Shown piece by piece: positions 1-64,000 of a stretch of DNA of 64,000 bases. The translations under genes were made by a program, and so were the position numbers. Positions within the stretch are counted from its first letter, which is position 1, and each line of letters begins with the position of its first letter. A model generated the notes under the pieces. The model was not told where the DNA came from. It was given only the letters and a program-made list of their open reading frames with translations, and ran no database searches. Origin of the DNA: Arcuatula senhousia (taxonomy: Eukaryota > Mollusca > Bivalvia > Mytilida > Mytilidae); contig OZ020307.1 in NCBI GenBank assembly GCA_963971305.1, positions 9,499,501-9,563,500 of the forward strand, written 5' to 3'.

Positions 1-564
1 TTAGTAATTTGTACTATGGACTTTCATTATTCAATCTTGAGTTAATAAAGGTTTTTTACAATATCTGTATTAAGCTAACACATTCGGTATCCTATCACGT
101 AGACCCAAGAAAAAGGAACGCCCAAAGCCTATCTTCTCCGTATATATGGTATAGGATTGTTCAGGAACCAAACGATTGTAAGATTCATTTTAAAATGTTC
201 ATGGCAGCTATGTGTTATACACAGATGTCTTGCATGATGGTAACTGAATAAGAACAAAAAGAATAGTAACAGATTAGCTGGTGTTGTTGTCAAGCCTGGT
301 GATATTATGCGAACGAAGGTTGAGGTTTTGAATAAAACTGGTGTGTCATTTTAAGCGTTAGTCACACTAGGCAATACTGCATTCAATTGTTATTATTTAA
401 TTTGTGGACATGGAACATTTTATATTTACATAAAAACAATGAGATCATGATTTTATTCAATCAGGTACCGCTTAATAAATTTATATATCTATAAAAGGAA
501 ATAGGCATAAACAGAGAATGGAGAAACTAGAAACTAGAAATCTTAATTATCTTAATTTATGGCT

Positions 565-720
565 GGGTTTCCTCCATCAACACATAATGGTACTAAAACT
601 GTAACTACATGACAATGATTGAGATTTGAATATTTTCTTCAATGAATTTGAATTTTCTCGTGAATGATTTTAATTAGAAATTTTTGAAACTGTTAAGACT
701 GGGATTTAATCAGGATTTCA
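565..720. repeat. Diverged duplicate of 37560-37700
   Basis: The segment shares GACAATGATTGAGAT, then TGAATATTTT and TCAATGAAT in the same order as the block at 37560-37700. It is the first of several collinear matches between the left end of the window and 37-41 kb. Non-coding as far as I can see. Confidence 0.6.
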
Positions 721-1607
721 TAATAGCTCATATTAATTGTGGGCTTAAATTCGAATAAAATGACGTATCGAGGCGTCAGCACTAAAAATTAGTTTTTAAA
801 AACTGTAAATATTCAAAATTTAAATCAAAAGCTTAATTTAACATTTTAAAAACAATAAAAGTTTGTTTAAATTCATTTAGATTTATAGACGCATGGTTAA
901 TGAAAAGGCACCACCAGATACTCAAAATTTGTGAATCATTTCAAACATACTGTAAGAAACAGGGTTTCTTATTGTCATTAATTTCACCCTGTTTAAGTAT
1001 CTTATAACCTGGTAGATGAGATGTTATTTGACACATGCATTATGTGTTGCAGTTGTCCTTTTTGTTAAGGATCAGTCAGGTTAATATGAAGAAAATAATC
1101 TTTGTTCATAATCAGAGAAAGTTTGTCAATGTTTTTGTGCAATGTGAAACCAATTGTTAAGGCATGCCAATAATGTAATGCCTGTTTATATTTTATTGCT
1201 AGGAAGTCTTTTGTAAGGCAGAAACAAGTCTTTTTCATTTTTGATGACATTTCGCTGGCTAAAATCAACTGTGGAATGAAACGTATTTAAAGATATTAAC
1301 TTTGCTCTTTTCAAAGTTATTTCGTCAATCGAGTATCACTCTAAAGATACCAAAAGAAAATCAATAATTTATAGAGTGCCGGCTGATCATTGTATGAAGT
1401 TATACAGGAGAACGTAGGGAACTATTTAACGTCGTATTTTTGATAACTTGAGTGTTTTGTTTTATATATTGTTCCGCGCGTCAAAACTGGTGTTGCAACA
1501 TTAATCTTACGTTTTGGGGAGAAATTTATGGATGAATCAACTCCAGGAATAAACTAAAATAAAAGGGCAAGCAGATGGCCGCCCTGGGCAGGTTATTTAT
1601 TTGGATC

Positions 1608-1702
1608 TGACGTCTCATGGACCATTATAGTTCCGGCTACGGTAAAAGGACAAAGGCTGATTGGGTGATGACGTCGTGTGACGTCGCTGACTGCTATAAA
1701 AG
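1608..1702 (+). promoter_or_regulatory. Promoter-like block: three CRE motifs and a TATA box
   Basis: TGACGTC occurs at 1608-1614, 1669-1675 and 1679-1685, followed by TATAAAAG at 1695-1702. Transcription would be expected to start near 1725-1735. No protein follows. The block sits in the LTR-like segment described separately, so it is probably an element promoter, but a lncRNA promoter cannot be excluded. Confidence 0.5.
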
Positions 1703-1929
1703 CGAGCGAGCACTTCACAATGGCAGATAGCTGAACGTCTCTCTAGCGGCAAACAGCACATTGGAACAATGAACGTAAGGGACGGTGCTTTCGATTTAAG
1801 ATCACAAGATGTTTACATTAGAGGATCGTATTGAAACATTAATACAAAAGAAGCTATCAAGGGAATTATTAGCATAACGTCAATATTAATATGCTGATTC
1901 AGCAGAATTACGGAGCAAGCTATCACAAA

Positions 1930-2195
1930 TTGGATCTTGGATTTGGACGGCGCTAGGAACATTGAATCTCGGGACCTTCACTTGGAGGACTACTAGGAAC
2001 ATTGAATCTTGGACTTAGGACCTTTACTTGGAGGACGCTAGGAACATTGGATCTTTGACTTTGGACCTGGACTTGAAGGACGCTAGGAACATGGGATCAT
2101 GGACTCGGAACCTATATCCTGACGGCGCTAGAACACAAGCCACCAAGCATTGGATCTTGGACCCGGAACTTTTACATGGATAAGGAAACTTTAGG
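1930..2195 (+). repeat. Degenerate tandem repeat, about 50-60-bp unit
   Basis: About five imperfect units carry CGCTAGGAACATTGAATCT, then a GGAC-rich stretch and CTTGGAGGA. The array lies downstream of the TATA box, inside the LTR-like block. Confidence 0.7.
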
Positions 2196-4024
2196 ACATG
2201 GACTCATGATCATTAGCTGTCAGAGGACTGGAACATAAAGAACTTCTACACAAGGGACTCTCAATTAGAAAACACAGAAATCACATAACAGACTTTTTTT
2301 GCTCAATAAGGAAGACGGACCCATAGCTTTATCTTGGAGTTTGGAATAACTGGACAAACAAGACTTTGAGAACGAAAGGAACCTTAATAGAAGAATGCTG
2401 CTGCCGCTGGATAGGACGACCTAACCCATGGAACCATTATGCGCTATCTCCCAACTCGTTGGACACCACCTTTGACTTCTTCATATTGTACTGTAAACTG
2501 TTTGGATATACATGTCAACATAATTTACGTTAATAAATAATCATTTGTTTGAATTACAGTCTCCAGTATCTTTAAAGCCTATTAATATACAGTCGAAGAA
2601 GTACCACACAGTTAGTACGATTATTGGTCGTATCATTCGTAAACCGCCACGGTCGTGTTGTGGACAGGGCACGGTCGAGGTGGCTTACAATACGTTATTT
2701 CTAGGTATAGCTTTGTGATTCAGTAAATCATAAAATGTTTAAAATTAAAAGATTGAAATTTTAAGACAGCTGCTGTTTCCAAAATTTTATGTGAATGATG
2801 CTTTTCAATTGATTGATGTCTCCTGACGAATGCAAGCTTTTTTATAATACGCTCATATGGACCAAATTTGGAACGCAAAGCCAAGAGAAAAAAAACAAAC
2901 CTATTTGACTACTTTTTCCTCATCGTACTAAAAAGTGGAAAGAGGGCACAGATACATGGAAAGAAGAATAGATTTTGGTTGTCACTAGTAAATAAGAGAT
3001 TGGATAAAGGTCCCCCCTCATGTAAGAACTCAAAGGTCAATTTTTAATGTATACTAGATAAAGCTTTCTTATTTGTTGTACCGAGGATTTCAGACTTTAT
3101 CTAAATTAAAGTCAAGCATTCATTCGTTAACCAAATACTTTCCCGTCCTTGGCTTACTATTCAAGCATTTCATAAAGCAGTTATGTAAGACTTTTTAGAA
3201 GCCAACATGTTCCAAATACAAATTGTGTTCATTGAATTACTCAATTTTTTCACCGGGCTGTTCATATAAAAACAATTTTGGACATTAAGAAATTCTACCT
3301 AAACGAGTGAAAAAGTAAAATTCTATCCAACATTTTTAATAAAATTCAGAAATAACATTTGTCACACGTGTGTGGTTACTCACATGCGTAATCTTCATGT
3401 GTTTCACTTTCTTAATCTACATGCGTATCTCTTAGTTAAATGTTGAATGCATCTGAAACATATGTTTAGTAACATATAACTAACTAAATGCTTGGGTGCA
3501 TTTTTTTCCAGATAGCAATTTGTGAGTTGAACATGTTTAAGTTAAATACATCTCTTATAAGCTATTTATATGATCCAATTTTGCAAAAAGGTTTACATAT
3601 CGTGGGTTTTACATCTATCCCCTTATAAAATCAGTTATATTAACGATCATTTATTTCAAAGTACTATTGTGGTCAAAAATGTTCTGAACCGTCATAGCCA
3701 TATGAGTATAACATTACGGTCATATTTATGCATACACATATTGTCCAGATACTCGTATGGTCCGGAACACAAATGTGGTTTTATAGAATTATTAAATCTA
3801 CAAGAGACGTAGTTAATGTAAACTCATAACTTTCAGTGGGGAATGAAATGAAGTTTAATGCAATCTGAAAGAGTCACTCGGCAAAAATATCCACTTGGTG
3901 TTGTTTCATCGATTTTCAAATCAAAGAAAAAGATTAAAGACAAAGACCAACAATTAAAATAAAACAAGACAATTAACATTCACTCAAATACTGTTCAGTA
4001 ACCCCTTCTGTTACACATACAAAA

Positions 4025-4420
4025 AACTTTAAACGCTGATTGGTCAATAAAAAGAATTGCAAAGCAAGTGTTTAACAAGGTTTTTTTTTTGTCAGCGGAC
4101 GTTAACAATGACGTTGTTTTATTTCAGATAGTGAAGAGCTTGCATTTTGAATAAAAACAGTAGTATCATTTAGTCGACTTTTATAGCACGAAAACAAAAA
4201 AAGACAAATTGTCCTAGCGGTTTCTATGTCAAACTTTCAATGAATATTAAGTTTATAATCGAATCAATTGCATTTTAATGTACAAAACATGAAACTTAAA
4301 CCTATTTTTGTCTCAAATTAATGAAAAAAATTAAAGTTGTCATCAACTGTAAAAAAACATATAAACCTGAACCTTTTTGAAGTGCCACTGATATAAGGTC
4401 GCTTGAACTTGTCATCATTT
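4025..4420. repeat. Block U, copy 1 (related to 36400-36760 and 39175-39330)
   Basis: The shared core is TTGTTTTATTTCAGATAGT followed by an AAAACAATAATATCATT-type stretch, then TTTTGTCT and CATATAAAC further on. An acceptor-like TTTCAG sits in all three copies, but no conserved frame follows. Function unknown. Confidence 0.55.
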
Positions 4421-4794
4421 TCAAGATTATATTAGTTTAAAAATAATGTTAAGCCTTTATGTGTCAGCAGCAGCGCTACGCCAATCGATGAACACGTAGG
4501 AGCTTTGGTTTTCTATTCTGGTTAGAAAATATATTTAAGGGTACAACCTCGAAAAACTATTCTCATTATAGGCAGAATGAAGAAATTTTTCTTAAGAATA
4601 TTTTTATGATGCTAACATTTCTTCTTCATTGAAAAGCAAATTTAAAATATCTATATAAAAACAAGTGAAATGGTTAATGCCCTAGTATCATAATGTCGAG
4701 TCAAGCCGCCATGCCAAAAGAACTAAATGCTTTCGGGTGCCCTAGATGATCTTGTCATCTCTCCATCCATATCATTTATATCAAGCAATACACA

Positions 4795-5025
4795 GGGAAA
4801 ATTTTGCTCACCTTAAATTCACATGACAATAACGTTAAATTAACGTAAAAAATAGTGTAAATTTCACTTTATACGAGCAATTTAACGTAGAGTTCACGTG
4901 AAAAAATTCACATGAATTTCACGTGTAAAAAAAGTTACATTTTCTTTCATTTTCATAAATGCTAAAGATATTTCAGAAAATTCACATTGTCATGTTGAAT
5001 TCACATGAAAAACTTTGACATTCGG
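4795..5025. repeat. Cluster of TTCAC(A/G)TGAA palindromes
   Basis: Repeated short palindromes TTCACATGAA and TTCACGTGAA/CACGTG occur with inverted symmetry across the block. This may be a MITE-like unit or its remnant. No coding. Confidence 0.4.
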
Positions 5026-5407
5026 ATGGCCCATAGTTACTTCTGTTTGTTTTAACCAATTTCAGATTTATTAATAAAAACTCACATCTTTACTAAAAAA
5101 GAACAATTTAAATAATGATTCATCGGTTAGGACAGCCACCTAAGAAATGTGATGGATTTGAATTAGATTTGTGAGTCCAACGTCCACTTTTGGAAAATAA
5201 ACAATAAACTTTGACGCTGTAAAAATCGAGTCTGGGCTCTTGGTGGTTCTATTTATCGTTAGATTCAATTCTGGTCAGATGAGGAATGAAGGCGTTAGTA
5301 TAGTCTTGTGTTACAGTAAATTGGTTTTGTAGAAAAAAAATACAATGAAAGCAAGACATTTTACTGATTCAACGATATTTACAATATAAACTGATCTCAA
5401 AATATAA

Positions 5408-6613
5408 AGTTGAGGCCAGCTCTAACATCTCTTTAGAACTGTCAGAAACTTTCAGAAATCTGTTCTAATTCTGTTCTGCTGACAGTTTTTGACAAGCCGT
5501 GTCCTGTTATAGAACAGTTCTGGACAGTTCTAAGCTGTCTTACGCCCTGACTGCTGTAACCTGTTCTGTGCCCTCACAGTTCTAAGCTCTGACAGTTCTA
5601 AGCCCTGACAGCTCCTGGCAACTCCTTACAGCTCCTGAAAACTCTTGACAGCTCCGGACAGTTCTAGACCTTGACAGTTTTAGACCTATTCTTGTTCATT
5701 ATCCAAAGTAATTAAATTTGCATGGCTATTGATAATTCAATTTTAACAAAAAGCTTATAATTTTTAAATCAAAATTAAAAAAAGCCAACAAAACATTACA
5801 ATCTAAAACAAATAAGGTCATTAAGGTGGCTCGAGGCTTTTTTACTGAGCATCTTTTTGCACATATTGGTATTTTATTTAAAATTGATAAATTAACTGGA
5901 TATTGCAGACAAAACAATATATTATGATGTATTTTAACAAATTACGAGTAATTGTAATGCAAAAAAAGGTCTTTATAATCATTTTTAAAATTTCCCGTAC
6001 TAATTCAAAGGGAGATAATTTATATAGAATAAATAGGAAAATTTTCAATTTTCATGAATATCTTGAAAAAATGAAGGGTGACCCTAAGTTTTTTTCATAC
6101 AATTTCGAAGAGCTTAAGAAAAGGGACTTTCCTCCAGATTTTGAGCTGAATCTATAGTAGGGATTCTTCTTTAGGTGCCTCTTTAGCTTTTTTCCCTATA
6201 TATTCTATGTAAAAATATTGGAATTTTGCTATCTTTAGAAAGCTGTTAGAGCTTTAAAATGAACTGTGACTCCCTCTTTTTATTTGATATTTTGTATCTA
6301 TGCATTAAGGTCTATCAATGTGCCAAAAATGAAAAAAATCTATAGTAGAATTTTAATAGCCCCAAGACACCTTAAGACCTGTCAGTACCTGTCAGAGCCC
6401 AGAGCTGTCATGGACTAGAGGAGTTCTAAGCTGTCAGGGGCTAGAGGAGTTCTAAGCTGTCAGGGGCTAGAGGAGTTCTAAGCTGTTAGGGCCTACAACA
6501 GTTCCAGATGTGTCAAGGACTGGGTGGAATTATGACAGTTTCTGTCCTGGGTTAAACAGCTCTAGAACTGTCATGAGAGTCAGACAGTAGAGATGTTAGA
6601 AAAGATCTCAACT
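5408..6613. mobile_element. Fold-back element with degenerate tandem arms
   Basis: Outer ends are inverted repeats: AGTTGAGGCCAGCTCTAACA at 5408 against the complement of sequence ending CTCAACT at 6613. Each arm (about 5440-5680 and 6365-6600) is built of degenerate GACAGTTCTAAGCCCT-like units, in opposite orientation. The AT-rich centre has an 84-codon frame (5903-6157) that I do not recognise. The homologous segment at 41.1 kb lacks the element, so it looks like an insertion. It resembles FB-type fold-back transposons. Target duplication not resolved. Confidence 0.65.
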
Positions 6614-7984
6614 GTACGTTCTCCTTTAGTTAGAGGTGGTTTAATGATTTCTTGACCCAAATATACATATTTCCCTTGGACAGCTTGTTGAAATAAAATA
6701 CTAACATTCGAATGGTAGAAAAAATAATTTTATCCACAACATATCCTACTAGGTGACATATTTCTACCATGAAATTTTAGGGAAAACATCAAAAATTGGA
6801 AATGTCAGGAAAACTCATGGCGAAGTTCAACAACCGCCACCCGATGATTAAATTTGCGCGTTGAATTTTAACAAGTTGTATATCGTTGTTATAAGTAGGC
6901 AAAAAGTCGTATATGTTGCAGAATAATTGCCATTCCCAATCTGCTCAAATTTGAGTTTTTTATACGTTTAAATAGACGAAGTTTCTTGATCAAAACTTTT
7001 AGTGTCTGGTACATTATATAATGTATACCCTGTATATTGATAAAATGCTTGTGATCATGATTTTGAAATAATGGATGCTCAGCGTTACAGACAGAAAGTA
7101 CTCATGTGTTTTGTTTTTTTGTTTTCGATAATAGACTAATGAGATATTTAAAAAAAAACGCTTATCTCAAGTCAAGAAGAAACTGTAAGCTTAATTTCAG
7201 TACAATTTTTGCAGTTAAGACAAAAAATATTTAAAGCCCAAATCTGTTTTCCCCGTAAATCATTATTATATTTTATTTTCTATCCAAATCGAACCTAAAC
7301 ATCGCAATTATGATAAATTGTTTTATCGGTTCGGTATAAAGTTAAAAATACTTAAAAAGCCTTTCAAATCACCAGGTTTAATTACCGATTGGTGTCAAAC
7401 TTGCGATGTAAGTTTTACTTTGTTCTGTTTTTTAGTTTTGCTTATCAAAGACTAAATAAATATCTACTAGGATTATGTGAGGATTATAAGAAACTTTGAA
7501 TGAAAGCTGTTTGATTTTTGGACATTGAGTAATCCAATCAGTCATAATTAATTGAATGCAGTTTTGCATATAAAAATATATCATTCGATTACAAAAGAAG
7601 ATTGAAGTGAGTATTTGTTCTTCATCTTCCATAGTTACTTACGATTTCTCACACTATTAACATCTTTCTGAAAGAAGAATAAGTTCTTCGACTGGTTTAA
7701 GTAATGAAAATCACAGCATATTGTTGCTTCATTTGTCAAGAATGCCAAGGGCTGACTATCTAATGGATTTCAATAAATTAATTGCATTTCACAAATGTTT
7801 CAGCTAATGAATAGTAATTACTTTTAATTAGTTGCATGTGTAAAAAAATGTTTTGTTTTCTTACATCAGTCGAAATATCTTGTTGAATATTTCAAAACTC
7901 TTTGTCTTATTTTTTAAAATGCTAAGCCAGATTACCCAATTGAGTTTACATTGTACTTTATAGATTATAACAAAACAGCAATGA

Positions 7985-8280
7985 AGAAATGTCTATAACG
8001 TTATATCTTCGTAGACAAAAAAAGTAGTGTATCACAATTTTTAATGTCATATATTCATAGGCAAAAATATTGTAGTGTGCCACATTTCAAAAATGTTATG
8101 TCTTCTAAGACCATCAAAATCAAAACATTGGCATGTCAAAAACCCATAGTATTTAATGTTATATCTTCGTAGACAGCAAAAAAGAAGTGTACCACAACAT
8201 TTAATGTTATATCTTCATAGACAAAAAATGTAATGTGCATCATTGCTTAGTGTAATATCTTCATAGACAGAAAAAAAATT
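7985..8280. repeat. Degenerate tandem repeat, about 50-60-bp unit
   Basis: Several units of AATGTTATATCTTCATAGAC followed by an A-rich tract and GTAGTGTACCAC are present. They are strongly diverged. No coding potential. Confidence 0.6.
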
Positions 8281-10879
8281 TTTAAATTCTTATTAAAATT
8301 CAACAATTGGAGCCTCAAAAAAATCATTTGGAACTATTCCAACTTCAGAAAATGTCCATAATGATTCTTCGTCAGCTTTGAGAGTTAAGTGTCCTCCCTT
8401 ACCATCAACCAACTATAAGGTGAGTTCTCGTTCCTTATTGCAATTTGGTGGTCCTGCGAGTGTAGTTTATGTTGTCTGTTTCTTCGTGTTTAATTTGTGC
8501 TTCCTTTTTGGAATCAAGACATGTCTATAGAATAATAAATCTTAGTTTGATTTGTTTTAAACATAGCTTTCGTCATGTGTAGTTTTAATCTATGGTCAAA
8601 TGTAGGAATGCGAGCCACGGCCGTTGGTCACATTGGAGAGATTTTTGATGTTTCCATTGTGAAACTGGCACTAATATAGTTCAGCTTGTAGTTTGTATCA
8701 CCTTAAGTAACGTAACATCTCAGTATTTTCAATTGATACGAGATCTTCGCTCCAATATCTATATATTTATATATAAAGTTGGAGTTTTCTTGATAATGGA
8801 AAGGTCCTCAGAGTAAATTTGACAAGTTTAAAAATCAGAATTGCATTTACTTTGTCTTAATTGAACTTTAAGTTTATTAGCTGAGAGACATTTAGTTCTT
8901 ATGCAACATTGATGACAAAGAGCAATTAAACAAATTTGTCATAATGTTACGTCCAGGGTTTCTACATATTCCTTCCTCTGTAAAATGTTCAACAGTCGAT
9001 CTCAATTATACCATAATATTTAAAATTAAGGTAAACTCGAGGTATGCAAGATTGTTCTTTAAAAAGATAAAGGTCGCAGTCCTTTTAAAGCTTTACTAAC
9101 CACAAGTGGAAGCTTTCTAATTTTCACATCTTTATTTTGATCATGTGGCGCCTTTAATAATTACCATTACTGGCTTATCTTTTTAGATTGGCTTTACTAG
9201 ACTTTTGTCTATTTTCCCATTTGATATGCAGCAAATCAGTCCTATCAATATGTAGGGTTGTCACTGAGTTCATGTCCGTAATGATCTTCCCCAAAGGCAA
9301 ATCTTTAATTAATTGACAGGATAAACATATACTGTCAGATCTTTATAAAAATATACATCAGTGCCGTTGATTTTATACAAGCAAAGGGTATAACACATTA
9401 TCGAAGAATTGTGCTTGCAGATCAAGCATCAAATAACATTCTTTTATTGTGACAAAAATATTTTATTGATTTTAGAAAGTATACTTTTTATTAGTGTTTG
9501 CTTGTACTAGCAGCGGTACTGGTATACTGTAACCACACTTTCAAAGAAGAATTCTTAACAATTATCAATCTGCATTTTCCATCTGTAGCCTTTTAGTTAG
9601 CAAAGAGAACCATGACATCTCTTACGTGTTTTTTATACTAAATAGTATATAAATCCATTTAATCAACGCATTATTATGCGTTATGGAAATGTTCTTATCT
9701 CAGTTTTGTTGGCAATAATATTGACAAAAAATCTTTACTTTCAAAAAATTTCCACTGCTCTTGAATCTTTTTCAATCAAATGGGGACTTTTAAAAATTTA
9801 AAATAAAGTAATTAAATTTTGAAATCTTAAACTTTTCATCTTTTAATAACTCAAATACACTTTGGTTTACATTTTGTTATCTAGTCACTGCACAACTCAA
9901 ATTTAGAGTTATAATATTTGATAAAATAGCTAATGCAGATATTTATATTAGTTTAATATTCAAAAGCATATCAAAGTAAACAATCAAGAAAAAACAGGTA
10001 CTTCAAATCTGTTAGTTTGTATGTAGCAAAAAGACACCTTTTTAAAGTCAACGGGAAAAACTAAATATCAGTTGGGGTCATATAACAACAGTTACTTTTT
10101 TTAAATCTTTGTGAACATTCAGCGTGGTTTAATAGGTCTTGTCCTGACACAAAATTATGCAAATTGCGAACTTATTTCATGGTATAACAAGTCTTCAAGA
10201 ATTGTTGGGTTTTTTAAAAGAACCCAGCTGGATGTCATTAAAAAACTGTTCATTCCGTTTAGTTGCATCTGAATATTTTAAGGAGTAACCATTCATCAGA
10301 ACCATTCGAATCGAACAAATAGTAATTGCATACACAAAAATAATAGACCTTATATTATATCTAATCTCAGGCAGTCAAAAACAGCACATTGGATTGATAT
10401 CGACAATGTACATTACAACGGAAAAGTAAAGAAAATATATAGAATTATATAGAATTATAACACAAAAACAACAAATTATAACGAGACTTTTTAAGACATA
10501 TAAATTAACTTCATTCAGGTTTGCACTTGAATTTCTCATGTGATACTATGCATTATGCAAAAAATGAACAGATACACTGAGTCTGTTGCTCTATGTCGAC
10601 AGACGAAAAAATCGTAGTAAAGGTTAAGCTTTATACCTTTTTTAGAAGGAAATTAAATGTACTCCATATTCTCTCACAAACAATGAAATGTAGAATAAGC
10701 AAACTTCATTAAATACACAGTGGAAAGACGCCTATGTGGCAAGTGAAGACCAATAGTCCAATGATTAAGATATATACAATTCAAAACCATTCCTTAAACG
10801 GTCAAAGAAAGGCCACTTCCTGACATGGACACTTTACATAAAGACGGCCAATACAAACATAAGCTTTGACACAGATTCC

Positions 10880-11455
10880 TGAAAATTACTTGAAGGAAGA
10901 CTCAGGAAGTCAAAGCTCTATGACAAACATGATGACTTCAACTTTCCAATCGTCAACTTTACCTTTTTGGATAGCAACCTTCTGTCCGCTCCTGTTTATT
11001 TAGTTTTTATATCACAGTTAATTCGTTGCGGAAATTACAGCGATTTCCTTGGCAGCAGAGCGTCATGTTCGACACAAAAATTGCTAACACAGGGTTACGT
11101 GGCTTCACGGTTGCTGTCTTCACTCAAAGACACCGTGCACTCGTAGACAAATATGGGATTTCTATCTCTCAAAAGAGTGCAGATGTTGGTTTGTCGTAGA
11201 TTTTGTTTTGTCTTCCTTTACCGGATTTGACACATTGAATTGGAAATTAGCAACACGACGAGTTTACTATAGCAGGCTGAAACCGTATAGTCTTCATGAG
11301 CACCTGAGTTCACTTGACTTGAGTTCCCGTTGTTGATTTTTGTTAGGATGATTTTGTGTTTTGTGTTTCTTCGTGCTGTTCTTGTTCGTGTTTACCGGTT
11401 TTTTCGTTGTCCTTTCGGACTTGCCCCATTGATGCCCCGTTGCTTCTTTCCCATT
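10880..11455 (+). pseudogene. RT-A element fragment (RT C-terminal part plus 3' UTR)
   Basis: Broken frames give KLYDKHDDFNFPIVNFTFL, then PSAPVYLVFISQLIRCGNYS and SISQKSADVGLS*, the end of an RT related to Penelope-like proteins (family assignment inferred). A characteristic 3' UTR follows, with the landmarks GTGTTTCTTCGTGCTGTTCT, TTTCGGACTT and CCCATTGATGCCC. The copy is 5'-truncated with frameshifts. Confidence 0.75.
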
Positions 11456-11884
11456 GAATAAAGGGCCAAGTTTGTTTTAAGGACTTCTGTATATGTTTTG
11501 TGTTATTTATATATCTATACTACTAATTTAACGAAGCGCTTTTTGTTAGCCGGGTTGCAGCCAAAACAACAAATGCTACGACTAAGCTTTATATATCAAA
11601 AAAGGGGGATGGTTACGCCGTTTGAAAATTTCATCAGCACATATGCAATTATGTCTGCAGTTTGCCAATTAACCTAATTTATTGATCCTGAGACGCTATA
11701 TCCGTCATCGTTCCAGAATTACCCCCACATTTTTAAAATGTTTGAAATTATTTCCCCTGTTTTTAGACAATTACAAAAGAATCCCACGTAACTTTTCCAT
11801 TAATTATGATATATATTTAAAAGATTTTATACAATAGATTATATTGGAAAGGTTGCTATAAAAATGTATGAAAAAAACATATTA

Positions 11885-12115
11885 ACAGTTTTATACCAGT
11901 TTTTGGTATTTGTATTTTGAAGACACTGAGTCGATAACTGCTGCTGGTGGACCAGAATCCCCGAGGGTAATCACAAGCCTAGTCGCCAGACTTGTCTGAC
12001 ACAAATTCACCAATGAATTCAAATATTTTTGTCATTGAGATTTCAGATTGTGAAATTCAAAATTGTTTTTAAACACCAGGTTTGATTGGCAAAACTGATT
12101 AAACTCGGGATTTTT
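11885..12115 (+). mobile_element. Hammerhead-module body (5' copy) upstream of RT-A
   Basis: Carries TTTTATACCAGTTTTTGGTA, then CTGCTGGTGGACCAGA, CCCCGAGGGTAATCACAAG and the palindromic CAGACTTGTCTGACAC, ending AACACCAGGTTTGATT. The same body follows the hammerhead at 33525. The ribozyme part itself is decayed here. Confidence 0.65.
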
Positions 12116-12134
12116 CAAAAAGAATGGAAAACGC

Positions 12135-12740
12135 AGGTACAAATATCTGGTAGTCGATTATACTAAGACTTACTTTGTCATCAATGAGTCTAAGAAAAAT
12201 GTCCTTTCACTAAACGGTTCTCGATTCGGTGACTTTCCCCATCCCATTTATACTCAGGAACTTCTAGGAAGTTTGCTTCATATTTAGATAAACATCTCAT
12301 AATAGACTCTCGAGGAAAACTTTCAAATAAGCTTTATGACAAACGTGATAAATTCAACTTTTTAAATGTAAACATGTGCAGCAACATTCCGTCCGCTCCA
12401 GATTATGGGGTTTACGTATAACAATTGATTCGATACTCCAGAGCTTGTGGGAACTACATCGATTTCCTTGGCAGAGCGTCACATTTGACATAAAAAATTC
12501 TAACACAAGGTTATGTTGCTCATTGGTCGCTGTCTTCAATCAAGAAATCTAACGTAGACATCATGAACTCGTAACCAAATATGGAATTTCTTTCTTGCAG
12601 ATGATTGCAGATGTTGGTTTGTCATAGAGTTTTGTGATGTCTTCCTTTACCGGATTTGACACACTGAATCGGAAATAAGCGGTGCGACGGGTGAGCTATA
12701 CAAGGCAGGAACCGCTTACTCTTCATGAGCATCTGTTGAA
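12135..12740 (+). pseudogene. RT-A fragment, interrupted by an RT-B 3' UTR
   Basis: Remnants follow the order of RT motif C and beyond: SLNGSRFGDF, YLDKHLIIDSRG, KLYDKRDKFNF, then SNIPSAPDYGVYV and FLGRAS, in broken frames. It is preceded by the hammerhead-module body and continues at 13141 after an insertion. This is the most complete RT-A layout in the window (module, RT, 3' UTR, module). Confidence 0.75.
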
Positions 12741-12742
12741 TT

Positions 12743-13140
12743 CTTGGTGAATTGAACTTTTTTCGATTTGATTTTTGAAGTATGTTATTTTTTTTGTGCT
12801 TTGTACAAGATAAACAATAGGGGAAGGTTTGGCCCCCCAAAAAACTAGTTTAACCTCGCCACATTTTATATGTGCCTGTCCTAAGCCAGGAATCCTTGTC
12901 AAAGCTTTTGTTTGTCCTTGTCAACTATCTGTTTTTGTTTTATGTCAAGAAAAGGTCTTTCGTTGATAATCTAGGGATTTGTTTGAATTTTATGTATTGT
13001 AATTTTAGTCTTGGGCTAATGCAAGACAGGGAGCAATGACCTTTGGTCATGTTGAAGACTGCTGGCTGTTTTCAATTGTGATTTTTTAAATTGCCGTTTC
13101 TTTAATGTTGGTTGTGTCGCGTACACTTATTCAACATCTC
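12743..13140 (+). mobile_element. RT-B 3' UTR copy inserted in RT-A
   Basis: Shares with 35214-35620 and 58507-58920 the segments GTGCTTTGTACAAGATAAAC, TATGTGCCTGTCCTAAGCCA, GGTCTTTCGTTGATAATCTA and TTGTGTCGCGTACACTTATT. It separates the RT-A tail into two parts and replaces a few bases of it. Confidence 0.75.
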
Positions 13141-13325
13141 TTTAATTATCGTCTACTTGTTACGACCTGAGTTTGTGTTGTTGATTTCTGTTCGGTTTAT
13201 TTTGTGTTTTTGATGCTTTGTTTTTCCTCGTGCTGCTCGTGTTCGTGTTTACCGGTTTTGTCGTTGCCTTTTCGGACTTTTGACACTAGAATTCCCACTG
13301 TTGGTCCCTCTTTGTTTCTTGTACT
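13141..13325 (+). mobile_element. RT-A 3' UTR, continuation
   Basis: CTTGTTACGACCTGAGTTTG resumes the RT-A tail and runs through CGTGCTGCTCGTGTTCGTG and TTTTCGGACTTTTGACAC to the start of the 3' hammerhead module. Confidence 0.7.
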
Positions 13326-13430
13326 GCACATGGGCGGTATCCTTGGTGCTAGATCTGCCTTTCCCTTTTGAACATTTTGGTTACGTTCAATACTCTTGGT
13401 TTTTGACCTTCCAATGTTGTGATAAAAAAA

Positions 13431-13472
13431 GCTGCAGATGAGAGGTTACTCCTTGAAATATGCATAAACAGC
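13431..13472 (+). ncRNA. Hammerhead ribozyme remnant at the RT-A 3' end
   Basis: GCTG/CAGC closes stem I. Stem II is GAGG-TTACT-CCTT and GAAA is intact, but the catalytic CUGAUGA reads CAGAUGA (13435-13441) and the U16.1 position is A. Probably inactive. It lies in a module copy (about 13326-13520) directly after the RT-A tail. Confidence 0.65.
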
Positions 13473-14378
13473 AAAACCAATTTGACCGCTTTATACCCGC
13501 TTTTGGTATTTGTATTTATACTGTTAGTTCTGACTCCTTGAATGGATGATATAAACTTTAATAATTATAAGGGTTATTGATACCAGGGGAGTATCGACTA
13601 ACAATTAATTATGCCATCACTTCAGCAATACGAGTAATATTGTGTTGGTTAAAGCAAGAATATTTATTGAATATTTATTTTGTCGAAGTCATTGTTCAGC
13701 AAATGACCTCTACGTTAACCACACGCTAGGAGTTCCTATCATTAGAAATAACTCTTTTTGACCTGATTGCAGTTAAGTCATTTTGTGTGAACTAACCGCA
13801 TAAAATGCGTTGTGTATTATCCTTGTATCTTTATGTGTTTTATTTCTTTTTTTCGTTATTATGTTTTTCAAAGTATGGGCATCAACTTCGACTTGTTTAA
13901 CTGACTGCTGAAATTGATTTTTATGCATGTATAGTCACAAGATTCATTGTTGAAGTTTCAAAGCGTGTTAATTTATTTTCACACCTTTTTATTCTTGATG
14001 ACAAATGGTAAATGAACAACAACTTCTCCAACATTTTAATTCTCTTACCTCCCTTGGTAACGCAGCTATGATTTCGAATAACCTGTGGATATTTTTCGAT
14101 TCTTTGGCGAACATTTTGACCTATTGTTCTTGTCCCTTTTGTGAAAAAAACCCTACCACAACTAAAAAGAAAATATATATGCTCATGACAGTTCATGACT
14201 GATAACACGCTCCTGACACTCGAACATACAAATCATTCATAAGAAAAACGACATTGTCCCTAAATTCAAGGGGTTTTACTACATTGTTTTTCAAGAACAT
14301 AAGCACTAATGATATAAACAAAATCAAAAGATATTGAAAAATAATAAAACAGAATCGAAGTGTTTAACTCAAACTATG

Positions 14379-15299
14379 CACAGGCGCTTGGGTCCAGGAT
14401 TTTATCTTATTATATATAACGTGTATATAAAAATTTTCATCTCGTCTATATACTATTTCCACAAGGCAAGAATGTTTGAAAGTTCTAAAAATAGAACTGA
14501 CGGAAACTCCCTTTTTTCTTGTAGAAATATTTTTTACCATAAACAACTAGAACATTCTATAACTCCTTTAAGCTGTAACTCTCTTTAGGAAGCAAAAGTA
14601 AAGCATGTGAGTATGTATAAATCTCACATCGGGTCTTTATTCCTACGAAGCGAAACAAAAGATCACCACGGACGGAAGTGGCCAAAGATTTTCAAGGGAA
14701 ACCATATTCCGCCAAATAAAAGGACTTCCGAGTGACACTACAGTAAGGTAAAATCTGGGCGAGTTCGAACAAATCATTTGGCGGATAATGTGGACTCAAT
14801 TTTATTTGAAATATTTTTACTGACGAGTTGGTAGTATAATGAAACGTACATAGAAACTAGGACTCGATTGGGTGTTCCATAAATTTTCAAAAAGACGTTC
14901 AAGGATAATAAATACGTGGTTATTTCATTTAAATGATAAAATTGGAAAAAGGTAGAAGAATATTGTCTCCCTTTAAAATTTTAAACTACTTCCGTCCGTG
15001 GTGGTTTGTTTGGCTCACTTCAGTGGAAAAAAGATTGGATTCAAAGTCATTGCGAATTGTTTCACGATAAATGTGTTCCCAATTGTGAGATTAAACTGAA
15101 AGGGTTTAGAGAATCACCAATATTTCATGTAAAACATTTGATTCTATGAGAAAATATGGGGGTTTTCCGCGAGTAAATTTTGTTATATTTTTAGAACTTT
15201 CAAACATTCTTGCCTTGTGGAAATAGTATATAGACGAGATGAAATTTTTATATACACGTTATATATAATAAAATAAAATCCTGGACCCAAACGCCTGTG
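14379..15299. mobile_element. hAT-like non-autonomous fold-back element, 921 bp
   Basis: Terminal inverted repeats of about 115 bp (14379-14491 and 15187-15299) start CACAGGCG and pair nearly perfectly. An inner inverted pair (CACCACGGACGGAAGT near 14666 and its complement near 14989) deepens the hairpin. Both sides carry the 8-bp duplication AAACTATG (14371-14378 and 15300-15307), the length typical of hAT transposons. Frames inside (14334-14588 and complements) are unconserved and there is no transposase. Confidence 0.85.
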
Positions 15300-16439
15300 A
15301 AACTATGGTCAATTGTGGTAGCCAATGTTAACTGTATGCAGACTTTTTCTTAATCATTTAATGTCAGATTATTGCAAAGTATTTTCGTAAGTTTCTGTCA
15401 ATATGATATGTTTCATTAAGAGTGTGGTTCTGAGCTTTTCTTTTTATGGGTAAAAGTTAAACTTCTAAGGATTTTTAGAGTATATGATTTCGGTTATACC
15501 TGTATGCTTTTCTTTCAGGCTCTAGTCAAATATTATATTAAACGATCGTTTCAAAAGAAATTACGGAACGTTTTACATTAACAACTTTATTGGAACAATT
15601 ACATAGAAAAACAAACAACAATCATTTCGTTGCATTTTTTACAAAAATATATACGAAAAGTAGCACAATGTTTTCAAATCAATTTTGTGAATTTGATCAT
15701 ATTTACATCAATTGTTAAATCACAACTTTACGGATTGTAACTTAAGTCATAACTTTACGATCTGTTCTGTGTCGCATTCAGAGATATTTCTTGTACCATG
15801 AATTTAAATATGGTCCTCGTGCAGCCTTGATATTTCTGACATGACATTGGTCTTTGCTTGTAAAACACAAATGAAAAATTATGAAGTTAATTGAGTTAGT
15901 CATCGGTTTGTAAATGTTATTAATTAAAATGTATAAGAGGAAAAAGTTACAAAACCAGATTTTATTCTTGCCATGCTATTATAATGACTGTCGGTACCAC
16001 TCTAATTACTATGTAAAGGACATTAAGATTAAATGGGGTTGGATATTAGAAGCATCATGTTGAAATGGGATGTTGACACTGAGCATATGTTTGGTCCCAA
16101 CCGTCTTTCACAGACTTACCAAGACGTACCAAATAAATGTCAATATAAACCGGACACATGGAACATGACTGCTTAAACATCGGTAAAATATAATTATGGT
16201 CTAAGCTTCAAAAATGTGAGATAAAAAAGCCAGCTGGCTAGACTTAGTGATTCCAAAGGTGGATTAAGCCTTCCGATAGCTTTAATTTGACATTTTTTTA
16301 TAAGATATTGAATCACAAACGTACCTAACAGGACTGATCATTCTCAATATAAGAAAAGAGAAAACAAGGACACACCTGATGAATAACAGATCATGAAGAT
16401 GATTTGCAAATCATTTCCAGATTATAGACTGCAATTTTA

Positions 16440-16965
16440 AGGTGTACAAATCCGACAATCAAATTTCGTGAATCCGAAGAAGCACAGACAGAATCAGTAG
16501 ACATAAAACCATTCCAAAAAACAAACTACACAAATACCAAGAAAAACAAATAATAACATATTAAATCCTAACATCAATCGGCAACGTTAACGCACGTCAA
16601 AACGAGAGTGAACTAAATTTAGATTATCCGGTTCCCAATTGCTATAATTGCCAACGATCGGTTGAGTCTAGTTCAAATTCGACAACGTACGATACACTAA
16701 ACCTGTATATAAAACAAACATCTGTGATCATCTGAAACGAATGAGCCCATATTTATTACAAGCAGATGACGTCTTCCGTAAAATTAATGTGACGACATCC
16801 ACTGGAGAGAAACCTAACACTGCGTTAGACAAGATGTTCTATCAAGAAAAAAACAATAACCCCGCAAACTCTAGAACAACGAATCAGTTGTGCCAAGTAA
16901 ACTAACTACAGCGGACGGAATGTTGTGATAGAAAAAGGCAAAGTTGACGATTTGAAGTTAAAGAT
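16440..16965 (-). pseudogene. Highly decayed RT-A fragment
   Basis: On the minus strand, traces of the RT-A tail (around 16490-16620) and of the FNFPIV..NIPSA segment (16905-16960, GCGGACGGAATGTTGTGATA on +) are visible. It lies just downstream of the opsin stop codon. Confidence 0.5.
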
Positions 16966-16995
16966 ACAGTTGTACAACAAGCGTATATAAAATTA

Positions 16996-17840
16996 TCAAA
17001 CGGAAGTGGAATGTGTGTGTGACGATTTGATGTTCACTGCCAATACTACTTTAAAATGCTTACAATCAATATCAGAGTTACTGATAAAACTATGATTTCT
17101 TTCTGTTGTTGGGTCCATATTTCTATTTTCTCCGGGTAACTTCCGCCAAAATCTACATTTTGATAAAATCATCTTCCTATATTTAGAATGAATTAAGGTA
17201 TAAAATAAAGGATTGAGAAATGAAGACATTTTGGCAAAGATGGCGGGGAGTGCTGACGACACCGGCGTAACTAACGAGGTGTCAAAGAACTGGCCAATCA
17301 CTGATATCGTAGCATACGGCAGCCACGATATACAATATATCAAAACCAAGACAAAGACTGTCTTTGTTGTCTTCCACTCTATATTTATATTGTTTTTGTT
17401 TTTCGATGCTATTCTTAAACAAAATTGTCTCTCCTTTGTTTTGTGATGACAATGTACAATTTCTTTCTGGTGCTCAAATACTTGTTGGATGATTTTCACG
17501 TAAGACACAACGATAACAATGAGCTGTATAATAAAGCAAAACACCAGGATAGACAGAACGTATGATCTATTGTTCGTGGTCCGTGTAAAGTAATCAAATG
17601 TACATGAAGTCCGCGAACCTTCCATCATATGGTCACCCCATCCTAAATATGGCGGGATCGACCATAGGAAGGAATACATCCAAATACCAATGCACAAACA
17701 GAACACTCCTCGTTTGGACAGTCGGTGTGTATTTGGCATGTTGTAGGTTATAACGATACATCTCTCAACTGCCAGTACTGCTAATGTGTTAATAGACACG
17801 AAACCCGAAAGTCCACCACAGAACGCAAAAAGGCGACATC
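16996..17840 (-). CDS. Rhabdomeric-type opsin, last coding exon (TM3 to C-terminus)
   Basis: The exon encodes 280 residues of a seven-helix, light-sensing G-protein-coupled receptor. It opens after an acceptor (TTTCAG) with the last two bases of a codon, then the TM3 disulphide Cys (residue 1) and CRLFAFCGGLSGF, a typical r-opsin TM3 start. Other landmarks are ERC in place of DRY (25-27), the ECL2 segment GWGDHMMEG..SCTFDY with its Cys at 79, HQKE in loop 3, SWLPY in TM6, the retinal-binding Lys at 203 (codon 17230-17232, context AIFAKMSS) and NPLFY at 209-213. The helix-8 HPK of Gq opsins is HSK here. The frame ends at TGA 16996-16998; a possible AATAAA lies at 16752-16757 on the same strand. 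ECL2, loop 3 and TM6-7 resemble squid rhodopsin and melanopsin most, so a mollusc r-opsin, perhaps non-canonical, is inferred. The altered ERC and HSK could affect Gq coupling. The + frame over 17213-17446 is a shadow. Confidence 0.93.
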
Positions 17841-17965
17841 CTGAAAGTATATAGGAAAAATTTTATTCAGTTTTCATTTTGCAAAAGCCGATACAATTTT
17901 ATTTAATACGCCTCATTCGTTTTGCAATTTTATTGAAACTAATGTTACTAGATTGTTAATAAATA

Positions 17966-18022
17966 TGAAATATGCATTTACAGCATAACCAAATTACCCG
18001 TTTTGGTATTTGTATTATGCAA
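17966..18022 (+). repeat. 3' half of a hammerhead module
   Basis: TGAAATATGCATTTACAGCA followed by TAACCAAATTACCCGTTTTG matches the end of the hammerhead and the start of its body at 33930-33965. The catalytic CUGAUGA half is missing. Located in the opsin intron close to the last exon. Confidence 0.5.
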
Positions 18023-18784
18023 GATTTAAACATATAAAAACACATAAAAGTGTAGTAACCATCTTTTCATGATATTGAAAATTAAAAAAAAGCATACGAT
18101 ATAGTTCATAAAGAGATTTTTGCTGTTGTGAATAATTGAAGACATTTCTACTGTGGTTCTTTGAGAAACTTTAAAAGTAATCATATTTAAAAAGATAAAT
18201 ATTTTCTTGTTCCCTATCCAAAAGGAGTTTATTGAATTTTTTTGTACCAATGAATTATAAGACCTTTAATCATGTCTTTTTACATGCTTCTTTTTGCGTG
18301 TCTTTTCTGAATTATGTAACATTATCAATTATATTGAAGTAATCATTTCTGTGATCACAGGAACTTTCCACAATCGGACAATTCATGAATCATTTTAAGG
18401 ATAGCTAGCATAGTGATTATTTACTCTGTTGAAGGTGTAATGAGTACTGCTTACCCATAATAAAGAATATTGATGGTGTGAATGGTGATTGTTTTTGTCC
18501 ATTTTTCTATCATAAATATTCCGTATGTACGAGTTTTATTGTGCAATTTGTTCCATATAAATGATATAGTAAAGAAGCGAAAAACTGCCAGTGTAGTATT
18601 CAGGCCATCATCTGTGGGCAAAAGTAACGAGGAGATTTCTGACTTAAATGGCAAAATTCCAGACTGAAATTTTCTTGATTATAAACCTAATATATAAATG
18701 AAAGAACTGGGTAACGCCTAATAAAACATAACTTTAAAAAGTGGGATATATTCTATCAAAATAAAATCACGTTGGGAAATACTT

Positions 18785-18920
18785 TTTACTTATTGACTGG
18801 ATATGAGGAGAATAAATAGATTATTTTACCCGATATGAAGCTATCGCCTGAGGTTTAGCCGAAGGCAATAGTTGTGTAACCAGGGAAAATAATAAATTCC
18901 CTAATATCCAGTTAGTAAGT
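18785..18920. mobile_element. Palindromic MITE-like element
   Basis: The left arm, 18785-18831 (TTATTGACTGGATATGAGG onward), pairs with the right arm, 18883-18920 (ending ATATCCAGTTAGTAAGT). The centre adds CTATCGCCTGAGG/GGCAATAG pairing. A single end-like motif, TTACTAACTGGATAT, recurs near 35907. No coding. Confidence 0.65.
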
Positions 18921-19435
18921 GTTTTATGATACCGAAAAACAGTAGACAAAACGTTTAGAATTTTAACCATATAAATGAAGCGCCACAATGAATAAAATGT
19001 AAAACTTGTGCATATTCAATAATAAAAATATTCAGGTGATAGCAACTGTATTGAAGTGTTGCATGAAAATACTGATAGAATAGTGTCGCACGGAAAACTT
19101 GCGTATTTTCACTTATGTCTTTGTGTGACGTAATATGAGAATAATATAATAATCACAATTAAACAATGAAAACGATATGCTGAAAGCGTGGCTTAATGAC
19201 GTCAGAGGCCAAATAGTTGTGGCAAGGGGTCATAGTTTGAAATATATTGTTTCAGAAAACTATTACTGAGGTATAATAATTAGCCTTAACAACCTTTATA
19301 AGTCAATAGTTTATTAAAGGTAGATAGGGGTCCTAAATTTTGTTTATAGATTTTTCTGACAATTAAGTTATAAGATACAAGGTTCATTAAAGATTATTTT
19401 TATTCACAGCCTTTGGAAATAAAGGTAATAACAAA

Positions 19436-19570
19436 ATTATCGAACTTGGAGGATCAATTTCAATGTCAAAGAGAAACGATAAAACATGGAAGACATACCG
19501 GAAAAAAATAGATAGCAATGGTCCTATCAGCCAAACGCTAATAAAAACAATCACTAACTATTGCGTTTAA
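19436..19570 (+). repeat. Short repeat with conserved frame ELGGSISMSKR.DKTWKT, copy 1
   Basis: The frame reads KGNNKIIELGGSISMSKRN, then DKTWKTYRKKIDSNGPIS, and stops near 19570. Homologous DNA occurs at 36165-36243 (same frame) and, more diverged, at 45598-45658. I do not recognise the peptide. It may be a fragment of a mobile element end. Confidence 0.4.
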
Positions 19571-20639
19571 CATAGTGAATTTATCCACCAGTTGCTGATA
19601 ACGAAGGAAGACTTTTTGGAGACCGTTTGAGCTGTATATTTTTTTCTAACCTTAGTCCTAATAGTCGGTCAGTGAGACAGCGGGTGTCATATAAAAAATC
19701 AGAACTAATTGTGCAAGCCCTGGCAAATTGAAGAAGTTGTGAAATATAAACACCATAAGCAGGTTAAGTAGGTATGTTGCTTAAAAGATTGGGGAATTTA
19801 AAAACAAAAGGACGATGACTTAAAAAAAATAATGTTTCTGGTGTCTAAAGAGTTAATAATCAAAATTTACATTTTATCTGTATAAAAAAATCTACTCCAT
19901 ACATTTTTCCAAAACTTGTGAAAAAAGTTTTTTAATTTATTCAATTCATTACTTTATTTCCTCTTAAAAGAGATTGCAATGTCCAAATAAAGATACAAAG
20001 CACAAAACATATGAAGATATTCACTTCTTAAGAGGATACGTCTAGTTCGAATATCGATGATACCTAACTAATTCAAATCCTAAAAAAGGACTATGATTCA
20101 GAATGAATTTTGTTCAAAAAGTTCATTAATAAATCATATCATCTTTGAATAGAAACTAATAGTGGTATCAAATTTCTCAACCAATTTTATCTTGCTATCG
20201 TCAAAAAGCTACCGTTTTGAAATGATTCATAACTGTCAATTCCAAAGCTATAGAAACGAATAGAAAGATTTTTATCTTAAATATAGAATCTTGTGAACTT
20301 TTTGCTTATCTTTACGTCTTTATTTAGTTCGGTAATTTATCTGTAGAAAGATAACCTTCTTTGTCTGGCGTGTAATTCATGTAAGCTTATAGCTTTGTTT
20401 CCGATTACAGTATAAATAGATAAGTTTACACTCTAATATATCTATTGAATGTATCTTGTGAATCAAAAATGACTAAAATGAGTCACAAAATAGCCGGATT
20501 CGTTAAATATAAGTAGCTATCATTACGAGACAAGCCCAAAATCGAATATGCATCATATGATGTCATGTTATTGCTGAATACCTAGAAACAACTAAACTGT
20601 GCAATAAGCAACGTGAAATAAAGTCAAAACAAGAATGAA

Positions 20640-20950
20640 CTCATGTGCTCCGGAAGAGTAAGCAGTTCCTGCTTGCTTTAGCACACCCGTCACGTTGCAA
20701 AAGATCGGTTTAGTGTTGGTCAAATCCGGAAATGATTACATTAATTTAACAATTTGTGTCAAACCAACATCTGCGCTCATTTGAGAGATAGAAATCCCGT
20801 ATTTGTCTACAAGCACATGATGTCTTCTATGAAATTTCTTGAGACCTTGGAGCAACGTACCGATGTGTTTACAATTTGCTTGTCAGCCATATTGCTCTTT
20901 ACTCCCCTTAAGCTCTGGAATAACGAATCAATTGTGATACAAAAATAGAA
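20640..20950 (-). pseudogene. RT-A fragment, C-terminal end plus part of 3' UTR
   Basis: On the minus strand the sequence gives KFHRRHHVLVDKYGISISQM and SADVGL, then the RT-A tail with GAGCACATGAGTTCATTC. An internal deletion has removed most of the RT. It lies in the opsin intron, same orientation as the opsin. Confidence 0.65.
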
Positions 20951-21065
20951 AAGGAAGAAAATATCAGAGTATTATGATAACAATGCAGTCATTCTAAAAG
21001 TTCGCAAGTCACATTTTACAGCTAATTATGTGACCAGCGACGATAAAAAGTTACCTTATTAATAA

Positions 21066-21850
21066 GAAAGAAGCAAAGAGGCACCAATGGGACATTCAAG
21101 TGTTAAAAGTCCGAATGGGCAACGACACAATCGGCAAACACGAACAAGAACAGCACGATGAAACACAACACACAAAATCTACAGAACGGAAATCAACAAC
21201 GCGAACTCAAGTCGTAACAAGAGTGAACTAAGGTGCTCCTGAAGAGTTAGCAATTCAGTATGTAAAATCCGGTAAAGGAAGAAAAAACAATTTTCAACGA
21301 CAAACCAACATCTGCCCTCATTCGAGAGATATAAATCCACTATTTGTCTCTGCGTGCACGGTTTCTACCGTAAAATTTCTTGAGTGAAGACAGCAACCGT
21401 GGAGCAACAAACGCCTGTGTCAAACGTGACGCCCTGCCAAGGAAATCGATGTTATACCCGCACGTTCTGTAGTACAACGAATCAACTATGATACGAAGAC
21501 TCCAAAAGCAGACGGGATGTTGCTACACAAAAAGGGAAAGTTAACGATTGGAAAGTTGAAGTCATCACGTTTGTGATAGATCTTTGTTGAAAGTCTTCCT
21601 TGAGAATCAATTTCGAGATGTAGATCTAAATATGAAGCAGACTTCCTAGAATCCATTGTGTCCTTTATGTCAAGTTCCTGAGGATATATGGGATTGAAAA
21701 AGTCACCAAATCGAGCATTGTTTAGTGAAATGACATCATCAATATAACGGAACGTTAAAATATGTTTATAGTATCTTCAATTTTGTTTATGTCAAATAAT
21801 ATTCGTTTTGATATCAGTATCCATTAAGTCATTAGGAAAAAAAACCTTCC
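21066..21850 (-). pseudogene. RT-A fragment with RT motif C
   Basis: The minus strand reads FRYIDDVISLNNARFGDFFN, then YPQELDIKDTMDSRKSASYL, DLHLEIDSQGRLSTKIYHK and RDDFNFPIVNFPFLCSNIPS, with the YIDD catalytic aspartates (motif C) present. Later frameshifts and stops break it before the C-terminus; the full 3' UTR ends at GAAGCAAAGAGGCACCAATG on +. This is the longest RT-A stretch preserving catalytic residues. Confidence 0.8.
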
Positions 21851-22593
21851 AAAATTTAGGCTCAGAAATACCATTTTACTCAAAGTTTATTTGAGTATCA
21901 CTAAAAGCTAAAGTGTTTTAATTGCTATTATTTTAAAATTTATACACGATGTATTTTATTCACCTAGTCGAAACATGGGCACGTAAATAGGAAAGCAGCA
22001 CCCAAAACCACGTGTTGTCCAACTATGTAAACAGAGAATTTAAAAACGAAGACAAATTCAGACTTAAGTTCATGATAACAATTAACAATGCAGACAGTCT
22101 ACATAAAGACTAGTAAAACTTGATAATCAAAACCATTGCTGACTTAGAATAAATCATTGTCTTACACATTTAATCAAAGACTAAAACATCTGTATGACCT
22201 AGAAAGGTATTTATTCTCAAGCTCTAGAAACTGATAAAATTGTTTGCCTATTTGGACATTGTTGGTTACAACAGCATAATCCACACAAGAAATATTATAG
22301 CCACGATTTACAACTGTTCATTAATTTGACCGACAAAGATAAACAGTTACCTAAGAAAAAGGCTACGTTTAAACCCTTAAATCTTTTTATTCTTAAATAG
22401 TTATAACATGATGTAAAGGTGTCTCTGGATATCCAGAAACACCGTAAACCGAATATTATAACTAACTTACACCCCAGTAAACTTAGAACAGAACTAGATT
22501 ACAACTTTTTGATAGAAAGCAATGAAATGAGGCTTTAATTATAAAACTGAGTTAGTAAATATCTTTCTCATTTTTTCCCCACACAGGGGCCTC

Positions 22594-22762
22594 TTTAATT
22601 CAAGATATTAAGCAATTGAGATGATTATAGGATTAAAACAGATTAATCAACTTGTTACACCGATTAATTACTTTACAAATAAGTGATGATTTTGTATCAT
22701 GCTAATAAAAACAGTGAACACTTCTAAACTGAATATCTTTAAGATTCGTTCAGTTTTTATAT
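22594..22762. repeat. Direct repeat, copy 1 (with 23146-23312)
   Basis: About 168 bp, near 90% similar to 23146-23312, sharing AATAAGTGATGATTTTGTAT, CATGCTAATAAAAACAG and ACTGAATATCTTTAAGATTC. A local duplication with about 550-bp period. Confidence 0.8.
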
Positions 22763-23145
22763 GACCATCAAGGAAGACGGGTGTGCTTTGGCTCTTGTCC
22801 CTTTGAATATCATTAATTTCTGAGAGCAGGTAATTTTAGTTGAGGAAATTGCGCATTTGAAGAATATTTCATTTTCATTTTATATTTTGTATTTTGATCC
22901 ATATGCAGTGTAATGTCCCTTAGCGTGGGGTTCGATTAAGAGTTCTTCTCTCATTAACTTCCTGTTTGCCGACTTACTTAATTTTTTGCATAAATGGTCA
23001 ATTATGGACAATTTTCTCATAGCCTCTCATTACATCCTTTTGATATTTGGTAATCGGCACGGGTCCCATACCGTTGAATTAATTTCAGGTGTATTGTCTA
23101 CCTACTTCCTGTTTAACGAAATCAGGCCATTTCTATCTTTGACCC

Positions 23146-23312
23146 ATTTAATTCAAGTTATTAAGCAATTTAGATGATTTTAGGATTACAACAGATAAAT
23201 CAACTTGTTAAACAGATTAATTATTTTACAAATAAGTGATGATTTTGTATCATGCTAATAAAAACAGAGAACACTTCTAAACTGAATATCTTTAAGATTC
23301 GTTCATTTTTAT
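23146..23312. repeat. Direct repeat, copy 2 (with 22594-22762)
   Basis: Second copy of the block described at 22594. A poly-T tract (near 23503-23520) and an imperfect hairpin (23655-23708, arms TTCACAA...GCAGGGG/CCCCTGT...TTGTGAA) follow. Confidence 0.8.
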
Positions 23313-23826
23313 GCCCCATCTACGAAAGTTATTGGGACATACAGTCCTCGGATTCGTTTGTAAGTCCGTCCGTCTGTTCGTCTGTGTGCTCGTCCATCTC
23401 TTATGTTGCAAAGTATCGGCATTATGTCTATTGGAAAAATTCTTTCTTTGTGTTGATAGTTTATTTTCATTTTTGTTTTATTTGTCTGGTTTTTTTATCT
23501 GTTTTTTTTTTTTTTTTTTGCTAATTTTAAATTAGAATTAATTTTAAACCTTTTAAAGTGAACTGTTTTCATTTCCTTCTCAGATGCCCTGGGCTGGCTA
23601 TTACAGAAGTTTCTTTTTGTGAGAAGCTCTTTTGTTCTATGAATATGGGGTGTGTTCACAAGCGCAAAAGCAGGGGTATCTGGAAACCCCTGTTTTTGCC
23701 ATTGTGAATTAAGCATATTGTTCTTTGAAAAAAAAAGAGTTATTCACATATAGAAAGTTTCTGAAAATGAAAGTTCGACTTTAAACAATAGAACTGGGGT
23801 GTAATATTATTGACGATTCAGTCTTT

Positions 23827-24051
23827 TTGTACACTTACTCTTTAGAAACATATCAAAATGAAAACTATCGAATAGCATCTAGGTCAAGAAAATTGTTATC
23901 TACGCCCAAATATTATGACCGACTTTTGGAGCAGGGCTATAAGAAAATACGTCTCATACGATCCCTAAAAAAATTCTTTCTTTGTTATCAGCCACTAGTA
24001 GAAAAGTTCAAAATTCAGTTAAAAGATATGGTGGTTAATTGTTTTAATTAG
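23827..24051 (+). pseudogene. RT-C lineage: C-terminal remnant of a reverse transcriptase
   Basis: The open frame ends in RLLEQGYKKIRLIRSLKKFF, then LCYQPLVEKFKIQLKDMVVN and CFN*. LLxQGY...LxxSLKKF...LVEKF parallels the C-terminal end of the RT-A and RT-B proteins, but the sequence and the 3' UTR differ, so I treat it as a third lineage. Nothing of the catalytic domain remains upstream. Family assignment is inference. Confidence 0.6.
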
Positions 24052-24330
24052 TGTTTGACTGGTCTGCTGTACTGAGATGATCACCTCAATATCCCTATTG
24101 TGTCTCACAACTATGTTGTGTTCTATGGTCATTACCGGATCCAAAGATCGCAATGGAAGAGGGAAGTTTGGCGCCATAAAACTTGGTTTAACCCACCATT
24201 TCGTTGGAAATGCCTGTACCAAGTCAGGACCATTGCGATCCACCAATTCTCTGGTATGACCGATTCGTTTTCGTCATTTTCTCTGGACTATGAGATTGAT
24301 CATTTAGTTCGGTAGTTAAGTTATTACCTG
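24052..24330 (+). mobile_element. RT-C 3' UTR
   Basis: Contains AACTTGGTTTAACCCACCAT and TGCCTGTACCAAGTCAGGAC, recognisably related to the RT-B 3' UTR core (GCCTGTCCTAAGCCAGGA). A second copy is at 44755-44990. Confidence 0.6.
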
Positions 24331-24644
24331 TATTCAGCATTTGTGTCGCTTAAAAAAAACATATAGTAACCTATAATCACTTTGATTTGTTTTAGAAGCA
24401 AACGATTGATAATACTTTTAAGTTTCCTCATGCAAAATTTTAGAGAGTTTAATGGCCAAATAAAAGTATGGCGTCAGTTTTAAATCTGGTGGTTGCTTAA
24501 CTTTTTTCGGAGTATATATAAATATATATATAACATGAAAAGCCAAATAACTACATGAACTAGTATATAATCTTAATTAAAAACATTATCCGAATCTAAA
24601 CGCTTTTGTTCACTTCAAAATAAAAAAATATCTTCATTACAAAG

Positions 24645-25318
24645 AAGCAGAGGTACAAATGGGGCATCTGGATGTCAAATTCCGAAAGGGTAGAGACAAA
24701 ACCAACAAACAAAAATCAAGGACAGGACGAAAAAACACGAAAACACAAATATCACTAAATATAAATTAATAGCGCAAACTCTAGTCGTGATGAGAATGAA
24801 CTCAGGTGGCCCGGATGAGTAAGCAGTCCCTGCCTGATATAGCGCACCCGTCGTGCTGCCAATTTTTAATTCAGTGTGCCAATCTGGTGAAGAAAGACAA
24901 AACAAAACCCTTTGATAAACCAACATCTGCACTCATCTGAGAGATAGAAATCCCATATTTGTCTTTGAGTGCATGATGTCTACCCTCAAATTTCTTGAGT
25001 GATGACAGCAACCGAGGAGCAAAATAATCCTGTATTAACAATGCTTGTGTCAAACGTGACGCTCTGTCATTGACATTGACCTAGTTCCCACAAGCTCTGG
25101 AGTAGCGAATCAATTGTGATACGTAATACTCATATTCTGGAGCAGACGGAATGTTGCTACACAAGAAGGGAAAGTTGACAATTGGAAAGTTGAAGTCATT
25201 TTGTTTGTCATAGAGTTTTGATTAAAGTTTTCATTGAGAGTCTATTTCGAGATAAAGATCTAAATATGAAGCAAAATCCATTTTGTCCTTTATCTCAAGT
25301 TCCTGCGGATATATGATA
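24645..25318 (-). pseudogene. RT-A fragment, 3' part
   Basis: The minus strand gives YLDLYLEIDSQ, then LYDKQNDFNFPIVNFPFLCS, NIPSAPEYEYYVSQLIRYS and LLSSLKKFEGRHHALKDKYG ending SISQMSADVGLSK. The 3' UTR ends at 24645. At 25318 the element joins an inverted RT-A tail. Confidence 0.8.
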
Positions 25319-25440
25319 TTTCAGAATTTTGTATTTTGTGTTTCTTCGTGCTGTTCTTTTTCGTGTTCGCCGGTTTCATCGTTGCCAATTCGGACTTTTG
25401 ACACTCAAACGCCCAATTGGTGCCTCTTTGCTTCTTCTAT
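25319..25440 (+). mobile_element. Inverted RT-A 3' tail joined to the RT-A fragment
   Basis: TGTGTTTCTTCGTGCTGTTC, then TTCGGACTTTTGACACTCAA and TGGTGCCTCTTTGCTTCTT lie in + orientation immediately after a minus-strand RT-A copy. The composite therefore has inverted-repeat ends. Confidence 0.75.
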
Positions 25441-26295
25441 AGCTTTTCACGTAAAGGGTTTGATTTAAATAAAAACGAAATGTTTGTGCTCATATTCAAC
25501 TGGGATAGATAACCTTCAATCGATATTTTAACCTAAAGTTTAGTACTATCAATGCGCTTTAAGTTGGTCAATTAGTTATGTGTACTCTCATGCAATTAAC
25601 TCGGCTACGAACACTGAAACATACATTCACCTTTACCGTCTTTAAGTAAAAACTGTTTGCAGTATGACAGTTCTTTATATGAATTGATCAACTGTCGATG
25701 GTATTGGTCGAAACTAAGACAAAACAAGGTGTAAAATAACAACAAGATTAAAATAGGCAAAATCCAACCTTTTGCAATGATTGTATCTTCAAGAAAACAC
25801 AATAGGGTTGAATTCAGTAAATAGGCATACGTCATTAAGATCCGCCCCTTTGTAGGAGAGCTTTCTGGTACGTAATTGACATCTTTGAGCTCCAGGATTG
25901 GTTGATAATTTTTCCGATAATTTTTAAAAAAATCTCTAGTATATAAACAAACTTCAAAACATAAAAAAGTTTCATTAAAAGTACATTTTGAGTTTTTGCC
26001 AGTGCATTTATTGAGGTATGGGTATTAAAGGAATTTACTGCGAAATTACAATGTTTACAAACAATGACATGTGAAAAGCCAAAATATGCCGCATAGGTAT
26101 TTGGTTTTATAATTAGTGCAAAAGAACCTACTGCATCTTATCTTCATCGAACGAAATATGAAAGATTTGGCATTTTAAAGATGAAATGTCTATGAATGTA
26201 TTTCTAAAGTTGGTAATGCATTAAATCCAACGGGGCTTTCAATACTGGATTCAACCCAATAATGTACACACATCAAGCCATTTTGTTTTAATAAA
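25440..26295. other. No recognisable feature (opsin intron)
   Basis: AT-rich sequence. The 76-codon minus-strand frame at 25605-25835 is hydrophobic but has no opsin TM1 motif and lies on the wrong side of the TM2 exon to be TM1. Confidence 0.5.
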
Positions 26296-26301
26296 ACGTA
26301 C

Positions 26302-26435
26302 CAACAACGCCACCCATCCATTTTGCCCGGAAACTGGATATCACTAATAGAGGTACATTTGTAAGGACCAGTAAAGAATCTCCTATTGCCAAATTCAGAA
26401 CAAGCAGGTTGGCTGATCGTAGTTTCCGGAACGAT
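26302..26435 (-). CDS. Rhabdomeric-type opsin, upstream exon (TM2)
   Basis: This 134-bp minus-strand exon lies between an acceptor (pyrimidine tract plus TGTAG, 26436-26440) and a strong donor (GTACGT, 26296-26301). Read with one leading base, it gives 44 codons: SFRKLRSANLLVLNLAIGD, then SLLVLTNVPLLVISSFRAKW and MGGVV. This is the intracellular loop 1 to TM2 signature LRxxNLLVLNLAxGD of opsins, with the usual W in extracellular loop 1. The exon ends with the first base of a Gly codon and the exon at 17840 starts with GA, so splicing gives VVGCRLFAFCGG in frame across an 8.46-kb intron. The upstream intron must be phase 2. No TM1 exon was found upstream. The exon is too short for a long-ORF search and was recognised by motif and splice sites. 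Confidence 0.88.
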
Positions 26436-26479
26436 CTACAAAAAGAAAAAATATGCGTATTATATAATAAATCATCTAG

Positions 26480-26640
26480 TGCAATTGCAAAACAGCGAGC
26501 AGGTACAACTGGTCACATTGTAGGCTGCTTGCTTTTTTTCTATCTGCAAATTTTATTAATGGTCGTTTATAGTGTAGGTTGTGTTGCGAACACTTATTCC
26601 ACGTCCGATTATCTTTCATATCTCGTAAGGAGGAAAGTGA
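26480..26640 (+). mobile_element. Decayed end of an RT-B-type 3' UTR
   Basis: TAGGTTGTGTTGCGAACACT followed by TATTCCACGTCCGATTATC matches the RT-B end (TTGTGTCGCGTACACTTATT). Upstream similarity is weak. Adjacent to the opsin TM2 exon on its 5' side. Confidence 0.45.
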
Positions 26641-27850
26641 AGTTATGTGCTACAGAATAAGAAGTTGATAAAGTCTCGTCTTAATAAAAGTACAAAAAAA
26701 CCACGAAGCACAATGATCAAAAATACATTCAATATTTAGAGAAAGGTATATGATAAGCAATACCACGAAATAATGTTTAATAATGTCACTTAGTAAGACA
26801 TCATCGTTATCAGAAATATGGTTACTGTATGAAGAGTGGGTGAAGAAGGAGAATCATATGGTATATGTGCTTAGAATACATATTTCTACCATGATCTTAA
26901 GCGACAATATAACCCACATTGGACTACAGAAAAAAAACGAAAGTTAGAAAGACCCAAAACACATGGAAACAAACAATCTGGAAGGAGAAATGAAAAGTTG
27001 GGACCTTATATGGGGAACTGTAGAAAGACTAAGAACAGATCGCTAATTATGATGGACCTTTGTCTCTGCCTTAATTCAAGCTAAAGAGTAGTAAGAAGTA
27101 GACAAGTTCTTAGCGAAAGCATAACACTAAAGCATTGAAATGAGGGACAAAATTTCTGGAATATAAATCAATAGTCATTAAAGACGGTAAGCTTGCTTAG
27201 CTAGATGTTCTCAAAATTTGACAACACTTGTGTTAATTACAGGATTTTGATAATATCTATTTTGGTGTCTTATAATAAGCCACAGAACATTTGAACATTT
27301 GATGAATAGATTGTACGACAGAGAGTGTCGATCGCCAGAATCTATACATTGGAGAAAATCTTGTTATTTTAATCCTATCATTATAGAAACTTTGCAAGTT
27401 CTTCCCTGTCATCAGTCGTAAAACCTTTCTCTTTCTGTCTTACTTGATTCAACAGATAAGGCAAAGCAAAGTTCAGCTATAATGTCATATTTTACATTAT
27501 GTTTTTGAATGAAAATGAAAAAAAAGCCGCAGATTGCTAAACCTTTAAGTTCAAATCGTATTTTGAATCATATACATCTTTTACATATTTTATTTCGTTA
27601 TCATAGTATAAGAACTATAAATAATTAATAAAAGCTTTTAAACATTCTTTAAAATTATAAAGAATCAAAGATTAACATTAAGTCAAAGTAACCCCGTTTA
27701 CTTTTGTGATGAGGGTTTAATTCTCCATGATAGTTTTTTTATCGTTTCGTTCGAACTTTCGTATTGGATATTAAGTCAATCTTAACAAATTGATTGCAAC
27801 TTGATTCTCAAGTAGCACCAATTCAGCCACAATCAGAGAGACGAGCACAA
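26640..27850. other. No recognisable feature upstream of the opsin TM2 exon
   Basis: I searched the minus strand for a TM1 exon (GN..VI motif and donor) and did not find one. The stretch is AT-rich with no frame worth calling. Confidence 0.4.
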
Positions 27851-27854
27851 TAGA

Positions 27855-28256
27855 GGCGATACAGGATCATCTAATAGTGATGCGATATAGGAACATCAAA
27901 TAGTGATGCGATATAGGAACATCAAATAGTGATGCGATACAGGATCATCAAATAGTGATGCGATATAGGAACATCAAATAGTGATGCGATATAGGAACAT
28001 TAAATAGTGATGCGATATAGGAACATCAAATAGTGATGCGATACAGGATGCGATATAGGATCATCAAATAGTGATGCGATATAGGAACATCAAATAGTGA
28101 TGGGATACATTATCATCAAATAATGATGCGATATAGGAACATCAAATAGTGATGCGATACAGGATCATCAAATAGTGATGCGATATAGGAACATCAAATA
28201 GTGATGCGATACAGGAACATCAAATAGTGATGCGATATAGGAACATCAAATAATGA
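27855..28256. repeat. Minisatellite, 26-bp unit, about 15 copies
   Basis: The unit is GATGCGATATAGGAACATCA plus AATAGT, alternating with a GATACAGGATCATCA variant. One unit carries a small internal duplication near 28045. Spacers are absent, so it is a tandem array and not a CRISPR-like structure. Confidence 0.95.
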
Positions 28257-28769
28257 TAAATTAGTTGTAGTAGGATAGGAGGATAGGATACTTAGGGCTT
28301 CAATTTTCGACTGCTACATATATGTTATAATTAAAAGAATTGGTAAGGACGATCAATAAAGAGTTATGCAGGTGACAAGTCAATGCGCTTCGCCCCCGTC
28401 CAATGTTTAATTGTATATCCCTGATATATATTGCAAGCCATATCGTTAGCGTTAAATACAGTAAACCATTGCAAAAACAATAGAGATGCACCTAGTATGA
28501 AATAATCGCAAATTTATTAAAGATCATTTCTTAAATAATCCGACGATTTACATCCTTTTGTTTTACAGTGGCAGTCAAACTCGATTTATCGACTTGCCGA
28601 TTGTCCCGATCCCACATCATCATTCCTTTTCATTTAATCAGTTTATCTTGCTGATAAAACCGAATTCGAAATACATTGCTGCGCAGAAGGCACGTTTTTA
28701 TTAAGGTCTCAAACGCACGTTCCTGAAATGTTAATAGCGATTAAGTTTCAAAACACATGTTTTTCAATG

Positions 28770-29225
28770 ACTTACTGTGTCATCAATGAGTCTAAAAAAA
28801 AGACAAATTTACAAACGAATAAATAATTGACATGCTCAACTTTCTAACTGAACACTTATTTGTTACGTTTGGTGTGCGTGTTTTACAACAATCAAGTGGG
28901 TTCCAATGGGTACTATTTGTGCGCCTTTGCTTGCTGATTTCTTTCCTTATTCTGAATGGCTGAATGGACTATTGGCAACGCGACGGGTGTGCTATAGCAA
29001 GCAGGAACTGCTTACTCTTCCGGAGCACCTGAGTTCACTCTTGTTTCGACTGGAGTTCGCGTTGTTGATTGATATTCAGTTATTTTGTGTTTCCATGTTT
29101 TACATGTTGTCTGTTTTTGTCCCGTTCTTGTTGGTGTTTACTGGTTTTGTCTCTGCCCTTTCGGACTTTTGATATTCGGATACCCCATTGGTACCTCTGC
29201 TTCTTTCATGTGAAGCAGAATCCTT
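28770..29225 (+). pseudogene. RT-A copy with internal deletion, retains motif B
   Basis: Broken frames give MLNFLTEHLFVTFGVRV and then GFQWV / MGTICAPLLADFFPYSEW, corresponding to the RT motif B sequence IPMGT.CAPLLADLF. A deletion joins this directly to the RT-A 3' UTR (GCAACGCGACGGGTGTGCTA onward). Confidence 0.7.
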
Positions 29226-29369
29226 ACAATCACTTCTAGACAAAAAAAGATCGTAGAATTGCTTTTTCTTTTACCTTAGGTAACACAAAAACTGTTAACA
29301 TGGCGTTTCATTGCTAAAAAAAATAATGGAATAAATCATGCACTCAGAAAAATATAGACTCTCTATTTT

Positions 29370-29650
29370 ATAGATGAGCGCAGATGTGCGTTTGCTATAA
29401 GGCTTTGTTTTGTCCTCCTTTATTTGACTTGGCATATTAATTTGACAATTAGTAGTGGGACGGGTGCGCAAAAGCTAGCATGAACTGCTTCCTCTTCTGG
29501 AGCACCTGAGTTCAATCTTGGTACGCTTTGTTGATTGGCTTTCTGTTGTTTTTGCATTTTTTGCTTTTGTGTTTTCCGTTTCTTTGTGCTGTTAAACAAA
29601 AGGCTTTGTGGATTTTTCCAATTCTTGAAATTCTTAATTGTTTAAGCCCT
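29370..29650 (+). mobile_element. RT-A C-terminal end plus 3' UTR, decayed
   Basis: ATGAGCGCAGATGTGCGTTT corresponds to the SQMSADVGL end, followed by GTGGGACGGGTGCGC and GGAGCACCTGAGTTCAATCT. A hammerhead-module remnant follows. Confidence 0.65.
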
Positions 29651-29659
29651 AAAGTTTCT

Positions 29660-29805
29660 GTTATTGTATTTCACATGGTCGATACCCTTGTTTCTGTATT
29701 TTCTGGGCAGCAATTTTTCTCCTCAAATACTTTGATTTTTATCTTCCAATTATCTTGATACCAATGCTGATGATTGAAGTAACTCTTCATATATGCATAA
29801 TGACA
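29660..29805 (+). mobile_element. Hammerhead-module remnant after RT-A tail
   Basis: CACATGGTCGATACCCTTG and the degenerate ribozyme ATGCTGATGATTGAAGTAAC (29764 onward) are present. Stem I is shortened and the GAAA element is lost, so it should be inactive. The order RT-A tail then module repeats that seen at 13141-13520. Confidence 0.55.
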
Positions 29806-30994
29806 TTTCCGTAAAATTTGTATTAAAGCATTGTTTATCATTCAGAAAATACTGTTTCCTTCTTAGCCGTTTTATACCATACGACGAAGGCTTCTAATGA
29901 GGACTTGAAATTTATTTTTTGAATGAATAATTAGAAGCCCTTACTCCATACATGCCATAATAAGAGTCACGTTATAATCTGTCAAAACACTTTATTCGAT
30001 TTAAGCCATTCATTTCCTTGTTGTCAACCTACGCTGTTTTGTTTTGGTATAAAATTGGTTATCACTGTAAGAATTAAAGAAACAAATGATGATTTTGATG
30101 ATTATATAGTTAAGGCGATTTAATAAAGGACAATTAAAGGAGAATCAAGGCTATAACTGATTGCCCGATTTTTTTTATGGTTAAGCTTTTAACTGTCATG
30201 ACCTAGACTCTACCACAAGAAAAATGATTTTTTATTACTATACTCATTTATTCCAGTCGAATAATAAAAAAAGGAGTATTCAAATATAATCAAGACCAGC
30301 TGATTGAGCTGTCCGACTTAATGTCAATATGGCTATAAATCTGACCATTACCTTGGACTCAATAAAGCTCAATAAAGTCTGAAGGGGTGTTTATTATGAA
30401 ATGTTTGTTTACGTCTTTGAAATGAACAAAAATCATACTCAGTATCTACAAATGGCCAGCCATTTCCGCCACAGATAGATTGATTGTTTAATAAAACAAT
30501 TCATTTGATACTTAATTCTTTTTTTTTCTTTTCACAGAAACTAATAGGTAATTTTCTTGGGCAATATCATTTCTACTTGTCTGCAAGTCTTCTAATGAGT
30601 TCTAGTTTTCGTCTTTGTTTGTCCACGTAGACATTATAGAAAGGTTAACTTAATTAAGAAGAATCGGATATTATTTGAAATAAGTATAAATGGCGAAGGA
30701 CATGTTGATATTGATTTGAATCATTGTTCTAGTTATGGTCTTCAACCGATAGATTAAATACTAATTGATTTAACTATGTTAGCCAGCTGATATAATATGT
30801 GCCCCGAGACAATAATTTATTATTTTTCTGAAACTATGCATTAAGTACAAACACATCATAACCATCCCAAATAGATCCACAACAATGTTTAAATGTGTTT
30901 AATATATTTATATGAACACAATGATAAAATTACCACCCTTGACTTGATTACCCTCAGAACAAAGCAGAAATAACCAGATTTTTAATAAATCAAG

Positions 30995-31280
30995 AATTGA
31001 AAGAAGAAAAGAGGCACCAATGGGGCATTCGAGAGTCAAAAGTCCGAAACGAACAAGAACAGCACGCAGAAACACAAAACACAAAACCAACCTAATGGAA
31101 ATCAACAACGCAAACTCAAGTTGTAACAAGAGTGAACTCAGGTGCTCCGGAAGAGTAAGTGGTTCCTGACTGCTATAGCACTCTCGTCGTGTTTCAATTC
31201 AGTATGTTAAATTCCGTAAAGGAAGACAAAACAAATTTCTACGATAAACCAACATCTTTACTCATTTGAGAGATAGAAAC
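30995..31280 (-). mobile_element. RT-A 3' UTR plus last residues of RT
   Basis: The minus strand reads the SISQMSKDVGLS-type end, then the RT-A tail, ending at AAGAGGCACCAATGGGGCAT on +. Confidence 0.75.
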
Positions 31281-31627
31281 TTAAACATGTTAATCGAAAA
31301 CAAACTTATTTACATAATTTTCCAACAATTTAAGGGGGAAATATTTTTTTGAATGACATAAAATTGTTTGGTTAAAAATGACCCAAACTTTTTTAATGAA
31401 CTAATATCTTTTGAAAAAAAATTGTAGATTTTCTTAATTTCTACGTTTAATATGTGCAAATTTAAACAATTGAATATTAGTGTTAGCGACCCCCTATCAA
31501 ATTGTTTATGATCATGACCAATATTTGACCGCAATAGAGAAATTGTCATTGTAATGATAGTCGCTATTCAAATCTAGTCCATCTACCAACGTCATTACTG
31601 AAAAGTCATGATAATGTAAAATAACCA

Positions 31628-31990
31628 AATCAGCAATGTTTACTGGTCATAGAACCTTTCTTTACTTTTTAGTCTGGCTTAAAAGACTCAAGTTTATTAT
31701 ATAATCGATGAGAATAAGAAATCTTTTTTTTCTAAAAAAAATCTTGATGTTGCGAAAACATATTCGTCATTTTAAGACCTGCAGCTAAAGCACCAATTAA
31801 AAATAAAATCAATTAAAAAAATCAGCAATGTTTTTTTTTGGTCAAAGAACCTTTCTATACTTTTTAGTCTGGCTTAAAAGACTCAAGTTTCTTATATAAT
31901 CGATAAGTAAAAGAACTTTTTTTTCAAAAAAAAATGTGATGTTGCCAAAACATATTTCTCATTTTAAGACCTGCAGCTAAAGCATGAAAA
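31628..31990. repeat. Tandem duplication, 192-bp period
   Basis: Blocks starting AATCAGCAATGTTT at 31628 and 31820 share TACTTTTTAGTCTGGCTTAA, AAGACTCAAGTTT and CATTTTAAGACCTGCAGCTA. A looser duplicated pair follows at about 32200-32320 and 32466-32590 (TTCCCAAAAGATTG). Confidence 0.8.
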
Positions 31991-32599
31991 TCAAGTCATT
32001 AAAAAAACATAACTTTTCATTGACTGTTAAACAACTTCATATTACCGGTTGGATTTTCAAGCAAGGCAAGATACATACAACAACAACACTATCCAAGGAG
32101 GAATCAGTTGACATTTATTAATATGTCATTATTTTCTTAACCTTTTTGTTGCCGAAAAAAAAATATAATGGCGTTCATCCACTTTGGATTAGGAAATTAT
32201 TCCCAAAAGATTGGAAATGTTAAACTCTATCTTACTAAGAAGAGCATACAACAAAAAAACAAATGTCAAACTTCATGCCAAAACCAAATTATAAACATGA
32301 CCAACCTGTGTCTCGGGTATAGAGAGTCAATTTAAACGGATAGTGTATAACTTTGCTGTTTTAACGTGAAGTTTTAATGCTGGAGCGGGCTTATCTCGGT
32401 GAATTAAAACTCGTACATCAGACCTTACCATCACGCGTTTAATCTATTTAACACTAATCAGGCGCGCTCTTCCCAAAAGATTGAATTGCAAAACACTATA
32501 TTACTATTAAAAGCATAAAACAATGAAATGAAATTGCAGAAATGGGAAGTTATACAAGTAAACTAAATATGATCAACCTATGTCTGGGGTAGGAAAAAT

Positions 32600-33460
32600 C
32601 TTAGAATTTGACATTTTGAAAGTTACTTTCATTCATTGATTGTTGATTTTAATTTACTCTACTTTTTTCATGTCTTATTTATTCATCATTCTGTTATTTA
32701 ATAAACGATCAATTCAGAATAATATAACTGAAATGAAATTCATGATTTTTATTAAGTAACTAGGCATTAGAGAAAATAATTGGTAATATTACGTAATAAC
32801 CTTCATACAGCATGACAAACACGTGAAATGCTTCATAAAATGCAAAGTTGTAAGAATCAAATTAGTACTGCTTTATAGATTTAAATTATTTTAATAAACA
32901 TCTTTTTGTAATGAGCATTAAGTACACCAGCAAACGACTTTTATAGATAACATTTTGATGTATATCATTTGTATATAAGCCAAGAAAAAAGTTATTTGCA
33001 GCCGCCAGTAGTCTATGGTGAGATTTTTAGTGATTTTCAATGTTCTATGATACAACCTAGTTATCTAAAACATAATCGGTTAACAAAAACAAACAATTTA
33101 AAAAAACAGTCCGTCTGATGGTGAATTCATACCTAATAAAACGCAAGTTAAAGAAGATATTCCTAAAGATCATTATATGTTACACTACGTGCTAAAAATT
33201 AGGGCGACAAAATAAAATTATAGAGCTAAATAATCCCCGATTGTTCAAAACTAAAATCCAAAAACTTTAATGTTATTAAGACAAAAAACATATATGCAAA
33301 TGGTCATAAAATAACAATATCTATTGAATAGTTTAACTTAAAATAAATAAATAAAACAGGTTCACCAGCCACGCATTAAGGAACACACTATTCGTTTTAA
33401 ACAGGCGTGATAATTATGTCAAACAAACAAATACGAAAGTAATAATGGTACAAAAACGTT
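32600..33460. other. No recognisable feature
   Basis: AT-rich DNA without frames, inverted repeats or similarity that I could detect to other parts of the window. Confidence 0.4.
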
Positions 33461-33521
33461 TAAGCTAACGATCCCAAATTTAGAATGTTTTTGGTTTGTG
33501 ATCTTCCAATTTTTGATTCAA

Positions 33522-33567
33522 ATGCTGCTGATGAAAGGTTACTCCTCGAAATATCGATACACGGCAT
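33522..33567 (+). ncRNA. Hammerhead ribozyme, slightly decayed copy (type I)
   Basis: Stem I is ATGCTG (33522-33527) with CGGCAT (33562-33567). CUGAUGA is at 33528-33534, stem II AAGG/CCTC, and GAAA at 33548-33551. Compared with the copy at 33902, stem II has lost its closing pair and U16.1 is C, so cleavage is doubtful. Upstream boundary of a 380-nt direct-repeat unit. Confidence 0.75.
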
Positions 33568-33941
33568 AATCAAATTAACCGTTTTATTCACGTTTTTGGT
33601 TTGTATTTTGAAACTACTGGCTCGATAACCGCTGCTGGTGGACCAGAGGTTCCCGAGGGTAATCAAACGACTGGTCGTCAGACTTGTCTGACACGAATTT
33701 ACCAATAAATATCTAATATTTTTATCATTGAGATTTCCACTTGTTTAATTCAAAAATGTTTAAACACCTGGTTTCTTTCCTTGCAATGCACATGGTCGAT
33801 ATCCTCGGTGCTGGATTTGGCTTTCCTGTTCGAACTTTTTTGGTTTTGAGAACTTTCCATTTAAGGTTTTTGGTTTTAGCTCTTACAATGTTTTGATTCA
33901 AATGCTGCTGATGAGAGGTTACTCCTTGAAATATCGATATA
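33562..33941 (+). mobile_element. Retrozyme-like monomer bounded by hammerhead cleavage sites
   Basis: 380 nt between the two predicted cleavage points. The first half matches the module 5' of RT-A at 11885 (CTGCTGGTGGACCAGAGG, CAGACTTGTCTGACAC, AAACACCTGGTTT). The second half matches the module 3' of RT-A at 13326 (GCACATGGTCGATATCCTCG, CTGGATTTGGCTTTCC). The join replaces the RT body. It has no frame and no RT, so it would be non-autonomous. The alternative is a pseudo-LTR of a Penelope-like element left after deletion. Confidence 0.7.
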
Positions 33942-33947
33942 CAGCAT
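33902..33947 (+). ncRNA. Hammerhead ribozyme, type I, apparently intact
   Basis: Stem I is ATGCTG (33902-33907) with CAGCAT (33942-33947), a perfect 6 bp. The CUGAUGA core is at 33908-33914. Stem II is GAGG/CCTT (33915-33918 with 33924-33927) with a 5-nt loop. GAAA is at 33928-33931. Short stem III is ATA/TAT (33931-33933 with 33938-33940) with loop TCGA, and U16.1-H17 is UA, which predicts cleavage after A33941. Every conserved core nucleotide is present. The very short stem III is as described for hammerheads of Penelope-like elements and retrozymes. Confidence 0.85.
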
Positions 33948-34699
33948 AACCAAATTTACCGTTTTCTTCCCAATTTTGGTACTGTATTTTCTTAAATGAA
34001 GCTTCTTTTGTCGGGCTTGAACCAAAATTATTACGAAAACCAGCAAGGTGGCCAATCTTTAGTTTGCTTTTAAATGAAAGATATTAACATGTTTTGCCTT
34101 TTAAGACCATAAAATTCAATCTTCACTGACAGTTTTATAGTAGCAACGGTGTCTACATCAAACGTGAATGACAGGAATAAAATCACACAGATAAAAATTT
34201 AATCACCAACCGGAGATTAAATTTTCATGTGCAGGTTTTACTAGTCATCCTAGATACAAGAGTGGAAAAATAATAAGAGCTAGCACTATCGTACTATTGT
34301 GGGGTTGTTTTTTTTTTAATAACTTTAGACAAAAAAAAATCACAGGAAATTTGCTTTTGTTTTTATTCAAAGCAAATAATTGCAATTGTTTGCATGTACA
34401 ATTTTCATGAATGACTTATTGGAAAAAACCAAATCGTTACATTTTATAGAAATATCATACTTTCTTTATATGTAATCTTCGATGAAGTATGACTCTCTAT
34501 ATATCAATTGAATGCTTTTATATGGTCATAATCATATACCTTACCTGGCAATAAAGTGTTTTTTATTGCAATAATTTGTTTTGTTTCATATTGCCGTTTT
34601 CACCGTCGCTAACATTCAAACTATGTACTACCAAATATCAATGTTCAACATTTAGATAGATATATCAATGGCAAAATTACAAGCTTTAATTGATATTTA

Positions 34700-34815
34700 G
34701 TAATTTTTGTGCTGTTGTCTGTTTTTGTCCCGTTCTCGTTTGTGTTTACTGGTTTGTCTCTGCCCTTTCGGACGTTTGACATTCAGTTGCCCAATCGGTG
34801 CCTCTGTTTTTTTTA
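34700..34815 (+). mobile_element. RT-A 3' tail fragment
   Basis: Matches TGTCCCGTTCTCGTTTGTG, CTCTGCCCTTTCGGAC and CAATCGGTGCCTCTG of the RT-A tail. Nothing of the RT is attached. Confidence 0.65.
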
Positions 34816-34854
34816 TAACAATATAACACACTTGGTGTATAATTATATAAATAA

Positions 34855-35625
34855 AGGAAATTATAAAACTATCGAACTTTGAAGAAAGGATACAAGTTGG
34901 AAAAAATAGTAAAATCTTTAAATTTGGTGTTTTTGGTAGAAATAATGATAATGTAATAGTAAATCCAAAATGTTAATCTTTTATATTTTGACTATTGTAT
35001 TGTTTCGAATCATTACTGCGATCAAATATGTCGGTTCTGTGTGATGATATAATACTAAATCATTAGATGTTTGAAGTGTAATGTTGGATTTAGAATCGAT
35101 GTTTGATTTTTTACATCAGTCGATAAATGCTTCTTAGCTAGATGTCAGTAACTGCGAGTGTTCTCAAGAAAGTTCCTTTACGTTTCGTTGACCTCGTATA
35201 GTATTCTTGTCTCAGGTTCTCTCTTGGTGAATTAAATTTTATCGATTTGATTTTTAAAGCGTGTTATTTTTGTGCTTTGTACAAGATAAACAATAGGGGT
35301 AAGGTTGGGCCCAATAAACTAGTGTAACCCCGCCACATTTTATATGTGCCTGTCATAAGCCAGGAATCATTGGCAAAGCTTTCGTTTGTCCTTGTCAACT
35401 ATCTTTTTTTTGTCCAGAAATGGGTCTTTCGTTGATAATCTAGGGATTTGTTTGAATCTTATTATTGTATTTTTAGTCTTGGGCCAATGCAAGACAGCGA
35501 GTTGTGACCTCTTGTCATGTTGAGACTGCTGGCTGTTTTCCATTGTGATTTTTTAAATTGCCGTTTCTTTAATGTTGGTTGTGTCGCGCGCACTTATTCC
35601 ACATCTCTTTATCGTCTATCATCAC
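34855..35625 (+). mobile_element. RT-B 3' end (C-terminal remnant plus 3' UTR)
   Basis: Begins in the RT-B C-terminus (LKKGYKLEKIVKSLNLVF), diverged and frameshifted relative to 58172-58272. It continues through the whole 3' UTR: ATATGTCGGTTCTGTGTGAT, CAGTAACTGCGAGTGTTCTC, TATGTGCCTGTCATAAGCC and CGCGCGCACTTATTCC. A short extra piece of the same end lies at 35808-35852. Confidence 0.75.
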
Positions 35626-36164
35626 CATTCGTTCTTGGTCTAACTATTTGAAATTTTTAATAGAAAAGAAATAAAGTATTTCATGTATTTCAATTTGGAT
35701 CGTTAATTTGTTTAAAAGCGTGAATGTATTTATTGTAAATTGAGATTGCATATAATAAATAACATTTCAATGTTATATCAATTCGAAAATGTAAAGACAT
35801 GCTTTTTGGTTGTGTCACGTACACCTATTGCACATCTATTTATCGTTTATTTGTCTCAAAGTAGATAAATTTACATAAATAGTAAAATTCTGAATTAATG
35901 CCCATTACTAACTGGATATTTCCAGTAGGTCCGGCCTAATTTCAAAGACTGGAATAGTTAATGTTGATGATTACGGAGAAAGAACTATAAGGAGTCGTCC
36001 CACAACATAGACCTAAAGGAGAGATTAGTAATTTAAGCAAACCAATTTAGAGCATGTTATTGAAAACAACCTGAAGCCAAATTTACAGGGTAGCAGTTTC
36101 TCTTCGCTATCTTTCGATTGGGTTCAAATTAAGTTTATAATTAAAACAAAATATTCTGGGTAAT

Positions 36165-36243
36165 TACAGAGATAACAAATTTACCGAACTTGGAGGATCA
36201 ATCTCAATGTCCAAGAGAAAAGACAAAACATGGAAGACATGGT
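36165..36243 (+). repeat. Short repeat ELGGSISMSKR.DKTWKT, copy 2
   Basis: Reads RDNKFTELGGSISMSKRKDK and TWKTW then a stop, in the same frame as the copy at 19436. An acceptor-like TTACAG precedes it. Confidence 0.4.
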
Positions 36244-36399
36244 AGCTATTAGTTACCTATTTCTTTACTCTCAAGCAACCCTTAGTCAGCAATTATGGAT
36301 ATAAACATGAAATGTTTTAAAACACAAATGTGACGTCGCTGCAGACCTATATATAGGTATAGTCCCGACGTTAAACTCCCCAGTAGTAACACAAATGTG

Positions 36400-36760
36400 T
36401 ATTTTCTATAAACGTTGACTTTCTAATTAATTGTAAACCACAATGCTGTTAAATGATTTTTTTCCCAGTGGACTTCAACACTGGCCTTGTTTTATTTCAG
36501 ATAGTTTTGGGGTTTTTTTTAAACGAAAACAATAATATCATTATAGTTCATTTCTAAAGCAAAAATTATTAGTGTCCTTTAGGTATCTATGGAAAATTTT
36601 TAAAAAATTACATTTCTATGTACGAACATTTAGTACAAGAGCCTACTTTTGTCTAAATTATGGAAAAAGATGTAAACTGATGCATGCAAGAACATATAAA
36701 CTTGAACAAGAATCATATTTTTAAATGTTACTAATAAAATGTCGTTCGTGTTGTCCTTTC
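36400..36760. repeat. Block U, copy 2
   Basis: Shares TTGTTTTATTTCAGATAGTT, AACAATAATATCATT, CTACTTTTGTCTAAATTA and ACATATAAACTTGAAC in order with 4025-4420. Confidence 0.55.
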
Positions 36761-36941
36761 GGAAGTTATTCATTTCAATATTTATTTCATGTTTGACGTG
36801 GTATTTAAAGTAAATAACATGTAACATTCTAAAAACTTGAGTTGTACATCCTTTCTCATTAAATTGACTTACTGAAAAATAGTAGTACTTTTCCCTATAT
36901 TGATGCTCAACTTTTCAGTCCTACATGGGGCCAAATTCTTT

Positions 36942-37262
36942 AGTAAAGGTAAAGGTAAGATTTATTTAACGTCGGTGAGTACACATCATTGATATGATAT
37001 GTGCAGAAGTCAAACAATTAACATAAGCTCTTAAGAGCTTTTGACCGACGGCAAGATTAACGACCGTTTGCCTAATATGATGCCCTTGCATGGTCGCCAG
37101 ACTTTGTGGGAGGAAAGCCCGATATTCCAAGCTGGAAAATCGGTGAAACCCACGAGCAACGGTAGGTGTCTGGAAACATTGACACGTGTGGGGCTCGAAC
37201 CCACAGAATTGTCGACCTGTGATTTAAAGTCCAATGCCTTAACCACTCGGGCACCGCGCTCC
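36942..37262 (-). mobile_element. tRNA-derived SINE
   Basis: Minus strand: a tRNA-like head with A box GTGCCCGAGTGGTTAAGG (37237-37254) and B box GGTTCGAGCCC (37191-37201), then an unrelated body, ending in a short GTAAAG-type tail (36942 onward on +). The head resembles tRNA-Ser. The anticodon position reads TTA with a poor anticodon stem, so this is a retroposon and not a working tRNA. Confidence 0.75.
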
Positions 37263-37559
37263 CTGTTCTTTTTATTTGAATTGTTAATATCTTCATATTC
37301 CAATCACCTGCCCCTTTTGCTTTTAATTATCATGCAAAGAGGACGACATAATTATTTGAAATCTAGATGACCTCCGAATCCTTAATTAATAACCTTCTGA
37401 AAGACTATATCATTTGTGATCGTTAAAATCTTGCAAGCGTTGTTTTGATGGAATAATTACAGCTTTTCAGTTAAAGCGTCTTCACTTGCAAGACTACAAA
37501 ACTCAGTAATACTAACTAAACAAAAACTCAGAGTACATATCCCAAATATGGTTCATTTT

Positions 37560-38125
37560 TCTCTATCAAAACTTTATGGTAATAAGGCTGTATCTAGGTG
37601 ACAATGATTGAGATCTGAATATTTTATCAATGAATGTAAATTTTCATGAATACTTCTAATTGGAATACTTGTCAAGCTGTCGAGACTGGTTTCTACCTTT
37701 CAGAATTCCATGAATGTTCCATTTTACCGTGATATTTAAGTCAGATAAATCGGGTTATAAATCGTTGGCCTATTTATTTTCGTACACTTCCGTTACTTCA
37801 ATTTGATTTTAAACTTTTCATTTTTGATAACAGTTTAATAAATCGTGGATGATGAATCTGGATATGCTTTAGATGCTTAAGATTCCCTAGATTAATAGAA
37901 CTTAATAAAATATGGAAAAAAATATTTTGCATGAAATTGAATTTGATTTCCCAATCGTATAACTGTTGAAAGGGCCAAGCAGTTGCTCAAAGGTTCATCT
38001 TGTGAAACAATTGTTAAGACGAAACTATATTTCTTGATATAATTTTTGTAGTCTAGTAAATCATTCAATGTACTTAATTAATAGAAAGATTTAAATAAAT
38101 TCCAAGGCAGCAGCTGTTTATCAAA
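37560..38125. repeat. Collinear duplicate of 565-720 and 2705-2800
   Basis: 37560-37700 matches 573-715 and 38045-38125 matches 2705-2800 (CAGTAAATCAT, AGACAGCTGCTGTTT-type blocks). The LTR-like block of the left copy is absent here. Confidence 0.6.
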
Positions 38126-38824
38126 GTTATCGTTTGTGCAGATTTAAACTATGCTGTCCATAATATTAAGATGTCTTCTTTGATGCATTCATACAAAATT
38201 CTAGAGCTGAAACAAATCCTGTATCAATCAGAAAAAAAAATGACGCTTTCCCTACTCGATAATATCGTTAGGACACAGGGAAATAAAAAAAAACAAGCAA
38301 ATGAGTTCAATAGGTACCTTAAAAGGGGAGTTAGTTTCGATTGCGACTAAGCTAGGAACTATAAGAATCATTATTTGAAACGAATTGGAAAGGAATTTGT
38401 TAGTGAACATCATCTGATTTTGTTTAATTTCTATCGAGGTGTATAGATACGCTGAAGTTCGATAAACATTCAAGTTGATAATTTTACATAAAATAGTAAA
38501 TTATTGAAATAATGTACACGGCTAAACACCCATAAAACGAAACAAATATTACATCCCAGCTCCTTTGTTCTAACAGGGGTGATCTGAGCCGGATCATCCC
38601 TCGGAATACCCTGTTCCAAGTCTACCTTCATATCCACTAGACCACGAAACCGATGCAAAATGTACGCTAAAAAATTGTACATAAAGAATATTGAAGGGGC
38701 CCAATAAGGGTAATCTATAATATATATTATAAAAATGTTTCCTATTTGATTCTAAATGCACAAAATGTATTCTAATGTCTGTATTTAAATTTTACATGAT
38801 TTATTTTGAAGGCTGGGATGTAAA

Positions 38825-38930
38825 ATAGTTATTACATTCGGACTTGGTGTGTCAGTAAGATCACCCCCTCCGGCCTCCGGCCGTCGGATTGATCTTTTAC
38901 TGACACACCGCGTCCTCGTGTAATAACTAT
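38825..38930. mobile_element. Short palindromic MITE-like hairpin, 106 bp
   Basis: Arms 38825-38863 and 38890-38930 pair almost completely (AGTTATTACATTCGGACTTG / CGCGTCCTCGTGTAATAACT, and GTGTGTCAGTAA) around a CG-rich loop CCGGCCTCCGGCCG. TA may be the target duplication. Confidence 0.75.
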
Positions 38931-39174
38931 AGCGTAAAAACCTATAATCCATTTATTATAGAATTTGATGCAAACTAATCACTGATCAATGATCATTCCA
39001 GACAGATTACTTAGTTATTTCCTAACACCTAAGCAGTGCCCAATCGTCCTTATCAGGGAGATGAATGAAACAAAAAGTCTCAGTTTACGGTCTCTGGATA
39101 CATGATCATGATTGTCATTCCATTATAACTCTGATGGTCTATTGTTACTGAGGCGACAATTTAAAACTATAAAC

Positions 39175-39330
39175 TTATAGTAAAAGTGTAATCATGTGTT
39201 TTACGTGAATTTATTTCTTCTAAGCAAACATTAACACTGCTTTGGGTTTTTTCTTCCTTCAGATAGTCGAAAGCTTGTGTTGTACTAAAAAACAATAATA
39301 TCATTTTAGTCCATTTAGAAAGCACCTCGG
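39175..39330. repeat. Block U, copy 3
   Basis: Shares CTTCAGATAGTCGAAAGCTT and AACAATAATATCATTTTAGT with the copies at 4025 and 36400. Confidence 0.55.
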
Positions 39331-39769
39331 GTCCACTGTAGAAGGCTTTGTTTACACTGTGTAATCCATACGTCATTTTTTCTAGCGGCGGTCAAAGATT
39401 GTTAAACCTCTTGATCTTGTATTAATATTCCGGTTTTTACTAAATTATCATTACATGTTAGCTTATCGTCACTTTCAGGTTTATCTCACGGATATAGCCT
39501 AATTCGCTTATTCTAGGAGTAAAACAATATTTATAATTTAAAGCGTCAGAAACTATACGGACCTTGCATTTTCTAGTGGTCTGTTAAACATATTGTACAC
39601 CCTTATTTAAAAACCTTCTTAATCACCAATAGCATTCGTATCAGATTATAAAAGCATGAATCATTATTTACCTTATTTACACTACTAAATAAGACTAAAA
39701 AAAGATAGATAAAATAAAATATAGCGTTCACGAGAAAAAGTATTTCAATTTTACGACTTGGTGGTTGCT

Positions 39770-39935
39770 ATGCGGTTGTTTTTGAATATGTCTTTATTTT
39801 GTTTGTGCTGTTTTTTTTTTTTTGGTATATTGTGCTGTTTTCGTTTGTATTGACTGGCTCCTCTTTGTCCTTTCGGATTTTTGACATTCAAATGACCCTT
39901 CTGAACCTCTCTGTTTCCAATTGACTTTTCTACAG
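39770..39935 (+). mobile_element. RT-A 3' tail fragment, decayed
   Basis: GTGCTGTTTTCGTTTGTATT, TTGTCCTTTCGGATTTTTGA and CATTCAAATGACCC follow the RT-A tail order. Confidence 0.55.
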
Positions 39936-40169
39936 CATATTGGAACAATACTGCAGCAAGTTAAATGAATAGTTTCAAGAAAATAGGCGAACTATGTGTA
40001 TATGACACACCCTCTATCAGCTTTAGATAATTCAAAAATCTGCTATGAATTAAGGTTAATAGCATTGTTCTTATGTTCAGCGTTTTGTGATTAAGCCAAA
40101 TGATAAAAGATTGTTTTCATTGTTAAAAAAAAACAATTTATATTTATCAACCAAAAACTCCCATCTTAT

Positions 40170-40290
40170 CAGATTGCTGGCTGTTATCCGTTGTGGATAT
40201 TATACAATTACTGTCTTTTGATGATCTGGGCTCGGTGAATAACAGTTTTTTCAAAAGTCAATAACTCCACACATTTACCTCATCAAAAGA
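40170..40290. repeat. Inverted repeat, possible MITE end
   Basis: AATTACTGTCTTTTGATGA near 40209 pairs with TCATCAAAAGACAGTTATTG near 40282. GATTGCTGGCTGTTATCC just before it resembles RT-B 3' UTR sequence. Another RT-B-end-like piece lies at 40885-40920. Confidence 0.45.
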
Positions 40291-40939
40291 CAGTTATTGT
40301 TTTATTCAATAATGCAACAAAAATCAAATATCAAATTCATGATTAAGATTACATTTTAAGTGTAACACAATAATTTGGGTTTTTTTGTTATTGTTTTTTT
40401 TTGGGGGGTTATATTTTTTTTTCCGGGAGGGGGGTATTTCCACTTATCGAAAAAATATAAGACATTTGTATAACATTTATTCTGTTAACAATTATTGAAC
40501 GAGCTGTGGCCTTTTTAGTGTTTGCTGAGTCCTTGTCTAGCATTATTTTCGGTAAAGCATCATCGCTTACGAACGCAAATCTCGCTTTTTTGCTTACAAC
40601 ACTTTCATTGTGAAAATAAAACAGCAGACGAATTATCTGTAGATTTTATTAATAGATAATATCGCCGTTGTAAATCTAATTTGATTGGTCGAACAAAAAA
40701 GGGAATAACCGGATTCTATAAATATCAACCGCATGCATTTTCCCGCGGTGAATAACCATTTTATTTTAGTGAATATCCTTTTTTATTCAATTTTTTCAGT
40801 CACATTATTTCTATACAAAATATTTAATATATTATTGAATAATTTAAATTATCGTTAATATTGTAGGTAATGTCATGAATGTCGTGTGCGCTTATTCTAC
40901 ATCTCATTATCCTCCATAACTTTTGAATAATCAAGATTG

Positions 40940-41260
40940 AGTCGTGCTTCTCGAGAAACATTGCGGTTCCTATTGATCGTATGAGTAATTTCTGGCCAGC
41001 TGACCAATAGAGGCGTTAGCATATTCTTTCTCGATTGTGAGGTGGTTTATAAAATAAACTTTTACTTACAAAGCCAGACATCAAACTGATGAAATGATAA
41101 TTACAAAGTTATCTAAGCATGTTCATAATAAAAATGTTGTTGAACTGCTCCGTGGTATCATTGCAATTTTCAACATGCTTTTCTCAAAATTAAGTTATGT
41201 AATATGTTAAACGAGACGTAGTTTCTTGATTTAGACTCTTAATGACTTGTTCATTACTTT
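40940..41260. repeat. Collinear duplicate of 5220-5408 and 6900-7010
   Basis: AGGCGTTAGCATATTCTT and GCCAGACATCAAACTGATGA match AGGCGTTAGTATAGTCTT and GCAAGACATTTTACTGATTC at 5290-5370; GACGTAGTTTCTTGAT matches GACGAAGTTTCTTGAT at 6975. The fold-back element of the left copy is absent. Confidence 0.55.
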
Positions 41261-41399
41261 AAATGCTTCACATTAAAAGAACTTGAAAAAGCTGCTAGGC
41301 ATATAATAAACATCAAAAGCATTTGATCAAATTCGTGTAAAATTATTGAGGTTCAATATTATTCAGAAATGTTTGCCTGAGATAGATAAACACAATATT

Positions 41400-43435
41400 T
41401 TAAAAACGCAAAGCAGAAAAAGAAAAGTCAATGTCAGTATAATGTCCAAGGAAAGGACAACAGAAAACAGACCCACATTTGGTAACTTCTAATATAAAAA
41501 GTTGAGTTTTTTACATTGTAACACTGAAAATTTGAATAAAAGATAAGTATCATTCAATACAGAACCCCTCATCTCCTCTCTAAACTAGATCCGAATTAAT
41601 TTTACATTAAACTACAAACGTTGACTAATTGTCTACTGTATGGACATGTAATTCATGAATAAGATTTCCCTTTTAACAAAGGTTAACATTAAACGTGTTT
41701 TCACGTGGAATATCTTTGCAGATTTTCAAATGATTATTTATCCCCTGGTAATAAAATCTATATTCGCGAAATAAAACATCAAATGAGTTAGACTATTTTT
41801 TTTAAATTGACAAAAATAATTTCGTTAATAACGGCTTCTAAACATTTGAACATACAAGCCATTACATTAAAACTTTGGTTTTTAACCTAATATTGATACA
41901 TTCTTTTGTTTTGTGTAACAACAAAATAGACAAAGAACAATTAGTAAATCCGAAATTTCAATTAAAAAAATGATAAAACAGCAATTTGCAAGACAAATAC
42001 AGCGTCTTATATAAACTTTGGAATAGCAACTACCCTTTATTGCCATGAATTTTAATTGCAATTCCAAGATGTACTTTATAATAATTTTTACAGATTGGAC
42101 ATAATGAGTCGTACAGAGCTCTGCACAGTTTTGATTATGACGAAGCGAATTCAAAAAGTTTTGACCAAATGTGTCAGATTGAGATCAGACATTGTTCGCA
42201 TATGCCTTTGCTCCAAAAAGCTACCTCCTTAGCCCATCTGAAGATTAGCCTTAAGTGAGATTTGTGTTATCTTTTATTATACAGTATTGGTAGCGACTCG
42301 GAGTAGCAGTATGACATACCATGTTATTTTTTACCCAGAACGGGGTAGGTCATAAGATTGTCCATAAAAACACTTTTGCCCACCTTTCCAAAAATCATAA
42401 AACCACATGGTGGTATCAGTATGAGCAAGAACCGCGTCTTACTTGTTGTGGGTTTACCCATCTCTCAAATTCCCAGGGTCAGTCGAAATAAGGTCAGTCT
42501 AATAGCTTTGTATCTCCATTCCACTACTCACCCCAGCATCATTTTATATTAATTTCCTTTAATGGTCAACTTTCGTAAAAAGTCGTAGCTTGAGAGTAAA
42601 GCAACAAGAAAGTGACATAATGAAAGCGGACAATATTCACTTTATAAAAACCTCATTGAGATCTATTACATTACTACGCAAAATTTCTTTAATATTGGAC
42701 AGTCCGAGCCAAAATTGCTTACACACACAAGAAGACAACAGATACGAATATTAGATCTACATGTTCGATTTACATATAAGAGTTTTGATAAATATAAATG
42801 TCGTCCTCTTCATTTAAAATATACCGATTGTTGGTAACGTGAGGTGTGTGTTGTATTCAATCGTGCGTCTCAGTTCACTCTTCTTCTGACGTGTCTTCAC
42901 GTTATCTATTGAAGTAATGTAATTTCATTGTATGTCAGCTGGCTTTGTCATTGTCATTGTCATTGAATTTTCAGAAGTCAGACATTCGAATGTACACAAA
43001 AGCAACATCTATTTTCCACAACCCTAATGATGCCAAAACATTGTGAACCTGCAAATAAAGCACCAAACAACGTCATTTTGTTTGCAAAATACAACATATT
43101 GACTGAATTAGGGTTCGGCTATACCATGAAAGCACTCTATACACAGCAACATCATTGGTCTTTCTGTTGACAAAGGGAACAATTGCATTCCATCCTTGTT
43201 TTGGAATTCAAAATTACATCAAAATTCGTACTAGCATCGTTTAAATGCTTTTTCGTTCAAATGTACTACTGAAACTTTTTCAGTTTTGTTAACATCAATA
43301 TTAACGGTAATAAAACATGCCTTCAATGGTGTTTCGATTATTGTTCTCTAAAAATGGTGTCAATCAAATATGGAATCAAATGTAAAATCCCATTTTGCAC
43401 ATTTGATTAAAAGTAGCTTTATCAAAAAGGCTCGG
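41400..43435. other. No recognisable gene
   Basis: AT-rich sequence. The frames at 41882-42154 (minus) and 42358-42552 (plus) show no family motif and no codon bias that I can point to. Confidence 0.4.
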
Positions 43436-43439
43436 GTGC

Positions 43440-43940
43440 AAATATCTGGTAGTCGATTAAAATAAGAAGAATAACACATATTAACAGAAGATAAAAAATG
43501 AAATGCTTAACTTTATCGACAATGTATTTGTTAAGTGTGGTGGACATGTTTTTTTATCAGACATTTAGCATCTAAGGGGTACAATTGCTCGCCAATTTCT
43601 TTCTTCATTCATATGAAGCAGTCTTCTGATAAAGGGATCGCATGGTTGCTTTATCATTTAGTCTTAAATTTCGTTATATTGAATATGTCCTTTCACTAAA
43701 CAAACCTCGATTTGGTGACTATTTAAATCTTATATCACAAGGAACTTAAGACAAAGGACACCACAGATTCTAGAGTTCCTCATCACAGTTGGATTTATAG
43801 TTCGACATCGAGATACACTAAAGGCTTTGTACAAAGCTCTATGACAAACACGGTGACCTCAACTTTCCAATCATCAGTTTTGGCTTCTTTTGTTGCAACA
43901 TTTCGTCCCCTCAACCGTATGGATTGTATGTAATATGATT
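43440..43940 (+). pseudogene. RT-A fragment spanning RT motifs B to C region
   Basis: AAATATCTGGTAGTCGATTA begins as at 12137. Broken frames give MLNFIDNVFVKCGGHVF, then FRYIEYVLSLNKPRFGDY (motif C region decayed) and LYDKHGDLNFPIISFGF. Many stops. Lacks the 3' UTR. Confidence 0.7.
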
Positions 43941-44380
43941 AAGGCCCTGCCTTTTTAGCAAGCATCGAAAATTTATATATATATATATATTTTTTAATTA
44001 TATCCATGTGCTCGACCAGCTAGGTATAAGAAGGAAACTTCAAAAAGGAATTAGAAAGTAGTCTGACCCCACCCTTCCAAATCATATAAATAAATAAATA
44101 ATAAATAACTAAATATCTTTATTTCAGACGCATAAAAAATATTTACATGGCATTAATCTATCTTATGATTGATATGATATGAGTATCACAAAAATGAAAT
44201 AAAAATTATAAGATTATATATACAATTCGGTATACCAGCTTTGCAATAACTTTGAATTAAACAATAAATCACTATTCAGTATAGCAATAACTAAAATATT
44301 ATCAGAACATTTCAACCTTTTAAACAAACTATACACAGATTTCCTTATACATTCTTTAATGTTATATGTTTTAACTATAA

Positions 44381-44423
44381 GCCGAAACCGAAACCGATAC
44401 CGAAATCGAAACCGAAACTGAAT
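44381..44423. repeat. (CCGAAA)n-like microsatellite
   Basis: Seven imperfect CCGAAA/CCGATA units. The complementary array (GGTTTC)n is at 48598-48627, inverted. A TA microsatellite is at 43977-43991. Confidence 0.8.
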
Positions 44424-44754
44424 TCAACTGTTTAGAAAACATTAATTTTTTGAAACTTTGAATGTCCGATTAAATGGTAATTGTTAAACCATAAAAGTCG
44501 AATTTATTTGTGCATATATTTACTCGGCGGGTGTCGGCATTTTAATTCAGTTCTTATGTTGGTGTATTAGCGGTTACCTTTCAAGAATTCTGATGAATAG
44601 TTCAATTATCTTCTTACAGTTGACTGAATATAATGTAATGGCCTCCAAAACGGTTTCCTTTCAATATCTTACATTGGTATACAAATTCAAAATCATATCT
44701 GATTAAATGACTCCTAATTGGTTTAATTTTTTTTGGCTGTTTATTGTTCTTAGG

Positions 44755-44990
44755 TGATAATCTTCACTGTCTTTTGTATCTTTTGTATCTTATGGTAGTG
44801 TTGTGTTTCGTGTTACTACTGGGCCCTTCGAACAATAGGGAAGAAAAATGTTGGCGCAATAAAACTTGGTTTTACCCATCATTCGTTAGATTCCTTTATC
44901 AAGTCAGGACTGCTGCAATTTTCAGTTTCTCCGGTGGAGTTTGCCGGATTTGTTTTTTTCGACATATAAGATTGATCATCAAGGTTAATT
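44755..44990 (+). mobile_element. RT-C-type 3' UTR copy
   Basis: AAAACTTGGTTTTACCCATC and TTCCTTTATCAAGTCAGGAC match 24178-24235. The 103-codon frame here (44744-45055) is not conserved in the other copy. Confidence 0.6.
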
Positions 44991-45109
44991 TCATGCATCA
45001 ATCTGTATGTCAATGCATCTTCTGGGTGCCTAATGAAGCCTTATTTCTCTGTTAGCCCGTCAGTGTCTCTTGCGTCATTTCCTTGTTCAACGATCAAATT
45101 TCTCTTCTT

Positions 45110-45490
45110 GTATAGCAACATTCCGTCCGCTTATGAAATTTCGTATCATAATTGATTTGTTACTCCAGAGCTTGCGGAAATTACATCGATTTCCCCAGCA
45201 GAGCGTCACGTTTTGTTTTGTCTTCCTTTATCGGATTTGACAAAGATGGATAGGAAGTGATCAGCGGAGCGGGTGTGCTACCGGGGTATAGCAGGCAGGA
45301 ACCGCTTATTATTCCAGAGCACCTGAGTTTATTCTTGTTACGACTTAAGTCCGCGTTGTTCATTTCTGTTCAGTTGATTATGTGTTTTGTGTTTCCTCAT
45401 GCTGTTCTTGTTCGTTTTTACCGATCTTGCCGTTGCCTTTCCGGACTTTTGACACTCGAATGCCCCATTGGTCCTCTTTCTTCCGACAAA
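45110..45490 (+). pseudogene. RT-A C-terminal fragment plus 3' UTR
   Basis: AGCAACATTCCGTCCGC (SNIPSA) leads to FVS*LICYSRACGNYIDFPS, then a deletion to the 3' UTR with GGAGCGGGTGTGCTA and CTTTCCGGACTTTTGACACT. Confidence 0.75.
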
Positions 45491-45597
45491 GGTACTGTCA
45501 ATTCTTGTCATTCAAAATTGGATAATGATAAAGATATTCAAGATTAAAACATATAACATAAAAGTGCCCCTATTTCATCAACAGATTTTAAACGGGG

Positions 45598-45658
45598 GAT
45601 AAATAAGATTAATAACGAAACTATTTAGCTTGAAGAATCGATCCCGAGTCAAATAGAA
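45598..45658 (+). repeat. ELGGSIS-type repeat, diverged copy 3
   Basis: AATAACGAAACTATTTAGCT and GATCCCGAGTCAAATAGAA align with the copies at 19436 and 36165. The frame is lost. Confidence 0.35.
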
Positions 45659-45904
45659 CCATACCCTCATAGGTGTTCCACAATGCGCTATCATTAGACA
45701 TTTGTTATACATGGCATATACAAAAGACATCCAATAAAAGTACACATATTGGGATATTCGTTTCTGCTAAACACATTAATGCACAGAGCAATCCCAAGAA
45801 CTAAGTATTTCAGACAAGAAGACTAGGATGTTGTAGAGAAGTGGCAACAAACATCTCTAGCAACAAGGCCATGGACAAACAAGTTGAGTTCATTGCTGCT
45901 AAGG

Positions 45905-45975
45905 AAAATCGATCGAAAGTATCAGGCTCACAATTGTCGAATGACATGAAGTACACATTGTAGCAAACAAAAACA
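45905..45975. repeat. Target-site duplication, left copy (about 71 bp)
   Basis: Identical to 48029-48099. Contains ATCGATCGAAAGTATCAGG and ends GTAGCAAACAAAAACA. The exact edge is blurred by the A-run. Confidence 0.9.
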
Positions 45976-47834
45976 CGGAAATTAACCTGTGTGTCTTACA
46001 AAATGGTATATTTTCAGAATTTTTTACCATAGGTAGAGGCTGTAGGCAAGGGGATCCAATTTCACCATATTTATTTTTACTTTGTGTTGAAATTATGGGA
46101 ATTTTAATTAGAAACAATCAAGAAATAAAGGGTATAAAGATAAAAGAGAATACCTATAAGATCTTACAGTATGCTGATGATACAGGAATCTTCCTAGATG
46201 GTACAGAAAAAAGCTTAAAGAAAACTCTTGATCTACTTGAGCAATTTTCAAAATATTCAGGCTTCACTCCTAACTTTGACAAAACAAAAGCAATTTGGAT
46301 TGGTTCTAAAATAAAAAGTAATGAGAGATTATGTAAGAATAAAAAACTAATCTGGACTAATGAGCCTTTTGAAGTACTAGGCATTACTTTTAGTACCAAT
46401 CTAAAAGATGTTATAAATTTAAACTACAGTAAAAGAATATGCAATATAGAAGCAAAAATAAAGAGCTGGCAAAAAAGAAACATTAGTGTTCTAGGTAGAT
46501 TAACAGTTGTTAAAACATTGCTTATTCCAACCCTTACTCATTTATTTATTGCTATTCCAACCCCTGACAATGTACTTTTGAAGAAATTGGAAAGCATATT
46601 GTTTAACTATGTATGGGAGGGTAGGGATAGAATAGCAAGAAACCAAATGGTTCAAAACGTCTCACAAGGAGGATGTGGTATGATCCATCTAAGTACTTTT
46701 ATTAAATCGCTTAAGCTTACTTGGATAAGGAGACTGTTAAATAATGAATCCACTTGGAAAGAACTTGTGCTGACACTTATTAACGTAGATTGTAAAAAAC
46801 TTACTTTATTTGGGGATGATTACCCATCTGACTTAAGCAAAAAGACCAACAATATTTTTTGGAAACAAGTCTTTGATATCCTCTCAGAATATAAACAAAT
46901 TGACATACTAAGCAACCATAATGATATTTTTAAATACCCTTTGTGGAAAAATTCGGATATTAAAATCGACCGAAAGACTATTTTTTTTAAGAAATGGTAT
47001 GAGTCAGGAATCTACTATATAGGCGACCTGTTTGACAGAAATGGAAATTTCCTACAATATCAATCTCTATGTAACATTTACAACATTAAAACTCCAATCA
47101 CATTATACTATGGAATAAGAGAAGCACTTTTTACAAAATGGGAGAAACTTACAACTTCTATATCACTTAATGTTCAAGATCTTCCATTTATACCTATAAA
47201 AATGGAATTATTTATTTGTTACCAAAAGGGAGCAAATATGTTTTATCAAACTTTTATTAAAAAGCTAAAATTTCCGCAAAAGTATAAGGAAAAGCGGTTG
47301 ATAAATTTAAACCCTCCCTTTGAAATTAATTGGAAATTTGTCCATAACAGCAATTTTTCAACAACGAAAGATACAAAACTAATATGGTTTCAATTTCGAC
47401 TAATTCATAGAATTTTAGCAACAAACCAATATCTGTATAAAATTGGAAAGACCAATAACCCTTTGTGCTCTTTCTGCAAGACTGATGATGAAACCATTAT
47501 GCACTTATTTTACGAATGCAATGTCGTTAATGAGTTTTTCGTCAGCTTTGAGAGATGGATATATAATAGAACATCTACTTTACTTAACATCACCAAAGTG
47601 GAATTAGTGTTTGGAAAAATTGGAAATAAGTTTATTGTCCAAAATCTTCTTCTTCTTATTTTTAAATTTTATGTCTATAAGCAGAGGTGTAGAGACGAAT
47701 TACTCTTTCTCCCTGCTCTTAAGGCAGATATTTACAGCTACTACAAGCAAGAGCAATATAGTTCCTTAGTCAATGGGAACAAGGTGTTCTTTGACAAAAA
47801 ATGGGAGAAATACAAACCTTTGTTTGAAGAATAA
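45976..47834 (+). CDS. LINE ORF2 C-terminal part: reverse transcriptase and C-terminal region
   Basis: The frame is open from the truncation point, well before the first Met (46095): ...NLCVLQNGIFSEFFTIGRGC, then RQGDPISPYLFLLCVEIM (RT motif B region), YADDT at 46170-46184 (motif C with the catalytic Asp pair), and GFTPNFDKTKAIWIG (motif D/E region). A long tail follows with a Cys/His cluster CSFCKTDDETIMHLFYEC near 47468-47520 and stop TAA at 47832-47834. In L1-type LINEs this protein nicks target DNA and reverse-transcribes its own mRNA. The endonuclease and RT motif A lie in the missing 5' part, so this copy cannot move by itself. About 600 codons remain without a stop. Assignment to the L1/Tx1 group rests on motif style and the zinc-knuckle-like C-terminus. 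Confidence 0.88.
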
Positions 47835-48028
47835 GAAAAGAAACATATAAGAAGTGCTACAATTAAATTTTATACATCTTATAAAATAAGTTTGTTGCCC
47901 ATGCCCATGCTCTAGCAATTGGTAATATTCATCAATAACGACTTTCTGAATGAGTGCGAGTGTGAGAGCTTGTCTTTGTATTTCATATATATTGTAAAAA
48001 TGTCTGAAAAACAATAAAAATTACAAAA
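45976..48028 (+). mobile_element. 5'-truncated L1/Tx1-like LINE, recent insertion
   Basis: The 2.05-kb element starts in the middle of the RT domain and ends with AATAAA (48013-48018), a few bases and an A-run. It is flanked by a perfect direct repeat of about 71 bp (45905-45975 and 48029-48099). The identity of the duplication and the intact frame indicate a young insertion. Truncation at the 5' end is normal for target-primed reverse transcription; the duplication length is not. Confidence 0.88.
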
Positions 48029-48099
48029 AAAATCGATCGAAAGTATCAGGCTCACAATTGTCGAATGACATGAAGTACACATTGTAGCAAACAAAAACA
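48029..48099. repeat. Target-site duplication, right copy (about 71 bp)
   Basis: Identical to 45905-45975, directly after the LINE A-tail. Confidence 0.9.
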
Positions 48100-48334
48100 A
48101 ACACAAAGACTTAGAATGACACGAAAAAAAATCGTTTACGAATTAAATACAAATTTGATTAACAGTAGAACTGATTATTACATAATTTTCTATGTCCAAA
48201 ACAGTGTTATGCATCTGCATCATAAAAGACTGAATATGATGCATTTTTACATGTAGTAACAAACTTTATAAATTAACAAAGAAAAAACCCAACACAAATC
48301 ATTGTAATAGACTTAAAAATGCGATGCTGATTGA

Positions 48335-48440
48335 TGTAAGGTAGTTGTTTTTTTCGTTACCCGATTCTTCGTGTTATACTCATTCGTGTTACTGATTTCA
48401 TCATTGCTTTTTCAGACTTTCAAATGCGTCATTTCAGTAC
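48335..48440 (+). mobile_element. RT-A-like 3' tail, strongly decayed
   Basis: Order of ATTCTTCGTGTTATACTCAT, CGTGTTACTGATTTCATC and TTTTTCAGACTTTCAAATGC follows the RT-A tail. Weak. Confidence 0.35.
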
Positions 48441-50000
48441 ACAAGCCCATATCAAAATGGGTATATATATATTATATTATATTATATATCATAATGACTA
48501 AACAAAAAGCATAATGAATAAACCAAAAGAAAAACGTTCTTTGGACATCTCAAAGTAGCAAATAATGATAATGACACAGTATCTGCGTTCCATACTTTTG
48601 GTTTCGGTTTCGGATTCGGTTTCGGCTTACATTGAAAATATCTATTTGTAACAAACATATTAGAAGCACTGCAACTGTATCCGAAGGGAGCGATAATGGT
48701 AGAAATGTCAATATTCTAGTTGTACTATGGGCTCAATTTTCCTTCAACGTCCGATAAACCACGCGCGGTTTCCCGGACTTTCTGCGTCTTTTTAATGCTT
48801 TTTTCTTTGAAAATTCCTGACGTCATTAAGCGCACACAGGACCAACAAGAAAAGCTACTTTGTTTTTATTTTCGAATAAGAATTGCGAAATAAACATTTG
48901 AAAACTTATTTTAGCTTGTAAAATATTTAAGGATACGTTCAAACTTAGGGGGCGTCACAGGTTTAACCTGCATCATATTAATTCTAAAAGCATTATTATA
49001 CATAACTTGCATTTTCTTCAATGAAGAAGCAAGATAAGTCGACCACAATGAAAAACACATTATATACATTCATACAGTATGACTGAAAAAGCTGAATTTT
49101 AACATCAAATGAACATTTGTAAAATTTTCGTTCCACTTGAGAAAATTGTTGTTAAAATATCTGGGATCAATAACTACTTTATCTTATTAAAAAATCAATT
49201 ATTTGTGCAGATGATAAATCCCTGTTATATTGTGGGACGACATTTAGCGGAGACGAAATTATCCCTTTATGGATTCCGTGACGTCATTTTCTTGTCAGAT
49301 TATTTCGCGCTTCTTCAGCAGACCAAAACAACATTCAGATTCTGTTCGGTTTTGTGATATTTTCTGAGTATCAGTGTTTAATTTGTAGCATTGGTAACAA
49401 AAAGTACATTAAGAAACCTGGCGGATAGAACGGTAAAGTAAGAATATCATGCAGGATTGAGGAAAGAGATTGAAACCCCGCAGGATTGGACTCTACTTTC
49501 ATTTTCAGGTAAGACCTTTTTTATCATAAGTCATTGCATGATTAAAAGTAAGATTTTATTCAGTTAATTTATGTATTTCTTTATCTAACTTAGAAATTAA
49601 CAAAGCTTGGTCAGTATCTTGGATTAGGTGTGACTAGTCAAATCATTCAATGCGATGATTTTCAACAGTTGCCCAAAGCTAGCTCGGTAATTTCCGGAAA
49701 ATCGTTTTTCAGCGGAAGACCGAGTGGTGTTAAAATAAAAATCTTTTTATAAAAACAAACAAGTGGGTGAATGAGTGTTTTATCACTTGTTTTGCATTTC
49801 TATCTCTTTATTTTTGCATAACAGATTATGATGTATATTTTATAAGCCCAGAGGGTTGACTGTTTTACTTGCTCCGTGCCTATTAAATTTTTGCTACGTA
49901 AAAATAAACCTGTTCCGGTTTTCTCGTCAAACATGCACAATGCCGTAGGGCTCGCATCTGCGATGCTCGCTATCACTACTGATTCGTTATATTCGTTATT
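48440..50000. other. No recognisable gene
   Basis: Holds the inverted (GGTTTC)n array at 48598-48627. The 82-codon frame at 49109-49357 shows no family features. Confidence 0.4.
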
Positions 50001-50395
50001 TAAGGGGAATATTGTGACTTCCTTGATAAAGCATTACGCCTGACAGACAAACTGCAAACGCAGCGTAACGTTTGTGCCCTGGTTGAGTCCTGGTTGACGT
50101 TCAATAATTTTTACGGTTTGAGGTTTAGTATTGTCGCCCTTTACCGTTTTGACCTACTTAATCGTCTCTTCCAGAGCACCATAGTTCACTGTCCGTTTGA
50201 CTTTTTTAATTAGCTACTGTTTTTTTTTTTTTATTCCTTTTCCTTTTTCTTTTAGTTTCTTTTTTCTTCTTCCCATCTCTTCCTGATGATTTTACGTCTA
50301 GCGATTTTTTCTTTGTCGTTTCGAATAAACGACATTTGGTAGCCCCTTAGGTACGCTCTTGCTACTCGCTTCTATTTCAAACATAATCGGAGTCC
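50000..50395 (+). pseudogene. Decayed RT-A-type C-terminal fragment and tail
   Basis: One frame reads DFLDKALRLTDKLQTQRNVC and FNNFYGLRFSIVALYRFD, which parallels DFLDRA..LT.KLL.QG...L..FYGRHH..VDRYG of RT-A. It is followed by CTCTTCCAGAGCACCATAGT, a polypyrimidine tract (50218-50283) and GGTACGCTCTTGCTAC, the tail order. It could be a separate related lineage. Confidence 0.5.
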
Positions 50396-51474
50396 GATAT
50401 TTAACAGAGGAAATACAATCTATATAAGGTAATTAATTGCGGAGCGAACGATTTTTTATATATCACGGTAATGATTCATAGACTGCTTGTATAAAACTCG
50501 ATGCTCTAGATTTCCTTCCCTATACGTACATTAGCATTGACTTTTATATTAATGAAAGTAGAAGAAGAAAAGTATCAAAAGAGAACTATTCATAGCTTAA
50601 AAAGCAATATTCAGCACCGAGGTCACTCAGGATATTGGTCATGTACAACACAAGATAAGAAATATGTGTGAATGAACAATTTTGAATCGGGGTAGTTGAA
50701 CAAGATTAATTTTAGATTCCGTTATTGAAAATAGAAAGTGGATTAACATATACTGCTCGTCGTCTTGCAACGACCACCTTCCTCCACACCATCCCTCCCC
50801 GCCCCTCTTCCAAAAAAATAAAAACTGATACCCATTCCTTAGAGAATCTGTTTTTAACAGTGTCTGAAACATTTCATGTTTGTTGTTCCTTTTGAATACT
50901 AAATGCCTTTGTTGTTTGACAAAACTATTAAAAACAAAAATAAACAATTTGATGAAAATGTTTTTTTTTTTCAACGAAAGATAACATTGACTAGTGAAAG
51001 GCTTGCATTTTGCGTACAACCATTAACTGGAAACTTTTAAGTCAATAACTGAAATACAATAAAATGCTGAAAAGCGGCCTCGTGGTGTCTCTTCAAAATT
51101 TCCAATATTACTTCTCACTCTGGTAATAAACAAGGTCAATAGCATCCATATTTACGGAAGTAAAGATCATACTTTTATATTGGCCAAAATGATTTCGTTA
51201 ATTGAAGTTGAAAAAAAAACATTTGCTTTCACATTAAACCTTGTTTTTAATGTTCCTTCCATTTTGGAGATAACATATGAACCCTTTCATAAGTGGAATA
51301 GAAGGAAATATAGCAAAAACAGTTAATGGCAATTAGTTCAAAATATCATGTTAAAAATAGAAAGAATATGTTATGTTTTTTTAATACTTGATTGCTGTAT
51401 AGAATTTACAGCCTTCTGAAATGTACTAACGTTTACGAAAGATTTTGCAACATTAAGCCTAAGGAAAGAGAACT

Positions 51475-52545
51475 TATTATTGATTCGATGATAGGACAAA
51501 TGAGAGGGGTGGATGCAGATCGGACAACAACCACTAGAAATACAGAGGAGTAGATGGAGGTCAGACAACACACGCTGGAGAATGAGAGTTGTCAATTAAC
51601 GTTGACAATCACCATTGGAAAGGAGGAAGATAGAGTTAGTTAGTTAGTTAGTTAGTGCTTTACTCCCAAGCAGCGCGATTTCGGCTATATCCGGGAGATA
51701 AACATGAAAGTGGTGACATCATGAACATGAAATGATGATGAAGTGGAGGAAATGGGGACACAAGGCCAATCTGGTAGGAGAGTTTTGACTGCCACTGGAA
51801 AAGGGAGGGGTGGGTAGGGACGGGATATTTTGACTCCTGCATGGGGATCCTTTGGGTCCTACTCTTACCGATACCTGCAGCAGGGTTCTTTAATGTGCGA
51901 GGAACGTGACATTTTTCACAACACGGTGCACCACTATGGTTTGCGGTCAGGATTTCCGCATTATCGCCTGACGACCCCGCATCTCTCGATGTCAGGGCTG
52001 CCCCATTCAACCACCTGGGGCACACATCCCAGTCGCTTTGTGGGCAAAGCGGCCTGCCCCCGATGTCAGGTTTCTAAGCGCTCTTTAGTGGACTTTTACC
52101 GACAAGCTTAGCGCTGCTGCGGGCCTATTCGCCTCCCGGGCCCCGCACGGGACGAGGAAGATAGAAAGAGGTCGGACAATAGCCATTGGAAAATGAAAGG
52201 GTTGAGTGGGAGATCAGATTCTTGCCATTTGAAATTGAAAGAAGTGGATGGAGGGTGGTCGATAGCGTTGGTTAATAATAAGGTTGGATGGAGGTCGTTC
52301 GATAGCCCATGGAAAATAATACGGTTAGATGGAGGTCGTTCGATAGCCCATGGAAAATAATACTAGTGGATGGTCCATGGAGGTCGTTTTCTAGCCCATG
52401 GAAAATAAAACGGTTGCCCCTGCAAATGAGAAGGATGGATGGAGCTCGCACGATAGCCCTGAAAAATTAAAGGGATAGATAGATTTCAGACAATAGCAGC
52501 TGAAACATCAGAGGGGTGGATAGGGGTCACTGGAAAAAGTTATGC
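51475..52545. repeat. Ancient, degenerate minisatellite (40-50-bp unit), SINE-interrupted
   Basis: Units such as GGATGGAGGTCGTTCGATAG followed by CCCATGGAAAATAATA recur with high divergence. They resemble the clean 41-bp unit at 63237-64000 (GGAGGGAGGTCCGACAACA, TACTGGAAAATAAGA). The SINE at 51635-52153 splits the array. Confidence 0.75.
51635..52153 (-). mobile_element. GC-rich SINE, copy 1
   Basis: Minus strand: starts near CCCGTGCGGGGCCCGGGAGG, shows GGTTGAATGGGGCAGCC, and ends in an (AACT)n-type tail. Flanked by the 12-bp duplication GAGGAAGATAGA (51623-51634 and 52154-52165). Frames in it (51660-52025, 51830-52111) are spurious. The far higher GC content than its surroundings marks it off clearly. 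Confidence 0.88.
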
Positions 52546-52627
52546 ATGGAGGGGGCGCGTCTAGTGTGTTCTATCCTTTCTCATTCTTTTACGGTCTTAA
52601 CATTTGATCAAACTTCTGTTTAACTTC

Positions 52628-53135
52628 ATCCCGTGCGGGGCCCGGGAGGCGAATAGGCCCGCAGCAGCGCTAAGCTTGTCGGTAAAAGTCCACTCAAGAG
52701 CGCTCAGAAACCTGACATCGGTTCAGGCCGCTTTGCCCACAAAGCGACTGGGATGTGTGCCCCAGGTGGTTGAATGGGGCAGCCCTGACATCGAGAGATG
52801 CGGGGTCGTCAGGCGATAATGCGGAAAACCTGACCGCAAACCATAGTGGTGCACCGTGTTGGGAAAAATGCCACGTTCCTCGCACGTTAAAGAACCCTGC
52901 TGCAGGTCTCGGTAAGAGTAGGACCCGTAGGATCCCCATGCAGGAAGCTAAATTTCCCGTCCCTACCCATCACTCCTTTTTCCAGTGGCAGTCAAAACTC
53001 TCCTACCCGATTGGCCTTGTGTCCCATTTCCTCCACTTCATCATCATTTCATGTTCATTGTATCACCACTTTCATGTTCATCTCCCGGATATAGCCGAAA
53101 TCGCGCTGCTTGGGAGTAAAGCAATAACTAACTAA
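52628..53135 (+). mobile_element. GC-rich SINE, copy 2
   Basis: Same family as 51635-52153, plus orientation, ending AATAACTAACTAACT. Target duplication CTGTTTAACTTC (52616-52627 and 53136-53147). The 126-codon frame 52755-53135 recurs in the copy at 61189 only because the SINE sequence is conserved. Confidence 0.9.
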
Positions 53136-54007
53136 CTGTTTAACTTCCATTTTGTGGTCAGTTCTACGGATTTAAATTATACTATAAAATCACCAGGTGG
53201 CCGTTTATTTGGTAAAAAATAAAATTTAGAAAACTATTTTCTTTTTGTCTAAAGAAAAGTGAGGTTATTTTCTCTCGAACTTTGATGTCATGTGAATCTA
53301 CTAAATAATTGAAAGAATTTGATTACATTTACGAATATCACACTATTTAAATCATTGCCAACAACAGTGTCAAATTGCAAAAATTGAAAATTCTGTATAA
53401 AAGTAACCCAGTAATCTTTATATTGATCCGACATGTATACAAGCTTGTAAGGTGCTGATATGCAACAGACACACCTGTTTGAAGGACGTTAGTCGTAACG
53501 TGGACTTTGTCAAAAATATTGGTTTTGCCTTACCTTTGCATGTACTGTTTATTCTAGCTGCAATAATGTAGATCCTTTGACATTTTTTTTATAAGGCGGA
53601 GCTACAAAGCGGCCCCATTACTCGTAATGGAGCAAATTGAAAAGGAGTAGAGCCACGAAGGCCCTAATTTTGCCCGGTATTTTCACTATTTTTTAAACTT
53701 CTTTAAGTTGTCAAAAATTTAAATAAAATATGTTAAGGTATGAACAAACTTTTCATATCTGTAAGATTTTGCAAAATATTTACACCACAGGTTTAGCTTT
53801 GAGACTTTAAACAGGCCATAACTTGGAAATTTCCTCATTTTTTACACATTTTCACTGTTTTCTCTGCATATTTCGTCAAAATTAGTATTGGCCACATTCG
53901 TCGACCACCGTAATTTTTTGATAATTAATTTATTATATCATAATACACATTTCTATCACAAAATCATTTTGGTCGACAGGTGTGGCCCATTTCATATTTA
54001 TCGATTT

Positions 54008-54718
54008 ATACAACAACAACAACAACAACAACAAATTCTTTATTGTCAATCAAGACGCCCACGAATGAGCTGAACAATCACATTGATAATCACAATATAC
54101 ATTTAATTAGAGTTGATTACAAAGATTTTAAATAAAATAAAAATAAAATATTTCTAGTTTTAAATAAGTACAGTGATCCTTAGTTAATTATAATATGATT
54201 ACCAGAGCAGAGCACTTACTATGATCATGATAGTGTTAATATATATAGTGATAAGAGTATAATTAGTAAGAATAGTAATAATTAGAAATAATAACAATAA
54301 TAATAATACATTATTTTTTCATGTTATTTAATAACTCATCTCTTGCTGTTGAAAGATTACCTAAAAGAGAATGTAGTTGGCTGTAAATGTATCTATCTTC
54401 AGCTGACATTAGCCAAATAAATTTTTGTTTGTTATCTAATTGTGTCAGATTTGGATACTTTATTAGTATCTCACCAATAATTGGGTTTCTAATATAATTA
54501 AGTTTATTACATTCCAACAAAAAGTGAATTTCATCTTCGACATTTTGGTTGCATAATTTACATATCCTCTGCTCAGCAGGGATATTTTTATATCTACCTT
54601 TTTCTATTTCTAAGCTATGACAGCTAATTCTAAATTTTGTGATACATTTTCTGTTGTTATAATCACCCCAATCTAGATAGGATTCAAAAATAAATTGATA
54701 CATGAAAATCAAGGAAAA
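54008..54718 (-). mobile_element. 5'-truncated LINE 3' end with (TTG)n tail
   Basis: Minus strand: a coding end followed by a roughly 300-bp AT-rich UTR, AATAAAGAATT and (TTG)n (the (CAA)n at 54011-54032 on +). Inserted in the fold-back element 53595-55271. Confidence 0.75.
54311..54712 (-). CDS. LINE ORF2 C-terminal fragment with Cys/His knuckle
   Basis: The frame of 133 codons (start Met not native; the frame runs to the truncation point) encodes YNNRKCITKFRISCHSLEI, then CKLCNQNVEDEIHFLLEC, a C-x2-C...H-x4-C cluster found at the C-terminus of many non-LTR ORF2 proteins, and a tail ending LLNNMKK*. No RT motifs remain. It differs from the LINE at 45976 in sequence and in its tail, so it is a different family. 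Confidence 0.7.
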   Translation of the reverse strand: MIFMYQFIFESYLDWGDYNNRKCITKFRISCHSLEIEKGRYKNIPAEQRICKLCNQNVEDEIHFLLECNKLNYIRNPIIGEILIKYPNLTQLDNKQKFIWLMSAEDRYIYSQLHSLLGNLSTARDELLNNMKK

Positions 54719-55709
54719 CTGTCACAAATTGTTATTTTTCACAAAATATTATATTTTTGACCTCACTACTCTCCTTATTGATAAATAATTGAAGGAAAAA
54801 ATATTGCAATTCATGAAATATAAAGACTAATGAACATTAATGCAGCAACAACAAGCAGATATATCAAAGTTGAATTTTTGGGCCATTTTAGGGGCTTCGT
54901 GGCTCAACTCCTTTATGTCTAGCTTTCATAGCTACTTAAATTGCACTGAACTGTATGATTAACGTAAGATTGTTTTTGTTTTCTTCTATTAATTTTGAAA
55001 ACTGCTCAAGATAGAAGATTTGTTGAAAAAAAATGCCACTTTCACAATTTTGATCCTGAACTTCACTATGCAGTTCAAGATCAAAATTACATGGAAATAA
55101 CATTTTTGAGTAAAAACTTAATATTTTTAGATTTTATCACAAATTCACCATCAAACTATTAATAATATATCCATAGCAATTAAAATCGCATAAAAACGGT
55201 CTTAACCTCTGTGCGTTATATTAAGGCGGCTGCTCCATGACGTTAAATGGAGCCCCTTTAAAACTCCGGCGAGTAGACGAACATTAGATGGTCTTTTTGT
55301 TAGAACTATGTTTATTCCATAATGAGGTCCGCGTCCTGTGATCCACAACGTATCCCCTCGGATGCTGGTCTGTATGGCCAGTCACTCACAGTGAAAGTGC
55401 GTTTATTTACAATCCCAGTCTAGTTTCAACAATATTTTTATCTAACTAAAGGACACAATTTGTCTAGATAGGGTCATTAACTTGGCCAAAAACCCATGCA
55501 TATAGTTGGATTTGCCTTTAAGTGAATTCTGTCGTCTGCCATATTTGTGTTGGTTACGTATAAGTCACAAAGTGGGTGATGTGAGCGTTTGACTATGAAC
55601 TTCAAAAAAAATATTTTTAAACTTTTATTGCAATAGTTTAGCCTGTGGAAAATAGGTAAAATGTGTTTTATTTATAGAAAAAAATATTAAAATAAATGGC
55701 ATTTCTAGA

Positions 55710-55925
55710 AAGAAGCAAAGGTGTACAAAATGGGTAATCAAACATCATTATACCGAAGAGACAAAGACAAAATCGGTAGACAAATAATCATCACAACAAA
55801 ACAAAAACACGCACATTACAACAAAACCGCATTCAACAACGTGAACTAAAGTCGAAACGAGAGTGCTCCGGAAGAGTAAGCAGTGCTTGCTTGCTATAGC
55901 ACATCCGTCATGTTGCAAAAAATCG
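55710..55925 (-). mobile_element. RT-A 3' UTR fragment
   Basis: The complement of the RT-A tail: GAAGCAAAGGTGTACAAAAT, ACAAAACAAAAACACGCAC, GCTCCGGAAGAGTAAGCAG and CTATAGCACATCCGTC. Abuts the RT-B element. Confidence 0.7.
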
Positions 55926-55962
55926 ATTATTAGAAATTGAATGAAAAACTTTATAAACGTGA

Positions 55963-56843
55963 AATGAACTAAAAAAACTTGTTAAAAATTCTCTTGATGT
56001 TTTAGACAAACTTCGGGCATTTGAAAATACTTTTCAATCCGTAGACAGCTATGACTTTTCCACTTTATATACTAATCTACCTCACAATCTTATCAAAAAG
56101 AAATTTGAATATTTAATTAAATGGTGCTTTGACAAATCTAAAAGTGACTACATCTGTTCTAAAGTGTCACAAGTATTTAGTAAATCGTTTTTTAGTAACG
56201 AAACCCACAAAGGTTATGTTAATTGGACCGACATAGAAGTTATTACTGCATTAAACTTTCTTTTAGATAATATTTACATCCGGTTCGGTAAACAAATATA
56301 TCGCCAAGTCATTGGAATTCCAATGGGAACCAATTGTGCTCCACTCATAGCTGATCTGTTTTTATATTGTTACGAATCACAGTTTATGGCCAAGCTACAG
56401 AAAGACCCAAACAAAAACCACCTTATCGAAACTTTTAACAATACATATAGGTACTTAGATGACATACTTGCTCTAAACAACCCCACATTCTCAAATTTTA
56501 TAAATGATATATATCCTAAAGAATTAACCCTAAATAAAGCAAACTCAACCGACAGTAGATGTCCATTTCTAGATTTGGACTTAAGCATTATCAATGGTAG
56601 ATTACACACTAAAGTATATGATAAACGGGATGACTTTTCATTCCCAATAGTTAATTTTCCGTTTCTTGAAGGAGACGTACCATTAGCTCCAGCTTACGGG
56701 GTATACATTTCACAATTAGTCAGGTATGCTCGCATTTGCAGTGATGTGTCTGATTTTAATGATAAAAACCGTTTTATTACAGAAAAATTGCTAAAACAAG
56801 GTTACCGTTACCACAAATTAGTCAAATCTTTTACAAAATTTGC
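55963..56843 (+). CDS. RT-B reverse transcriptase, first unit (5'-truncated)
   Basis: Open from 55963 and not dependent on the GTG near 56164. Reads VDSYDFSTLYTNLPHNLIKK (motif A, Asp in FDFST-type context), then QVIGIPMGTNCAPLIADLFL (motif B, 56311-56370), NTYRYLDDILALNNPTF (motif C with the catalytic Asp pair, near 56442-56490), CPFLDLDLSIINGRLHTKVY and DKRDDFSFPIVNFPFLEGDV. The IPMGT..APL, R(Y)xDD and FLDLDL style resembles Penelope-like and related RTs; no GIY-YIG domain is visible. The frame is intact up to the SINE, and runs on into it to 56928. It would copy element RNA in the germ line. As found it is a broken copy because of truncation, SINE insertion and internal duplication. Confidence 0.85.
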
Positions 56844-57338
56844 GTCCCGTGCGGGGCCCGGGTGGCGAATAGGCCCGCAGCAGAGCCTAGCTTGTCGTAA
56901 GAGGCGACTAAGGGTATTGGGATTCTGACGTCGGGTCAGTGCTCAGCCCACAGAGCGACCAAGTGTGTACCCTAGGTGGCTGAATAGGGTAGCCCTCGTC
57001 CGCGGGGGTTGTCAGGTCTATAATACAGAAACCCTGACCGCCGACCATAGTGGGCCAACGTGTGTGGAGAGTGCCACGCTTCATGCACGTAAAAGACCCC
57101 TTTGTGGACCGCCCAGTAGTGCACCACATAGGCTAAATTTTCCGACCCTACCCACCTCTCCCCTTTTTCCTGTGGTTCTTCAAAATTTACCGGTCCTTTG
57201 TTTCCCACCCCATCCTCATATTTCATTTATCATCATCATTTCATGTTCATTTTATCATCCTTTTCATGTTCATCGCCTGTAAATAACCTATATAGCGTTG
57301 CACGGGCGTAAAACACCAACTCACTCACAACTCACTCA
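56844..57338 (+). mobile_element. GC-rich SINE (subfamily 2) inserted in RT-B
   Basis: A 495-bp element starting GTCCCGTGCGGGGCCCGGGT, with GGTGGCTGAATAGGGTAGCC and an (ACTC)n tail. Flanked by a perfect 16-bp duplication CTTTTACAAAATTTGC (56828-56843 and 57339-57354). Related to the SINEs at 51635, 52628 and 61064, but clearly diverged in the middle. Confidence 0.92.
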
Positions 57339-57354
57339 CTTTTACAAAATTTGC

Positions 57355-57508
57355 ACATAAATATGGACATCTCATCGAAAAATTTGATTGTACACGTAGA
57401 TTTCTGATTGTTAAAGGAATATCTCATCCTGACTTTTATAGCAATATAGTTTATAAAGCACAAAAATTCAAAAATAACCTTATGGAAATAAAAAACTGGC
57501 TTAAAAAC
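57355..57508 (+). CDS. RT-B reverse transcriptase, first unit continued after the SINE
   Basis: Removing the SINE and one target duplication restores the frame: FTKFAHKYGHLIEKFDCTRR, then FLIVKGISHPDFYSNIVYKA and QKFKNNLMEIKNWLKN, which runs directly into the second unit at 57509 (tgt gct cca). Confidence 0.8.
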
Positions 57509-58272
57509 TGTGCTCCACTCATAGCTGATCTGTTTTTATATTGTTACGAATCACAGTTTATGGCCAAGCTACAGAAAGACCCAAACAAAAACCACCTTAT
57601 CGAAACTTTTAACAATACATATAGGTACTTAGATGACATACTTGCTCTAAACAACCCCACATTCTCAAATTTTATAAATGATATATATCCTAAAGAATTA
57701 ACCCTAAATAAAGCAAACTCAACCGACAGTAGATGTCCATTTCTAGATTTGGACTTAAGCATTATCAATGGTAGATTACACACTAAAGTATATGATAAAT
57801 GGGATGACTTTTCATTCCCAATAGTTAATTTTCCGTTTCTTGAAGGAGACGTACCATTAGCTCCAGCTTACGGGGTATACATTTCACAATTAGTCAGGTA
57901 TGCTCGCATTTGCAGTGATGTGTCTGATTTTAATGATAAAAACCGTTTTATTACAGAAAAATTGCTAAAACAAGGTTACCGTTACCACAAATTAGTCAAA
58001 TCTTTTACAAATTTGCACATAAATATGGACATCTCATCGAAAAATTTGATTGTACACGTAGATTTCTGATTGTTAAAGGAATATCTCATCCTGACTTTTA
58101 TAGCAATGTAGTTTATAAAGCACAAAAATTCAAAAATAACCTTATGGAAATAAAAAACTGGCTTAAAAACCTTTTGAAAAAAGGATACGAATTCAATGTT
58201 TTAGTAAAATCTTTGCATTTGGTATGTTTTGGCAGAAATATTGATAGCTTAATAGTAACTTTAAAACGTTAA
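57509..58272 (+). pseudogene. RT-B second unit (in-frame duplication) and C-terminus
   Basis: 57509-58170 repeats 56335-57508 without the SINE: 662 against 663 bases, almost identical. It again carries CAPLIADLF, RYLDDILALNN and FLDLDLSIING. A lost A near 58012 shifts the frame and one substitution changes DKRDD to DKWDD. After the shift the C-terminal end reads LLKKGYEFNVLVKSLHLVCF and GRNIDSLIVTLKR, stop at 58270-58272. Confidence 0.85.
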
Positions 58273-58925
58273 ATTTTTTACTTTTTATCCACTGTATTAT
58301 TTATAAGCACCACAGCGATCAAGTATGTCGGTTCTGTATGGTGATACAACTCTTAATCATTCATTGTTTTGACGTGGGGTGTCGGATTTAGAACTGATGT
58401 ATTTGATTCTTTTACATCAATCGATAAATGTTTCTTAGCTAGTTGTCAGTAACTTCGAGTGTTCTCAAGAGAGTTCCTCCTTGTCTTGTTATTTTCGTAC
58501 AGTATTTTGTCTTAGGTTCTCTCTTGTTGAATTGAACTTTTGTCGATTGAGTTTTACAGTGTGTTTTTTATATGTTGCTTTGTGCAAGCTTATCAATAGG
58601 GGGAAGGTTGGATCCAAAAAACTAGTTTAACCCCGCCACATTTTATATGTGCCTGTCCTAAGCCAGGAAACTTTGCCAAAGCCTTTGTTTGTCCTTGTCA
58701 TTCTATGTTAACTGTTTTATGTCAAGAATTGAGTCTTTCGTTGATGATTTAGGGATTGGTTTTGATACTTTTGTATTGTATTATAAGTCTTGGGCCAATG
58801 CAAGACGGTAAGCAGTGACCTATGGTCATGTTGAAGACTGCTTGCTGTTTTCCGTTGTGATTTTTTGAATTGCTGTTTGTTTATGTTTGTTGTGTCGCGT
58901 ACACTTATTCCACATCTCAATATCG
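58273..58925 (+). mobile_element. RT-B 3' UTR (reference copy)
   Basis: Follows the RT-B stop directly. Shared with 34985-35625 and (second half) 12743-13140. Landmarks are GTATGTCGGTTCTGTATGGT, CGAGTGTTCTCAAGAGAGTT, TATGTGCCTGTCCTAAGCCA and TTGTGTCGCGTACACTTATT. Confidence 0.8.
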
Positions 58926-58929
58926 TATA

Positions 58930-60040
58930 TAACTATATAAGTCATGTGACTTCTACGGAGTCATCTCACTTCATACAAAAATACGCTTGTGGATTTCTAG
59001 TGGTATAAAGGGACTTACGTCCCTGATTAACCGAATTTTATATCGCCTTGAAATGTTTGGTTTAACTGCTGGTCATTGATCAATAACAAATCGGTTAACT
59101 AGCTTCTACCCAAAACATGTTATTATCTTAAAATGAATACTTAAAGATTTTCCAGTGATTTCGGACCATTATATGCTGGCTCTAATGCCATCTGACACAG
59201 GTCGTAATGAATATTAATGCGTCTCAGATAAAAAATTATAGTGCTAAAGCGTAAAAAGGCAGAGCTAACTTAAAACGCTGAAAATAAAGAACGACCAGTT
59301 TTTCACAAGCTGATAATGACCATATTAAAGTTGTTCGTTGTAAGTAATATATCTTAAGAGGGAAAAATATAATTTCTTCTTCTGTTTGTGAGACGGTTAC
59401 CATAGACCTGTGAATAAATATGTGTATGGTGAAACGTTAGAAAAAAATTCTGACTGATAGGTTTATATATACATGTAGTCGTGACCTAAGGATGAAAGCA
59501 CAAAACTCACTAGGTACCATGTGTTGTCAATAGTATTACAAACCATCGCCAAAGTTGACTGATCCAGCTACAGTCGAACGGGAGACCACGTGGAGGTTCT
59601 GGTTTAAATTGGGGAGCATTTATTATACACATTGAACATTTGTTAAGAAAGCTGTTACAGTAATTTGGCTCCGCCCACTAAAACATCTGTTACGAAAGCT
59701 GTAAGTTTGCTGTACACACCTGAATATTTGGTTAGCTAGGTAAAAGGTAAAAGGTCAACAATGCTTGATTATACATCAACTGGCGTATTGATACATGAAA
59801 TGTAGTGCACATTTATATAGGAGCATGAAGATATACCTTTAAGACAATCTTTATAACATTTAATAATAATAAAATTACACAAGATAAATGTTCTATAATC
59901 GATCCTCCAGTAGCCTGACCGATTTTCTGTCAAGACTATATAAAAACGCGAAAATAAGATAGTTATATGAATACATAAAGCTCTTCCTAAAAGGTAATGT
60001 TATGTTTTCTTGTACATAGGACCTTATTTCTGTCCAATGC
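58930..60040. other. No recognisable feature
   Basis: AT-rich; no frame of note and no inverted repeat noticed. Confidence 0.4.
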
Positions 60041-60061
60041 CACTCATCCTGGTGTGTGTGT

Positions 60062-60317
60062 GTTGGTGTTTAACGCCTTTATCGACGCACCTGGGCTATG
60101 TGGAGCGGTCTTTTTTTTGTTGGAGGAAACCAGAGTACCCGGTGAAAACCACCGACCTTGGGTAGGTAACTGACAAACCTAATCACATACAAGTGGGGAA
60201 GTCCCGCTTTTTTTTTGTAAATTACGAGCGCGACTCGAACACAACCTGAGAGGTGATCGGCTAGTGATCAATAGTGTGGTATTCAAACCAACGCCTTAGA
60301 TCACTCGGCCTTCCACT
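60062..60317 (-). mobile_element. tRNA-derived SINE, second family
   Basis: Minus strand: A box GGCCGAGTGATCTAAGG (60294-60310) and a degenerate B box TGTTCGAGTCG (60231-60241). The + strand carries GTTGGTGTTTAACGCC and GGAAACCAGAGTACCCGGTG, with AAAACCACCGACCTTGG after it, blocks that I recall as common in mollusc SINEs (from memory, unchecked). Confidence 0.7.
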
Positions 60318-61063
60318 CATCTAGGACAAATTTACGCGCCTTTATATATACTATTAATGCTGGGTTTTTTTATTCACCGACCCCCATTTATGATCAATGA
60401 AATTCAGATACAATAACTTTTAAAAAGCAGTTTGCTCTGTATAGAATTTCTTATTTCTTAAATGTTCTTCAACATAAAATAAGAGGCTATCAAAGTTTTT
60501 GACCACTCGGAAACTTTAGTAAAGCTAACATCACATTCCATGATATTCCTGATATGATATGAAAAAATAAGAGTGATCATCCTTAAAGAAACACTTTGTA
60601 AATACGTTTGACATTTACCTAGAAAAAAATGAATCAACATTATATACAAACTTTTCAAAGCAATCAGGTTCCCTGTCATTGACATCAGATTAAGTAGCAG
60701 AGACGTGACGTGACGAAAGGCATTATACAGTCTTTCCATCATCAGTCATTTTGAAGTACCATCTTTCGTTCCTGTTTCCAATGTTAATGAAACCCATAAT
60801 TTAATGTTAACCTATATTAATGTTTAATGTATGATTGGCGTGTTCATTAACCATAGTTTGACCAGAAAAAGACCGTCATTAGTTGGAGAGCCAAAAAATT
60901 CGACATTAAAAGTTGACTAAACGATTGAACGTAATAAACGATATTTAGACTCATTAACTCGAAACTTCTGAAAGATTAAAATCAAAACAATGATTAATAG
61001 ATAAATTTTAGAAAATTATTAGTTACATTTGCATTGAAAGAAAATTTAGTTCATTTTCGTAAA

Positions 61064-61687
61064 CCCGTGCGGGTTCCGGGTGGCGAATAGGCCCGCAGCA
61101 GCGCTAAGCTTGTCGGTAAAAGTCCACTAAAGAGCGCTCAGAAACCTGACACCGGTTCAGGCCGCTTTGCCCACAAAGCGACTGGGATGTGTGCCCCAGG
61201 TGGTTGAATGGGGCAGCCCTGACATCGAGAGATGCGGGGTCGTCAGGCGATAATGCAGAAAACCTGACCGCAAACGATAGTGGTGCACCGTGTTGGGAAA
61301 AATGTCACGTTCCTCGCACGTTAAAGAACCCTGCTGCAGGTCTCGGTAAGAGTAGGACCCGTAGGATCCCCATGCAGGAGGCGAAATTTCCCGTCCCTAC
61401 CAAGAATACAATACAAGAATACAAGAATACAAGTTTATTGACCAATTAAGGGCCCTCGAGGGGCAATGACATGACAAACAATTATGATTTAATGACATAG
61501 ATAACATATAAATATTTGAACCTTTTAACTGGTGTAAAGTACCCATCACTCCTTTTTCCAGTGCCTTGTGTCCCCATTTCCTCCACATCATCATCATTTC
61601 ATGTTCATTGTATCACCGCTTTCATGTTCATCTCTCGGATATAGCCGGAATCGTGCTGCTTGGGAGTAAAGCAATAACTAACTAACT
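61064..61687 (+). mobile_element. GC-rich SINE, copy 3, with nested insertion
   Basis: Same family as 52628-53135. Interrupted at 61401-61540 by a LINE tail and lacking about 35 bp of the 3' region (between CCAGTG and CCTTGTG). Ends (AACT)n. Only a 6-bp candidate duplication, GTAAAC (61059-61064 and 61688-61693). Confidence 0.85.
61401..61540 (-). mobile_element. LINE 3'-tail fragment nested in the SINE
   Basis: Minus strand: an AT-rich end with TCAATAAACTTG and a repeated TTGTATTC tail (AAGAATACAATACAAGAATA on +). The layout parallels the LINE end at 54008 (TCAATAAA-type end, then a microsatellite tail). About 140 bp. Confidence 0.65.
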
Positions 61688-61689
61688 GT

Positions 61690-62725
61690 AAACTTTTAAA
61701 TAGTTAAAAGAACTTGATTGGATTAAAAATCCTTTTAACTATGCCTATAATCGTAAAGAAAAGTTTAAACCGGAATACAACAATGAAGTTTATATACACT
61801 TAAAAGTCTTTGCAGTTGCACGGACACCACGTGCATTGTGATTGACATGTGTAAATATCAATACGCTGAATTTTTAATACATTTTCATGGACAAAGTATT
61901 ACTTTACTAGATTGTCATGCTGAATATATCAATAAATTGATTTATAAGTATTAACTGAAATAATGATTTTTTTATATAAGCTATAAACTATTCTTTTTAA
62001 TGGTGCACATTTTTCATGATCCGCTTCGTGGATTATTCAATGTGAACCATGAAAAAATAAGTTTATGGTTCAATACACCAACAAATTATAACAGTTAATA
62101 CTTAAATAAACAAATAATCAGTCAAAGACAGTCAAAGAATAATATGGTAAAATACTTTTGAACATAATTATTCGGGTTTTTTTCTCTCTCTCTTTCAATA
62201 TTTTTTGTCTTCTAGCCTCCAACTGGTAGTAATTTTATTTGAATACTACATCTGGTTTAGTGTGATTCCTCAAAAATGAATATACGACACAAGTAAATAA
62301 ACTTGTTTGATGGAATCCTTTTTGGTATTTGGTAGTTTGATTTTATCATATTACCAAAACAATTTACTGAGAAAATATAGTTTTCTCCTAAATGTTTACA
62401 AGTAAATTCATTTCAATATAATTTATGGTTTTTATTCATTTTGGAGTATTGGATGAAACATTTTTGAAGCTTTTTCTTGTGAGGGGGGTCAAAACATTGA
62501 ACTGTATGATGAATTGTTTGTTTAAAAATCAAAGCAAAATAATTACGTTATTTATAACGGCGATTTCGATTTGTTAATATTACTTCGGCGATGAAGTTTC
62601 ATTTCTCAATAGCACTCACCTGCACGTTGGATCTTGACAGCGTATTACGCGGAGTTATGAAAGAAAATAACCAATGCATTTTGTTCAATCTTATCAATCA
62701 ATCTGTGCAAACATATGAATATGTT
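61690..62725. other. No recognisable feature
   Basis: AT-rich; a minus-strand donor-like site at 62618-62623 has no convincing exon attached. Confidence 0.4.
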
Positions 62726-62730
62726 AAACG

Positions 62731-62858
62731 TACCTTGAATGCAATATTTTGTAGCTTTATTTGTGTGTAAAAGTGTGGACCTTTGCGCTTCATTAAAAAT
62801 GTGCTTGGGTCCACGCTTTTACACACCAATAAAACTACAAAATATTACATTCAATGTA
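62731..62858. mobile_element. Near-perfect palindrome, 128 bp, MITE-like
   Basis: Arms 62731-62781 and 62808-62858 (51 bp, few mismatches) around a 26-nt loop: GCAATATTTTGTAGCTTTAT against ATAAAACTACAAAATATTAC, and GTGTGTAAAAGTGTGGACC against GGTCCACGCTTTTACACAC. Confidence 0.8.
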
Positions 62859-63236
62859 TATGATGACCTGAGTATAAAAAACAGGATCTTTTCAAATATT
62901 GATTGAACAGTTAATATACCAAGTCAGCTAAAATGTCATTCAAAGAAATCCTCGAGTACTTTTTTAATGTTATAAAAATGTTTATAATAAGATTATTTTT
63001 CTCTAAATATATATATTCTAAATGACTTAAATGGTGTTTTGGACTGATTGATCCACACTAAATGTTAATGTTATATACACCAAAGTCAATTCTCAATTCA
63101 AGTATACAAAAATGCAAAGGGTTAAAAAAAAACAGATAAAAGCTAATGCGTCAGCAGAATGTTAAGAACTTGACTTCATTTCTTAGATTCGTCCATAGAA
63201 GCTTATATATGTCTTATTCTCAAATACTGTAAAATA

Positions 63237-64000
63237 AGAGTGGTGGAGGGAGGTCCGACAACAGGTACTGGAAAATAAGAAGGGTGGAGGGAGGTCCGAC
63301 AACAGGTACTGGAAAATAAGAGGGGTGGAGTGAGGTCCAACAACAAGTACTTGAAAATAAGAGGGGTGGAGGGAGGTCCGACAACAGGTACTGGAAAATA
63401 AGAGGGGTGGAGAGAGGTCCGACAATAGGTACTGGAAAATAAGAGGGGTGGAGGGAGGTCCGACAACAGGTACTGGAAAATAAGAGGGGTGGAGGGAGGT
63501 CCGACAACAGGTACTGTAAAATAAGAGGGGTGGAGGGAGGTCCGACAACAGGTACTGGAAAATAAGAAGGTTGGAGGGAGGTCCGACAACAGGTACTTCA
63601 AAATAAGAGGGGTGGAGGGAGGTCCGACAACAGGTACTGTCAAATAAGAGGGGTGGAGAGAGGTCCGACAACAGGTACTGGAAAACAAGAGGGGTGGAGG
63701 GAGGTCCGACAACAGGTACTGGACAATAAGAGGGGTGGAGGGAGGTCCGACAACAGGTACTGTCAAATAAGAGGGGTGGAGGGAGGCCGGACAACAGGTA
63801 CTGGAAAACAAGAGGGTTGGAGGGAGGTCCGACAACAGGTACTGGACAATAAGAGGGGTGGAGGGAGGTCGAACAACAGGTAAAGGACAATAAGAGGGGT
63901 GGAGGGAGGTCCGACAACAGGTACTGTAAAATAAGAGGGGTGGAGGGAGGTCCGACAACAGGTACTGGAAAATAAGAAGGGTGGAGGGAGGTCCGACAAC
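63237..64000. repeat. Minisatellite, 41-bp unit, at least 18 copies, open at window end
   Basis: The unit is GGTACTGGAAAATAAGAGGG then GTGGAGGGAGGTCCGACAACA. The 41-bp length shifts frame each unit and the unit is nearly stop-free on the minus strand, which creates long artificial frames (63183-63917, 63203-63958) of LPPPLLFSSTCCRTSLHPSY type. Confidence 0.97.

Follow-up and report, generated by a model that had tools for sequence, protein, structure and literature searches.

The mussel Mytilus galloprovincialis carries about 5,000 type I hammerhead ribozymes (HHRs) within repeats of 350-390 bp that form two similar families, according to the part of PMC7229834 drawn on here. Circular retrozyme RNA is reported there for the same species, as are co-existing Penelope-like elements with HHRs. 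The same part of that paper (Cervera and de la Pena 2020) proposes that a primed circle is copied into tandem cDNA and suggests Penelope-like or other elements as helpers, and those sections name no start site. A second point of reference is PAc of Anolis, in which internal reverse transcription starts 111-118 nt into the ORF, the hammerhead cut lies at 26, and a tail of 30-40 nt separates two starts (PMC11167929). By arithmetic on these published figures, the two starts of PAc reverse transcription are located some 85-92 nt and 45-62 nt beyond the cut.

A retrozyme insertion in the Arcuatula window

The sequence analyzed here, referred to as the window, is a 64-kb stretch of an Arcuatula senhousia contig with a GC content of 34%. 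The original prediction described two hammerheads in direct repeat, 380 nt apart, and both are present in the sequence as described, with HHR1 380 nt upstream of HHR2. The features of the locus are as follows:

33484..33609 (start perhaps 33459), plus strand: terminal direct repeat, copy 1 (alignment)
33522..33567, plus strand: HHR1, degenerate hammerhead with an A10.1-C11.1 mismatch and a U-to-C change at 16.1
33562..33941, plus strand: complete unit of 380 nt between successive cleavage sites (repeat alignment)
33863..33990, plus strand: terminal direct repeat, copy 2 (alignment)
33902..33947, plus strand: HHR2, intact type I hammerhead (anatomy, strict descriptor scan, shuffles)
between 33941 and 33942, plus strand: predicted cleavage site of HHR2 (hammerhead anatomy, descriptor scan)
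33942..33990, plus strand: tail, cleavage site to insertion 3' end (mapped insertion ends)

HHR2 reads AUGCUG-CUGAUGA-GAGG/UUACU/CCUU-GAA-AUA/UCGA/UAU-A^CAGCAU. No core position is missing, which confirms the perfect core claimed for this copy. Stem I comprises 6 bp, stem II 4 bp and stem III 3 bp with a UCGA loop, and the open stem I corresponds to the type I arrangement. In a descriptor scan of both strands, HHR2 was the sole strict type I hammerhead of the window. Dinucleotide shuffles of the window (n=300) gave a mean of 0.013 hits per window; only 4/300 contained any hit and none was as tight as HHR2. The defects ascribed to HHR1 also proved correct, namely the loss of the 10.1-11.1 pair in stem II and the C at 16.1. 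Because HHR1 lacks both U16.1 and this pair, cutting at the window locus is probably limited to HHR2. On the same grounds, the self-cleaved RNA of about 380 nt that had been envisaged for this locus is unsupported, and its release is doubtful.

Rfam 15 gave no hammerhead match at 33902, an outcome that the original prediction had named beforehand as counting against it. No hammerhead was detected over the whole window at the gathering score, and stretches of 901 and 81 bases gave none up to E=10; we think that the Rfam models are insensitive to the HHR2 variant. In addition, the free 46-mer has a minimum-energy fold other than the hammerhead (-8.5 versus -4.8 kcal/mol for the hammerhead). The lack of an Rfam match and the differing fold would suit a hammerhead that arose by chance within a repeat of some other nature. 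However, the shuffle expectation given above, the thousands of genomic copies and a covarying stem I pair (both described below) speak against this, and we regard it as extremely improbable. The stability of the 380-nt circle does not exceed that of its shuffled versions (n=100; z -0.1).

Both hammerheads lie inside the terminal direct repeats, which measure 126 and 128 nt and are 86% identical with gaps; a shorter alignment of 90 nt is 89% identical at a spacing of 380. The insertion is 1.3 units long and the direct repeats represent a partial unit. If derived from one RNA circle, the two repeats would have been identical at insertion, and their present divergence points to an old, decayed locus. 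No ORF of at least 100 aa is found across 33459-33990, and the unit does not encode the reverse transcriptase (RT) with GIY-YIG endonuclease that is a feature of autonomous Penelope-like elements. Elsewhere, the window contains an opsin-like GPCR exon (16996-17799, minus strand; nearest named relatives from Mytilus, 53-60%) and a repetitive stretch with two long overlapping leucine/proline-rich frames (63183-63958, minus strand). The opsin similarity, 60% for its best matches overall, suggests a host close to mussels that probably belongs to a genus other than Mytilus.

Related copies and arrays

Four further copies, B to E, were found in the window by blastn and nhmmer:

11868..12083, plus strand: copy B, left part (blastn/nhmmer)
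13311..13517, plus strand: copy B, right part, which includes the tail and a degenerate hammerhead, CAGATGA (blastn/nhmmer)
29602..29907, plus strand: copy C, degenerate (blastn/nhmmer)
17966..18017, plus strand: copy D, strongly 5'-truncated, ending at the same tail position as the window insertion (blastn)
10190..10425, minus strand: copy E, with degenerate hammerhead (blastn/nhmmer)

A possible fifth relative, at 50687-50529, is weak. The halves of copy B are separated by the 3' end of a 5'-truncated Penelope-like element. This arrangement raises the alternative that the retrozyme is an internally deleted Penelope-like element, with copy B (11868-13517) representing two halves around an RT remnant. 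It is in keeping with such an origin that the halves join at a single point of the unit (33772-33774) with the Penelope-like 3' part between them. However, the 3' terminus of the insert recurs elsewhere in the window, in Penelope-like copies that end without retrozyme sequence. Copy B is therefore better read as a Penelope-like insertion into a retrozyme, and descent of the retrozyme from a deleted Penelope-like element is quite unlikely. The 2,901 bases of an intact Penelope-like element covered by L079 also lack the hammerhead core, but this element belongs to a different family from the one inserted in copy B.

To assess abundance, 1.036 Gb of genome in 1,803 contigs was searched. The pattern CTGATGANNGGTTACTCC, which is part of the ribozyme, gave 4,569 + 4,511 = 9,080 genomic matches, compared with 0 for its reversed control. 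A search with the 380-bp unit, in which the best 40 of 5,635 candidates were scored, gave at least 93 matches. Of the first 100 pattern sites listed, all on contig C1, 42 have a neighbor 330-400 bp away and form 12 runs with a spacing of 343-383 bp. The retrozyme class assigned in the original prediction is well supported by these counts, and the tandem copies whose absence elsewhere would have told against it do occur. The window element combines the characteristics of non-LTR retrozymes: a complete type I core, a tandem unit in the range of about 150-450 bp, lack of coding capacity, GC below 50% and many copies. Its sequence features give good support to classification as a metazoan non-LTR retrozyme. 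It is of a known kind, since comparable Mytilus retrozymes are described in the cited part of PMC7229834.

Nine arrays were compared unit by unit. Mean identity is 98.5-100% within arrays and 93.7-95.2% between them, while the most similar array pairs reach 99.5% and are as alike as units within one array. The likeness within arrays fits an origin of each from one circle, although homogenization by unequal crossing-over could produce it equally well. Two cases of amplification were also encountered. L007 and L008 have their flanks in common and represent a single retrozyme insertion of 567 nt, with near-identical matches near contig ends, and this insertion seems to have been amplified inside a repeat near several chromosome ends. 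At L039-L041 (C1:9.24-9.26 Mb), each unit of a satellite of about 943 bp contains a truncated retrozyme copy of about 188 nt.

Of 127 full ribozyme copies, 103 retain H17, the 15.1-16.1 pair and the core, and 75 retain all 13 pairs; this estimate of conservation is biased, as most loci were selected with a pattern taken from the ribozyme motif. In a set of 64 copies, with each locus and strand represented once, the stem I pair next to the cut is A-T 38 times and G-C 23 times. It is paired in 62 of the 64, compared with a maximum of 55 over 2,000 shuffles; this covariation may reflect one ancestral double change. A 10-nt palindrome is kept in 46/62 loci, which is suggestive only of a dimeric hammerhead formed via palindromic stem III.

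Insertion ends and the template

Insertion ends were mapped for 78 loci, comprising the window insertion (L001), 7 best BLAST hits, 30 loci from the pattern list and 40 further loci (38 on C1 and 2 arrays elsewhere). The sample covers C1:0-16.75 Mb plus the best BLAST hits, and most loci were picked by the ribozyme motif. One unit of array L074 served as the reference, with coordinate 0 at the cut, and the lower length limit for segments was about 60 nt. One of the 78 loci (L061) yielded no segment. Overlapping loci (L011, L017-L019, L021, L022, L031, L038, L040, L041) were dropped before the count, as were all segments but one of the satellite L039.

The 3' end falls at +40..+60 past the cleavage site in 57/82 kept segments, a set that still contains two duplicates (the subtelomeric-like copy L008 and one in L054). 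By eye, 3 of the 25 remaining segments reach the same end: L001, L020 with a gap, and the much diverged L063. The other 22 comprise six that end at +29..+38 and 16 that end elsewhere, including five pieces of the complex locus L046. The 5' starts of the 57 segments are compatible with a uniform distribution (KS p=0.22), although the final tenth of the unit contains none. Segment lengths range from 96 to 2,581 nt (0.25 to 6.7 units), and 26/57 exceed one unit. Within the insertions, the cleavage junction is intact. Insertions that end at a fixed site past a hammerhead cut are the pattern expected from Penelope-like mobilization.

The same end can be followed within arrays. Those at C1:6230086, 6535932 and 9137262 contain 4, 5 and 6 tail words, of which 3, 4 and 5, respectively, continue into the unit; in each array, the terminal word is the one that does not. 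The arrays at C1:1532577 and 16160477 also have one non-continuing tail word each; as it is not the terminal one, mutation must explain these exceptions. Genome-wide, 2,940 of 6,388 tail word matches continue into the unit, an uncontrolled ratio (the short word of the control pair has 7,256 genome matches). In the mapped loci, the tail ratio is 26/44 compared with a control ratio of 49/75, a small difference in an array-rich sample.

Target sites were inspected for 55 insertions, i.e. the 57 fixed-end segments less the two duplicates. Target-site duplications of at least 7 nt flank 12 of these, compared with 7% of shuffled pairs, and the longest measures 19 nt (L069). L025 and L030 are inserted at two different points of one target repeat, so that each shows the empty site of the other. 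Base composition around the insertion sites is AT-rich and nothing more. No single common partner was found in the mostly unrelated flanks of the 55 insertions. A Penelope-like 3' end lies about 20 nt upstream of the insertion in L054, and the insertion in L015 is within a Penelope-like frame. The right flanks of L009, L016, L025, L030, L034, L074 and L077 belong to one common repeat family; this may reflect either a target preference or the mere abundance of the repeat.

One reading of these data is that the unit is ordinary satellite DNA, spread by unequal crossing-over or rolling-circle DNA with the hammerhead as a passenger. Arrays do exist, and L039-L041 together with the near-identical copies near contig ends (L007/L008 flanks) demonstrate that amplification at the DNA level happens. 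Array expansion does not, however, generate dispersed copies with a fixed 3' end, variable 5' ends and mostly unrelated flanks, and some copies carry target-site duplications. We therefore judge the satellite reading improbable. The combination of a fixed end, spread starts and multi-unit lengths instead suggests that reverse transcription is primed internally, at a single position on a circular or multimeric RNA. Because the cleavage junction is intact inside insertions, the template would be either circular or uncut; on the same basis, a linear monomer released by cleavage and primed at its own end is excluded.

We consider it very probable that the locus reflects a retrozyme combined with reverse transcription from a fixed internal start. 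Transcribed multimers would cut themselves at the hammerheads and the RNA of about 380 nt would be closed into a circle, steps that are inferred for Arcuatula and, according to the cited part of PMC7229834, shown in Mytilus. An RT encoded elsewhere would then prime cDNA at a DNA nick, with its start at a constant position within the RNA, 45-55 nt past the ribozyme cut. The cDNA would run against the RNA strand across the rejoined, or never cut, junction for up to nearly seven rounds and stop at random. The expected outcome of this process is the observed pattern of insertions that share their 3' end but differ at the 5' end, 0.25 to 6.7 units in length. Downstream of the start site, only a weak signal of conserved structure was detected.

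In a variant that does not exclude this reading, the template would be a linear uncut multimer from a genomic array and the ribozyme would be dispensable for mobility. In vitro, mutating the ribozyme of the anole Penelope-like element does not abolish insertion (PMC11167929), and an intact junction is expected either way. Against this variant, core residues are conserved in most copies (though most loci were motif-selected), circular RNA dominates in Mytilus in the part of PMC7229834 used here, and a single-unit donor would be unable to yield multi-unit insertions. Overall, an uncut template appears rather unlikely.

Candidate enzymes and known systems

A search centered on Penelope-like elements did not identify the mobilizing enzyme. 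The Penelope-like ORF of the window is recognizable as RT only by a weak Pfam match below the cut-off. It has at least 149 relatives among those scored of 54,075 candidates, with frames of up to 907 aa, and some are in tandem at 4,135-4,137 bp. L079 lies between two such tandem frames, and its start is presumably GIY-YIG-like, as judged by motif rather than by a domain search. In the 2,901 of about 4,136 bases of this abundant intact element that L079 represents, CTGANGA is absent from both strands; the search for a hammerhead-bearing Penelope-like partner covered this part of one family, and no core was found there. Penelope-like element pieces are also present at 55980-58930 of the window. 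Among these, a 170-bp segment recurs at both ends of a Penelope-like piece (57339-58170), 663 bp apart, and the arrangement resembles a 1.25-unit copy of a shortened circle.

Two other candidates were rejected. A tail shared by the retrozyme and the 3' ends of the copy B Penelope-like family was discarded, given that in four comparisons shuffled sequences did equally well in 248, 155, 470 and 15 cases out of 500. A LINE at 45976-48028 was rejected as a partner in view of its poly-A end, 71-bp duplication and best similarity to the unit of E 0.36. The surrounding region (45905-48099) is a young LINE-like insertion with an RT + zf-RVT ORF (46095-47834), a poly-A end and identical 71-bp direct repeats. 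DNA patterns gave 0 matches in viral and prokaryote collections; the body pattern among them had little power, as its gap is one base too short for the window copy itself.

A more specific proposal, which we put forward tentatively, is that a Penelope/Poseidon-type enzyme recognizes the retrozyme RNA circle and starts cDNA about 48 nt past the cut, matching Penelope-like elements in position relative to the hammerhead. In that case, the ribozyme would mark the register in which reverse transcription rolls around the circle, with the fixed 3' end as the missing link between both families. How animal retrozymes return to DNA was left open, and the fixed end provides a concrete start site at about +48.

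Comparison with known systems places the Arcuatula element among the retrozymes of animals. Plant LTR retrozymes are likewise non-coding, hammerhead-flanked and represented by circular RNA, but they carry type III HHRs, LTRs, a primer-binding site and a polypurine tract, as outlined in the cited parts of PMC7229834 and PMC7761336. The window element does not have type III HHRs in LTRs; its ribozyme is type I and its repeats are a partial unit. PAc resembles the Arcuatula retrozymes in its tandem units and in an internal start past the hammerhead cut that gives rise to a tail, and its second start range by arithmetic (45-62) contains their +45..+55. In contrast to the retrozyme, which encodes nothing, PAc encodes its own enzyme, and the two are likened here without sequence comparison. 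The Mytilus non-LTR retrozymes share with the Arcuatula element a type I HHR, tandem units of about 350-390 bp, many copies and a mussel host. This likeness is one of description rather than sequence, and the cited part of PMC7229834 does not mention a fixed 3' end. Likewise, no statement of a fixed insertion end for retrozymes was found in the literature searched, supplements being outside its scope. The class itself is already known, and a fixed 3' end is predicted for the retrozyme insertions of other animals as well.
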